This document shows, piece after piece, positions 1 through 64,000 of a stretch of 64,000 bases of DNA (its first letter is position 1; every line of letters begins with the position of its first letter). The position numbers and the translations under genes were made by a program. The DNA lies in NCBI GenBank assembly GCA_020055645.1, contig CM034546.1:43090001-43154000 (forward strand). The letters run 5' to 3'. Below the pieces are notes generated by a model. The model was not told the DNA's origin. It was given only the letters and a program-made list of their open reading frames with translations, and made no database searches. This stretch comes from Tomocerus qinae (Eukaryota; Arthropoda; Collembola; Entomobryomorpha; Tomoceridae).

Positions 1-3000
1 AGATTCTCTTTCCAACGGAGAATGCCATCAGAGAATCATGCTTTTTCACACATTGTCCATTCTCATCTAGGAATCTTTCTGGGCGGAAGTTATCCGGGTC
101 ATTCCATATTGCTGGGTCGTGGTGTACAGCTGTTGGTAGAAAACATTAAGTTTTTGTAAACATTTTAATACATCTGTTTTGTTATTTCTCTGAATACTTT
201 ACCGTATGTATTAGAAAGAACGCCACAACCCTTCGGAATACGATATCCATGGAATTCTGTGTCCGACATTGTGAAGTGCATTACTCCAATGGGAATGATA
301 CTTGACTTCCTTAATATTTCCATTATTAAAGCTTCGGTGTAGGGCATACTAAAAAAGCAATTCATTTTGCACCAAAATGAAAATTACGTTAAAGTAAAAA
401 ACCTAACGAAAAGTTCATGACTCACTTGAATCTGTTTTCTAGGGAAGGAAGTTTGCTCTTTCCTACAACTCGATCGATTTCAGCACGGAATCTCTTTTGA
501 ATATCCTGATGTTGGCTTAAGTACAGAACAGCCCATTGTAGAGTACTATATAAACATGAAATTTTCTAAATTCGCAACTTAAAATATTTCAATGGTTTTC
601 AATGCTTTCCGCGTCGATTTAACTAAAATGAATAACATTGTCCACAAACCTAGATGTTGTATCAGACCCAGCGTTAAACATATCCCCGATAACAGCAACT
701 AACTGTTTCTCTGATTGAAAAAATTGATAATTGATTTTTTTAAATCGGTAAATTGAAATGACAATTGAGAATTCCTAATTTACCTCCCACTTCCTTATAA
801 AAACTGGAAGATGGATCAGAAGTCTTGCGAATTTCGTCCAGATAGGAATCGATTAAATCTCTGGGGTTGTTTTCCTCAAACCTTTTCTTGTGCTCCGCTA
901 TTTGCTCCCTGAAATAACTTCGAAGAGAAATGCACAAATCGTTGAATGCTTTCCAGCCTGAAATAACAGGAAATCGTTGTGCTACTGAAGGAAAGAATGC
1001 TACGATTGGCTTAACAGAGACTTCGGCAAATACACTAAAGCATTTAAAAAGAAAGGCAATCTTTAAACATCAATTATTCGAGTTTTACACGATTTTACTA
1101 ATTTTTAAACTTAATTCTTACTCGTTGGCTTGTTTTAGAAGACCAAGAAGTTTGGGGTCATCATGGCTGTGGCGAATTCCTAATTTTAAAAAATTGAGTT
1201 TGAAAATATATCGTAAATCTACAACGTTTATTTTATTATAACCAAATTATATTGAACAATTTTATTGAGAAATAGATTTAAGATGATGTACAAAAAGCAG
1301 GTAAGTATCTAGAGGGAGTGGGAATACAATTCCCCTCTAAATGTGAAAAAAAGGGATTTTTTTTCTTAAAAAGGGTAAACTCGGATTCATGTAAGACATT
1401 GGTTGGCGACACAGCCGAACATTGAACTTGACCATTTTTTATCTCCCTTATTAACAAGGCCAACTAACCTCCCGACTTTTGGTTTTCTTTTAATATTATT
1501 CGGCGTGTTTCCCTAAGAATCCCTCGGTCAAATTCCTGGATACATACGTGGCATAAAAGTATTAAAAACGAGAATTACCTGTAACAATTTGCCATAATGA
1601 GTTGAGAACGGCTAAACTAAATTTCTTTTGGACCAGCACAGGTGTCCCTGCTTCTTTCTGAAATCCTTCAATTGTTTCGTTCACTTCTTCCATTATCATA
1701 TTTTCCATAGACTTCCTTCCAAACCCGAAATCTCGAAGATTTCTTAAAACAAAACGTCTTTGTTCTATCCACGTAGATCCGTCGCTGCTTACTATACCTA
1801 TTTTGTCAAATTAAGATGGAATGCATTTTACCATTAGCCTTAAACCAAAAGCTTTCGTCAAACAATAATGAGGAAAAAACCTAGTGGCAGCATTAATGAC
1901 AAAAGCAGTGGCAACAATAATGAGGAAATTTTTGAGAAAAGATATTCCACTTTTGGGTGGATTAAGTAAAACCAAGAATAAAAACTTGCCATTTTTTCCA
2001 TCTGCCATTAAATGAAAACTCGTTTCGTCAGAACGTCCACTAAAGACTGGCATATTAAAAGCTTCTCGTATTAAAGCAGGTTCACTTAGTACCACTGTTC
2101 TAAAAATAACAGAATTCACTATACTAAAATAGTGTCATGGAGTTGTATAGGTAGGTATATTTAATAAAGCTGTAAGGAGTTATAAGCTACTAGAAATAAG
2201 GCATAACCGAATAACATTACATAAAGCACTTACTCAATTGTTCCTAATTTTATCTTGTAAATTTTTCCGTACGTCGTTGCCCATTTTCCTAACACTTTAT
2301 AAGGTCTTAGTCCTGGAAGGCATTAAAACGCTATCATTCAGAAATTCGTTGAACATTAACTTGCTAAATTGGTTAACATATATAAATATATCATAAATTC
2401 ATAATATAAATCTTCTAGATAACTACTGAAAATGCATGTATAAATTTACGGGAGACACATTTTAGTTTTAATTGTAATAAATAATATTTTTGGGGTTTCA
2501 GTTTGTTAAACAATATTGTGTACAGTTTTGCATTAAAACAACCTAGGAAAAACATGTGGCCAAAAATTGGTAGCGGAAACGGTTCTGAAAAAGACAAAAA
2601 ACAAAACATTAATTAAATGGTGTAGCTAAGCTATTACTTATTAAGGCTTTTCTACGCATGCACTTGTTGACTACTTATCCAGGTGTCGCATTTAAAAATC
2701 AAAAGTGCCGATGGAGAGATTGAGCTTCCTCAAGAAGTTCATTTATTTCTCACATAGGCGCATGGGGTCAAATGAGTTTGGAGTCTTTCCAAACCAAACT
2801 AGTATAATAATATTACATGAAGAGTAACAACATCAACAAAATGCGTGTAATGTGTAACAAGACGATGGAGTGGAGGAGTGGAGGAGGGAGCCTTGAGCCT
2901 TGTATCAATATCAATATTATTATCAACAATCAACATATAACAACTAATGCGTTGTAGTGGTCTGGTAAAGGTAACATATACTAAGAGGTGAAGTGGCGGT

Positions 3001-4932
3001 GGAGGGGTGACGACGTCTGAACTCCCAACAGCTCCGGAGCTCCAACAGCTCCAAGCTCCAACAGCACCAACAGCTCCGGAGCTGTTGGGAGTTCAGACGT
3101 CGTCACCCCTCCACCGCCACTTCACCTCTTAGTATATGTTACCTTTACCAGACCACTACAACGCATTAGTTGTTATATGTTGATTGTTGATAACAATATT
3201 GATATTGATACAAGGCTCCCTCCTCCACTCCATCGTCTTGTTACACATTACACGCATTTTGTTGATGTTGTTACTCTTCATGTAATATTATTATACTAGT
3301 TTTCGTTTTCGGTGACCAGCCGAAAAATGGCTGGCTAAAATGGCCGGTCGGTTGAAATTCTTTGTTAACCAGTGGCTAAATTGTCTTAAATGGCTGGCTT
3401 AAGTGGCCGGCCGGTTGAAATTGAGAAAATCATACTTTACTAGAAGAAATTTACAAAACCATGATATTTGGCCATTGTGGCAACTAGCCATTTTAGCCGG
3501 CTGGCTGGTCAAAATCACTTTTAGTCGGCTAAAATGGAACACTGGTACACCCACATAAATATATATACAGATAAATGTATTGCTTTATTTATCAAGTCAA
3601 CGATTATAATATGGAGATTCATGGGCCAAATCTGAGCTGAATGTATATTTTTTTAAACTGATCCGGTTTACTGTACAGTGGTTATAGATTCTGTCCGAAA
3701 GTTTACTTTTATTCGAAAACTAACAAAATTTGAATGAATCTAAAATTTTTCATAAAGAATTTCAACCAACCGGCTAGCCAATTTAGCCAGCCAATTTATC
3801 CGATCAGCCGGCTAGTCACTGAGCACTGGGTGGCGAACCCATGAACAGTGTTTCATTTTAGCCTGCTAAAAATGATTTTGACCAGCCAGCCGGCTAAAGT
3901 GACTGAAATGGCTAGTGGCCAAAATGGCCAAAAATCATGGATTTTTAAATTTCCCGCCAAATCAAGGATGATTTTCTCAGTTCACATAGCCCTATTTGAC
4001 TGTTTTTGGTCATTTCAGCCATTTCGACCATTTTAGCCTCTGCCTAACCAAGAATTTCAACAAGCCGGCTGGCCATTTTAGCCAGCCATTTTAACCAACC
4101 AGACGGCTGGTCATCAAACACTGCCTAGGAATACCAAGAATGCAAAATGCAGCAAGCAAAGGTATTATTAGCTGTTGTTGTTGATATGCAATGCATATCA
4201 GAAGTTCAGATAAGAGTTAAGATTTTGCACCATTGGTTAGACCCGCTCAATCACCATAAAAACCGTGAATGTAGCAATGTAGCTCTAGCTGGTGATGTAG
4301 AGGTGCAATGCAATGTACATGGAAGTGCCTAGCTTAGGTAGCCTACCACCTACACACCAACGCTCGCACTTCTAGGGCCATCTCATTTCATAACATTCAT
4401 GATTTTTATTTAGTCTAGTTATGGGGTCATCATTTGACCTTTTTTGACCGTCCACAGGCTGAACTACAACAGCTACAAAGTCAAATAAGAGCTCGTTGGA
4501 AATGTCGGATGATAACTTGGTTCGTGAAGTTCCGTTATTCTTTATATCTGTACCCTGATTCCCCATAAGAGGGGATATGTGGTTAATGCAATTAAAATTG
4601 CGACCTTATGGACCTTTACGAACCAAGTTATTTCTTTAGCTTTTCAACGAGGTATTTTTCGACTCTGTAGCTGTTGTAGAACGACCGGATCTTGGAATCT
4701 AAGTTGACAAGTTTTCCATGCAAGCTAAAAGATGAACCTTAAGTAATTAGTTCAAAATTTTTTTTAATTAAATTCACTTTGAATATAGTAACAGTAAAGC
4801 TAAATAGTTAAACTGAATTAAAAACATAGATCACTTAAAAAATCAATTACCTGGCAAAGATTTGTCATCTTTATTTTTCCGAAAGTAGAAAAAGACCAAA
4901 ATTGCTAATACAATTGCAATCAATATTTCCAT
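1..4932 (-). CDS. Cytochrome P450, CYP2-clan-like, 3' end beyond window
   Basis: Haem-thiolate monooxygenase, membrane-anchored, probably microsomal. Eleven exons join in phase (minus strand): 4932-4851, 2584-2543, 2312-2234, 2099-1990, 1797-1579, 1179-1122, 1034-784, 710-650, 545-426, 348-203, 129-1 (432 codons). Seen in order: N-terminal hydrophobic anchor (MEILIAIVLAILVFF), proline hinge LPEPFPLPIFG, helix-C WIEQRRF followed by LRDFGFGRKSMEN, I-helix AGSDTT, K-helix ExxR (EILR), PERF motif FRPERF, and the start of the haem loop FSVGKR; the Cys lies just outside the window. The RDFGFG and AGSDTT motifs are typical of the arthropod CYP2 clan; substrate unknown. The intron after 1990 has a GC donor (GCAAGT), required by the reading frame. 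The first intron (2585-4850) is 2.27 kb and full of repeats. No frameshift or stop seen in the visible part. Confidence 0.93.
2796..3302. repeat. 507-bp near-perfect palindrome (long hairpin)
   Basis: Left arm about 2796-3041 and right arm about 3072-3302 are reverse complements around a loop of about 30 bp rich in CTCCAACAG repeats. The arms differ by a few substitutions and by two short tandem duplications (7-8 nt) near 2873-2903 in the left arm, which account for the 15-nt length difference. It lies in P450 intron 1. It could be a foldback transposon or the source of a long hairpin RNA. No coding sequence seen. Confidence 0.9.
3304..3544 (-). mobile_element. hAT-like MITE, family GGCTGGCTAAAATGG, copy 1
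   Basis: Non-autonomous element of about 240 bp built of repeated GCCAGCC/GGCTGGC and TTTTAGCC motifs. Read on the minus strand it starts CAGTGTTCCATTTTAGCC, matching the copies at 3846 and 17752. The other end near 3304-3310 abuts the palindrome and is not exact; no target duplication is recognisable here. A detached piece of the same 3' end lies at 3757-3828. Confidence 0.75.
3757..3828 (+). mobile_element. Fragment of the same hAT-like MITE family
   Basis: Reads AAGAATTTCAACCAACCGG, then GCCAGCC motifs and a terminal CACTG, matching the 3' part of the copy at 3846-4123. Only this end is recognisable. Confidence 0.6.
3846..4123 (+). mobile_element. hAT-like MITE, family GGCTGGCTAAAATGG, copy 2
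   Basis: Ends are CAGTGTTTCATTTT and AAACACTG, inverted termini of hAT type. The flanking octamers CCCATGAA and CCTAGGAA agree at 6 of 8 positions and may be a decayed target duplication. The interior carries GGCTGGC/GCCAGCC motifs in both orientations. It lies in P450 intron 1. Confidence 0.75.
4124..4850. other. Rest of P450 intron 1
   Basis: No gene, RNA or clear repeat seen here. The short open frames have neither family motifs nor splice context. Confidence 0.6.
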
Positions 4933-6272
4933 TTAAACACCTTTATATTGATGGATTAATTGATGGACAAACAATTATGTCAACGCGGTCTGACACTACT
5001 ATATAACACTACAAAATTTAGCTGTACTAATTTTGTATTGGTGCACATTAAAACTTCAAGACAAATTTAACTCTTATTGCTTTAAGAGCAACTCTATTTA
5101 TTCAACATAAATGGACAGGAGGTCAACCAAAGTCAGAATGCATTCAGTGTAGACAAAAATCTAGACCAGTCTAGTCAATATATATGTTATGTCAATATCC
5201 CACTCACATTGAACCTGATAGTGATAGTGAAGGACAAATGCGGTCATACTTACCCAGCAAATACATACCTATATAATGTATATGTAATATAAACGCGAGA
5301 TTTGCTTATATAGAAGACTGCATGTTTATATGCTCAATAAATAGGTCTATATAGCTAAAGAAAGAAGTATATTCAAAAATAAAGCCAATTGTCCGAATAA
5401 CTACTGGAATAACAATAATAATATACAAAAAACTCAATGTCTTGCTTTGTTTGGCAATGAACACAATTACAACCCCACCAATTTATGTCTTCAGACTGAT
5501 CTCATCGAGGCAAAGATTCACAATGCGTGAATTTTCACGCATAGCTCTGGTTGTAATGTAATGTGACAAACATAATTCATAGCCATGGGCCCATGGGCTA
5601 GTGCAGAGTTCACTTTAATACTCTATCTTCTATATATACATAGTATGTTGAGTGTTGAAGCGATTTTCTAAATCCAGAGAAATATTAAATTAAATGAATA
5701 ATGATTGGACTAACGAAGTCATTTATGATGATAATGATACTGCAACGGCAAAGTGTAATTAGATAGCAATGAAAGTCAGATTTTAATATTGAGTCTAGTG
5801 AGTCAAATTAACACACAGCCGTTAATTTGCTATGTAAATATGCGACGTGTTTATATTTTGACAGATTACAAACAACTCATTTAGTTATATTATTAAACTT
5901 AAGTAAAAAGATACACCAAATTCATATTCAGTTAATTTTCTTACTACAAGAAGTTGGTGCATTCTAAATTCTAATATCCACTAAAACCTAACAGGACCTT
6001 TTGTCTGTCTTACAAAAATTATTGAAAAATGAAGTTTTATGTTGATGTAATAATACTAGGTAGATTTGATACTATATTATGTGACTATATTAACTAATGT
6101 CAATGTCGTATAATAGATATATGAAGTAATTTTTCGCACACTTAAAAGATATAATCAAATAAAATCTGTGATAAAACTTTTAAGGAAAATTAACAACTAA
6201 ATAAAATAACATTTGCAAAAAGTCTTTTCTATTCGTTTAAATTTAATGTTTTCATTCGCAGTGATTAGATAA
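4933..6272. other. Gene-free stretch upstream of the P450
   Basis: AT-rich DNA with no coding pattern. It contains the P450 promoter region, as the ATG is at 4932 on the minus strand, but no convincing core motif is visible. Confidence 0.5.
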
Positions 6273-7599
6273 TTATTTTTCAGGTTTTCCATGACTTGGC
6301 AATGCATACGCGTCCATTTTGTTGTTCATTTTTAAATCACGTACCATTTTGATGAAAATGGCATTCAGCATGATAACGAATAAGAAAAACAAAATATGTT
6401 GCACAGTGATTCCGTTGAAGCAAAGCACGATAAAAACAACGCCGGTCAAGAGGATAAAAATTGTTTTAAAAACCATCCAGATAGTCATCAGAATTTGAGA
6501 TTTCTACAACACAATAGCATTCACAAATTAATTGGGCCATCTACAAGAATATAATTATCTTACAAATAAAACTCAAGGCCATTCAGAGTATAAAGTCGGC
6601 ATGCCGTAAAAGCCGTAAATTCCATAAAATACAATTAATACATAACACACGGCATATGCAGTTTAATGGTTATAAATATTCATGCAACTAATTGAAGTAC
6701 AAAAAATGATTTAGATCATTTTATAATAAATGACAACTCTTATAAGTTATAAAATGAGTTTTCACTTTTCAAGCCTTTTCAGCCACTATAAGTATTTAAT
6801 GATGTTAATACACAACATTGGTGTATAAATGCTTTTTAAGCGTGTTATTTCTCACATCCCACATCAATTTATACTTAAAACAGCTAAAAACATTAAAAAT
6901 AATTTACGAAATACTTGAAAAATCTGGATAAGCGAATTATCTACGGTATAATCCTATAAATAAGCAAGAAAAATGTGTTAATTAATCAGTATAATATTAG
7001 TTTTACCTTTCGAATGGCATGAATCAAAACGAAAGAGAAGATGATTTGCAAACAGCAAATAACCAGTACAGCAATGAGTAGAATTTTGACGATAAAAATT
7101 CTCTGTATGACTGAAATGAAAGTAATAGCATTTTAGAAATAATCTTCAATAATAAAAGACGAGCAATGAAGTATCTATCTCTTAAATCATGTTAAACAAA
7201 AATAAACAATCTCGACATTTATTATATAGGTATAAATTTTTATATAATTACCTTGCTGTCGTATGGCTTCATCCAATATATTCCTTACTAATCCATCATT
7301 GGGGTCCGATTTATAATTATTATATCTATTTTCAACAGCAGTCCAAGCTACAGTAGCCGCAAGGTCATAAAATCCTGTAATGATAGCTGCGATCTAAATG
7401 AAAATTTAAATTTTGGGTTAAGAGACTAATTTATTGTAAAATCCTGATCAAACCTATATATTTTACTTTGGGAACATACGCAGTGCAGTAAATTTAAGTT
7501 ACAAAAAACGTTTTAAAAAAATCCATTCATGCTCACCAATTCAAGAATGACGATGAAAAATCCTCCCGTTTTGAGAGAAAAGCAGCAAAAACGATTCAT
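6273..7599 (-). CDS. Small four-helix membrane protein (LAPTM4/DUF4728-like layout)
   Basis: Four exons on the minus strand: 7599-7537, 7393-7252, 7110-7007, 6503-6273, giving 179 aa with all phases consistent. The start MNRFCCFSLKTGG, a Cys-Cys pair then SLKTG before the first helix, resembles small arthropod four-helix proteins related to LAPTM4/DUF4728. Helices lie at about residues 12-32, 70-98, 107-128 and 130-148, with a polar loop (VENRYNNYKSDP) between the first two and a short polar tail ending HGKPEK. Members of such families sit in endosomal or plasma membranes; the role here is not known. Diverged copies of the same exons occur at 17410-17565 and 21989-22520. Confidence 0.75.
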
Positions 7600-9510
7600 G
7601 TTTGGGTAAATATTCAGATTATTGAACTAGGTATTTGTTGTACTGGTTACTCTTCTATTCCCGAACTCCTATTGAAAGCAAGAATTAGTAAGTGCGTTCA
7701 GTCGTCGGTTTGTGACTAGCCTACTACTTTTAGAAATGTTGGATATGACTCGTAGGAAGACCCTTTTCCAAATGGCTAATCGTCTCTGTTCAGATTATAT
7801 TTTTAAACTAAATTTGACAGGAGACGAATTTTTCCATCCAGAGCACAGACTGTTCATTATGTTATGGGTAATTGTTTCAACATACGTAGGAATTACATAC
7901 CTGAATAATTCTGAGTCATATATAATGACCGTATGACGCCAAAGAATAAAACAGACCCTTGACTATAAATAAATACCTCTTATGCAGATAAAAATACTAC
8001 AGGGTTTATGCCTATATACCCATATAACTATAAAACTAGGTATTAGATAAACCCTATATATGTGAAGATTAAGATTTTGAATAACAGTAATAAGTATTTT
8101 AAGTAATTGGGTAGCAAAGGCAACCGTGTAGCAAAATGCGACTACCGAATGTATTTATAAATATGAAATAATGACTCATACATTGTACATGTGTCTCTGA
8201 CAAAACTAATCCTATCTATATTTACACCTGTCTTGTATTCCTATAAAATGCACTTAACTTAATAAGATTGACAAACATGAACTAATAATGACATTCTTTC
8301 AAAACAGTGTTAGATTATAAGTTTATTGTTTGGCAAGCTTATTTTGACTAACAGATTTGAATTAGGTAAACCCTTCAAAATAGTGTAGGTTATGCTGCAA
8401 GCTGACACCTAATGTCATAATCACCTTGTTTCTTGTTTTAGGAAATTGAATCACAAATCTAAGAATACAGACGAATGCAATATTATAATTATAACAATCT
8501 CAGTTTAAAAGCTATAGCTGTTGGTAATATAAAATTATTTTTTTACTCAAATACCTTAGGTAGCTTTTAGGTACAATTATTATCCCAATCTCAGTTAAGT
8601 ATAGGTAGAATGAAACTACTTTTATTCACCCATAAAATTTCTTAAATTTTATGTAGCTTCTGGTACAAGAATTAAAAAATGCACAGTTAGCAAAATTAAT
8701 ATGATATGTCATTCAATTTGTTTTTGTGAAAGCTAATATCAATAAATAGGAATGGAAACCATTGTGTTAATTATTGTTATTGCTTTTGAAAGTTTAAAAT
8801 GGTGATTAAAGATTTACGTGCAAGATACAATGGGAGTACAAAACTAGAATGCTATTATACTAAAGAGTTTAATATAAAAGTAATTTGTTATTTTGGCAAT
8901 TGTCGGAATTTTATTTTTCACTCTCCCATAAAAATGATTTCAGCTCTAATAATAAATTCTATTATTATTATTCTATTATTTTTCTGGTATTTGATGAATG
9001 GAAAAACCTGCCTGGTTAATAACCAAACTGTCTTACCATTTGAAACCACCAATATCATTACCACATAAAGTCGAAGTATACCGAAATAAGTAATCTATCT
9101 CACAGTCTTACAATTATTTGGTTCGGAATGTGGATAGTGACCGCATATAGATTGGATGTTATGATGATTTAAAGGGCAATGTTATAATTTGTCTGCACTA
9201 TTCTCATTACTAATTTGGTGTAAATTGGTTATAATTGAATACTTGATTTCTAAAAGTACTTATTTCAAAAAAATACTCTGTCTCCGGGGGGACAGTTAAA
9301 ATGACAATATTGTCATGTGACGACAAATGCCGACAGTCATCACAAGTTGACCCGCGTGAAAACCATAAAATTCTACTGCTTCAAATGTTTAAAATATTTT
9401 CATCTTCATTGTCATTGAAATAATACTGCTATAACAATATCATTGTCATCATCTGCCATTGTGCCTCATTCTTGTGCATAAAGTCGAAGTATCAAATAAA
9501 AAGGTTCAAA
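7600..9510. other. Gene-free stretch
   Basis: AT-rich. The longest open frames (7712-7936 and 8799-9068, plus strand) lack homologous copies, recognisable motifs or supporting splice sites, so they are not called. Nothing else seen. Confidence 0.5.
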
Positions 9511-11736
9511 ATGGCAGAGAGAGATTTCCGCCCAAAGAAAATAGTAAGAAATGAAGTCAACTGGAGAAAATGTGTCACCAAACGACTCAAAGCTTAAGGT
9601 ATTAGCCATAATAGTCTTAGGCCCATATTTTTAATAAACACTCTCACTCTAATCTCCACTCTTTGAGAGTGTAAGGTACGTATTGAGGTACCTTTCACTC
9701 TCGATAAAGTGCGTAAAAAGTGCGTGAGAGTGGGAGGCGAGTCATTAAAAATATGGGCCTTAGGTCTACCTTCTACCTAACTTAAGTAATGGTAGATTTT
9801 GTATTTTAAAGTCATTGATATTATCCCATATTTTAATTTGACTTCAGGGGTTCGACATTTACGCCATGATGGAGTGACTATCAAACCAAAGCGAACTTTT
9901 AATGATGATGACTGTCGACATCACTGTCGAAACGAAATTACCTATGAGGAGAAAAACTGGATATTCCAGAAGTTCAATAGATTGGCAAATCATGAGCTTC
10001 AAAACACTTATTTGCAAGGGTGTTTACCAGATGGAAATAATCAAGTAGGATATAAATTACGTTTAGCCGACAGAACAGCCTACGTTTGTCAAAAATACTT
10101 TCTTGGCATTCACGGTATAAAAATAACTCGGTTGCGACGGAAGGTACTTTCTAAAAAATTTCAACTATGTAAAATATTAAAAATTAGAATTTCTCATTTA
10201 AATTATAGTTTGTTTTAAATTATCAATCCTAAGGTATTAAGACCAGACCTAATGATCACAGATGGTAGAGGAAAACATGGACACCATAAAACTACTGAAG
10301 AGAATATACTTAACCAAGTAAGAAATTTCCTGAATGAGTTACCTTCAAGAGAAAGAAATCCGAATAAAAGGTATTTGGAATCCAACCAAACCATCAAATC
10401 TCTCTACAATAATTTTTTGGCAAGAAATCCAAACGCTAGAAATAACCAACCAATAATTCAGTATTGGCAATTCAGAAACATTTTCAATCATGAGTTTAAT
10501 ATCAGTTTTGGATTTCCCCGTTCTGATGTATGCAAAATTTGCGATCTGTTTCATGCCAAAATTACCGAAATTGGGGTGTATGGAAATGAAAATGAGGAAT
10601 TTGAAGTACGCTTAGCACAACAGTTTCATTGGTCGGAAGCGGAAGCTTTTATTTCAAGAATGAACAAGAATAACCTAGATGAATACGATGCATCTCATGC
10701 ATTTATCTGTTTCGACTACGAGAAAAATTTAGCCTTCCCAATAACGAATATAGGAAAAGAATTTTTCTTGCGACAGATGTGGCTATTTAACTTTTGTATC
10801 CATAATCTAAGAAACGGTGATTCATATATGTTTGTGTATCCTGAAAACTTTGCGAAGAAATCGTCGAATGAAACAGTTTCCTTCATAAAATATTATGTAG
10901 AAAATTTCGTGCCTGCCGAAGTGAGAAGCATTCACTTGTTTGCTGATAACAACTTTGGTCAAAATAAAAATCGCTATTTGATGACATACCTCATTAGTTT
11001 GGTACCTGAAAGATTCGATAATATATATTTCCACTTTCCACTACCTGGACATTCGCGCATGCAATGTGATGCAGATTTTGCTATTATCGAAAAGAAAAAG
11101 CGAAAGGTAGACCGAATACACTTTCCAATACAATGGGTAAACGTGATAAAGCAAGCTAGACCGGCAAACCCATTTAATGTATTTTACGTAGAACATTCAC
11201 CAACAAATGGATTGACACCTGATGGAACACCAATTGTCCCAGTATACAACTTCAAATCAGCACTTGATGATATTCTACGTCCTCCACAACACATAAACGA
11301 TATCAGAAGTCTGCATATCGACTTGACGAATAGAGGAATCAGAGTGAGAGTTAACCATGAAGTTGAGAACGGTACATGGAACCATTTTAACTTTCTAAAA
11401 CATGGCATTGATTACGGAATTTTGAAAACTAAAATCCAAACTGTGCAAAGAGCTTACAATGGTTATTTACCTATTTCGGCTGCTAAGTACGAAAACGTGC
11501 AGTATCTCTTAAGTAATATATTCTACGAGTCACTAGATTTTGACTCAGACGATGTCCCGGAAGAAGTTTTGAACATCATTGAAGAATTTCCTCCAGACCC
11601 TACCTTCAACTTCGATTTTCTGGATTTAGAACTTCAAATTCAGAACGCTGCTTATGTAGAAAATCCCCCGGCGTACTTAATAAATATAATTGAGGAATTC
11701 CCAGACCCTAATTTCGAAATCTCATTCCTTAATTAG
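9511..11736 (+). pseudogene. DDE-transposase-like gene with in-frame stop in exon 1
   Basis: Three exons: 9511-9598, 9847-10143 and 10234-11736. Exon 1 (MAERDFRPKK...) joins exon 2 in phase through the donor at 9599, but its codon at 9595-9597 is TAA. Exons 2 and 3 are open for about 600 codons. Seen: a basic N-terminal part with HLRHDG and DGRGKHGHH, a CKICDLFHAK cysteine motif, CFDYEKN, and the block ADNNFGQNKNRY followed by PGHSRMQCD. This resembles the DNCxGQNKN / GHS..D pattern of TE-derived proteins widespread in invertebrate genomes with a presumed RNase-H-like DDE core; I cannot name the superfamily. An AATAAA lies at about 11936. Terminal repeats of its own were not found, so it may be an old transposon body or a derived gene using a different first exon. 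Confidence 0.7.
9620..9759. mobile_element. Tourist/Harbinger-like MITE (140 bp)
   Basis: Perfect 16-bp inverted termini GGCCCATATTTTTAAT flanked by TTA on both sides (9617-9619 and 9760-9762), a 3-bp target duplication typical of PIF/Harbinger MITEs. The interior has ACTCTC/GAGAGT repeats in inverted order. It sits in intron 1 of the transposase-like gene. Confidence 0.85.
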
Positions 11737-12227
11737 TCACAAAATTCTGTGAATTGTAATTTATACAGAGTAGAGAACATCAAATGTTATGAGTTTTAAT
11801 TTTTAAATACTTTGTACTATATATTGTACAATCACCATATTAGCAACGAAATTGTTTAAAAATTTTAATAGTATACGGTGTATTGCAATTGGGATTCGGG
11901 TGTTTGCTGATGAATTTTATGCTGAGTTACTGTTCAATAAAAAAACTATTTTGTTTGTTGTTGAAATAAGTACTCAAGCATTCAATTATACCATCTTCAC
12001 CCATAAGTATATGATGAGAATTATGTCGGCGTGATTATGCTTTTCTGGCGATGAATTATGTGACTGTATCTTAAACTTCAAACAAAAAGAAATCTATTTT
12101 TGTAAGACATTCGTGACCTTATAAATATACAATTTTGTGGGATTAAAAAAAATTTATTAAGTTAAATGGAGTGGTTGCTTATAAAATTTTTTGTTGTGTG
12201 TAAGGATGTATGCTTGAAATGCATGGC
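11737..12227. other. 3' flank of the transposase-like gene
   Basis: Contains the AATAAA near 11936 and AT-rich sequence; no gene seen. Confidence 0.5.
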
Positions 12228-13075
12228 CCGTATACCATACGTGTATGGTAAGCGGAGATTTCATCAACAGCATTTTCGTAAACCACATTGACATTATCGT
12301 AAACTTGCACTAACACTTTCGTAAACCTTTGGGTAAGTTGGCGTTGGCATCTATGCGATTACGTAAACACGACGGAGCATTTTCATAACCATAAGGTAAC
12401 ATTGTAGTAAAATGTAAATTTTTAATTTTCAAATCAATTTTTTTTAATTTTAATGGTACATACATCACATGAGTCATTTATTTTTTTGCTTCTTATGAAG
12501 TTAAAAGTTTAAAAACATCGAATTAATCAAAGTTTTCATATCTTCACATAATTTTCCTCTTTGATTCATGCCATTACCTTTTGAATTCTGTATTCATTCT
12601 GCTGCTTTGGCGACAGGATATGTCTTTGTTCACTTTCAAGTGATAAATGAGTGATTATTTGCGAATACGTAGCTACCACGGCGAAAGATAATTCGACTTG
12701 GGCATGCTTCTTTTTCTTAAAGGCAATATGTCACATCTTTTTTTATAGACATTTTGGTATATAGACATATTCCTATGAACACCAGCTTTTCAAAACCTTT
12801 CTGAGAGTTTCGTCTCTGCGACTTGGCAATTTTATAAACAGATTAAATAACCTCAATTCCAGTAGCGATGAAAATGGTTTACGATAATACCTGAGATTAT
12901 TTACGATAATGTTAATGAAAGTTTACAGTATGTCCATTGCAATTTACGATAATATTGTACAAACAGAAGTTTACGAAATAAACAATGTAGTTTAAGAATA
13001 TGCTACTTCCTTAGTTTACGAAAGTGATTTTGACGAAATCTCCTAGAATCATACGTATAAAGACGGTTAAGGGCA
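12228..13075. mobile_element. Non-autonomous DNA element with subterminal TTTACGA repeats
   Basis: Imperfect inverted termini (left CCGTATACCATACGTGTATGG, right arm read in reverse CCGTCTTTATACGTATG, both continuing to GGAGATTTC and then TTTCGTAAAC). At least three CGTAAAC motifs lie in the left part (about 12272-12326) and at least five GTTTACG-type motifs in the right part (about 12878-13021), in opposite orientation. This subterminal arrangement fits a transposase-binding layout. No open frame inside and no clear target duplication. Confidence 0.65.
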
Positions 13076-13424
13076 CAGTGCTCAGGCTCACATCGAGCCT
13101 ATGAGTATGTCGTATGAGCCTACGACATATTTTTGCAAATAGGGATAAAAGTCACAAAAACTTTCCAAGTTTATAAGGGATTATGGGCGAAAACTTGGAA
13201 AGTTTTTGCCCATTCCCTTCCTACCAACAAAATATTTTCTGGATGCGTGTGCCTTTCATAATTCATATACCACTTATCAGGTTTGCGAGTTTGCGTGGTT
13301 TAAAGAACCCTTAAAAATTGTTTCACGCACGTTCGCACGTATCCAGAGAGGATCCCGCTAATTCCCACCCCTCTTAGTTTCCAAAAAAGGCGATTTTTTG
13401 ACAAAAAAGGTTAAAAATCCAAAA

Positions 13425-13571
13425 TACGTATCTATAGAAATTTGTTCAAGGGGGGCGCAACCAAACATAAGGATGTAAAAAATTTTGCAATTTTTCCCTT
13501 CTTTTCAGAAAAAATTTCTCTTTTTCTCAGATTTAGGGGGTCGCTTTGCCCCCCTACTGGATACGTGCTTG
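13425..13571. mobile_element. hAT-like MITE, family CACGTATC...GGATACGTG, copy 1
   Basis: Shares ACGTATCTA.AGAAATTTG.TCAAGGGGGGCGCAACC at the left and CCCCCTACTGGATACGTGCTTG at the right with the copies at 18775, 50515 and 58754. The left terminus is degraded (AAAATACGTATC), and further GCACGTATCC-like sequence at 13336 suggests nesting. No target duplication found for this copy. Confidence 0.65.
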
Positions 13572-13985
13572 TGTATGTACAGTATACACTCTTCATTACC
13601 TTATAACATCTATTTTGCTATGTATATTTTAATTTATTATTTTCTGTGTGGTATTGCGGTATGGCATCAGTAAAACTATTTTTTTAGCCCAGGAAGCTTA
13701 AATTAATTGGGACTTGGGGTAACAGTAAGGGTACTCCAAAGTCCAAAGTGACAGGCTAAGCACTTCCAGATTTCCACCTTTGCACTCACGCACTCACCAC
13801 AGTTACAGCTATTAGGTGCGACGACTGTCATTGCGCCCATTTCAAATAGTCGTATGTACCACAACACTGCGCTTCTCAAAAAGTTGTGAGTGTACATCAA
13901 ATCAGATCAGCAAAATTAATAATTAAATGTCAAATTTTGAAATTGAAATTAGTTTTTGAGAAAAATTTTCCAATTGTATAAAATT

Positions 13986-15689
13986 ATGGCGAACGCCTTG
14001 GAGTGTCCAATTTGCCTTGAAGAGCCCAGCCCACCGATTTATCAGTGCACAAATGGGCATATTGTCTGTTCGACTTGCGAGTTGCAAATTTTGATATGTG
14101 GAATATGCCGGGAACGAATGCCAAAAAAACGTACACGGTGCCTAATGGCGGAACAGTTGATGGAGACTATCGTAAAATTGCGTATGTCGAAATCCAGAGA
14201 AAGGTAGCCGGGCTTTTGGGCTTTATTAAATATTTATTTTCTCGCAATAAATTACTTGAATTAAATTACAAAATAATTGTGTATTTTAATGTGGTGTAAC
14301 TTATGTAGGCTGATGAACTACTGTAGTTTGCTCGGATTGAATAATATCCTGCTTTGCAAGGAAAACGTTCGTAGGGATCAAATTGTTGGCCATGTAAAGC
14401 AGCATCATCTAAGTGGAGTGAATGGCAGCAAAGCAGATGTCATTCAAGAATTGAAAGACTTCGAAAGCCCTCAGAGTTGGTTTCCTGTATATTTCGAGGC
14501 TTATGATGAAACATTTTTCTTGTTGAGTGGCATAAGAAAAGACAGTGATCATGATTCCAGTCTGGTCGTGTCTTGGAAGTGTGCAATTATTGGGGACGAT
14601 TTGGCAGCTGAAAAATATTGTGTTCAACTTCGTTTGACAAGCAATGACAAGGTGAGTTAGCCACCCAAATAAAACACGAAAACTTAAATTATTTTACCAT
14701 AATTTTTATATCGGTTTTCAATGTATGATATTTTAATTCCTAAACTGTAATTTTTCTCTTTTATCATTTATATCAAATGGTTTTAACTTAATAGCTTATC
14801 CCCAAATATAATTTTCTTCGGGATGAAGTTGAAAGGTCATGGAGGTGTAATATTATGACTTTTGTTTACTTAGAATCTGAAATATCTATTCAACTGTTCA
14901 GTCTTTGGCATTGAAAACGGCGACCATCGAAGGAATGATACACATGTTTTGCTACCTTTATCCCAATTAAAACAATTTGGAAAATACAATTGGATAAATA
15001 AGCTGGAATGGACTATTAATGTTCAGATTGGGAAAAAATCCGAAAATGAAAATGGATTTCTTAAGATGTATAACACGGAAGTTCCTACAGCGAAAACTTT
15101 CCCTTACATACTTGCTAGCGAGGAGAGACCAAGTTGTTCTGTTAACTGCTTAATGGTTCAGACTGTTCAGACTGTGGGAAACGGGAAAGTATTTATGGAT
15201 TTGGAGTATGAAAAGAAATTAATAGGAAGACTTATAATTGAACTAAGATACGATGTCGTGCCGTTGACAGCTGAGAATTTTCGATGTCTTTGTACTGGCG
15301 AAAAAGGAATCAGCTACAAAGGGGGCCGCTTTTTCTTCATTTCGCCGCAGAACTACATGACGGGAGGATGTGTCACTAGGAATGATGGAAATGGAGACGA
15401 GAATATTTCTACAGTTTCTAGAGACGCAATTATGAAAGAAAAATGTTCTCTTAAGCACTATGACAGAGGCGTTTTATCAATGTATAACCGTGGAACAAAT
15501 AACATTAATTGCTCTGTATTTACAATCATATTGCAGCAAAAACCATGTTGGGACGGAAAATATGCAGTATTTGGCAAAGTGGTGGAGGGAATGAAAGTTT
15601 TAGATGATCTTGAAAACCTCCTGTCGTTATCCTATGGACTGAATGCAATGGACGAAAAAACTGTCATACAAAATTGCGGTGAAATATAA
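13986..15689 (+). CDS. RING / SIAH-like protein fused to a cyclophilin domain
   Basis: Three exons: 13986-14203, 14309-14651 and 14874-15689, 458 aa, phases consistent. Residues about 5-60 form a C3HC4 RING of SIAH type (CPICLE, QCTNGHIVC, ICGICRERMPKK). Residues about 75-245 match the paralogue at 18362 and read as a diverged SIAH/TRAF-like substrate domain (WFPVYFEAYDETFFLLSG, WKCAIIGDD); the usual SIAH zinc-finger cysteines are weak. Residues about 292-458 are a full-length cyclophilin fold (VFMDLEYEKKLIGRLIIEL, LTAENFRCLCTGEKG, WDGKYAVFGKV, NCGEI end). In CypA numbering R55, F60, Q63, F113, W121 and H126 are all replaced, so prolyl isomerase activity is unlikely. Probable role: a ubiquitin ligase with a peptide-binding tail (inference). 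The ATG was chosen because the paralogue starts at the same place. AATAAA at about 15735. Confidence 0.85.
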
Positions 15690-17409
15690 ACTGGAGAGAG
15701 GGTTATTTTTGAAAATCAATAATATATTTGCCTAAATAAATTTGTCATTTATAAAATAAATTATATAGTATAAAATGTATTGTCTATAACCTTGTATAGT
15801 CTTGTCTAAAGGCTCAAGGTATAAGTTTTGCTAAGTAATTGCTTAATTTACTTACGAACAAATCAAATTACAAATTGGTACAGTATTAAAGATATTACTT
15901 AAAACTACTTATTGAAATACAGAATAATAGAATTAATAAACTAGAAATTTAATAAAATAAATGAGAATAAAGGTGTATTATTAGAGTAATATTTGGTGGT
16001 ACATTTTTTAGTACCAATGGCATAAATCCTTTGCCCAAAACGCTTTTTCTATGTGCAGTTGTTATAATATATTAATAAATTAGCTAGAGAAGTAAATAGT
16101 AAACTCATTCGTAATTCCTAAATAATAAAAATGAGAACTTAGTTGTATGACCAGAAAAGTCACTCAACTACAGCGTACTCTTTCTCGGACAACTGTCGAA
16201 TGTGGTTCCTGGTTCGCAATTTAGCTATTCCTTCGACTTACTTGATAATAATATTATAAAACAAACCCTACGAAATACACGAATTGACCATGCACATTCT
16301 ATTTCCTTAACGCTTCCACATCCAAATGTGGCCCAATAATACCACGACGCCTTTATTTGCCCTTATCTCCGTTTCTTTCCACCGAATTACATCCAGGTTT
16401 CAGGTACCTGTCAGGAATCATGTTTTGCAACTTTTGAAAATTATTTGAGGTCATTTTGAAGATTTTATTAATTTTTATGGCTGAAAAACTAAAACGAAGT
16501 CATCGCTAACATAGCAGTATTGCCAGTATCTATTTTTTGAAAATTGAATCAAATCAGGGTTATTAAGTTGTGTATAACATAAAATCGGTGGTAAATCAGG
16601 TAAATGATATGGTTCTACGGTTACTGGTTATCCTACACAATTATAAGCATCATCATCAATGGTTTAATTGGTGAAAATTATCAATTGTTCCTGTTTCAAT
16701 TCAATTCCTTGTTTTAATTGATATATTCAATTTTGGTTTTCTAGCTTTCCATGATTTGGTTGTCACTCTATAAATCTTAAACTATATTATGTAAAATACA
16801 TATTGAGTCCGGTAGCAACGACTACCTATATAAAATATAATATCTGCCACCATAATGTATAGTAAACTCAATAGAGAAAATGACTACAAAAAGGCTGAAC
16901 AAGCTACGAAGAAAAGGATCTGTGTCCCTAAAATAATTTAAAAAATCCTTGAAATTGATTTAATGGGTCAATTTTAATGATAACCCTTAGAATATTTAAA
17001 AAGTCCATAATAATAATTTAAAGTGTCCCCACAATTGTTGATTTGGTAAATGTACTACTGATACTGACTACTTAATGCTATCTGCTGAACTGTTACCGTA
17101 TAAGAGCTTTCATTGCTCTCTTTCGCTTACTCTTAGAATTAAGTGGCATGCTTTTGACTTTTGACATTTGGAGAGAAACGAAAAATTGCGTTTAGAAACA
17201 ACTGCAACTGTATGCTTACATAAAATGCTTTTGAAAATAAGGAAACATCTAGTTATCAACTATGAAATATATCCCTATTTCCAAAATCAAAATTAGCCTA
17301 AAAACCACATAAAGTCGCGTATTAATTTTTTTGATATTTTGAGAAAAAAAATATTTTTATTGGATTTGGGGGGTTTATTCCCAATGCCCGCTTCAAATTG
17401 TTCGCAATT
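15690..17409. other. Gene-free stretch after the cyclophilin-fusion gene
   Basis: The first 130 bp resemble the 3' flank of the second RING gene (21650-21750), marking the tandem duplication. The rest is AT-rich with no supported gene. Confidence 0.5.
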
Positions 17410-17565
17410 CGCCAAGTTTCATTACATATTTTTACTCTCTTGATGGCATGAATATGAGCATATATTAGCAAACATAATGATTTGGGTTACTACAACAAAA
17501 ATGATCTTTAAATAAAACAATAATTAAGATCTGAAGGACTGAATACACCGGTCACACTAAAAGCT
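17410..17565 (-). pseudogene. Decayed exon of a four-helix membrane gene
   Basis: On the minus strand it aligns with exon 3 of the degraded gene at 21989-22075 and, more distantly, with exon 3 of the gene at 6273-7599: shared TTCAGTCCT..GATCTTAAT and ATTCATGCCATCAAGAGAGT followed by AAAAATATGTA. The frame is broken. Its place behind the first RING gene mirrors the other copy behind the second. Confidence 0.6.
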
Positions 17566-17751
17566 ACTCCTTGCATCTCTTGAACCCCACATCCACCCCA
17601 CATATAAATCCCCACATTTCTTAAGTTAAACTGACTCGACTGGTACATTCTTCGGCTAGGTAGGGATACGGCTTCGGGTAGCTGGTACTTTAGCTTCTGT
17701 TATCTGTTTTTTCTGCTAGCTGGATTTACCTGTGATTTTACCACCAATAAG

Positions 17752-17972
17752 TAGTGTTCCATTCCAGCTGGCTAAAAATTATTTTGACCAGCCATTCGGC
17801 TAAAAGAGCTGAAAATGCTAGTAGCCAAAATGGCAAAACGTAATGATTTTTTTAAATTTCGTGCCAAATCAAGGACGATTTTATTCATTTTGCCCAATGG
17901 TTAACAAAGAGTTTCAACCAGCCGGTCGACCAGTTTAACCAGCCATTTTAGCCGGCTTGTCACTGAACACTG
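17752..17972 (+). mobile_element. hAT-like MITE, family GGCTGGCTAAAATGG, copy 3
   Basis: Runs from TAGTGTTCCATTCC to GAACACTG, with the same GCCAGCC/TTTTAGCC interior as 3304-4123. Flanking octamers CCAATAAG (17744-17751) and TCAATAAG (17973-17980) agree at 7 of 8 positions, supporting an hAT-type insertion. Confidence 0.8.
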
Positions 17973-18361
17973 TCAATAAGCTCAAATACCATCTGCAGCT
18001 GTAGTAACGAAGTTTTATGCTGCTGGTTGGCTGGCTCAGTTGCGCGCGTTATTGAAAATCATTCCTCTCATTTAGGTTTAGTTTCCTGTAAGATCGTTGA
18101 TCAGATCAGATAATATAAATTATCTTTAATTTTAAGATTTTAACCAGTGACCAGACAGGGCGAGTAACCATAATCATTCAAAAGTTGAAAGTGCAGAAAC
18201 ATTAATTTATTTTATTTATTGATATTGTACGATAAGGACAATAAGCAAGAAGCAACTAGTGTTAAGTAAGTCACGTATATTTAAGTGTAAAAGTGTACGT
18301 ATTACGACCAAATTCAGAAATTGAAATTATTGTTTGAGAAAACTGTCAATTATACACAATT

Positions 18362-21317
18362 ATGTCGCTGACCCCTGAGTGTCCAATTTGTTTTGAAGAG
18401 CTTATCCCACCGATATATCAGTGTCCAAATGGTCATATTGCCTGTTTGAATTGCTTAAAGCAAATTTTAATATGTGGAATTTGCCGGGCGCCACTGCCAA
18501 AAATACCAATACGGTGCCTAGCGGCGGAACAGTTGCCGAAGACTATCGCCAAACTGCGGCTGGCCATATCCAGAGAAAGGTAGTCAAGCTTTATTATTAA
18601 ATATTTACACGCAAAGAAATTTCTTGAACTGAATTACAAAATAATTATGTAGTGTGCTGAATTTAGGCTGCTGCATGCTGTGGGAGTTTGCTAAAGTTAC
18701 TTCCTTCCTCGTTGCCCCAGTTTTAGGTGAACTGGCCCGAAACCAGTTCAACAAGAAAAGTATAAGGTGATTTGGAGGTACGTATGCAGTAATTTGGTGA
18801 AAGGGGGGCAAAACTAAAAAGAATGTCAAAAAGTAAGAGTTATTTGTGCGTAGCGCGAAAATTGTTTTACAATTTGTGAAAGGGGGCGCTGCTCCTCCCC
18901 CCCGCCCCTACCTGGATACGTTCTTGGTGATTTGTTCTAATGACAAAAGTGAACATGTTATAATGTATAATGACAAAATGACAATTTATATGTTTATATA
19001 GATCTGTGTAGCTAAAACAAATTGTTTTCAGAAATAAAGGTTAACAATTAACTTGTACATATAATGTTAATAAACCCTAGAATTAATCAAAATATGGAAT
19101 ACAATATTCAAAAGTAATATTGGAATAGTTCACATTTGCTTTCGAACAGTTTACCTTCTGCCATTGGACCACCAGTTCAGCGGTATCTTTTTCATTGGAA
19201 CAAATCACGTTTTCCTTTGTAGACCAGTATCTCGGGCCAGTTCACCGTATACCAGGTTGGTTTTGGGACCGGAAACTAGTTCATCAAATATTGATTTGTT
19301 TTAGTGACAAAGACAAAAGCCACTTAATCTCCCGTCACAATTTTTGACTCGTTTCTGATCGTACCTAATTAAATATAAAATTGAGCAAACATTGCGAAAT
19401 GTGATGGGAGACAACAGGGGCAATAAATATATTATGGTTAATAGGTTAAGTAACTAAACTAAAGGCAACGTGAGAGGGGGCGACAATATTCCACTGCCTA
19501 AATTCAGCCGTGTAGTGTGATGTGTGATGATAAATATGATATAATTTATGCAGGCTGGTGAACTACTGTGACTTGCTCGGATTGACAGATATCCTGGATT
19601 GTAAAGAAAGTATTCGTAGGGACCAAATTGTTGGTCATATAAAGCAGCATGGTCTAAGTGGAGTGAATGGCTGCAAAGCAGAAGTCATTCAAGAATTGAA
19701 ACACTTCATAAGCCCTCAAAATTGGTTTCCTGTATTTTTCGAAGCTTATGATGAAACATTTTTCTTGCTGAGTGGCATAAGAAAAGACTGTGATCATGAT
19801 TCTAGTCTGGGCGTGTCTTGGAAGTGTGCAATTGTTGGGGATGATTTGGCAGCTAGAAATTATTGTGTTCAACTTCGTTTGACCAACAATGATAAGGTGA
19901 GATAGCTACCGTCAGAAAATGGTGACCTCAATATTCCGACTTTCTCAGACCTCCCCAGCATCAGTCACCTTGGCCGCGAGAGAAAAATCTTATGGTGGGG
20001 CACCTACATAACTGAGCTAATTTATCATAATCTTAACCTAATCTAATGATGGGGCGGGTCCACTGTACATTACGCCCCACCCCTGTGGGGCGCCATACCC
20101 AATATTAGGATGGGCAACTAAAATGCCCCTTGTATCTATGTATGTTATATGGGGTGTTCTGCCTCGCTAAAGTGATTGTACTGGGCGCAGGCCTCAAATA
20201 TGAATCTGGGACTGTTATGGAAAATCTACTATCCCAACAAAGTCAGGTTATCCAAGCTACTATCGTATGACTATATGCAGTACGAAGGTACGCATAGGGA
20301 GACCCTTGTAATGTAATTGCGTGTTCGTGCTTAACCTTTTGTTTTAATTCCACATTTACCACTCAAACACTCGCCATTAAACAGCCCTCGGCCATTTCAC
20401 CCAGCCAAAGACTCGAACTGGCAGTGGAAGCACACGTTGAATAGTCAGACGTCTGATTTCTGCACCAAGCCAATGTGGCAGGTGTAAAATGCCCCTTATT
20501 ACCCACCTAATGTCACATATCTAGTCAACTATACCTATTTTTATCGATTTGTGACTCAGAAATATTAATTGTTTACCTATCTTTACTCTACATAAACATA
20601 AAGTGGGGCATGCGCATATGGGATTCTTTCATTCACTATTCTTGAATAAATGTTTGTATCTATGTCCGTAATATTTTGTAATTAATGAGTAAGGGTAATA
20701 TTTTGTAATTAATGAGCAAGGACTAGGCTATCAGTACTGAGTCCAATCAACGGTCTATGAAATTCGGGCCAATGCGCAGTCGCTAGAAATTTACTGATTT
20801 CAACATTTTCTAGCACACTTTATGTGCTAGGATTCAACTAGTTACAAATATTTTATCGAAATAAGTTTTACCTACTTCAAAGTACGATTTCCTCTTAGAG
20901 TGTGTGTGAATTCCCTCTTTTCTCACCTCGTTCTAACTCAGCCCGTAATCACAATCACTATGAACATTTTTTTGGGAAATGTAGTAAAAATGTGTAATAT
21001 GGCTTCTGTTTTCTTAGAATCTGAAATATTTGTTCAACTGTTCCGTCTTTGGAATTGAAAACCACGGCCATGCAAAGAAGGATTCGCAAGTCTTGGTCCC
21101 TCTTTCCCAATTAAAACAATTTGGAAAATACAATTGGACAAATAAGCTGGAATGGACTATTAATGTTCAGATTGGGAAAAAATCCGAAAATGAAAATGGA
21201 TTTCTGAAGATATACAGAACGGTAGTTCCTAAAGTGCTAACTTATTCTCCTTTTAGAGTTGCTGGCGAGATTCCAAATTCACTTCATACTGTTCAGATTC
21301 AGGGTAAAATGGGTTAG
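18362..21317 (+). CDS. RING / SIAH-like paralogue without cyclophilin domain
   Basis: Three exons: 18362-18579, 19554-19896 and 21018-21317, 286 aa. Exons 1 and 2 have exactly the same lengths and phases as in the gene at 13986. RING: CPICFEE, QCPNGHIAC, ICGICRAPLPK. The SIAH/TRAF-like part is strongly conserved (LLGLTDI, IKQHGLSGVNGCKAEV, FFEAYDETFFLLSG, KYNWTNKLEWTINVQIGKK). Exon 3 stops at 21317, where the paralogue continues into cyclophilin. Downstream, 21420-21490 still resembles the first cyclophilin strands (VVMDLAYENQ) and 21595-21650 the terminal NCGE region, so the domain was lost by internal deletion. Introns are much longer than in the paralogue (974 and 1121 bp) and hold a MITE and a SINE. 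It is probably a functional RING protein. Confidence 0.8.
18775..18926. mobile_element. hAT-like MITE, family CACGTATC...GGATACGTG, copy 2
   Basis: Starts GAGGTACGTATGCAG and ends CCTACCTGGATACGTTCTTG. Flanked by a perfect 8-bp direct repeat GTGATTTG (18767-18774 and 18927-18934). G-rich left part, C-rich right part. It lies in intron 1 of the second RING gene. Confidence 0.85.
20384..20484 (-). repeat. tRNA-derived SINE-like fragment
   Basis: Read on the minus strand it contains GCCACATTGGCTTGGTG (A-box-like) and, about 60 nt later, AGTTCGAGTCT (B-box-like), the spacing of a tRNA-type RNA polymerase III promoter. The same 17-nt head occurs at 44297-44313. It is not a foldable intact tRNA. 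It lies in intron 2 of the second RING gene. Confidence 0.55.
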
Positions 21318-21660
21318 AACTAAACAGTACATGATGTCACTAATTATATTTAGTATTCTGATGCACCGTTTACTGGTCTGAATATTTTTTATGGTTTTTC
21401 AGCAAATTCGAAGTGGACATTCATGAAAGTGGTTATGGACTTGGCTTATGAAAACCAGTTACTTATAGCAAAACTTATAATTGAAATATTGGGATGGCCG
21501 AGTCTTTGGTGATAATGGAGGAAAAGATAATATGAAAATTTTAATGAAAACGTTAATTTCGTTATTCAATGGATGGATTAAAATGGAAAAAAATCTTCCA
21601 TGCAAAATTGTGGTGAAGGTGAAATATAAATGGAATTTAAAAAAATCAATAATATATTTG
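21318..21660 (+). pseudogene. Remnant of the lost cyclophilin domain
   Basis: Around 21420-21490 the sequence encodes a stretch resembling VFMDLEYEKKLIGRLIIEL of the paralogue, and 21595-21650 matches its terminal CAAAATTGYGGTGAA. The middle of the domain is missing and the frame is broken. Confidence 0.65.
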
Positions 21661-21988
21661 CTTAAATAACTTATTCGTTTGTAAAGTAAATTATATAGTA
21701 AGTCCTTATTTGTCACTAACCTTAATGTTTAAAGGCTCATACATGTTCTTAATTCATAGGACCAATAATATACAAATTAGGACAGTTAAAGAAATGACAT
21801 ATATATTTCATATCTAATAGGTAAGATTAACAAACTATAATTGTAATAAAATTATAATAGTGATAGAATAGAATATATACATAAATCCTTAATCCAAATT
21901 GAAACTGCTTTCGAAATTGTTATATATTGGCAACTTAGCTAAGCTCGTCAAAATGGTTTGAGTACATATTTTTACTTTCTTGGAGGCA

Positions 21989-22520
21989 TGAATCAACGCA
22001 ATATTATTATTTGAGTTTAGAGCAAATATGATCTGGAAAGCAATGATTAAGATCTCGAGGACTGAAACGACTGAAAATATTATTTGTAATATAAAAATGT
22101 TACATTGCTGAATTAATAATCCATACAAATCAAATAAAGGTAACTCAATGTATTATAATTTATAACGCTCCAACTGTCAAAATGTGAAATCTTTTATAAG
22201 TTATAAAATATTTTACATTTTGACAGTTTGCCTTCATCCAGATAGCCCCCAAACTTCCAACAGTGTTATTGTCATTGTCCACATTTGAATCATAATCAAC
22301 ATGGAAGTCAATGAAACTTAATAACCAAATCAAAAATTCAATGTATAAGCCAAGGATTTTCTCCCCTATAGATATAGATATATGCAACTACATAGTAAAT
22401 GTCATATTTGTAATAAAATGCTTTCTCACCAACCAATTTAAATACTGCTACAATAAGTTCTAGTAATCGTGTGGAAACAAAAAAGACTATTATGTATAAG
22501 ATGGTATACTATTTTGTTTA
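21989..22520 (-). pseudogene. Degenerate copy of the four-helix membrane protein gene
   Basis: Minus strand. Exon-1-like segment about 22520-22430 (FFVSTRLLELIVAVFKLV, no ATG seen), exon-2-like segment from 22365 (GEKILGLYIEFLIWLLSF, acidic loop), and an exon-3-like segment about 22075-21989 (SVLEILIIAFQIIF, IALIHASKK). The layout follows the intact gene at 6273-7599. A 58-bp hairpin (22173-22230) interrupts the end of exon 2, after which the frame stops. No exon 4 found. I treat it as a pseudogene; a diverged functional gene is less likely. Confidence 0.55.
22173..22230. repeat. 58-bp hairpin inside the degenerate exon
   Basis: Inverted repeat AACTGTCAAAATGTGAAAT / TTTACATTTTGACAGTT around a short AT loop. 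It appears inserted into the coding part of the four-helix gene copy. Confidence 0.6.
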
Positions 22521-22706
22521 TTATATTGATCTGTGGTAAACAAAAATGCTTGAAAAATGTACATATTGTAGTTTATCTATTTTAAATACCACAAACTTTT
22601 AAGTATAAACATTATAATATTGTAATTAGGGTCCTAATATCATATACCTACAAGCTTTTGCTGTTTAATCTCATTTGTATCAGAAAGAAACTTTAGGAGT
22701 GACATT

Positions 22707-25700
22707 TTAAAGTTCCAAAGTCGTAGTTGATGCTCTGGAATTTTGTTCTTTAAAATGAAATCTTCCACCAATAATGCCTTTGTATATCTTCAATAACGTT
22801 GTTCTGAACATTGTACTCATTGTTACAAAAACAAAAAAAGATGTCACACAACTTAAGTATTCAAAATCACATAAAAATTGATAAAGTGGATAAGTACACT
22901 CAATATGAAAATATTCATGCTCTATTAGAGCGTCCATAACTTCCCAAATGCCCAAAGGCAATTCAGTCACTAAAAAGATTATTAGAAAGAGCAAAAGCAT
23001 TTTGTTGGTTTTATCGTTTGCTCTATTGGATTTATTATTGCTGCAATTTTTTGATCTGGATCTAGATTTTCTCTTCCAATATTTGTTGGTTTCAATGAGG
23101 TTTAACATTAGCCATATGGTAAAAATCGTTGACAGCAAACACGGCATCCACTTTTGAACCAATCTGTAAGCGTAAATGAAAAACCAAATTTTATAAAATT
23201 AAACTCAGTTGTAATTTTAAATAATTGAATTAATAATTGAAGATAATTGAATTTTAAATTATAGCTGGATTATAGGTTAAAGTTAATTATCATATTAGTG
23301 TCTTTTATTTCCAGATATAAAAATAAAGTATTTCTTCAACGGTATAGGCTTACGTGAAAATTATATCTATTAATATTTCGTATTCACTATTGACTATATT
23401 GTAAAACAATATATCGGGAAATTTTTCTATTTTCTCTGGTGCGGCATCTTCAATATATTCAAAATCCACAAGCAAGAATAACACTATTTGGAACAAAATT
23501 ACGCCGATACAGATAATTAAAATTGACCACTTTGCATTCCTGTTGGTTAAGAATTCTTTGCTCTTTAAAGGAAATTTTATGCCGAAACATTTCCAGCCAG
23601 CTACCAATGTGGTCAGGTATAACGACAGCGTGTGGAACATCTGTAAATTAAACAAAATAATTAATAGTAACAAACGGATTATAAATTGAATTACAAGGTA
23701 GATAATTAAAAGCAAGCCATTATTGCAATATTTTATGTGATCTATTTTATCTGATCTATATACCATAAGCTAACCGTCCGCCCCATTTTTACCGGGTTTG
23801 TCCCGTTTTTGAAAAAAAATTGAGTAGTGTCTAATCTAATGACTGCAAGCGAAAAAAGTAAAATTTTCACTGAGAATGAAAACCAATTTTGCGCTGCACG
23901 AAATTATTTGTCTAGCTAATTAGACTTATAATTGGCTATTTACAAAAAAGTACTATCATTTTCATGGTTTGCGTTCACGTAAATTTTATGCCATTTTCAG
24001 GAAAAGGGGCTTAAAATCAACACTCACCATCATCATGCAATTATGAGTGTATTATAGACTAAATTCGGAAAAAAACTTAAAATTAAATGGCTTCAGCTAA
24101 ATATAATTGGTTTTTTGACTGTTTTCGGCTAAAATTAATAGTTATATAATTTACGCGTTTCGGAGAAGTAATCCTAAAGCATACCGTCTGCTTAATATTA
24201 CAAGGTAACAAGCCATTTTATCATGGCTGCGACAAAGTAACAAACCCCATCTCTTGATACGGTGGTTTGTTACCTTGTCGCAGCCATGATAAAATGGCTT
24301 GTTACCTTGTAATGTTAAGAAGACGATACACATGCTTAAGGACATTGTTATTGCCCCTTCCGAAATCGACTTCTCAACAAAGAATTGCATAGAGTCACGT
24401 TTTCCCTTAGCCAAAAATGACAAAATAAAAGCTTCTAAAAATTCCAAATTTATCCAATCCCATAGAAAACATTTGGAACTAATAGTTTCCATTAACTATT
24501 TTTATCATATTTTTAAAATCAAATCAAAACAGTAAGAAACTATTATAAAAGTAAAATATCTCAGAAAACACTGTTGAACCAATTTGAATACAGGGTACAA
24601 ATAGGTAGGCCACCCTTTTTAGAATTCGGTTACAGAGGGGTATGTCAGCACACTTACACAGACAACCATATATGGTAGGAATATTCGTCTTCTTGTCCAA
24701 AATGAATAAAATATAAAGTAACATACCACTTCCAAATTTTACCCAAATCACAGGGCTGCTAAATTGCCTTTTAGCAGCTTAACACTCTGCCTCTATCGCT
24801 TATGCACAGCATATTATTATTATTCTTCATACTTGCATTGTTTTAAAATTAATTTTGAAACGCGGTTGTTCTAAATACATTTTCTTACGTAATAAGTCAA
24901 ATACAGTCGCGACTCCACCAATAGCAGTTTGTATGTCCGTTTATCTCCAAAATGCTTCCTATGGATGACAAGGCTGCTAAGTACAATTTCAGACATCGAA
25001 AATAAAAAGTCGCTAACCGCTATCACAGCCAAAATTATATTTATAGGGTTGATCATATTTCTCCTTGTTAGAACAATAAAGTTGATAATGTTTGTTAGAC
25101 ATCCAAGGAAACAGATTATTTCTAGCAGATAACTGCGGATATAATGATATGATATCCAAATACTCTGCCATATTTCTCCACAATAATCAAACGATTCTAA
25201 AAGTAATAAAAACATCATTAATCATTGTTACTCGTAACTATTATACAGTCTTTTAAAAATCTGTGCTTGTAAATTTTACCTTTTTTACAGGAAAATGTCG
25301 TTAAATTGGAGTCAGACTTTTCTCTTACACAACGTGCTAACGGGGAATCAGTTTTGTTATCTAAAAGTATTTGTTCTGTGTTTGTGGAAAAGTTTTCCAA
25401 ATGTTGATTGCATCGGTACTTGAGAAAGATGTATTGAATTTCAAAGTTTATTGTACAATATGAAACAATATCATCGGCTTTCTTTCCTTCTCCAACGTAG
25501 GAATTGTCCTACATTTAAAAATAGAACAGGCTTTCAGTTAAGTTTTTAAAGAATTAGTTATTGTAAAGGCGTAGAGTCAACTTTGGTAATAAACTTACCT
25601 CAGACAGTTCATCAACAGCTGTGTATGTTGATTCGGTTTCATTGTTTTCAAAACATATTGCCGTCTTGAAAACATACAACAATAATATCAATAACACTTT

Positions 25701-25718
25701 AAGACCTTTAAGCGACAT
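22707..25718 (-). CDS. Class A peptide GPCR, FMRFamide/myosuppressin-receptor-like, array copy 1
   Basis: Five exons on the minus strand: 25718-25599, 25508-25280, 25196-24889, 23640-23354, 23163-22707; 466 aa. Signal peptide (about 1-22), secreted domain of about 100 aa with five cysteines (SYC, YRC, ARC, FSC, DYCGE), then seven helices: TM1 GCLTNIINFIVL, TM2 NPINIILAVIAVSDFLF, TM3 MFHTLSLYLTTLVAGWK, TM4 WSILIICIGV, TM5 WMPCLLSTIFTIWL, TM6 FLVTELPLGI, TM7 DFEYLSCVTSFFVF with MSTMFRTTL behind it. NxxVLTRxNM..PIN in TM1-2 and FLxTELPxGI in TM6 are hallmarks of FMRFamide/myosuppressin-type receptors. DRY is replaced by WKC, and NPxxY is absent. Ligand unknown. Intron 3 carries a long hairpin (24191-24319). 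Confidence 0.85.
24191..24319. repeat. Near-perfect 56-bp stem hairpin in a GPCR intron
   Basis: Arms 24191-24246 (CTTAATATTACAAGGTAACA...) and 24264-24319 are reverse complements with very few mismatches around a 17-nt loop. It lies in intron 3 of array copy 1; none was noticed at the same place in the other four genes. It may be a small foldback MITE or an RNA hairpin. Confidence 0.85.
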
Positions 25719-26043
25719 CTAAGATTTCTGACACAATATATCACGTGAACACAAACATTTATTTATATTTAATGTTAGATTACAAGTTGTATTGGTTTTA
25801 TTGTAGCAATCACTTCATTTTCCTTCATTGGATTTTTAAATAATATATTTTGTCGTTATAAGAAAATGTTCACTATTTTTCGTTTTAATTACGTTTAGTT
25901 ACAAACAACTACAAATATATTTAAAAGATATTATTGTCACTTCCAATTTTGATCCTTAATCTAATCAACAAAAGAAACAAAATGATTTAAGGGATACAAT
26001 ACTACTGGCAAAAATGGGTTATAAAAGATTGTAAACAGAGTTT

Positions 26044-26063
26044 GGATAAGAAGGCAATCTAAC
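26044..26063. promoter_or_regulatory. Conserved upstream block of GPCR copy 1 (GATAAG core)
   Basis: GGATAAGAAGGCAATCTAAC, 326 bp upstream of the ATG. Part of a longer block shared by all copies; the AGGTCA half-site is changed to AGGCAA here. Confidence 0.55.
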
Positions 26064-28966
26064 AAAGATATGAAACCCTATAACTCGATTCAATTCATGC
26101 ACCTAGAGTCAACCATTGTTTCAACCATGTCGTCGTCGGTTGTGTCTCTAATTATGCGAAAAATCAATAGTTGATACTTGAGGGGTCAATTATTTCGAAG
26201 GGATTATTTTCTTGACATCGCAAATAAATAAGATCAATAATAGGAATGCAGGTGCATGGTCATCGGTCAATGCCAAAGAGGGGACAATGGAAAGCTTCAA
26301 ATACTTTCACTGTATTTTCTGAAGAAATATTTGGGGCTGAATCTCATGTGGTTACTACAGTGGACGTAGCTGCAGCTGTAGAAGTAATACTTTAAATATG
26401 TGAGATCATAACTAACTGTAATCTTCATTAAAATGATTTCTCTGTCCAATTTTTTTAGATAAAAGCTTCCATTCGTGTCGTTTGCACTCTCGCAGGTCGA
26501 AGGTAGTGGGTATGCAGCATACCTACGACCTCTGTAGCATACCGTATACTCAATTATAAAAATTAAATCCTGTATACCCCGCAACCGACAAAGTATAGTA
26601 AAGCATTCATCGTTGCCTTATAATGTGCATGCGTTATCGCTTTCCATTGTTCCTCATAAATGAGGGGGAACAATTATTTTTATTTTGAAGGGATCAACTA
26701 TTGCTTTAAGGATCTTGTAAATGTGAAATGTAATAGCTGACGCATTTCGGATCAATTTATTTATTTGGCAAATAATTATTATTTCCTTGGGCGAATTAGT
26801 TCGAGTTATACGACAAGTAACGGATTCAACTTCAAACTGATGCGTTTGAACTTTAGCCGCTAGTTGTAAATAAATTGGAATGAACAGAATTAAAATATGT
26901 GATTGAATGAATGAAGCTTTTCCAGTTGGATCCATTCATCAAACTTCATTTCAATTTAATTCAAAACATACAAGACTTTATTGACCCTATTATTTGGCTC
27001 CATTATTGTTTTATAAACACACATCGTCCCTTAAAGAACCATTTAGTCTAAATCCACTTTTCGTTTTGTGGACGAAAAACCTTCATCCATTTTTCGTTTT
27101 GGTACGGAGTAGCCTTTATCCACGTACATGCGCATGGATAGAGGCTATTTATTGCCCCAAACGAAAGACGACATCAAGCTTAAGTCAATTTATAACAGTA
27201 TTATCCAGCAGCATAGACGCAATAACGAGTTAAAATTGATATTTGGAACCCCAAAATCCAAATTAATAATGTGAATCACAACAGATGATGCAATTGTCTG
27301 CTTACTTTTCCGATCTTTGACAACATTTGGAAAGCATAGAGATATATACTTACATGTTCAAAGAATAACCGGTTACCCCATAACCAGAATTTCTACAACG
27401 TTCGGCATTGCTCTTTGTAGTGAGATAACTTATATACGGGCTCTAATTTCATTCATGATACATAATAATAGGTATGCACATTTAAGTGCCAATTACACTG
27501 GTAATGCTTTAGGATTCAACACCTCTACAATAATCACAACAATCACAAGTATGTAATCCTTGCTATAATTACTCAAGTCAGGTTAATAAGAAATTCTTGA
27601 AACGTTAAAAAATCTTTGCTAGTACTGTTTCAGGTTGATTTCAAGAAATTGAAATCCACTGCAAAAACCAATCTCGACCATTTTTTTTACAAAAAGTAAG
27701 CATTTAATTTCAGTAGAGTTATTATAAACCTAAAAATTGGTTTTCAATGTCAAAATATAATCGCTATGAGTCTTTTTTTCATTTTTGGTGTCATTAACGT
27801 CGGGAATGTGTAAAATATTTCCGAAGGGGTAGATTTTCAAATAGAAATAATTTCTAAAAAGCTGCAACTATTTCACGAAATTCGATCTCAACATCATTAG
27901 CCCTTTTAGATAGATTCGTATCATATATCCACTGTCCACTGTAATCACGACTTCAATGGTCAATAGGTCAATGCATGATAAAATACACGGGATATTACTA
28001 TTTGCATCGGCATAGTATATAAATAAGCCCAGCGACAGCGACAACAAGTTTTCCCATCCACTCTAAAAGACAAAAGATGTTTTATTCCTGCATATTATTA
28101 TATGACTCGTCTTGAATGCATGTAAACATTCACGAAGTATCGATGCATAGTCCTGTGTGGTAGGCAATTTAAACACGTTTATCTTCCAAAAAAGTTGAAG
28201 TAGTTATGTTCACTATGTAGATATACTTAAAGCAGTGATATAAACGTTGGGAATAGTAAACTATAACATTTGTATATCGTTATATTATAGGTAAGGCAAA
28301 TTAGTATTTAATATCCTTTATATTTTCTGTATACTCCATAAGATCCTACCTTTTACACTTCGTAAGAAGATAGTGCATGGATGCTCTGTAATGCATATTA
28401 TTATGTTTTAAATGTACTTTTTAGATAGATCATTCCAAACAATCTTTTTTCTTCTGCAAAGTAGGTATGTCTTTGTTTATGCGGTCATTTGCTATGAAAT
28501 AATGTTAAAGTACAAATAATTACTACATGGTAGCTTCTAATATAAAAGACAGATGTGATAGTAAAATATAATAATGTAAACAAGTGCATTGTATCATCAC
28601 ATCAAGGACGCAAAATGTTTTTTGAAAGTATTAATGATTGGTAATGTTTTGAGGTCAAGGTAGCCTTATCTAATATACATGCAAACCAGGCAGGTATCTA
28701 GAAGTTTACCCATGACGGGGCACACCAAAATATATTGACAAAATTGAGTTTTACTTTTTTTGAAAAAACTTCTCTTTTGCAGGAAAAATTGATCACCACA
28801 ACTAAATTAAAAACCTGTTACAATCCCAGAGTCAAAATATGTTTCAAAGATTATGAGCTTAAAAGAAATATAAGCAACTTATTCCAGTCAACTACCATGA
28901 TCACATTTTTGACTCGGGGTTTACGATACTCTGAACCACTATTATAGATACTGCCATTAATTAACA
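26064..28966. other. Upstream region of GPCR copy 1
   Basis: Holds blocks shared with the regions upstream of the other array copies: 26160-26290 matches about 34800-34930, and 28000-28230 (CGGCATAGTATATAA, GGTAGGCAATTTAAACACG) matches 36230-36470, 41030-41190 and 51045-51240. About 28430-28530 matches 36640-36730. No coding sequence supported. Confidence 0.55.
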
Positions 28967-29082
28967 AAAAACATTTTGAGACAGGGTATGAAAAACCCAA
29001 AATCACTTGTTTTTTGTTGGGTATTTGGGTATCAAACAATAAAAACCTTGGGTTTTTCATGCCCTGTTTTGAGGTAAAGGTA
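28967..29082. repeat. Imperfect hairpin, TGAGACAGGGTATGAAAAACCC arms
   Basis: Arms around GGGTATGAAAAACCCAA and TTGGGTTTTTCATGCCC, separated by about 45 bp. Probably a small foldback element. Confidence 0.6.
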
Positions 29083-29671
29083 TAACTTAAATTAACAATG
29101 TAGCGTCAAACGTTCAATTAAACATTTGAATATTTTAGTGTAACTTTTAATCCTATAAAAGAGTTATTTAAACTTTTACATGAGACTTTTCTCCTAATTG
29201 ATCCCATCCATTATTCATGATGAGTCCCATTCAAGTCTTTTAACTCTGCTCGGACGAAGATCTAAACGAATATAGTCAGAGTCAGAGGTACCCACTCTTT
29301 GAATGGAATTAATTATAAGCCTCATGAAAGGAACTAAAATGATATCACGATCAAAGAAATATCCAACTCATAAATATCCATTCACCTCATTTTGATAGTC
29401 ATCTGCGAAAATCAGGAAAACTAAATGGTGCCCTTTGGAATGCCTTTTGGAAGTCATAAAATATTTATCATGGAAATCTGTAATTTTATTTGCCCATGAC
29501 AAAAGGTTTGCACCAATGAAAATGATTTCTTATTGAAGCCAAAAGTCGAGTGGATGCCCACCGTTTTCTACAAAAGTCAAATTATTTTTGAGAAGTTTGG
29601 CATAAAGTATAGACAGTTTGGCAAAAGGTATTTTTCGTACAACTAATTTTTATTCCTTACTATGTCAGCAA

Positions 29672-29847
29672 CAGGGTTGCGATGGATGAAATAGGATGAA
29701 TCGCTAAAACTGAGCAAAATCAATTCCTCCCTGCATGGAATAAATGAATTTCGTCCAGGTCAAAAGTGGACAAAATTAATTTCGTCCATGGACAAAACTG
29801 GTTCATCCAGGACAATTTCCATTTCGTCCGAACCGTATACAATCCTG
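29672..29847. mobile_element. hAT-like MITE, CAGGGTTG termini, copy 1
   Basis: Ends CAGGGTTG and CAATCCTG. Flanks GTCAGCAA (29664-29671) and TTCAGCAA (29848-29855) agree at 7 of 8. The interior repeats TTCGTCCA and GGACAAAA. The copy at 41444-41607 is in the opposite orientation. Confidence 0.8.
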
Positions 29848-29855
29848 TTCAGCAA

Positions 29856-30688
29856 TTGGATGTAATCAATTCAAGTATTTAAGTATCGTCAATTACATTT
29901 TTGCTAAATTATTCTATATAATCTCACATAATTGTATAGACAGCAGAATCTATAATATATTCATAGAGGTTACCCAAAGTATTCTTATACTTGGGGGATT
30001 GTCAGCCAATATTTCGTTCAATTAGGAAAGCCATTCGCCGTCCATTCGTTCGCCTCCTTGTATTTTGCTTGTAACTTTATCAATCACACTATTTCCATAA
30101 TTATCCAAGAGAGAACAGAATGTAGAGCTTATCGCCCCTCTGCATCCCAGAATCTCCGACACCATCCCTATGAAAAACTACGGCCATAATTCTTAGAGCT
30201 GTAGAGCTTAACTTTTTTCAATGCGGTTTATCAGACCAATAACACTTTTTACCAAATTCACCATCAATACACCCTCATTATTATTTTCGAAAAGTTCGAA
30301 GCACTATATAGGGACACAGCTCTATAAAGTTTCTCTCCAACCACACTTTTTCTAACAAGAATCTTCAAAAATATACGGACACAATTACACACAACCTTAC
30401 ACTTCAAGTACCAGCTGTCAACCTAGTATTTTTAATTTAGCTGTTTTAATTTTTATTTATTTAATTAAACAATAAGGTTGATACTATTATATCTCTGCAG
30501 CTCATCCGTGCTTTAAATGAATAACAAAATTTCAAATAAATAGATGTTTTCTCACAATTAGAAGCCAACTCCCTTTCAGATTTGAGCACCCGATAAAAGG
30601 GAATCAAATAGTAGTGGTGGGTACAGTAGAGTACAGTAACCCATGCAGCCTTATATCTAATCCAGGTGAAGTTAGGTTAAATATGTAT
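29856..30688. other. Gene-free stretch
   Basis: No gene or repeat structure recognised apart from general AT richness. Confidence 0.4.
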
Positions 30689-30825
30689 AAAAGTATTTAT
30701 ATTATAAAAGTATTTATATTATAAAAATATTTATATTATAAAAATATTTACATTATAAAAATATTTATATTATAAAAATATTTACATTATAAAAATATTT
30801 ATATTATAAAAATATTTATATATTG
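30689..30825. repeat. 17-bp minisatellite, about 8 copies
   Basis: Tandem unit AAAAATATTTATATTAT with variants AAAAGTATTTATATTAT and AAAAATATTTACATTAT. The copies abut with no spacers. Confidence 0.9.
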
Positions 30826-31384
30826 TTTATATTAGTATGAAAATATAATATATATATATGTGGAAGTATAATTGGTTGGACCATATTTTTTCAGCGGTAA
30901 CATTTTCTGTGGCAAGTATATATTTTCAAATTGATATTGACAGAAAGTTTTGTATGTCGGCCACAGTCCTCATTTCTTATTCAGAAAGGATTTATTTTAT
31001 TTCTTGAACTGCCTTTTTTTAAAAATAAACAAAAATTTTATGTGCTCCAAATATTGCCACTTGTGAAATTGCTTTTTATTTACCATGGGATTTTGAGATT
31101 GGCAATTATTGTTTCAAAGGCTGTTATTTAACGATGATGCAGGTACTAGAGAAAAAATCGGAGATATAAATTATACAATAATATGGTTATAAAGTATGTA
31201 ATGAAATATATTATTTTATTCAAAACTAAATGTTCACAAACAAAAAAGCGCAGAATATATATTTATAAGGTGGTATAATATTTTCCTTATTATCATTGAT
31301 CTGTGGTAAAAAATGTTTTAAAAACACTTAATATATCTATATGGTGACAAGTTTTTGCTGTGTAAAGAGTTACACTCATTTATA

Positions 31385-34300
31385 TCAGGAAGAAACGCTA
31401 GGAGTTACATTTGAAAGCTCCAAAGTCGCAGTTGATGCTTTAGTATCTTTTTGCTTTAGCTGAAAACTGGCACCAATGTCTTTGTATATCGCCAACAATG
31501 TGGTTTTAAACATCGTACTCATTGTTACATAAACAAAAAATGATGTCAAACAACTCAAGAATTCAAGATCAATGAACAATTGTACAAGTGGGGCAATGCA
31601 CTCAATATTAAAATCACCTATTAGGGCATTTGTAACTGTATAAATTCCAAAAGGCAATTCAGTCACTAAAAAAATTATTTGAAAGAGTAAAAGCATTTTG
31701 TTTGTTTTATCGTTTGATGTGCTGCAACTATTATTGTTGGAACATTTTGCGCTTGACATAGATTGTCTCCGCCAGTATTTGTTAGTCTGAATGAGATCCA
31801 ACATCAGCCCAATGGTAAAAATCGTTGACAGCAAACAGGGTATCCACTTTTCAACCAATCTATAAGCATAAAGTAAATAACCAAATTTATAATTTAAATT
31901 CTGCTTAAATTTTTATTTAAAATAAAAGAATTTCTAGCCACATCTGGATTATACGTTAATTATTATATTATTATGTTGTCTATTATTTCCGACATAAAAA
32001 TAAAGTTTTTCTGCAACGGTGCAGTTTTTCTACTTTTGTATCTTTTTATTTAGAAAATACATTTTCGTGCTTACGTGAAACTTATTTCTACCAATTCCTC
32101 GTATTCACTGTTGATATTATAATTCAATACATCTGGAAATTTTTGCTTTTTTAGAAATATCTCTATTTTCTCCGGTGTCCCATCTTCAATATGTGCCACA
32201 CTCGCAAGCAAGAAGAACACTATTTGATATAAAACCACGCCAATACAGATAATTAAAATTGACCACTTTGCATTCCTGTTGGTTAAGAATGATTTGCTTT
32301 TTAAAGGAAATTTAATTCCGAAGCATTTCCATCCAGCTACCAATGTGGTCAGGTATAACGACAGGGTGTGGAACATCTGTAAATTAAACAAAATAATTAA
32401 TAGTAGCAAACGAATTAAAAAAAATAATTTATAGTGTAGACAAGGAAAGGTAAGCCATTTGCAATATTTTACCTGTGATTATATTATTAAGTGTACTACC
32501 ATAAATCCTCCAAATAACGCCCTCGGCCTATTCTGGGACAATATGTTATTTTCCCCCGGTGTTAATTAGATATCTGATGTTTACTAGAGACCCGGCGTAT
32601 TCGCTGGAACTCAGCTTATCATTTTGTATTGGTACTCTAAATAATATTTTTGAATATCGCGGTATTATCTAATATGCTTTACCCCTTTTGGAGACCCGGC
32701 GTTTATTAGAGACCCGGCGTTTATTAGAGACGTGGCTTTCTTTTGAGGCCGACTATTATTAGAGGATTTACGGTATTATAAATCGTATCCCTTTTAATGA
32801 TAAATAATAATTATACAGTTATTAGCAACTGTAAATAGTTATTTCCTAGACCTTAATTGATTCCAAAAACTTTATTATTATCCCTCAGTGTACTGTACAG
32901 GGTTATTATAATTGCACCTAGGTATACAATCGCTCCCACCACCATCACAGCTCTCCGCAGAATGGGTAATACTAATTCATAAAGCCCTTCAACATTTATA
33001 AAGAACGTTTTTTAAATCCAATTACTCTCACGATATTTAAATTGGTAGAAAAATATTTTTGCATTAAAAAAGTATATCATCTCGTAATGATGCAAAAGAT
33101 CTCAATTTTCATTTGGTGGTGAATAATTGACATCTCTATCTCAAATTTTAAAAAGGTTTAAAATTCAATTTATAATAATATATTAAAATCCTTAAAATCT
33201 TTTTTGGCTTTTAATAGTCCCAGGCTAGATACGAATTTGCTTTAAAAAAGTTAAAAGGGAATATGATAGCCAGAGTAATTTTTCGTTTCCATGAATACTA
33301 ATACATGTTAATAGTTCGTTAGTAAAACAGCAAAAGTAGTACTGATAAGGAGAAAAGAGTGTTGACCAAAAAGTACTTTTGGTGTGTTGGGATTTTAATT
33401 TAACAATTTAGGAGTGCATCCACTACTTCCACCCCTTTTAGCAGACTGAACTCTGCATCGTCTATTGCTTATATGTACATAGCAAATTTTTCATAGTAGT
33501 TATTTTTATAATATAATTTTGTAAATCGAATTCTCTAAATACATTTCCTTACGTAAAAAATCCAATTCAGCTGCGTCTTCACCAACAACTGTTTGTAAGT
33601 CCGTTTATCTCCAAAATGCTTCCTATGGATTAGAAGGCTGCTACGTACAAGCCCAAGCATCGAATATAAAAAGTCGCTAACAGCTATCACTGCCAAAATT
33701 ATATTTATAGGGTTGATCATATTTTTCCTTGTTAGAACAATCAAGTTGATAATGTTTGTCAGGCAACCAAGGAAACAGATTATTCCTAACAAATAACTGC
33801 GGCTATTATGGTAGGTTATCCAAATATTCTGCCATAGTTCTCCACAGTAATCGTATGGTTCTAAAATTAATAAAAATATCATTGATCATTGTTATTCGTA
33901 ATTATTATGCAGTCTTTTAAAAATCTTTGCTTGTAAATTTTACCTTTTACACAGGAAAATGTAGTTGAATTGGAGTCAGACTTTTCTCTTACACAACGTG
34001 CTAACGGGGAATCAGTTTTGTTATCTAAAAGTATTTGTTCTGTCTTCGTGGAAAAAGTTTCCAAATTTTGATTGCATCGGTACTTAAGAGAAATGTATGG
34101 GATTTCAAAGTTTATTTTACAATAGAAATTAAAATCATCTGCTTTCTTTTTATATCCATATTCTTCAACGTAAGAAATGTCCTAAATATAAAAATTGAAC
34201 ATGCTTAGTTAATTTACAATTTGTTAAAACTTTAAAACTTAGATAATATTTAGGCAATGTTGCTTACCTCAGACAGTTCATCAACAGCTGTGGTTGTCAC

Positions 34301-34387
34301 TTCAGTTTCATTGTTTTCAAAACATATTACAAGTTTGGAAACACACAACAATAATATCAATAATACATTGAAGACTTTAAGAGACAT
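31385..34387 (-). CDS. Class A peptide GPCR, FMRFamide/myosuppressin-receptor-like, array copy 2
   Basis: Exons on the minus strand: 34387-34268, 34181-33944, 33860-33553, 32376-32075, 31859-31385; 480 aa, phases 0,1,0,2 as in the other copies. The secreted domain has the same cysteine pattern (FYC, YRC, ARC, FSC, DYCGE), with a few extra residues at its start (EEYGYKKK). TM6 FLVTELPFGI; TM7 DLEFLSCLTSFFVYVTMSTMF. The TM3 end reads AGWKCFGIKFP instead of DRY. The C-tail ends NVTPSVSS. Intron 3 (32377-33552) contains a MITE. The gene looks intact. Confidence 0.85.
32498..32775. mobile_element. MITE with TACCGTAAATCCTC termini and AGAGACCCGGCG repeats
   Basis: Termini TACCATAAATCCTCC and, reversed, TACCGTAAATCCTCT. 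The interior contains at least three GAGACCCGGCGT units with TTTATTA spacers near 32690-32740. A similar GAGACCC(G/A)(G/A)C fragment occurs at 49890-49945. It lies in intron 3 of array copy 2. Confidence 0.75.
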
Positions 34388-34702
34388 CTAAGATTTCTGA
34401 CTCAATAAATCACAGGTTCAGAAAAATTCACGTATTTAATATTAGACTACAATTTTATTTATTTTATTGTAACAACAGCTTCATTTCGTCGAGTTGGATT
34501 TTCAAAATATTTTGTCGTTTATAGAAAGTTAAAACTTATTTTCAGTTGGTTTAGTTGAAATAAATGATTACTACATTCAAAAATGTATGCTTGTCACTTC
34601 CAATTTCGTGCCTTAATCTAATCGACAGAAGAAGAAATGATATGATATTAGGGATACAATTGTAGAGGTAGAACTGCATTGTGAAAGTTTATGAGCAGAG
34701 TC

Positions 34703-34722
34703 TGGATAAGAAGGCCATCTAA
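34703..34722. promoter_or_regulatory. Conserved upstream block of GPCR copy 2 (GATAAG core)
   Basis: GGATAAGAAGGCCATCTAAC, 316 bp upstream of the ATG, within a block of about 100 bp shared with the other copies. Confidence 0.6.
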
Positions 34723-37030
34723 CAAAATATTAACAGTACATAACTCTATTCAAATAACCAATCATTGTTTCAACCATAGTGCAAAAATCAATAGTTTAAC
34801 CATGGGGGTCAATTATTTCGAGGGGTTTTAACTATTTTTTCAAGAAGAGTTATTTCCTTGGCATCGGAAAGAAATAAGATTAATAATAGGAATGCAAGAT
34901 GTCGTTGGGTAATGGCAAAGAGGGGAAAATGTACATTTTCCACTTTGTTTTCTGGACAAACATTTGGGGCAAATGGAAGAATATATGGATAGGATAGCTA
35001 TAGGTGGACAATAGGTGCCGAAGTAATTATCTGATGTGAAATTGTGAATATAAATTAAACCGTTCAGGCATAAATCCATTATTTCGAGGGGGATCAACCA
35101 TTATTTCAAAGATCTTGTAAATGTGAAATAATATTAGCTGATTCGGAAATATAAAGCTATTATTTATTGTCTATTAACAATTATTATTACCTTTGAAAGG
35201 AGAAATTCGAATTATACGCGGTAAGTAAGCAAAACAACAATTTTTTAAGTTTGTTATTAATGTATTCATGAACGTACTTAAATTTACACTTGGGAAAACT
35301 TAATTAATTTATGGATTTAACTTCTCATTGATTTTCATTTATTTTGAACTTAAAAGCCACTAACTGTAAATAATCTGGATTGATCAAAATGAATTTCGGT
35401 AGGAGGAAACCATTTGGAATTATCAAATTAAATTTCAAAACTTAAGTCAATTTGTGATAACAACGTTGCTCAGTTGTACAGATTTGATGGTTGGAATTGA
35501 TAGTTGGAACCCTAAAATCCAATTTATTATGAAATCTAAATCACAATAGTTGATGCAACTGTCCGCTTACTTTTCCAATCCTTGAAAACATGAAAACATT
35601 AAGGAAAGCATGTATAATTTACATGCCCTAAGCATATCAACCGGTTACCCCACGACCAGAGTTTTTACAACTAGCATTGCATCTGTGTAGGAAGAGAACT
35701 TATTATTATGTATACGGATTGTAATTTCATTCACAACACATAATATTATATATGTGCATCTTTTTGCATCTGTAATCGTTGTTGTGTTGTAATCGATTCA
35801 GGTTAATAGGAAATTCTTGAAACGTTAAACAGACTACTGACTAGGCAACCTTTTTAAGCTGATTTCAAAAAATTGATCCGGACCATTCTTGTTGAATAAA
35901 GCAACCGTTTCAGTAGTTATTAGTGCCTACAATTTAAGTTCAAATAATTCCATAATTTTGACACTTCTTTCAATTTTAGTGTTAATATCGTCGGGAATTT
36001 GTAAAATATTTCAGTAGGGTAAATCCAACGGTATGTGACATTTGAAATTAAAATAAGTTTGAAAATGATGCAAATATTTAAAGAAATTCGAATGCAACAC
36101 TAATGAAGATTTTTGTAATCGATTTCTGTCTGCTGTATACATGTAGCATTTCATACTCAGTGTATGTAATCTCAACGGTAGGTCAAGGCATGATAAAATA
36201 CTTACACATTATACACTACGGATATTATTATTTGCATCGGCATAGTATGTAAGCCGAGCGAAAACTGGTTTCCTCACTCGCATCGACCAAATTTTTTTAT
36301 TTCTGCATATTACTCGTCTAGGAAGACATGTAAACATTCACAAATCACGAAGTATCGATGTATACAGTTCTATGTGGTTGTTAGTGGTAGGCAATCAAAA
36401 CACGTCTATCCTCAAAAAATCTTTAGGTAGCTATATAGTTATATTCAAGATGTAGATATATAAAAGCAATAATATAAACCCCATGGGAAAAGTACACTAT
36501 CCCATTTTTTATCGTTATAAGTAGGATAATTTTAAATTATTAATTAATATTCAATTCGTTAGGTTGATTTTATGGAAAGGTAGTGGAGGCTCTGTAATGC
36601 ATAATTTGCAGTAAACACATTATAATGTATTAGGTAGATCATTCAGAACAATCCTTTTCCTTCTACAAAGTATGTCTTTGTTTATGCGGTCATTTGCTCT
36701 GAAATAATGTTAAAGTGCAGATATTTACTTCATGATAGTATAACAGCAGTGGTCAATGCGGTACAAAACCACATACAGTCATGTACCCAGCGTAAATCAG
36801 GCTAAAATACTTAAATATTTGGGATCTACATAAACAAAAAATACGCAGACTAATACATAAGATGGTAGGTATATTCTTTTGCTTATTATTTATTATTGAT
36901 CTGTGGTAAAAAAATGCTAACAAAATGTATCGTATTGAATGATAATTAAACTACAAGAATTGTGACGATAACAAAATTAAGTTGCTAAAATATAATATAC
37001 AATAAACAAATGACGTTTTTCTCATGTGTA
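34723..37030. other. Upstream region of GPCR copy 2
   Basis: Contains the distal shared blocks (36230-36470 and 36640-36730) and, near 36895, ATTGATCTGTGGTAAA, also found in the 3' flanks of copies 1 and 2 (about 22530 and 31300), so it marks the 3' edge of the next repeat unit. No gene supported. Confidence 0.5.
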
Positions 37031-39544
37031 TTACGAAATGTTGGGAGTGACATTTAAAAGCTCCAAGGGTACAGTTGATGCTCTGGAATATTTTTCTTTA
37101 AACCGAAATCTTACACCAATGTCTTTGCATATTGCTAACAAGGTTGTCCTGAACAATGTACTCATTGTTACATAAATAAAAAAGGACGTCAAACAAGTCA
37201 AGTATTCAAAATCAGCAAGTAATTCAGAAATTGGATCGATGCACTCAATATGAAAATTTCCATCTCCTACTAGAGCTTCTGTAAATAAATAAACTCCAAT
37301 AGGCAATTCAGTTACTAAAAAAACTAATAGGAAGAGTAAAAGCATTTTGTTGATTTTATCGGTTGTTTCATTGAAATTATCACCGTTGCAAATTAATGCT
37401 CTTGACGTAGTTATTCTCTTCCAGTATCTGTTAGTCTGAATAAGGTTCATCATCAGCCCAATGGTAAAAATCGTTAACAGCACGCACGGTATCCATTTAT
37501 CAACAAGCCTGTAATCATAATTAAAAAAACGTTTTATTTACATTTTTCTTGCCGTTTGTTTAATTAACTGAATTAGTACGGCTTAATTATACTTAACGTT
37601 ATTAATTATGAAGTTAGGTTTATTTCCGGCATAAAGAAAAGGCTTTTTGCGTTTTAGTGTAATTTCTCCATTTTTGCAAATTGTTCTTACGTGAAAATTA
37701 TCTGTATCAACTTCATTTCCCCATATTTAGTTTTGTTTACGAAATACAGCTCATCTGGAAATTTTTCCTTCTTTACGAATGGCTTGGTTGCATCTCTTTT
37801 CTCTGTTTTGTCATTTGCACCGTCAATGTGTTCAATACGCGTAAACAAGAAGTAAACTATTTGATATAAAACAACACCGATAAAGGTAACTAAAGTTGAC
37901 CACTTTGCATTTCTGATGTTTAAGAATTGTTTGCTTTTCAAAGGAAATTTAATGCCAAGATATTTCCAGCAAGCTACCAATGTGGTCAGGTATATTGACA
38001 GGGTGTGGAACATCTGTGACATAAAAAAAATAATTAATATTAACAAACGAATTGCAAATTAAATTATAGTGTGGATGTAGGGAAAAAACTATTATTGCAA
38101 TATTTTATCTGATATTTTGTAAGTTTTATAAATGTTGATTTATGGATTGATATGAGTGACTTGGAAGTTGGTAAAATGTTATTCACATACAGATTGTACG
38201 CAAAACATGTTTCAAAAACAACTAAAGATTTCATATATTTGGCGAACACTAACTGAAAGAGTCCAACAGTACTGGAGGCGTCTTTGACTGTAAAAAAACA
38301 CAAATTGTGACATAATATGGAAATCTGTAAAGATCAAATCTTTAAAACTTAGGCGAAAAAAAAATCCAATGCCTCAATTTTGCCTAATTCCACATGGAGT
38401 GTGAGGCGATAGGACATTTTTTCGTACAATTATTTAATGACGCTACTATAGGTATTCTTATATAAGTGTACGTTGTATGTATAGTATGCCGGTATCATTT
38501 AGTAATGACTACTCATTCAACTGGTTATAATTAAAAGTAAAATATCTCGGAAAACAAGGAATCTATTTAAGTGCAAGGAGGAGGGAAAGGAGGATGATGG
38601 GACTGCCACCCCACCATAAATTCCCATAAAATAAGGTTTGCTTATAAGCAGCAAATTTTTTCTACTTATTTTTGCATTTTTGAATCCCGGATTTTCTAAA
38701 CGTTATCTTACGTAGTTAATCCCATACAGTGACGACTCCATAAATAATTGGTCGTATGTCCGTTTATCTCCAAAATACTTCCTATGGATTACAAGGCTGC
38801 CACTTACAATCCCTCCCAACGAAAATAAAAAGTCGCTTACAGCTAGCACCGCCAAAACTATATTTATAGGGTTGACCATGTTTTTTCTTGTTAGAACAAC
38901 ACAGTTGATTATATTAGTCAGACATCCAAAGAAGCAGATTATTAATAAGAAATAACTGTAACTATAATGATATGTAATCCAAACATTCTGCCATACTTCT
39001 CCACAGTAATCATATGGTTCTAAAGGTTATAATAAAAATAGCATTGATTATTGTTATTTGTAATTAATATGTAACATTTTTTTAAAGTGTAAGTTTTACC
39101 TGTTTCACAGGAAAGTCTTGTTAAATTAATTTGATATTGGTTTTCAACACAACGGGCTAACTGGGAATTAGTTTTGTCATCTAAAAGATTTTGGTCTGTA
39201 TGCGTGGAAAAATATTCTAAATGCCGTTTGCATTTGTACTTGAGAAAAATATTTTTAATATCCAAACTTCTTTCACAATAAAAAATATACGTTTCCTTTC
39301 TATTTTCATATTCTTCAACATAGGCATTGGCCTACATATAAAAATTGAACATGCTTTCAGTAAATTTTCAGAAGAATTATTTGTTGTAAAAGGTTGAAGT
39401 AGATGTATGTAATAAATTTACCTTAGAAAGTTCATCAACAGCTCTTGCTATTACTTTCGTTTCACTTTTATTATTAAAACATATTGTCAATCCGGCATTA
39501 TACACCAATAAAGTCAGAAAAACCTGAAAGATTTTACATGACAT
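37031..39544 (-). CDS. Class A peptide GPCR, FMRFamide/myosuppressin-receptor-like, array copy 3
   Basis: Exons on the minus strand: 39544-39422, 39331-39100, 39019-38712, 38013-37691, 37508-37031; 487 aa. The TM1-2 exon (38712-39019) is fully open, although it has no early ATG. TM1 GCLTNIINCVVLTRKNM, TM6 FLVTELPIGV, TM7 DFEYLTCLTSFFIYVTMSTLF. It is the most diverged copy: the ectodomain reads EYENRKETYIFYCE and CVENQYQINLTRLSCET, and extracellular loop 2 is longer (DATKPFVKKEKFPDEL). Cysteine positions are kept. No breaks seen. Confidence 0.83.
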
Positions 39545-39802
39545 TTCTGACACAAGAAATCACGAGTTCACAAATTTATTTAAAATACTGTTAAATTATT
39601 TGTTTCGTTGTCAACATAACAACTTTTATCGGCTTTATCACAAATGACTACTGATTATTACCTATCATAATAATATTGTTAAATAACATTTTCATTCCAA
39701 TTTCGGGCCTTATTTCAATTACGAAAAGAATCAAAATGGAAATATATGGAGACTGCGTAAGAAAGAGGAAAAACTGCGTTGCAAAAGTTTATGAACAAAG
39801 TC

Positions 39803-39822
39803 TGGATAAGAAGGTCATCTAA
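39803..39822. promoter_or_regulatory. Conserved upstream block of GPCR copy 3 (GATAAG + AGGTCA)
   Basis: GGATAAGAAGGTCATCTAAC, 259 bp upstream of the ATG. A GATA-type site abuts a nuclear-receptor-like AGGTCA half-site; neither has functional support here. Confidence 0.6.
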
Positions 39823-41443
39823 CAAAAATAAGAATACGTAGGTAATAAACATTTAATTGTTTTTAATGCATTAATGAACAAATATTTACGCTTTGCCAAA
39901 TCGATTAACCATTGATTGAGTAATGGATTCCTCTTTGAACTGATGCGTATTGAACTTTGCCAAATGCAACTAACGTGCAACTAACAGGGAAATGGTAACT
40001 CGTTAGCAAAAACGAATTTGCAAGCTAATTGGTGTATATTTTAATCATTATAGTATTATCTCACACATGGTATTGTGATGACGTGGCGCCATCAGTATAA
40101 GGAAAATGAATATTATCAAGTATTGTTTTCTACGAAAACAGGAAAATGATTTATGCATGCATAAACATGTTGTTGTAGGAAAACGTACAGATTGTAAACA
40201 TGCATGTGAATGCTATTTTGGGGATATAAAAGGGTCACCAAATAATAATAAAGATGGAGTACAGTACTAAGCACAGGGAAGCAACAATTCCCTCTTTCAC
40301 TCTTTGTCACCATTTGGCTCTATTTAATCTACTCATACACCTTGACACCACTGATAATTAACACGAGAATCCGGTCAGCATCTACGTACACCTTTACAGT
40401 ATCTTTTGTCTTACAACGTTTAAAGTTAAATACTGCTATGCATTTTTAAAATGGTATTTTTCAATTAATTTTTACTTTCTAGAAGTATTTTTTTCCGGGC
40501 AGACTAAAAGAAAAAATCTTAGTATGGGTCGCCCAACTCTACATAAAGCTGACCTAATTTATTATAATCTAGCCTAATATAACGCTGAGGCGTTTCGGGC
40601 GCCCAACTCTAGAATAACTTTTAGTCTGGCCTGGCCGTAATATTTTATCCGTCACCTTTATTCAATAATACACCAAAGATTTCATTAAAGGGGCATCTGG
40701 AAAAATTGGAGTAATTTGGGACATACTAATAAACTCATTTGATTGGTGGATCAAATTCAACAATTCAATTCAATGACGAATTTAAACGACAATAGACAAT
40801 GCTTACTTTTCCTATCTTTGTTGACAACATTTAAAAAGACAAACAGATATTTACACGATTAAAGCACACCAATCCCTTCTACTACAATTGTTAACACTTT
40901 TGGCATTGATTTATAGTAATAGTTCAATCGACAGCTGTTGACTGCGTCTTTTCATATCGAGTGTAATCACGTCTTTATGTGTATACATGATAAAAGTTTT
41001 ACATTATACATCACGGGTATTGCTATTTCCATCGACATAATATATCAACCCAGCGAAAACAAGTTTTATAATTCTTGCACAGTAAATTTTTTTATTTGTG
41101 TATCCGACTCGTTTAAGTATTTATCTGGCGATATATATTTCTCAGTGGTAGGCAATTAAAACACGTTTTCCTATACAGAAAGCTTGACGTTTTAATATAT
41201 TCATGCTATAAATGTAAAAAAATGATATACATAAACAACATGGGAATAATAAACTATTATAGCCCATCGTTATAGGCAATAATTTTTAAATTTATGGTAG
41301 TATCGATTAACTAGATTAACTTGATAAAACGATGGTTGATGGAGTCTAATGCATTATGTTGTAAAAGTATCCCTAGATAGATCATTCAGAACAGTTCTTA
41401 CTCCCAAAGTATGAATTGCTTGCGGTCATGTCTCACAAATAAT
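39823..41443. other. Upstream region of GPCR copy 3
   Basis: 40140-40240 (GAAAACGTACAGATTGTAAACATG) recurs at 46197-46245. 41030-41190 is a distal block shared with the other copies. 40540-40640 resembles 20010-20060 (ACCTAATTTAT.ATAATCT). No gene seen. Confidence 0.5.
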
Positions 41444-41607
41444 CAGGGTTGTATATTTTCACGACGGAATAAAAATTGTCCTGGATGAAATTAGTTTCGT
41501 ATATGGACGAAATTAGTTATGCCCACTATTGTCCCGAATTTTATCCAATTAGAAATTGCTTTTGTTCAACTTTGACCATCCACCCTATTTCATTCACTGT
41601 AATCCTG
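41444..41607. mobile_element. hAT-like MITE, CAGGGTTG termini, copy 2
   Basis: Ends CAGGGTTGTATA and GTAATCCTG. Flanking octamers CAAATAAT (41436-41443) and AAAATAAT (41608-41615) agree at 7 of 8. The interior carries GGATGAAATTAGTTTCGT motifs as in the copy at 29672, reversed. Confidence 0.75.
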
Positions 41608-41839
41608 AAAATAATAATGTTAATGTGTAGATAGGAACTTTTAATTTTTACATGTCAGTTTTTATAATGTTTAAGCATAAATGTGAGTGTAAATATAAAC
41701 TAGTGCATTGTATCATCAGGGATGCAAAATGTAAATATTATTTACATAACAATTGATAAAAAATATCCTGTATGTGTATTATGATTCAATTCTTCAATTA
41801 ACATTGAAATTGCCATTAAGGTACTAATTAAGTATCATT

Positions 41840-42430
41840 TTTAACCGCCGCGCCCAGAACAACCCAGACTGTATACTTTATTATATACTTTTAAAAATAA
41901 TGAAATATTTGGATTAGAATGTAGATGGTTGGTTACCTTGTTCCTTAACAGAAACATTTTTTTCTTAGCAACATTTTTTGTTGACATGTTTATCTGAAAT
42001 TCAGATATAAAGACTGATATTGGTTGAATGTTGGTAGGTATATCTTACACAAGCTGGTACCTTACATTATCAAATCTGTACTTCCAGCCGTGACTACTCG
42101 ATGTAGTCCCTCCATCACTTACTACCGAAGATAATTAAGTTATTTAGCTGTATAATATGGCATGGTTGTAGCTCCCCGGTCATCTTGAATAGCAAATATT
42201 CAAATAAATATTTGTCGCAATTAAATGGCGGCTTTTATATGTTCTTAGCCAGCTCAGCCCAATCCAGATTGTTTATAGTATAAAAATACTGAAATACTTG
42301 GTTTGGAATAGATGGTTGGTGGATTTGGTCGTTAACTATAAACATCGTATTTCTCATTAGCAAAATTTTTGGGAACACGTATATCTGGAATTCAGGTATA
42401 GATTTCAGACTGATATTGATTGAAAGTTAA
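41840..42430. repeat. Diverged internal duplication downstream of GPCR copy 4
   Basis: 41845-42030 and 42245-42420 share the order CAGACTGTATA, GAAATA.TTGG, AGATGGTTGGT, GTATTTCTCATTAGCA-like and ATCTG.AATTCAG. A similar 3' piece occurs at about 30880-30960. Noncoding as far as I can see. Confidence 0.5.
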
Positions 42431-42932
42431 TATTATGTCCAATATGCATGATGTGCCAAAATAGCTATTTCATATTCGAGAATCAGGATGATTTATTTCA
42501 TTTTTCATTGACAATCTTAATAAAACTAACAAAACTAATAAGTAATAGAGAATGTGAATATTTTGGGTTGTTCGAGTATCAAAATAATAAATATAATAGT
42601 TTAACCCCATCAATACTTCTATTATCCCATTCTTAATTACCTAATGGATATAAAATGTTCAATTGTGCTTGAGGTAGTACAAATTTAGTATTCTTAAATT
42701 AGCTTTTCTAAATTTCTTATATAATTAAGCAATTGAGTTGATATTAATTAGAAGCCGACGACCCCTGTTCAGATTTCACCCGAATAAGAGGGAGTCAAAC
42801 AATTTTGCTGTGTGCAATACAGAAACATAAAATTATAAAGCCTAACCATGAAAATTGTAATATCTAACATAATTATGTCGGTTAATTTTAATATTAAAAC
42901 TAACAAGATTTCGCTTTATAAACTCGTTTATA

Positions 42933-45532
42933 TCATGAAGAAGCGTTAGCAGTGACATTTGCAAGCTCCATAGGTGCAGATGGTCCTTTGGAATTTCGTT
43001 CTTGAAACAAAAATTTACCACCAATGTCTTTGTATATCGTCAACAATGTTGTTCTGAACACGGTACTCATTGTTACATAAACAAAAAAAGATGTCACACA
43101 ACTCAAGTATTCAAAATCAGTCAACAAATCGTAAAGTGGAGCATTGCACTCAATATGAAACGGTTCTTCTTCCATTAGAGCTTCTGCAAACAGATAAATT
43201 CCTACAGGCAATTCAGTCACTAAAAATATTATTAGAAACATCAAAAGCATTTTGTTGGTTTTATCGTTTGTTGTATTGCTATTATTATTCCTGCAAATTT
43301 TTGCGCTTGACATAGATTGTCTCCTCCAGTATTTGTTAGTGTGAATGAGGTTCAACATCAACCCAATGGTAAAAATCGTTGACAGCAAACACGGTAGCCA
43401 CTTTTCATTAAACCTGTAAGCATAAATCAAAATAAACTTTTATTAAATTATACTCTGTTTAAATTTTATTTTAAATAACTGGATTTTTAATTACATGTGG
43501 AATATACATTAAATTATTGTTTATTATATGGATGGTTATTTTTAATTCCTTTAAAAGATAAGGTTGATTTCCTCCAATGGTATAAAAGTTTTCTATTTCT
43601 ATCTTTATATTTAGAAAACACATAATCGTGCTTACGTTAAAATTGTGTTTATCAATTTATAGTATTCACTATTGACTTTGTAATACAATATATCTGGAAA
43701 TTTTTCATTTTCTAAGAATGCTTCTATTTTCTCTGGGTCATCTTCCATATTTTCATAACCCCCAAGAAGGAAGAAGAAGATTGCTGCTCCATATAAAACA
43801 AGGCCGATCGAGATATATAAAGTTGACAACTTTGCATTCCTGTTGGTTAACAATGTTTTGCTTTTTAAAGGAAATTTAATTCCGAAACATTTCCAACCTG
43901 CTACCAATGCGGTTAAGTATAACGACAGGGTGTGAAAAATCTGTAAGTTAAACAAAATAATTAATTCTAACCAACGGATTCTAAGTTTAATATATAGCGT
44001 AGATAAGGAAAAAAAGCAAACCATTATATTGTAATATATATATATCGGGTATGTTGTATGTTCTGTTCTATTTAAATCGTGTGTGATCCTCTTAATAATA
44101 AATACTAATATATATACTGTTATTAACAATCTTAAGTAACCATTTACATGCTCTATTAACTAATTCTAATAACTTGGAAAAAATAAATTGCTTGAAACTG
44201 TTGTACATCTCCACAGAAATTGAAGTGAATAATGATACCTATTCTGTGACAGGATAAGTATCATTTTTTCACTAAGCCCTTCACCGTACCCAACCCTGCC
44301 ACATTGGCTTGGTGGAGCACAAAGCTGTCACCGGATCCGCTGCATAGTTTACACGGGAGGAAATTGCTACCCAACACCAATAAAGTGGTAATGTTTTTGG
44401 AATATGAACGATATCGAAACACGGATACCAAAAATAAGGGTGCCGGGTAACCACTTTTGATGACCTTTCACCTCTCCCGGGGAATTGTTTTCTGGGGAAC
44501 TACACGGGGAATTGTTTTCATACCCTAATCAAAGTTGTTTGTCTTAATGTCTTCTACAATATAATATTTATGCAAATATGAACCAAATCCAACAGAAGGA
44601 TCTTAACCATAGGCTTACCACCATTGTCATTTTTCATAGTATTAATTGTTATAAAATAATTTTGAATTCTGATTGTTCTAAATACATTTTCTTACGTAAA
44701 AAATCCAATCCAGTTGCGTCTCCAACTCTAACTGCTTGTATGTCCGTTTATCTCCAAAAATCTTTCTATGGATGACAAGGCTGCTAAATACGAGTGCAAA
44801 CATCGAAAATAAAAAGTCGCTAACAGCGATTACTGCCAAAATTATATTTATAGGGTTGATCATATTTTTTCTTGTTAGAACAATAAAGTTGATAATGTTT
44901 GTTAGACATCCAAGAAAACAGATTATTCCTAAGAAATAACTGCGGCTATTATGGTATGTTATCCAAATATTCTGCCACACTTCTCCACAGTAATCATATG
45001 ATTCTAAAAGTAATAAAATATCATTGATGATTGTTATTTGAATTATTATTCAGTCTTTTAAAAACCTGTGATTGTAAATTTTACCTTTTACACATGAAAA
45101 TGTCGTTGAATTGGAGTCAGAATTTTCTCTTATACAACGTGCTAACGGGGAATTAGTATTGCTATCTAAAAGTATTTGTTCTGTGTTGGAAGTAAAACTT
45201 TCCAAATGTGGATTGCATCGGTACTTGAGAAAGATGTATTGAATTTGAAAGTTTATTATACAATAAGAAATAAAATCATCGGTTTTCTTTTCATAGCCAT
45301 GTTCTTCAACGTAGGAATTGCCCTACATATAAAAGTTTAACATGCTTTTAGTTAAGGTTTTAAAGAATTAGTTGTTGTGAAAGCCTAGTGTCAAGTTAAA
45401 TAATAAACTCACCTCAGACAATTCACCTACAGATGTGGTTGTTACTTTAGCTTTATTGTTTTCAAAACATATTACCGTTGTGGAAATATACAGCGATAAT
45501 ATCAATAACACTTTAAGAACTTTAAGCGACAT
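42933..45532 (-). CDS. Class A peptide GPCR, FMRFamide/myosuppressin-receptor-like, array copy 4
   Basis: Exons on the minus strand: 45532-45413, 45322-45085, 45003-44696, 43940-43636, 43413-42933; 483 aa. TM1 GCLTNIINFIVLTRKNM, TM2 INIILAVIAVSDFLFSM, TM3 IFHTLSLYLTALVAGWK (Ile where other copies have Met), TM6 FLVTELPVGI, TM7 DFEYLSCVTSFFVYVTMSTVF, C-tail ending NVTANASS. Extracellular loop 2 carries the acidic MEDDPEKIEAFLENEKFPDIL, nearly identical to copy 5. All phases agree and no stop was found. Confidence 0.85.
44296..44340 (+). repeat. tRNA-derived SINE head fragment
   Basis: GCCACATTGGCTTGGTG at 44297-44313 is identical to the head of the element at 20384-20484, here on the plus strand. 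No B-box copy found downstream, so it is truncated. It lies in intron 3 of array copy 4. Confidence 0.45.
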
Positions 45533-45859
45533 TTCTGACTCAATAAATCACGGATTCAGAAAAATTTATGGATTTAATATTCGATTACAATTGTATTGGT
45601 TATATTGTAACAAAAATTTCATTTTCCTGCATTGCAGTTTTAAATAATTTGTCGTTTATATTATAAAGTTGATTTATTTTCTGTTTTAAATCCGTTTAGT
45701 TACAAATCACTACTACATGCGAAAATTTATTCTTAAATATTATGTGCACTTCCAGTATTTATTTCGAGCCCGAGCCAGCCTTAATTTTCTGAACAAAAGA
45801 AACAAAAGGATATTAGGGTTACAATGGTACAGTTAAAACTTAGTTTATGAACAGAGTCT

Positions 45860-45879
45860 GGATAAGAAGGTCATCTAAC
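45860..45879. promoter_or_regulatory. Conserved upstream block of GPCR copy 4 (GATAAG + AGGTCA)
   Basis: GGATAAGAAGGTCATCTAAC, 328 bp upstream of the ATG, identical to the core at copy 3. Confidence 0.6.
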
Positions 45880-46245
45880 AAAAATAAGAATATGTAGGTA
45901 AAAAATATTTATGAAGAAACATTTACTTTACGCTTTGCAAAATCCATTAACCATTCATTAGGTAATGGATTCAACTTTTAAACTGATGTGTATTGAACTT
46001 CTACATGCAACTAGAAAATGACAAGGGAAGTGGGAATTGGGAACACGTAAGCGAAAACGAATTTGCACACTCATTTGTCTATGTTTTAATCATTATAATA
46101 TGTCACCCATAGTGTTGTAATGGCTTGATACCATAACTATAAGGAAAATGAGTAGTATTTTTTACAAAAATAGATTTATGCATAAACATGTTGTTGTAGG
46201 AAAACGTACAGATTGTAAACATGTATGTGAAGGCTATTTTGGGGA

Positions 46246-46650
46246 TACACAACAGTAATATCAATAGCACTCTAAAACTAAGACAACATCTAAGATCTCC
46301 CTGACTAAATAAATAAATAAATGTTTATTTAATATTACAATTTGTATTGGATTTATTGTATCAGCAACTTCATTTTCCAGATTTTTAAAACATGTTTTCA
46401 TAAAGTTGACTTTCACTGACTAGAAACACGTTTCAAATTCGTTTAGTTACAAATGACTACTAATTGAGAAAATTTATTCTTAAATAATATGTGCCCGTCC
46501 AATTCCAATTTCGGGCCTTAATCTTCTGAACAAAAGAAACAAAAGGATATTAGGGATACGATGGTACAGTTAAAACTGCGTTGAATAAGTTTATGACAGT
46601 TTGGATAAGAGGGTCATCCAACGAAAATATCCATACCGTATATGCATCGA
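46246..46650 (-). pseudogene. 5' relic of a sixth GPCR copy
   Basis: On the minus strand, about 46289-46246 matches the first 40 or so nt of exon 1 of the array genes (ATG, then TTATTGATATTA.TGTTGTG), with a TAG as codon 4. Behind it (46310-46650) lies the usual promoter-side block, including GGATAAGAGGGTCATCCAAC at 46603. The rest of the gene is absent: near 46246 the sequence switches to the block that lies upstream of copy 3 at 40177-40225. Confidence 0.7.
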
Positions 46651-46986
46651 TTTAATTTACTAGAGTCAACCATTGTTTCAACCATGTAGCTTATGCGATA
46701 AATTAATACTTAATTAGTTGATGGACTCAATTTCGCACTGATGCGTATTGAATTTAAGCCACCAGCAAAAAGACATTCCTAGAGAAATTTTCCGATGGTA
46801 TATTTTATATTATTTTGCTTAATTTATCTGTAGTAAACAAAAATGGTTACAAAATATGCGTTTAGTAGTTTATTTATTTTAAATACTATATCCACAATCT
46901 CTTAACCATAAAATTTGTAATACTACTAAGATTATTGTCACTTAATATTTGCTAACAAGCTTTTGTGCTGTGTAAACTCATTTATC

Positions 46987-49341
46987 TCATGAAGTAACGT
47001 TGGAAGTGACACTCGTAAGATCCAAAGTCACAATTGATGCTCTGGAATTTTGTACCTTAAACTGAAATCGTCCATCTTTGTATATCGTCAACAATGTTTT
47101 TCTGAACATTGTACTCATTGTTACATAAACAAAAAAAGACGTCACGCAACTGAAGTATTCAAAATCAGCGAAAAATTGATAAAGTGGATCATTGCACTCA
47201 ATATGAAACAAAGATTCTTCTCCTATTAAGGCGTCGGTTACTAGATAAATTCCAACAGGCAATTCAGTCACTAAAAAAATTATCAGAAATAGTAAAAGCA
47301 TTTTGTTGGTTTTATCGGTTGCTTTATTGCAGTTATTCTTGCTGTGAATTTTTGATCTCGACATAGTCATTCTCTTCCAGTATTTGTTAGTCTGAATGAG
47401 GTTCAACATTAGCCCAATGGTAAAAATCGTTGACAGAAAACACGGCAACCACTTATCAACCAATCTGTAAGCATAAATTAAAATAACCTTTTGTTAAATT
47501 AAACCCTGCAGAAATTTTTATTTGACCCAACTGGAACTTTAATTACATCTGCATTGTACGTATATGTATTACATCATTTATTTTCCTGATATAAAGATAA
47601 AGTATTTCTGTATAGTTTTTGTCGTTGCATCTTTATATTTAAAAAATTCATTTTTGTGCTTACGTGATAATTATTTCTATTAATTTCTCGTATTCACTAT
47701 TGACTTTGTAATACAATATATCTGGAAATATTTCATTTTCTAGGAATGCTTCTATTTTCTCAGGGTCATCTTCAATATTTTCATACCCCTCGATAAAGAA
47801 GAAGAAGGTCACTAATTCATATAAAACAACGGTAGTAAAGATAATTAAAATGGACCACTTTGCATTCCTGTTGGTTAAGAATTCTTTGCTCTTTAAAGGA
47901 AATTTAATGCCGAAACATTTCCAGCCAGCTACCAATGATGTCAGGTATAACGACAGGGTGTGAAACATCTGAGAGTTAAACAAAATTTATTAATCTTAAC
48001 AAACGAATTTCAAATTAAATTATAAACCAAACCACAATGACAAGGAGACAAATGAGGTACGCCCCCCCCCAATTGAGAAGAAGAAATTTTTGTTTAAAAA
48101 GCCCATCAATAAAATCAAATAAAATTTTCGCCCATCACGGGAAATTGTTATTTTTCATCGGAAAACCCTGAAATTTTTTCTGACTACGGCCATGAGTATA
48201 AATAAGGAAAATAGAACCATTGTTGTAATATTTTATCGGACCTATATTGTATGTAACTACTATCTACTATAAACGTGGCCCAGTTAATAATAAAAAATAA
48301 TGTAAGTTATTTACAACTTTAAATTGTTATTTACAGTCACTTAAATAGTCCAACAGCTTGGAAACTACTTCAACCCCTTTTGCCCGGAATCAGGGCTGCT
48401 AAATCTTTAAGCAGACTGATCTCTGTGTCTATTGATTATACTGCAAATTTTTCATAGTTATTTTTATAAAATAATTTTGAAACCCGGTTTTTGTAAATAC
48501 ATTTTCTTACGTAAAAAATCCAATTCAGTAGCGTTTCCACCTCTAACTGTTTGTATGTCCGTTTATCTCCGAAATACTTCCTATGGATGACAAGACTGCT
48601 ACGTACAATTCCTTCCATCGAAAATAAAAAGTCGTTAACGGCTATTAATGCCAAAATTATATTTATAGGGTTGATCATATTTTTCCTTGTTAGGACAATT
48701 AAGTTGGCAATGTTTGTCAGACATCCAAGGAAACAGATTATTCCTAATAAATAGCTGCGGCTGTTATGATATGTTATCCAAACATTCTGCCACACTTCTC
48801 CACAGTAATCAAACGATTCTAAAAGTATTTAAAACGTCATTGATCAATGTTATTTGCAATTATTATATATATATTCTTTTGAAAGTCTGTGCTTGTAAAT
48901 TTTACCTTTTACACAGGAAAACGACGTTGAATTGGAGTCAGAATCTCCTCTTATACAACGTGCTAACGGGGAATTAGTTTTGTTATCTATAAGAATCTGC
49001 TCTGGGCTCGACGAAAAATTTTCAAAATGTGGATTGCATCGGTACCTTAAAAGGATGTATTGAATTTCAAAGTTTATTGTACAATAAGAAATAAAATCTT
49101 CGGCTTCATTTCCTTCTTCAACGTAAGAATCGTCCTACATTCAAAAATTGAACATGCTTTTCAGTTAATTGTTGAGTCATTTGTTGTACAAGTCTTTAAT
49201 CAACGTAGGCAATAAACTTACCTCAGACAGCTCATCAACAGCTGTGGTTGTTACTTCAGTTTCATTGTTTTCGAAACATATTACCGTTGTGGAAACATAC
49301 AACAATAATATCAATAACACTTTAAGAACTTTAAGAGACAT
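46987..49341 (-). CDS. Class A peptide GPCR, FMRFamide/myosuppressin-receptor-like, array copy 5
   Basis: Exons on the minus strand: 49341-49222, 49134-48906, 48818-48511, 47968-47664, 47464-46987; 479 aa. TM1 GCLTNIANLIVLTRKNM, TM2 INIILALIAVNDFLFSM (Asn for the usual Ser before Asp), TM3 MFHTLSLYLTSLVAGWK, TM6 FLVTELPVGI, TM7 DFEYFSCVTSFFVYVTMSTMF. Ectodomain cysteines are conserved (SYC, YRC, ARC, FSC, DYCGE). The C-tail ends SVTSNVTS. It is the most compact unit of the array, with no element insertion seen in its introns. Confidence 0.85.
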
Positions 49342-49661
49342 CTAATATTTCTCACTCAATAAATCACAGGTATATTTATGTAATATTATATTACAATTTG
49401 TATTGTAACAAATATTTCATTTTCCGTCATTGGATTTTGAAAATATTTTATCGTTTATATAAAGTTGATTTATTTTCCGTTAAAATCCGTTTAGTTACAA
49501 ATGACTACTAAATGGGAAAATGTGTTCTTAAATAATATTATTGTCACTTTCAATTTCGAGCCTTTATCTAATCAACAATAGAAACAAAAGAAACAAAAGG
49601 ATATTGGGGATCCAATGGTACGCAGGTAAAACTAAGTTGTAAAGGTTTATAAACACAGTCT

Positions 49662-49681
49662 GGATAAGAAGGTCATCTAAG
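49662..49681. promoter_or_regulatory. Conserved upstream block of GPCR copy 5 (GATAAG + AGGTCA)
   Basis: GGATAAGAAGGTCATCTAAG, 321 bp upstream of the ATG. Confidence 0.6.
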
Positions 49682-50514
49682 AAAAATATGAATACGTAGG
49701 TAAAAAATTTTCATTGATTTTTAAAGTATTTGTGAACAAACATTACTGTTTATGCAAAAACCATTAATCACAATAAATTTTGGAGTTACGCGTCTTTAAA
49801 TTTGTCAAATACAGACAACAAGGATAGTTACATGCTACAAGATAGCAAAAACGATTTTGTTACTATTTTCCCACAATCAAATCTGGTCAGGCGTTTATAA
49901 AAGACCCAGCCTTTATTAGAGACCCGACGTTTAAGGTGGAGGCCATTTTTTTGAAAGTGGTTTTAAAGTGTAAAAAATTAGCCCCTGACCGGAAGAGTTA
50001 TTTTGGAAGGAAAATGCTAATTTAAAGAAATTCTTTTGCAGTATCAATCTGTTTTTATCAAATTTGGCTGTTCACGTTACTCAAACCATCCTGTAACAAT
50101 AGGACTGTGATTATCAATGAATAAGGAAGACCAGCTTAGGCTTCTATACGTCTCCCAAGTATATCTCTAATCAAGAGCTCATTGCTGTTGCTACAAGGTA
50201 TGCAGCCGTTTTGCTATTGGCCGTACGCAGCCGCTCTCTCTCATTGGCTCTCGTTCGTATACATGTACCTACGTGTATTCTATGCATGGACCATTTCTCT
50301 AATGGAAGCTATGGTCTTCTATAGTGAAGCGCTAGCTTCACCGTCACCTATCGTTATTCTATGGTGATTATCATAATGCCAGAGATGTAATAAGAAACTC
50401 TTGGGATGTTTAAATGTAATCGTTTCAGGCTGATTTCAGACTATTTCTGTGCACAACCAGTCATATTATCCAAAGAATTGAAATCACTTCTAGCGTTTTA
50501 GTAGTTGCTATGAG
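49682..50514. other. Gene-free stretch upstream of GPCR copy 5
   Basis: 49890-49945 carries degenerate AGAGACCCGACG units related to the MITE at 32498. An open frame at 50182-50367 has no family match and is not called. Confidence 0.45.
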
Positions 50515-50674
50515 CAGGCACGTATCTAGAAATTTGGTCAAAGGGGAAGCGCAAGGAAAATAATGTCAAAAATGGGATCTAATCGAAATTTTTGCAATTT
50601 TTAGCCTATTTTGAAAAAATCTTGAAGAATTAGGGTTGTGGCTTCGTCCCTGACCCCTACTGGATACGTGGTTG
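50515..50674. mobile_element. hAT-like MITE, family CACGTATC...GGATACGTG, copy 3
   Basis: Starts CAGGCACGTATCTAGAAA and ends CTACTGGATACGTGGTTG. Flanks GCTATGAG (50507-50514) and ACTATGAG (50675-50682) agree at 7 of 8. Confidence 0.85.
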
Positions 50675-51363
50675 ACTATGAGTAACCTTCAAATTGGGTT
50701 TCATGTCAAACAAATCCAGCAATAAGCACTTATCCAGTAGGGGGACGGGGGGACGCAGTGTTAATCTGAGAAAAAGAGTTTACTTCAAAAGGAGTTCAAA
50801 TGTAGTAAAAGCTTTCGGATATTATTATTAATTTATTACAAGATATCTTCCTCAAAAGGCCATTAAAATATCAGGGCAAATATATCAGTAATATCAATAT
50901 CATTTCGATTGCAACCCTATTGCAGATTGTTGTAGTCGATTTCTGTTGATTGTAGCGTTTCATAGCCAGTACAACCTGGTCTCTATGTTAGATGTGTGCA
51001 TAAAAATTTTACATTACACATCCGGGATATTATTATTATTTCTTACATCGGCATAACATGTAAGTCTAGCGAAAACAAGTTTTTTTAACTCTTCCATACA
51101 AAAAGTCTTGCACATGGGGGTCATGAAATGAATCGTCTTGGAAGATATTTAAGTATTCACGAACTAGCAATGTATATTTCTGAGTGGTAGGCAATTTAAA
51201 CACGTTTTCCTCCTGAAAACTTGAAGATTTATAATATTTATGGTATAGATATAAAACAATGTTATAAACGATTATGGAAATATAGTAAATAGTTGAGTCT
51301 AATGCACTTGTTGTAAAAGTATTCCTCAGATATATCATTCAAAACAATCATTGTTATTGTTAC
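50675..51363. other. Distal upstream block of GPCR copy 5
   Basis: 51045-51240 (CGGCATAACATGTAAG, GTGGTAGGCAATTTAAACACG) matches blocks upstream of copies 1-3. No gene supported. Confidence 0.5.
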
Positions 51364-52158
51364 CAGTGTACAAAATTTACCACTTTTTAGGCTTTTTTAC
51401 CATCACAGTGGTTAAAATGCACTTAATGGTAAAATGCATTTAATGGTAAAAATGGTAAATATTAGCGATTGATTAGACAGATAGTACAAATACACTAGAC
51501 ATCCTAAAATATACACGTTTTAAAACTTTATTTTCTATGAAACATTTCCACTGAGCCCCTTAATTAATCAAATTAACCTTATTCATTTGATTGTACACCG
51601 AATGTTATAAAAAATGTTACTAAAACCAAGATTCCATATGGTTTCACCCATTTAAAATTGAGATGAACGTGTCAATTTAATTGCAATTAATTTCTCAATC
51701 GGCAAGGGTTGTTAGTTCTCCCCTTGGTTGAATCCAACTCTGATTGCTAAACACTTAATATTACATAGCGCCTTAATCAACTAAATTAATCATATTTATT
51801 TGATTGTACCCCAAAAGTTATAAAGAATGAAGTATTTGGTATCGCCCAATTAAAATTGATGCTAATTGAATTGTAATTAATTTCTCAATCGGCAAGGGGT
51901 GTTGCGCATTGGTTGAATCTTACTCTGTTTAATGAAAACTTACCAATTTGTGACAACAACGATCATCTGCTAAGCCATTTCATACTTTGGCACCGAATTT
52001 TATTCAAAATTGAAACACGAAATTTAAATGAAACTATTTTTTACCATTTATACCATTAAAAACCACTTACCACTACATTTTAGGTAGTGGTATTTAACGT
52101 TAAATACCATTAAAAACCACTTACCACTGGTAAGTGGTAAATGGTATTTTGTACACTG
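51364..52158. mobile_element. hAT-like element, CAGTGTACAAAAT termini, copy 1 (795 bp)
   Basis: Termini CAGTGTACAAAAT and, reversed, CAGTGTACAAAAT. Flanks ATTGTTAC (51356-51363) and ATTGTTAA (52159-52166) agree at 7 of 8. Subterminal TACCATT/AATGGTA and CCACTTACCACT repeats fill both ends. No transposase frame. A shorter copy is at 60383-60979. Confidence 0.88.
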
Positions 52159-52681
52159 ATTGTTAATCGCAAAACATGATTTCGTCATGTAGTCATGTGC
52201 TACGAAATAATAGTATATCTGCTTCTTGGCAGTTTCTTACAAAAAATATTTCAGCATGGATGCGAAATGCGAATGTAAATGTAAATTAGTACATTATATC
52301 ATCACAGAAGCAAAATGCAATTTTTAAAAGTTTTGTTTACATAACGGTTGAAAAAGATATCCTACACACACAATATTAATTTTATTCAACTCTTCAATTA
52401 TCTAATGCCTTTTAAATGTCCAAAATAGCTCATTTATTTTAGAGAATTATTAGTTTTGTTTATTTCCATTTTTTAAAACTAAATTTTTTACATGTATGAT
52501 AACATTCAATTTTTAGCCGTGAATTCCTGTTACTTCTTTAGTTGAGTAAATTAAATGTCCTAACATTTTGTATATAGTAATTACCAATTACCTAAAGTTT
52601 TAGAATAATGTTTGTCGTAAACAAAAATGGTCAAGAAAGACATAATAGTGTATATTTTTAGTATAGTACTTGGAATTATAT

Positions 52682-54886
52682 TTAACGATCTATTTCTCCA
52701 AAAAAAGTAAGGCCACGGTAGTCGTGCTGTGGGGTAATTTGCAAATAATAGGTTCCCTGAGGTGCAGGCTCTCTGTAAAAAAATTGTTTTGTTTCTTTAT
52801 TGGTGTTAAAAATGTTATGAATGATCCGAGGAGGAAAATGAAACTACGCATACCCATGTTGGAGTACAAATTCCCCAAATGTCGCTTTCTCAACTGTGTT
52901 TTTGTCGAAATCCTGCTGCAGCAGTTCACCGTAATTTTTAGATTTATACGCCATTATTTTATCGTTCAGAATTGACATAGCATAAAATACGTAAGCTAAG
53001 TTGTGGTTACAGAGTGCTGTAAAATAATTTTTTGTAAATAACAAAATTTAAAAAATAAAAATCTTTGGTTTTTAAGTTTTTACCACAAACTATTTCTTTA
53101 TTGTTGTATTTAGAAACTATTTACCTTCAGTTGTGTATCGACCTCTGCAGTGAAGATGGGTTTTGATAAAATCTCGATTTATTAATCGGTTCAATAAACC
53201 CGAGAATGGTAAAGATGTAAACCATTCTGAACAGATTCAGATAAATGTATTAATAATGGTCATTCTTAATAACGATGTATTTTCTCTAGTACAATTTATA
53301 ATTTTTTGGCATATCTCACCCATGTCATATCGCGTGCAATTGTAGTAAGGTTGATATTTGCTATCCATTCCTCCCCCATTAGGAAAAAAGTCAACATGGC
53401 CCAAACGATCACTAGTTCCATAACCAGCTGCATCTGTGTGGTAAACATCCACAAATTTTGCGTCTACCCGATTCAACTTTTTCAATGAGTGTTCAGACCT
53501 AAACTGTCCTTCTTTTGGAGGATCCAATGCTAAATCATCATTAAAAATTGAAGACATCAGTTTCATTTCCATTTTCTACATGAAAGTGAAATTATTTGTA
53601 TTTAAAATTATTTTACTAATCTTTATGCAGTTATTATTATGTTATCATTATGTAATTATTTTACTAACCTGTGATTCTTCCCAAGAGTGCGCTGTGGTTA
53701 CCTATTTTTCCAAGAGTACTTCCAATATGCGCAGCTATATGGCTGCCTACCCCGAATCCTATAATGTGTATGTCCCCTATGCTTCGAATTTTTCCCTCTT
53801 TTCTTAGAAATTGGATAAACTCAACGGTACGATCTGCTACCATTGGAGCATTGTCCAATGCATCCATTTCCATCCAATCGCACAATTTTATGTAATCCCA
53901 TGCTTTATCTGTACGAACAACTCCTGATAGGCCTCTCCAATCCACACATATAATTTGGTACTTCTCGTCTGGATACTTATCCATGCGTAACCGATAAGCT
54001 GAATCAAAAATAACATAGCTTTATCAAATCACTACCATAATTAGATATATTATAGTCATCTAAGTCTACGTTATACTGAGTCTTATTTACTGCATACCTG
54101 CCACCATACGCTTTGAAAACGTGCTATCGCAAGATTGAAAAAATCCTGGAATAATGAATTTATAAGGGATCTCGTTTGATAGATTAGCACGATTTAATCC
54201 GTGGAGATGGCCCGTTTCGATCGTCAGCTCATGGATACCAAATCTAAAATTAAAAATATTTCACCTTCTTGAACGTGTACCGTATTTTCACTATATTTAA
54301 TTGGAAGGAAAAGAAAATCACTTTCTTCAAACTTTATCTGGAATTTACTGTCTTCATTAGTATTGTGACATTCATGACATCGATAAGATTTTATATTCTC
54401 AATTATAAAAAGACAAGAATTTCAAAAGCATAATTTTTTACTTAAACATAATTTTCATCTTTCCGTTTTCTTATTTATACTTGGAATTGATTTTAGGGTA
54501 AGAATATAGTGTGGAATAAATATAAGCAAAAAGAATTGCTTTATGAAAGAGAAATGTAAATTTTATTTTTTAATCTTATTTGACAAAAACTTACGTATTG
54601 TCTGGGTAATACACAAACGAAACATCATCATTGCCTTCCTTAGGATTTGTTTGTGCAAGATCAGATACGAGTGGTACCCTCTGATTCCCTATTAGTGTAA
54701 TTTATTTTCTGCTTATATGTAAGTACCTCAATGTAGTAATAGTGTAAAAAATATAAATTGTTAAAACGTACAGGTAAGTTCATAATATAATCGTTTACCT
54801 CCTTTGTCTACTTCATTGTTGTCTCTTTCAGTTACTGCAGCTCGTATAATAACATACAGAAAGAATATCCACAATAGAAACTTCAT
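52682..54886 (-). CDS. Secreted pancreatic-lipase-family pseudoenzyme
   Basis: Eight exons on the minus strand: 54886-54799, 54688-54595, 54243-54098, 53998-53669, 53529-53320, 53142-53125, 53016-52854, 52772-52682; 379 aa. Signal peptide about 1-18. The lipase fold is clear: KFIIPGFFQS, IICVDWRG, HIIGFGVGSHIAAH, FVDVYHTD, GHVDFFPNGG, CNHNLAYVFY and a PQGTYYLQITP tail. The nucleophile elbow GxSxG reads GFGVG, so the catalytic Ser is Gly192; Asp222 (LDPP) and His300 (CNH) remain. It is probably non-catalytic, as in yolk proteins of this superfamily (family knowledge), perhaps a binding or storage protein (inference). The 18-nt exon 53125-53142 is needed to keep the frame. The neighbouring lipase gene has exons of matching layout. 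Confidence 0.85.
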
Positions 54887-56166
54887 GTCTTTAAATGATG
54901 GTGTTGTATCGATTTTCTATTAGGAACAACTGACTAATTCGTTACCATCGGGTGTTAACCAGAGGATTACTCTCATTTAAAAATATTGCTTTTGCATATA
55001 GGCACTTTTTAATAATTATATCTATACTACGTAATATCAAATGGTAACTGCTAAGTACAAAGATAAATCTCGAATGAATTGAATATCTCAATATGGAATG
55101 ATTTCATTTCCCAAAAACATTTAATGCAAACGAAAGCGGTGATAATTAAATAGGCTACGTGATGTCAATGTGTCCAGAAATGGAACTTAATCGTTATGTG
55201 CATACAATAACTCCACTTGAATGAAACAAAATGCATCGTTTTGTTACATTCATAAACATTTTTTGTCAAACTTATCACAAGTAAGCTTATCAAATTAAAT
55301 GTCAAGTTAGTTCAGGAAATTAATTTTAATGCCAATGAAGTGAATCATGTCCTACTTAACAAAGTTAAGATTACTTATTCAAACGTGTACGAAATAGTAT
55401 GTAAGAAGACCAGTATTCATTTTATTCTATACATAACATTAAAGTCAATTGAAATGCAACAACTATATCTGTAGACAATATTTACCATATAAGTTTCGTA
55501 AAAATGCGGTCATTGATTTTGTGAACCTTTAAAAAAAATTTTCAACTTTTTCACTGCTGTTGCATTTATTTGTTTTTATTATGTTGCTTATAAGTAAATA
55601 TACATAGTTATAATAAATTGATCAATGTTATCAAATAAGGTTATTTAAGTACAAAGTATACTAAGTTCTTATATACTCATAATAATAATCAATGATTTCA
55701 ATGCAAGTTTCTTCAACGAGGATCTGTAATACATGTACTTTACACCATACGACATTTAAAAGGTCAATATGCTTAATTATATTTGCTGCATGTATGAATT
55801 TTGATACAGTTGCATGAAATAGATAAGTGGAGTTCTGCGTATTATTAATGTATTGAACCCTGAACTGCTGCATTGCTAAAATTTAAAAGGAAAGAAACTC
55901 TTGTTTTGTATTTTCTACTTCCACTACAACTTTTTCACTAATGTATAACCCAGTTTTCAATATTCATTAATTAATAAACAAACAATAATTGTATTATTTA
56001 CTTCATGCCTTAAGCCTTGTAATGTTAGTATTATAATATGTATTATTATAATTGTATAACTATTATTACCGCATACCAATTAAAATTCCAATATAATAAT
56101 ATTATGTATTAGTTTCCAACAATATTTAGTAAGTCAAGCGGCGTAATTGTCGAAGACTTTTCAATT
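54887..56166. other. Intergenic region between the two lipase genes
   Basis: AT-rich; contains the promoter side of the first lipase gene and the 3' flank of the second. Nothing further recognised. Confidence 0.5.
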
Positions 56167-58231
56167 TCAATAACAATTGCCTTCCTTGTCGATTCTCAAG
56201 TAATATTCCCCAGATTCTCTACAATATCAAAATATATTTTCCCAGTAAATTATATAATGGACTTAGTTTTCAAATAAAACTGTAGCACAAGGGATTTAAA
56301 AATTATTACGTGACTCGTGGGTTTGCATTTATATACTCTCCAAAAACAGCAGATTCAGTGCACCAATAGCCAAGAGGGGATATGTAATAAGGATAGTTTT
56401 TGCATTTGTAGCCTTCCATTGATTCATACGGCTTGGTAATGGACATAGAATAGGCTTTATAGGCATAATTGTGCAAGCATACATGACTATATCCTGTAAA
56501 TATTTAAGTGTTTATTAGTTAGGGTAAACCTGAATTAAATTCCATTTGCACAAAATTGCTTTTGAAAATCAATCAGAACATACCTGGGATTACTCCTTCC
56601 CAGTAACAAGGATGTTTAAATGATATTGTTGTCAGATATAGGTTTGAACCCCCGTTGACAAAAAAATCTATATGGCCACATACTTTATCCGAGCCAAAAG
56701 CCTCACCCAAAGGAAATGAGTCGGCACCGTGTGTTATTTCAACATACGAAGTGTTATAGTCTGTGTGAATGACATCCACAAATTTAGCATCGTCTTTATT
56801 CAAATGTATGTCACGGGTAATTAATGGTCCAGCGGGGTCAAGGCCTGAATTTAAAAACACATAAAAAATAACAATAAAGAACAAAAAATAAAATATGCAA
56901 TATTTTCAAATTGTTTATCAAAAATTAATTTGTAGGCATCGATATGGTTTTTTTATACTTGAAATATAGATACTGTATTTAAATACTGTATTACAAATTG
57001 ACAATTTCGTGCATTTAAAAATTGTACCAGTTACTCTTGCCAAAGAATGGCCTCCAGATTTTTGTTTGACAAATTTCCCAGTTAAACCACAAATGTGAGC
57101 TCCTAAACTATGTCCAATGCAATGAACATCATCCAGACTTTTAATGTAGCCGTTATCTCGGACGAACAAAAGAAATTTAGCAACCCTTTCACCAATAGGC
57201 TCCAACAGTTTTACAACACGATCGTATTCTTGATAGTTACGATCTCTTTGGTTTCCTGACATCACCGCCCATCCAACTGATATTATATTTACGTCTTTGA
57301 AAACTGGATCAAATTTTCCTCGAGTTGCATCCATTTTCTCCCTGTAAGCTGTAACACATTTCATTAATAATTTTGTGTTTTAAGAATGTTATGCAATCAG
57401 GATTAGTGTGTGCGTTTATTACATGTAAAACTAAATAAGATATATGACACAAATTCATTAGCTACCTCTGACCAGTTCTGTGGTGAACTGGCTTCTTCCA
57501 CTCTCCAGGTAACCATGAATAAGAATCTTGTAAGGCTTGTCTTTCTGAAGACTTGAAGTTATTAAACTTTTTGTGCTATTGAACTCTATTAATTCAGAAT
57601 AGTCATCATCCCTTGAAGAATTAAAATAAATATCATGCAAATTCAGTTAAGACAATTAAGTGTGTATCATTTTAAATTAGTACTACTTAAGACTAATCCG
57701 TTTGGTTTATTTTTTGTAAATAAAAGGATTTAAATATTTATTATTACCAGTGCCCTGGATAGTACCAATATTTTATTTGGTTTAGTAAATGCTTTAGGTA
57801 ATCAGGATCGCTTTGATCTGGTTCCTGGCTCACGTATTGTAAATGTGGGCGTGGAATCCAATTAGTTTCCTCTATTAGGAGCATTTTAGAATTTTTAATC
57901 ATTAAAATTAGACAACAAATAAAAATTATTGCGTTTTTAAATCTAAGTACAAAATGCTGATAATATTTCAGCATAAATTGAAATAATATTGCCCAGTGAC
58001 CTATTTTCGATTTAAGCAGACATTAACAACCATTTAAGGAAAGTACATCATAAAATATTTATATGTGTATTATGTACCATACATTAATTGCCCAATTATT
58101 TTGTTTAAATTTAACAATTTTAAATACCATTACCCGTACCCCATTCCTGTTGGACTTGGACGTTATTTGATGTTGCTTTGCTTAGTAGAAAACATATAGA
58201 AAAAACAATTGTAAATATCTTGAAATCCATA
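56167..58231 (-). CDS. Secreted pancreatic-lipase-family protein, triad intact, frameshift in exon 1
   Basis: Seven exons on the minus strand: 58231-58134, 57871-57748, 57611-57466, 57348-57028, 56844-56584, 56493-56310, 56218-56167; about 394 aa if the frame is continuous. Triad: GHSLG nucleophile elbow (VHCIGHSLGAHICG), GLDPAGP aspartate, CLHNYAYKAY histidine. Other family blocks: KILIHGYLESGRS, FVDVIHTDYN, GHIDFFVNGG, and a final ESGEYYLRID. Its 146-nt exon has the same length as the matching exon of the neighbouring gene. Exon 1 encodes a signal-like start (MDFKIFTIVF), but a run of seven T (plus strand 58200-58206) shifts the frame by one, so the ATG frame meets TAA. This is either a sequencing or assembly error or a recent lesion. 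Otherwise it is likely an active extracellular lipase or phospholipase. Confidence 0.8.
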
Positions 58232-58753
58232 ACTGGACACCAGGAAATTTTGGAATTATGAATTAGTTTGTAAATTGACGGGAAAAAGTACACAGATGGT
58301 CAATAAGCTTAAAGAATCGACAAGTGATAACCCGCAATGGTAAATGAATTATGAATAACTAAGTCGTGAAAGCAGTATCATGCAATGTAATATTGAACCT
58401 GTATGCGATATTTTGTTATTAATATGTTGCAGTTGCAGGTAGTATGTAAATGAGAAGTGTGGATAAATTGTCTAGCATCTAGTCAATCTTCAGTCAATAC
58501 TTCTAAAGTCTCTTGCTTCCTCTAACTTTAAAATATGATAATCTAATCTTTATATAAAAAGAATACATTGGCGTAAAGTCTGATGAAATTTTATTTGAAA
58601 CATGAAAATTTACAAGTATGACAGTTCATCGATAGTCCCTTCACTATAAAACAACAATGTAATTTACCCCTTCAATTTTTCAAAAATTTTACTGTACAAA
58701 GTTTACAAATAATTGCCTACAAAACTATAATGTAAGATTTTATAGCTGGCGGC
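58232..58753. other. Gene-free stretch upstream of the second lipase gene
   Basis: AT-rich, promoter side of the lipase gene; no motif I can name. Confidence 0.45.
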
Positions 58754-58947
58754 CAGGCACGTATCTAGAAATTTGGTCAAGGGGGGGGGGGGCGCAACCA
58801 AAAATAATGTCAAAATTGACATATTATGTTAGCGCAAAGCGCGAATTTTTTTTTACAATTTTTGGGTTTTTTTTTGAAAATCATCTTGTCTATTTCTCAG
58901 ATTTAGGGGCGCTGACCCCCACTCGCCTCCTACTGGATACGTGCGTG
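58754..58947. mobile_element. hAT-like MITE, family CACGTATC...GGATACGTG, copy 4
   Basis: Starts CAGGCACGTATCTAGAAA, followed by a long G run and GCGCAACC, and ends CTACTGGATACGTGCGTG. Flanks CTGGCGGC (58746-58753) and CTTGCGGC (58948-58955) agree at 7 of 8. It is the fullest copy in the window. Confidence 0.88.
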
Positions 58948-59085
58948 CTTGCGGCAACTATTTTGATTACCAATTTCGTGGACATTTTGTTTTCAAAAAC
59001 CTATTACCGTGAACGTGAAAATGTACGAAAACTGCAAGGGAATCAAATATTTTGAGAGGAGAATTAGATTGGATTAAACGGTATA

Positions 59086-59158
59086 GTATAGTCTGGTCAT
59101 TTGTAATTTCCAAAAATGTATTTATATACATTTTTGGAAATTACAAATGACTATACTA
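59086..59158. repeat. Short hairpin with about 30-bp stem
   Basis: GTCATTTGTAATTTCC... on the left is the reverse complement of GGAAATTACAAATGAC on the right, around a loop of a few AT bases near 59122. It could be a MITE end-to-end fusion or a small RNA hairpin. Confidence 0.8.
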
Positions 59159-60382
59159 ACTAACATTGCACAACGTATCAGTCCATTTTCGTACTTCTCA
59201 TATTTACAAATGGACTGCAATATGCACGTAATCATTATGTCTGTAATGAATGACTGCGTTTTATCGGTACTTACTATGTATGAATAAATGCAAATATTTA
59301 TTTTTATGTTGTATGGTTAAGGAACGCAGCCAAATTTATCAGAGACCTATATAAACGAGTAAGTTTATTCGACTTGGCTATTCTAGGCTTATCTTATTAC
59401 ACTGTTGCTTAAGTAATATGTTATACTAAATTCAATGTGTGTCAATGTCCTGTAAATGTGGAATGTGTAGATCATTTAGAACTAGGGACTCCAACTGGTT
59501 TCAATTTATTTTCATGCAAAAAACTGTCATCTTTAATAGCTACTAGAAATTTGCTAAGTTCATTGGAAAACTTCATTAATCATAAATAGCATGCAGAAGT
59601 ACATCTTAATATTTATAATATTATAAAATGTAGGTTTTAAATATAGGTTATGGATTATGAATGTGAATGAATGTGGTAAATATAGTTGTTGGCTAATGAA
59701 TGTTTTACACATCCAGTTAGTCATGTCCTATTGTTCTTGTGCTCTAAGTAGTCATGTTCCTCTAAGAAGGGCTTACGAATTGGGTAAATTTTAATGTGGA
59801 TGTGTACAAAAACCGATCTAACAGAAAAATGGTAACAATGAGATTCATGGACTGAATTGATCAGAATTCTAGGTTGTAAGTTGCTTATTATGTCTATATG
59901 TGTACCAACGGTTTAAATGCAATAAAGCGGCCGCGTAAGATGGCAGAATAGTAGTAATGCTAATCCTTACTACTAGCCTTGCTGTTTGTTTGAACTCTTA
60001 CTACACCAGTGTATTGGTTCTTTGCCGTTCAAGCACATATGACAATGAGTTTCATATTACTCTTAACATTGATTTTAAAACACAGATTGTCTAATTTTGT
60101 ACCAAAAAGAGAAAAATTGGATTTTAATTGTTTGCCTCTGACTACCAGCCTACCTGATCCCAGTCCCAATGATAATCAGTAATCTAATAATCTCGACTCA
60201 TAATAGTTTATTTTTAGAACAAAAAGATGATCACTGAATTCTACAGCGTTTGGAGCAGTGGCAACTAAGTTTAAATTGCAAAAATTGTGAAGACATCATT
60301 TAGTAGCTTGACCTAAATTGGATATGAATCTAGGCACCCCGTTTGAAAACTAAAATTAATAAAACAAAGGTAACATAACTTG
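59159..60382. other. Gene-free stretch
   Basis: No coding or repeat structure recognised. Confidence 0.4.
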
Positions 60383-60979
60383 CAGTGTACAAAATTTACC
60401 ACTTTTTAGGCTTTTTTACCATCACAGTGGTAAAAATGCACTTAATGGTATAAATGCATTTAATGGTAAAAATGGTAAATATTTGAGATTGATTAGACAG
60501 CTTAGTGCAGATATTAGACTTCCTAAAATACAAAGGTTTTAAAACTTTATATTCTATGAAACATAATTTTCAATTAGCCCCTTAATTAATTATCAAAATA
60601 ATCAAGTAAATATTACTAAAACCAACATTGCATTTGGTATCGTCAAAGAAAAATTGAGTTGAAGGCAATTTAATAGCAATTAGTTTCTCAATCGGCAAAT
60701 AAGGGCTATAGATAGCTATTAATGCCCACATTGGTTGAATCTAACTCTGATTGGTGAAAACTTATCAATTAGTAACAACAATCATCAGCTGCTAAGCTAT
60801 TTCATACTTTGGCACCGAATTTTATTCAAAATCTACACACGAAATTTAAACGAAACAGTTTTTACCATTTTTTACCATTTTTACCACTTACCACTACTTT
60901 TTAGGTAGTGGTATTTAACGTTAAATACCATTAAAAACCACTTACCACTGGTAAGTGGTAAATGGTATTTTGTACACTG
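60383..60979. mobile_element. hAT-like element, CAGTGTACAAAAT termini, copy 2 (597 bp)
   Basis: Same termini and TACCATT/CCACTTACCACT subterminal repeats as 51364-52158, about 200 bp shorter inside. Perfect 8-bp target duplication ATAACTTG at 60375-60382 and 60980-60987. Confidence 0.92.
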
Positions 60980-61512
60980 ATAACTTGCTGATTGATTGGC
61001 ATACACGGACACCAAATTTCCATGGCGCTACCCATTAAGGATGCTCCAAATGTATTTTCATTGTGTTTCATCCAATGTTGGTTAATTCAATGTAAAAGGT
61101 GAGTATGTAGTAAATAGCTATCGGACGATATGGAAATTGCAATGCGTCTCAAAGAGATAAATAAATATCAAATATAAATAGATATCATAAATATATACGC
61201 ATGCATCTTCGGACTGCTTAGATAGATAGATAGAATTCAAATGACGACATTACTCAATATAAAATCAATCGATTTTATCCAGGGATGGAAACACCACATG
61301 CATAATGCAGTTGACCAAAGAATATTGAAGAGCTGTAGGCCAATGAGATTTAGTGTGGGTCCATTTTTAACTATGCAAAGATCAACAGCTTTTACTTTTT
61401 TGGGAATTGTAGCAAATAACACAATTAATATGGTGCTCTCCGTTAAAATAGATCATATTAAGTACATTTCTAATACATTTAAACAAGCACTTTCTGTATA
61501 ATTCTGAGACAT
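60980..61512. other. Gene-free stretch
   Basis: Nothing recognised; overlapping open frames at 61237-61501 on both strands lack motifs. Confidence 0.4.
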
Positions 61513-64000
61513 TCATGAATATTTTAGTAGTCTGCTGGACCTATTCTAAACAGTTTTGCAACTATTTCCTCTTTGCCCTTTTGTAATATTCGATTAAAGT
61601 TCTTATTGGTAGTAAACATATTTAGAGAAAATATTTGTTCCATTTGCGCTGTTTAACTTTGTGAGCAGGTAGAAATTGTAAACATTCTTCTGTACCTGCA
61701 AATTCATAACAATATTGCTCTATTTTATTAGGGCCTTTCTCAGTTTAACCAGTTTCCATTTAAATAACCATATTAAATATTCAAAGAGTAGCATACGCAG
61801 GTACAATCCAGCCTAAAGTAGACGATATTTATTTCTTGGAAAGTTGTATTATAAACAGCATGAAAAAATTGAAGTATTAAAATTACTTTTTAACATATGG
61901 ACATGGACAGCAGGGTATCCAGGTATACTTAAATGGCAAGTACAGATATAATACTTAAATTAGACCCTTGTTCCATGGCACTGCTCAATTTTGTGAGCAG
62001 GTAGAAATTCTAAACATTTTTGTGTATCTGCAAAGTCTAAACAATAATGCAATACTTTACTTCGTTAGGCCTCGTAAAAGTGATGCATACCATCTCTTAG
62101 TAAGGAAAAGCCAAATCCTGCATCTACTTTGACATAGGTATGTAGTAAAAAGTTACTTGGATGATAAGAAAATTGCAATGCGTCCTTTAAGATAACAAGT
62201 ACGCTAACACCTTTGGACTGCTAACCTTCTCGGCCACTTGTAGGTAATGTTGGATATGCTGCAAAATTAAAGTCCTAAACTTGCAATTTATTAAGAAAAT
62301 TACTCGTGTCTCCTCTGAATATGCCATGCATGGATAAAGTTTAGCGACGAAGATATTCATGAATATTTTAGTAGTCTGCTGGACCTATTCTAAACAGTTT
62401 TGCAACTATTTCCTCTTTGCCCTTTTGTAATATTCGATTAAAGTTCTTATTGGTAGTAAACATATTTAGAGAAAATATTTGTTCCATTTGCGCTGCTTAA
62501 CTTTGTGAGCAGGTAGAAATTGTAAACATTCTTCTGTAACTGCAAAGGCAAAACAATATTTCGCCATTTTATTAGGACTTTCCTCAGCTTAACCAGTTTT
62601 CATTTAAATAACCATATTAAATATTCAAAGAGTAGCATACGCCGGTACAATCCAGCCTAAGGTAGACGATATTTATTTCTTGGAAAGTTGTATTATAAAC
62701 AGTATGAAGAAATTGTATATCGAAGTAATTCCGTGTATCGAAATAATTCCGCGTACGCCGAATTATTTCGACTTTACTCTGCGCTTTTGTCCGTTATTGG
62801 TAATAGTTTACCGTATCGAAATAATTCCGCGTATCGAAATAGTCCCGCGTAGGCAGAATTATTTTGATTTTACTTCGCTTTTTTGGCTGTTATTGACCAT
62901 AATTCCGCGTATCGAAATAATTCCGCGTACGTATACCTGTGTACGTTTGTTAATGTAGATTAAATGTTTTTAAATTTTGATAAGAGATGCAAATGTAGGT
63001 AAAAGCCTCCTAAACTTAGATAGATAAGTGAAGTGGATGTGTAAGGTAGTCTTGATATATAAGAACAAGAACATTGCTTTGAGAGTTCTAGTGTTCTAAT
63101 CTAAGTGTCTAATGGTAGTTTAGTTTCAGTTTGAAACTACTCTGAAATGGCAGAAACGGAGAAAAAACGTGTATAGTTTACACCTAGTACATACGCGTCA
63201 AAAAAATTTGGGTTTTAAAATCAAGGCTAATAAATTATGTAGATGGAAGTCAGGACAATTTAATTACGGCCTTCAAACCAGGCAAAGATTGTAATGAAAG
63301 GAGAGAAATGCTACGGCAGCAGTACATGCAAATGGAAAAACTCTAGATCCATGAGAATGATATTTTGCTGCCTTCGGACGAACAAGACAATGACCTTTGT
63401 CTTAAAAATCTGATGGATTTACACTGTCTTTGGATGATGTCATCTAAATTCATTTTTTATAAAACCTTTTTTATTTTCATCGAAAACCATTATTAAAATG
63501 TTCATTAAACAACAATAACACGCGGAATTATTTCGATTATTACGGTATTAAGTAAATTCCTTGTAGTCTCCTGAATATGCCATGCATGGATTAAGTTTAG
63601 CGAAGAAGATATTCATGAATATTTTAGTTGTCTGCTTGACCTATTTTAAATAGTTTTGCAACTATTTCCTCTTTGCCCTTTTGTAATATTCGATTAAAGT
63701 TCTTATTAGTAGTAAACACATTTAGAGAAATTATTGGTTCCATTTGCGATGCTTAACTTTGTGAGCAGGTAGAAATTGTAAACATTCTTCGGTACCTGCA
63801 AAGTCAAAACAATTTTGCACCAATTTATTAGGACTTTCCTCAGCTTAACCAGTTTTAATTTAAATAAATATATTAAATATTCAAAGAGTAGCATACGCCG
63901 GTACAATCCAGCCTAAGGTAGACGATATTTATATCTTGGAAAGTTGTATTATAAACAGTTTGAAGAAATTGAAGTATTAAAATTGCTTTTTAACATGGAC
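61513..64000. repeat. Three diverged copies of a repeat of about 390 bp
   Basis: Copies at about 61513-61910, 62350-62712 and 63609-64000 (running off the window) share ATTCATGAATATTTTAGT, CTATTTCCTCTTTGCCCTTTTG, GAGCAGGTAGAAATTGTAAA and GTACAATCCAGCCTAA. A partial piece lies at 61985-62080. A leader with GAATATGCCATGCATGGA precedes copies 2 and 3. Spacing is about 0.84 and 1.26 kb, the longer gap holding an element. I could not identify a gene in either strand. Confidence 0.75.
62705..63547. mobile_element. Element-like segment bounded by CGGAATTATTTCGA repeats
   Basis: The left end carries several copies of CGAAATAATTCCGCG in tandem with variants (62705-62935). The right end has the inverse CGCGGAATTATTTCGATTATTACGG (63520-63544). 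It interrupts the repeat of 61513-64000 just after AAGAAATTG. The middle (63140-63430) has scattered short open stretches but no readable protein. Confidence 0.55.

What the first reader, a model, noticed from the sequence alone, without database searches (positions are those of the whole stretch)
13986..15689. RING + SIAH-like + cyclophilin in one protein
A C3HC4 RING and a SIAH/TRAF-like region continue, in one exon and one frame, into a complete cyclophilin-length domain. I know of no standard family with this order (SIAH proteins end after the substrate domain; known U-box/cyclophilin fusions use a different E3 module). It could be a lineage-specific ubiquitin ligase that recruits targets through a prolyl-peptide-binding tail.
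Basis: partly seen in the sequence, partly recalled or inferred. Interest (0 to 1): 0.85.

Follow-up and report, generated by a model that had tools for sequence, protein, structure and literature searches.

The report
Ubiquitin-ligase family with altered cyclophilin tail
An arthropod-like genome carries a family of probable ubiquitin-ligase genes that end in a cyclophilin domain whose enzyme site appears lost and has become the most variable part of that domain, as if it had turned into a recognition surface.

Summary
Window 13986-15689 (+) encodes, in three exons, a 458-aa protein with a Sina-type RING, one SIAH-like zinc finger, a divergent SIAH/TRAF-like region and a full-length cyclophilin domain. 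It is not a one-off: of 17 related regions modelled in the same genome, 13 have the SIAH-like plus cyclophilin order (12 with a RING found, 9 with no stop or frameshift in the model), all on one chromosome. Both halves form single clades, which fits one fusion followed by amplification. Twelve sister copies keep an intron between the SIAH-like and cyclophilin parts; the window copy lacks it. dN/dS is below 0.55 in every segment where it could be computed. The 'prolyl-peptide tail' reading is not supported: all 13 copies keep only 2-3 of 13 canonical active-site residues. That former active-site groove is the most variable part of the domain (p about 0.0005), beyond sites that ordinarily vary. 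Best reading: RING E3s that recruit substrates through a dead, diversified cyclophilin groove, working like primate TRIMCyp but built on a SIAH chassis and multiplied. An anti-pathogen role is plausible and untested. No RNA data and no other arthropod genome were available.

The parts
13986..14203 (+). Exon 1: start codon, Sina-type RING (aa 7-41 = 14004-14108) and the stretch after it; donor GT at 14204, phase 2
   Evidence: intron 1 in phase 2 in the sister copies where it was modelled
14309..14651 (+). Exon 2: SIAH-like zinc finger 2 (C78, C89, H101, H105 = 14322-14405) and first half of the SIAH/TRAF-like region; donor GT at 14652, phase 0
   Evidence: ligands invariant in 8 of 8 aligned copies
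14874..15689 (+). Exon 3: rest of the SIAH/TRAF-like region, linker (about aa 276-290) and entire cyclophilin domain, with stop codon; the intron 3 of sister copies is missing here
15183..15686 (+). Cyclophilin domain (aa 291-458; Pfam 295-455)
   Evidence: Pro_isomerase 4.5e-28; PDB cyclophilin D 9.4e-32
15336..15338 (+). Codon 342 (Phe), the position of the CypA catalytic Arg55; highest posterior for diversifying selection of 449 codons (0.91)
15735..15740 (+). AATAAA, possible polyadenylation signal, 45 bases after the stop codon
   Evidence: motif match only
18362..21512 (+). Tandem duplicate (A2): exons 18362-18579, 19554-19896 and 21018-21303 keep RING and SIAH-like parts; after a 99-bp intron a short frame follows (about 36 aa by eye, of which 21 codons align to the cyclophilin), the rest of the cyclophilin being deleted

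Best explanation
This is one member of a multigene family of RING ubiquitin ligases of SIAH/SINA descent that gained a cyclophilin exon at the 3' end, most simply once, and was then amplified along one chromosome. SHOWN by sequence: domain order, family, one clade for each half, purifying selection on all three domains, loss of the canonical PPIase active-site residues, and concentration of variation in the former active-site groove. INFERRED: the RING recruits an E2 and transfers ubiquitin; the cyclophilin is catalytically dead and, held on a conserved scaffold, is the substrate-recognition module; the remodelled groove (near-constant N/Q60, Y61 and W122, with variable positions 55, 57-59, 63, 101, 103, 121 and 125, CypA numbering) gives each copy its own target; bound targets are ubiquitinated and degraded. 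The targets are most likely foreign or fast-evolving proteins (viruses, mobile elements or parasites), as with TRIM5-CypA.
For: Gene model and domains. Of 17 regions modelled, 13 have SIAH-like plus Cyp and 9 have the full order with no stop or frameshift in the model. RING and ZnF2 ligands invariant in the 8 copies aligned; R42 after the last RING Cys, a position recalled as the RING 'linchpin', is kept in 7 of those 8. Fusion Cyp clade 96/91; fusion RING-SIAH clade 97/98 against 5 SIAH-only genes and human SIAH1. dN/dS of the Cyp domain 0.14-0.44 in nine pairs, including recent pairs B/F 0.32, D/E 0.27 and H/I 0.33; M0 omega 0.306 over 449 codons. Active site: 2-3 of 13 residues kept in 13 of 13 copies. 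Groove entropy 1.62 against 0.90 for the domain, permutation p 0.0005, and against 1.18 for sites that vary in ordinary cyclophilins, p 0.002. The only 2 of 449 codons with P(beta>alpha) above 0.8 are CypA positions 55 and 58. A leafhopper Sina mediates degradation of a viral phosphoprotein (abstract of PMC12121772). TRIMCyp is a known antiretroviral fusion of TRIM5 and CypA (abstracts).
Against: No RNA, protein or activity data. The groove as a whole has omega about 0.6-0.7, not above 1, so part of its variation may be relaxed constraint; the 9-site subset with ratio 1.48 was chosen after seeing the data, and the entropy threshold for 'ordinarily variable' sites (1.4) was my choice. With 8 clean copies, one per close pair, the comparison with ordinarily variable sites weakens to p 0.017. 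dS near or above 1 in the older pairs makes rates rough. A/A2 gives 0.50-0.53, including 0.52 on the 21 cyclophilin codons left. Copy G has an altered RING spacing and lacks R42; 4 of the 13 copies carry frame defects. In one tree the long, diverged non-fusion cyclophilin L073 sits next to the fusions (92/91), so the history before the fusion is unsure. No target is known.
Confidence: 0.55

Rival explanations
1. Relaxed or passenger domain: the cyclophilin lost its enzyme function and its groove drifts; the domain is kept only as a folded stabilising or dimerising tail, and substrates bind the SIAH-like region.
For: All 13 copies have lost most of the catalytic set; groove omega about 0.6-0.7 can come from relaxed constraint; tandem copy A2 lost most of its cyclophilin and keeps an open RING-SIAH frame.
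Against: Groove sites vary more than sites that ordinarily vary in cyclophilins (p 0.002; 0.017 with 8 clean copies). Several groove sites carry new near-constant residues: W122 in 12 of 13, Y61 in 11 of 13, N or Q at 60 in 13 of 13, which is unlike drift. The rest of the domain is strongly constrained (ratio 0.25).
Confidence: 0.25
2. One reading: a working cyclophilin that recruits targets through prolyl peptides, perhaps isomerising them.
For: Full-length cyclophilin domain by sequence.
Against: R55 is replaced in 12 of 13 copies and F60, M61, Q63, Q111, W121 and H126 in 13 of 13; in the window copy 8 of 8 of positions 55, 60, 61, 63, 111, 113, 121 and 126 are replaced (residue list recalled).
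Confidence: 0.05
3. Self-directed role: a fast-evolving germline, mating or genome-conflict E3 family (for example spermatogenesis) rather than immunity.
For: A Siah ligase has been reported in moth spermatogenesis (title and start of abstract of PMC11759277, listing); clustered, fast-evolving copy-number families also mark reproductive conflict (general knowledge).
Against: No expression data either way; nothing here points to the germline specifically.
Confidence: 0.12
4. Gene-model artefact: two neighbouring genes (SIAH-like and cyclophilin) read as one.
For: No transcript evidence; twelve copies have an intron at the junction, so separate transcription is conceivable. A separate promoter or start for the cyclophilin was not tested.
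Against: Same order and orientation in 13 loci spread over about 2.7 Mb, with one a further 10.5 Mb away; one continuous open frame across the junction in the window copy; no stop between the halves in the spliced models of 9 copies.
Confidence: 0.03

Closest known systems
TRIM5-CypA (TRIMCyp) of primates and rodents
   Same: RING E3 with a C-terminal CypA domain as recognition module; independently born E3-cyclophilin fusions; TRIMCyp specificity shifts by changes in the cyclophilin domain (abstract of PMC2924388); rodent Trim5 clusters also amplify (abstract of PMC6677749).
   Different: SIAH chassis with one zinc finger instead of B-box and coiled coil (no B-box found); many copies in one genome; canonical active-site residues mostly lost in all 13 copies; the cyclophilin exon has an intron in front in the sister copies.
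SIAH/SINA RING E3 ligases
   Same: Sina_RING over cut-off; RING, zinc finger and SBD-like region in collinear order (full-length hhalign to SIAH1 98.6%); intron 1 (phase 2) and intron 2 (phase 0) shared with the SIAH-only genes L081 and L084 of this genome (models of the others tried were partial, less clear or different).
   Different: First zinc finger missing; SBD too divergent for the Sina_TRAF model; extra cyclophilin.
PPIL2/CYC4 (U-box plus cyclophilin)
   Same: Ubiquitin-ligase module and cyclophilin in one protein (PPIL2 described as a U-box E3 of the cyclophilin family in the start of the abstract of PMC5833831, listing).
   Different: U-box, not RING. A PPIL2-like gene of this genome may be L072, a separate locus (11 of 13 active-site residues kept; the PPIL2 label is recalled).
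RanBP2/Nup358 cyclophilin tail
   Same: Cyclophilin domain in a protein named an E3 SUMO ligase (PDB names; its C-terminal place is in the start of an abstract, PMC3930637, listing).
   Different: Large nucleoporin (same abstract); no RING (recalled). The Ran_BP1 search for its gene in this genome did not complete.

Membership tests
SIAH/SINA E3 ligases | Sina-type C3HC4 RING | tested here: met
   PF21362 4e-11, 43.3 bits against cut-off 29.3; 8 of 8 aligned copies match at E up to 0.01
SIAH/SINA E3 ligases | Two SIAH-type zinc fingers | tested here: not met
   Only the second-finger ligands (C78, C89, H101, H105) are present. SIAH-only relatives show a first-finger motif by eye, with Sina_ZnF matches under the cut-off
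SIAH/SINA E3 ligases | TRAF-like substrate-binding domain | tested here: inconclusive
   Sina_TRAF 0.052, under cut-off; SBD-only hhalign to SIAH1 0.4% and 0.8% probability; full length collinear 98.6%, probably driven by the RING
Cyclophilin (fold family) | Pro_isomerase domain over its length | tested here: met
   4.5e-28, profile 2-157 of 159
Cyclophilin PPIase (active enzyme) | 13 active-site residues including R55, F60, M61, Q63, Q111, F113, W121, H126 (list recalled) | tested here: not met
   2-3 of 13 kept in 13 of 13 fusion copies; activity itself not testable here
[quoted passage not shown]
   RING present; no B-box among Pfam matches at E up to 1; coiled coil not tested
TRIMCyp | C-terminal CypA-class domain from a retroposed CypA copy | tested here: inconclusive
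   CypA-class domain in a single coding exon. Nearest by identity is L001 in 9 of 11 copies (tied with L035 in H; L035 nearer in O); the Cyp exon of L001 also follows a phase-1 intron (by eye), so exon capture is as likely as retroposition; tree unresolved
PPIL2 | U-box | tested here: not met
   Pfam lists Sina_RING and weaker RING models (including zf-RING_UBOX at 0.4, under its cut-off); no U-box model
Active RING E3 | Ubiquitin transfer with an E2 | not testable with these tools
   needs an in vitro assay

The most novel reading that the evidence does not exclude
A multigene, diversifying recognition system in an invertebrate: a SIAH-derived ubiquitin ligase captured a cyclophilin exon, lost its enzyme site and turned the groove into a copy-specific recognition surface against pathogens or mobile elements, a convergent and amplified counterpart of primate TRIMCyp.
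Probability: 0.3. Interest if true: 0.9.

Novelty: new variant of a known kind. Interest (0 to 1): 0.7.

Why it matters
Cyclophilin capture by RING ligases is known from mammals as a route to antiviral proteins. An independent capture on a SIAH chassis in an arthropod, kept in many copies with the former active site as the most variable surface, would show that a cyclophilin groove can be re-used as a diversifying recognition site without its enzyme activity, and would give a natural panel of groove variants for finding what such domains can bind.

Tried and rejected
AlphaFold2 on exon 3 alone (no alignment) gave mean pLDDT 29.5 and was discarded. SBD-only profile comparison to SIAH1 failed. 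The viral-contig scan with the RING-SIAH alignment found no relative (21 pattern matches, none confirmed). The cyclophilin donor was not resolved: L001 is nearest by identity in 9 of 11 copies compared, ties with L035 in H, and is behind L035 in O; AU tests reject neither L001 (p 0.503), L034 (0.431) nor L035 (0.192), and L008 sat next to the fusions with weak support 56/78. In the larger tree the long row L073 sat next to them (92/91). Exact intron loss in the window copy was considered as proof of a spliced fused mRNA and not claimed: by eye the junction differs from spliced A2 by about two codons. A cyclosporin decoy was rejected: W121, recalled as needed for cyclosporin binding, is lost in 13 of 13 copies. 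The all-pairs dN/dS summary stopped with an error and is not used. Organism: the COX1-like nuclear insert reads like a springtail to me from memory; not tested, and no name is claimed.

Rows dropped: the entropy comparison used 11 of 13 fusion copies (B and E left out as near-copies of F and D) and 7 of 17 other rows (6 of 16 non-fusion cyclophilin loci of this genome, plus human CypD). All 17 were scored: L073 keeps 2 of 12, L008 6 of 13 and L076 8 of 13 active-site residues, so other diverged cyclophilins exist in this genome. The tree left out B and E and 8 of the 16 non-fusion loci. Alignment A1 holds 8 of the 13 fusion copies. One search used 5 SIAH-only genes of the dozens hit.

Full report
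WHAT IS THERE. The window lies at C1:43090001-43154000 of an unnamed 334-Mb genome in 115 contigs. Joining 13986-14203, 14309-14651 and 14874-15689 gives an open frame of 458 aa with GT/AG introns. Pfam finds Sina_RING at aa 7-41 (4e-11) and Pro_isomerase at aa 295-455 (4.5e-28), both over their cut-offs, and Sina_TRAF at aa 136-192 below its cut-off (0.052). The PDB sequence search gives cyclophilin D at 9.4e-32.

A FAMILY, NOT A ONE-OFF. Searches of the own genome with the two halves of the protein and with Pro_isomerase show relatives of both halves side by side on C1, mostly at 43.1-44.2 Mb, with one at 41.5 Mb and one at 54.7 Mb. I modelled 17 regions with a splice-aware alignment. Thirteen have the SIAH-like region followed by cyclophilin (A = window copy, B, D, E, F, G, H, I, J, M, N, O, P); a RING was found in 12 of them (for J none in the stretch held). 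Nine of the 17 (A, D, E, F, G, H, M, N, P) have the whole order with no stop or frameshift in the aligned model. B, I, J and O carry frame defects. Four more are decayed: C, K, L and the window's own tandem duplicate A2 at 18362-21512, which keeps RING and SIAH-like parts but only a short piece of cyclophilin.

GENE STRUCTURE AND ORIGIN. The sister copies have four exons: phase-2 intron 1, phase-0 intron 2, and intron 3 between the SIAH-like and cyclophilin parts (12 of the 12 full sister copies; modelled phase 1 in 11, phase 0 with odd edges in M). Reading through intron 3 hits stops in 13 of 13 copies printed, A2 included, so it is not coding. The window copy alone lacks it. The SIAH-only genes L081 and L084 share introns 1 and 2 in phase and place; other SIAH-only models were partial, less clear or different. 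Fusion cyclophilins form one clade (96/91) and fusion RING-SIAH parts form one clade among the rows given (97/98), which fits one fusion followed by amplification. By identity the nearest cyclophilin is L001 on C2 in 9 of 11 copies (47-56% over the 11; tied with L035 in H, behind it in O). L001 has, by eye, a signal-peptide-like first exon, a phase-1 intron and the cyclophilin in one exon. This suggests exon capture, but trees do not settle the donor: AU tests reject none of the three tried, L008 is adjacent with weak support, and the long row L073 is adjacent in the larger tree.

SELECTION. In ten chosen pairs, dN/dS is 0.14-0.44 for the cyclophilin in nine and 0.52 on the 21 codons left in A/A2; for the other segments it is 0.14-0.53 wherever dS could be computed (B/F had dS 0 in two segments). 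A single-ratio codon model gives omega 0.306 over 449 codons of 13 copies. All three domains are therefore under purifying selection in one reading frame, which is hard to square with an unused cyclophilin or with two unrelated genes.

THE RING AND SIAH PARTS. C7, C10, C21, H25, C28, C31, C38 and C41, and the zinc-finger ligands C78, C89, H101 and H105, are invariant in the 8 copies aligned (8 of 13 were given). The profile of these 8 hits the SIAH1 RING in the PDB (2.7e-13). SIAH zinc finger 1 is missing here; SIAH-only relatives show its motif by eye, with Sina_ZnF under its cut-off. Full-length hhalign to human SIAH1 is collinear (98.6%), but the SBD alone is not recognised (0.4% and 0.8%), so I call aa 131-275 SIAH-like by position and relationship, not as a proven TRAF fold. 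What I take for the canonical sina, with a clear Sina_TRAF match, lies on C3.

THE CYCLOPHILIN LOOKS LIKE A PSEUDO-ENZYME WITH A HYPERVARIABLE GROOVE. Of 13 canonical active-site residues (list recalled), the 13 fusion copies keep 2 or 3. Of 16 non-fusion cyclophilin loci, 11 keep 10-13, two are fragments (5 of 5 and 4 of 4), and L076 (8), L008 (6) and L073 (2 of 12) are diverged too. R55 is replaced in 12 of 13 copies, by six different residues (F, T, Y, S, D, K). Mean site entropy in the groove is 1.62 against 0.90 for the domain (permutation p 0.0005), and against 0.15 for the same sites in 7 ordinary cyclophilins. Sites that ordinarily vary among cyclophilins reach only 1.18 in the fusions (p 0.002; p 0.017 with 8 clean copies). 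In the codon analysis the only two of 449 codons with posterior above 0.8 for beta>alpha are CypA positions 55 (0.91) and 58 (0.89). Against a simple arms-race claim: the 13 groove sites together have omega about 0.6-0.7 and the rest of the domain about 0.2-0.25, so relaxed constraint may contribute. Some groove positions carry new near-constant residues (W122 in 12 of 13, Y61 in 11 of 13, N or Q at 60 in 13 of 13), which points to a rebuilt site rather than decay.

MECHANISM. Shown by sequence: architecture, family, selection, active-site loss and groove variability. Inferred: E2-dependent ubiquitin transfer by the RING, substrate binding by the cyclophilin groove, degradation of the target. 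The comparison is TRIMCyp: TRIM5 plus CypA, born independently in several mammals, with specificity changed by mutations in the cyclophilin domain (abstracts of PMC6677749 and PMC2924388; passages of PMC2279257). In a leafhopper, Sina itself mediates degradation of a viral phosphoprotein and limits viroplasm formation (abstract of PMC12121772). An anti-pathogen function is thus plausible but not shown.

NOVELTY. Paper searches with SIAH, seven in absentia, cyclophilin, RING, TRIMCyp, invertebrate, springtail and related terms (capped listings with titles and starts of abstracts, apart from the papers named above) showed no RING-SIAH-cyclophilin protein in the rows listed. The library holds only open-licence papers, and no other arthropod genome could be searched, so 'not in print' and 'lineage-specific' are not proven. 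I rate it a new variant of a known kind (E3-cyclophilin fusion).

Noticed in passing
window 22710-49134 (-): Five repeated sets of similar open frames look like a tandem array of 7TM receptor genes; Pfam was run on pieces of one set, and two match 7TM_GPCR_Srw (3.9e-12 at 31388-31912; 1.7e-8 at 33538-33885).
   Followed up: partly
window 53667-57379 (-): Two lipase (PF00151) gene pieces (1.1e-8 at 53667-54020 and 7.7e-12 at 56921-57379).
   Followed up: partly
window 10219-11733 (+): 505-aa open frame with DUF7869 (1.1e-8), possibly a mobile-element ORF, 2.2 kb upstream of the gene.
   Followed up: no
L008 (C1:95479588-95480247): Another cyclophilin that seems to follow other coding exons (to my eye CFAP97/Hemingway-like, from memory), with a partly lost active site (6 of 13).
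   Followed up: no
genome-wide: Many RING-SIAH-like hits without a cyclophilin beside them (92 matches over C1-C5 in all, fusion copies included), alongside a likely canonical sina on C3.
   Followed up: partly
G000:C1:36670928-36672268 (L089): A COX1 frame covering the whole Pfam model reads open with the invertebrate mitochondrial code inside chromosome C1: a recent mitochondrial insert or an assembly join.
   Followed up: partly
window 13986-15689 against sister copies: The window copy lacks intron 3, which 12 sister copies and its tandem duplicate keep; how it was lost is not clear.
   Followed up: partly
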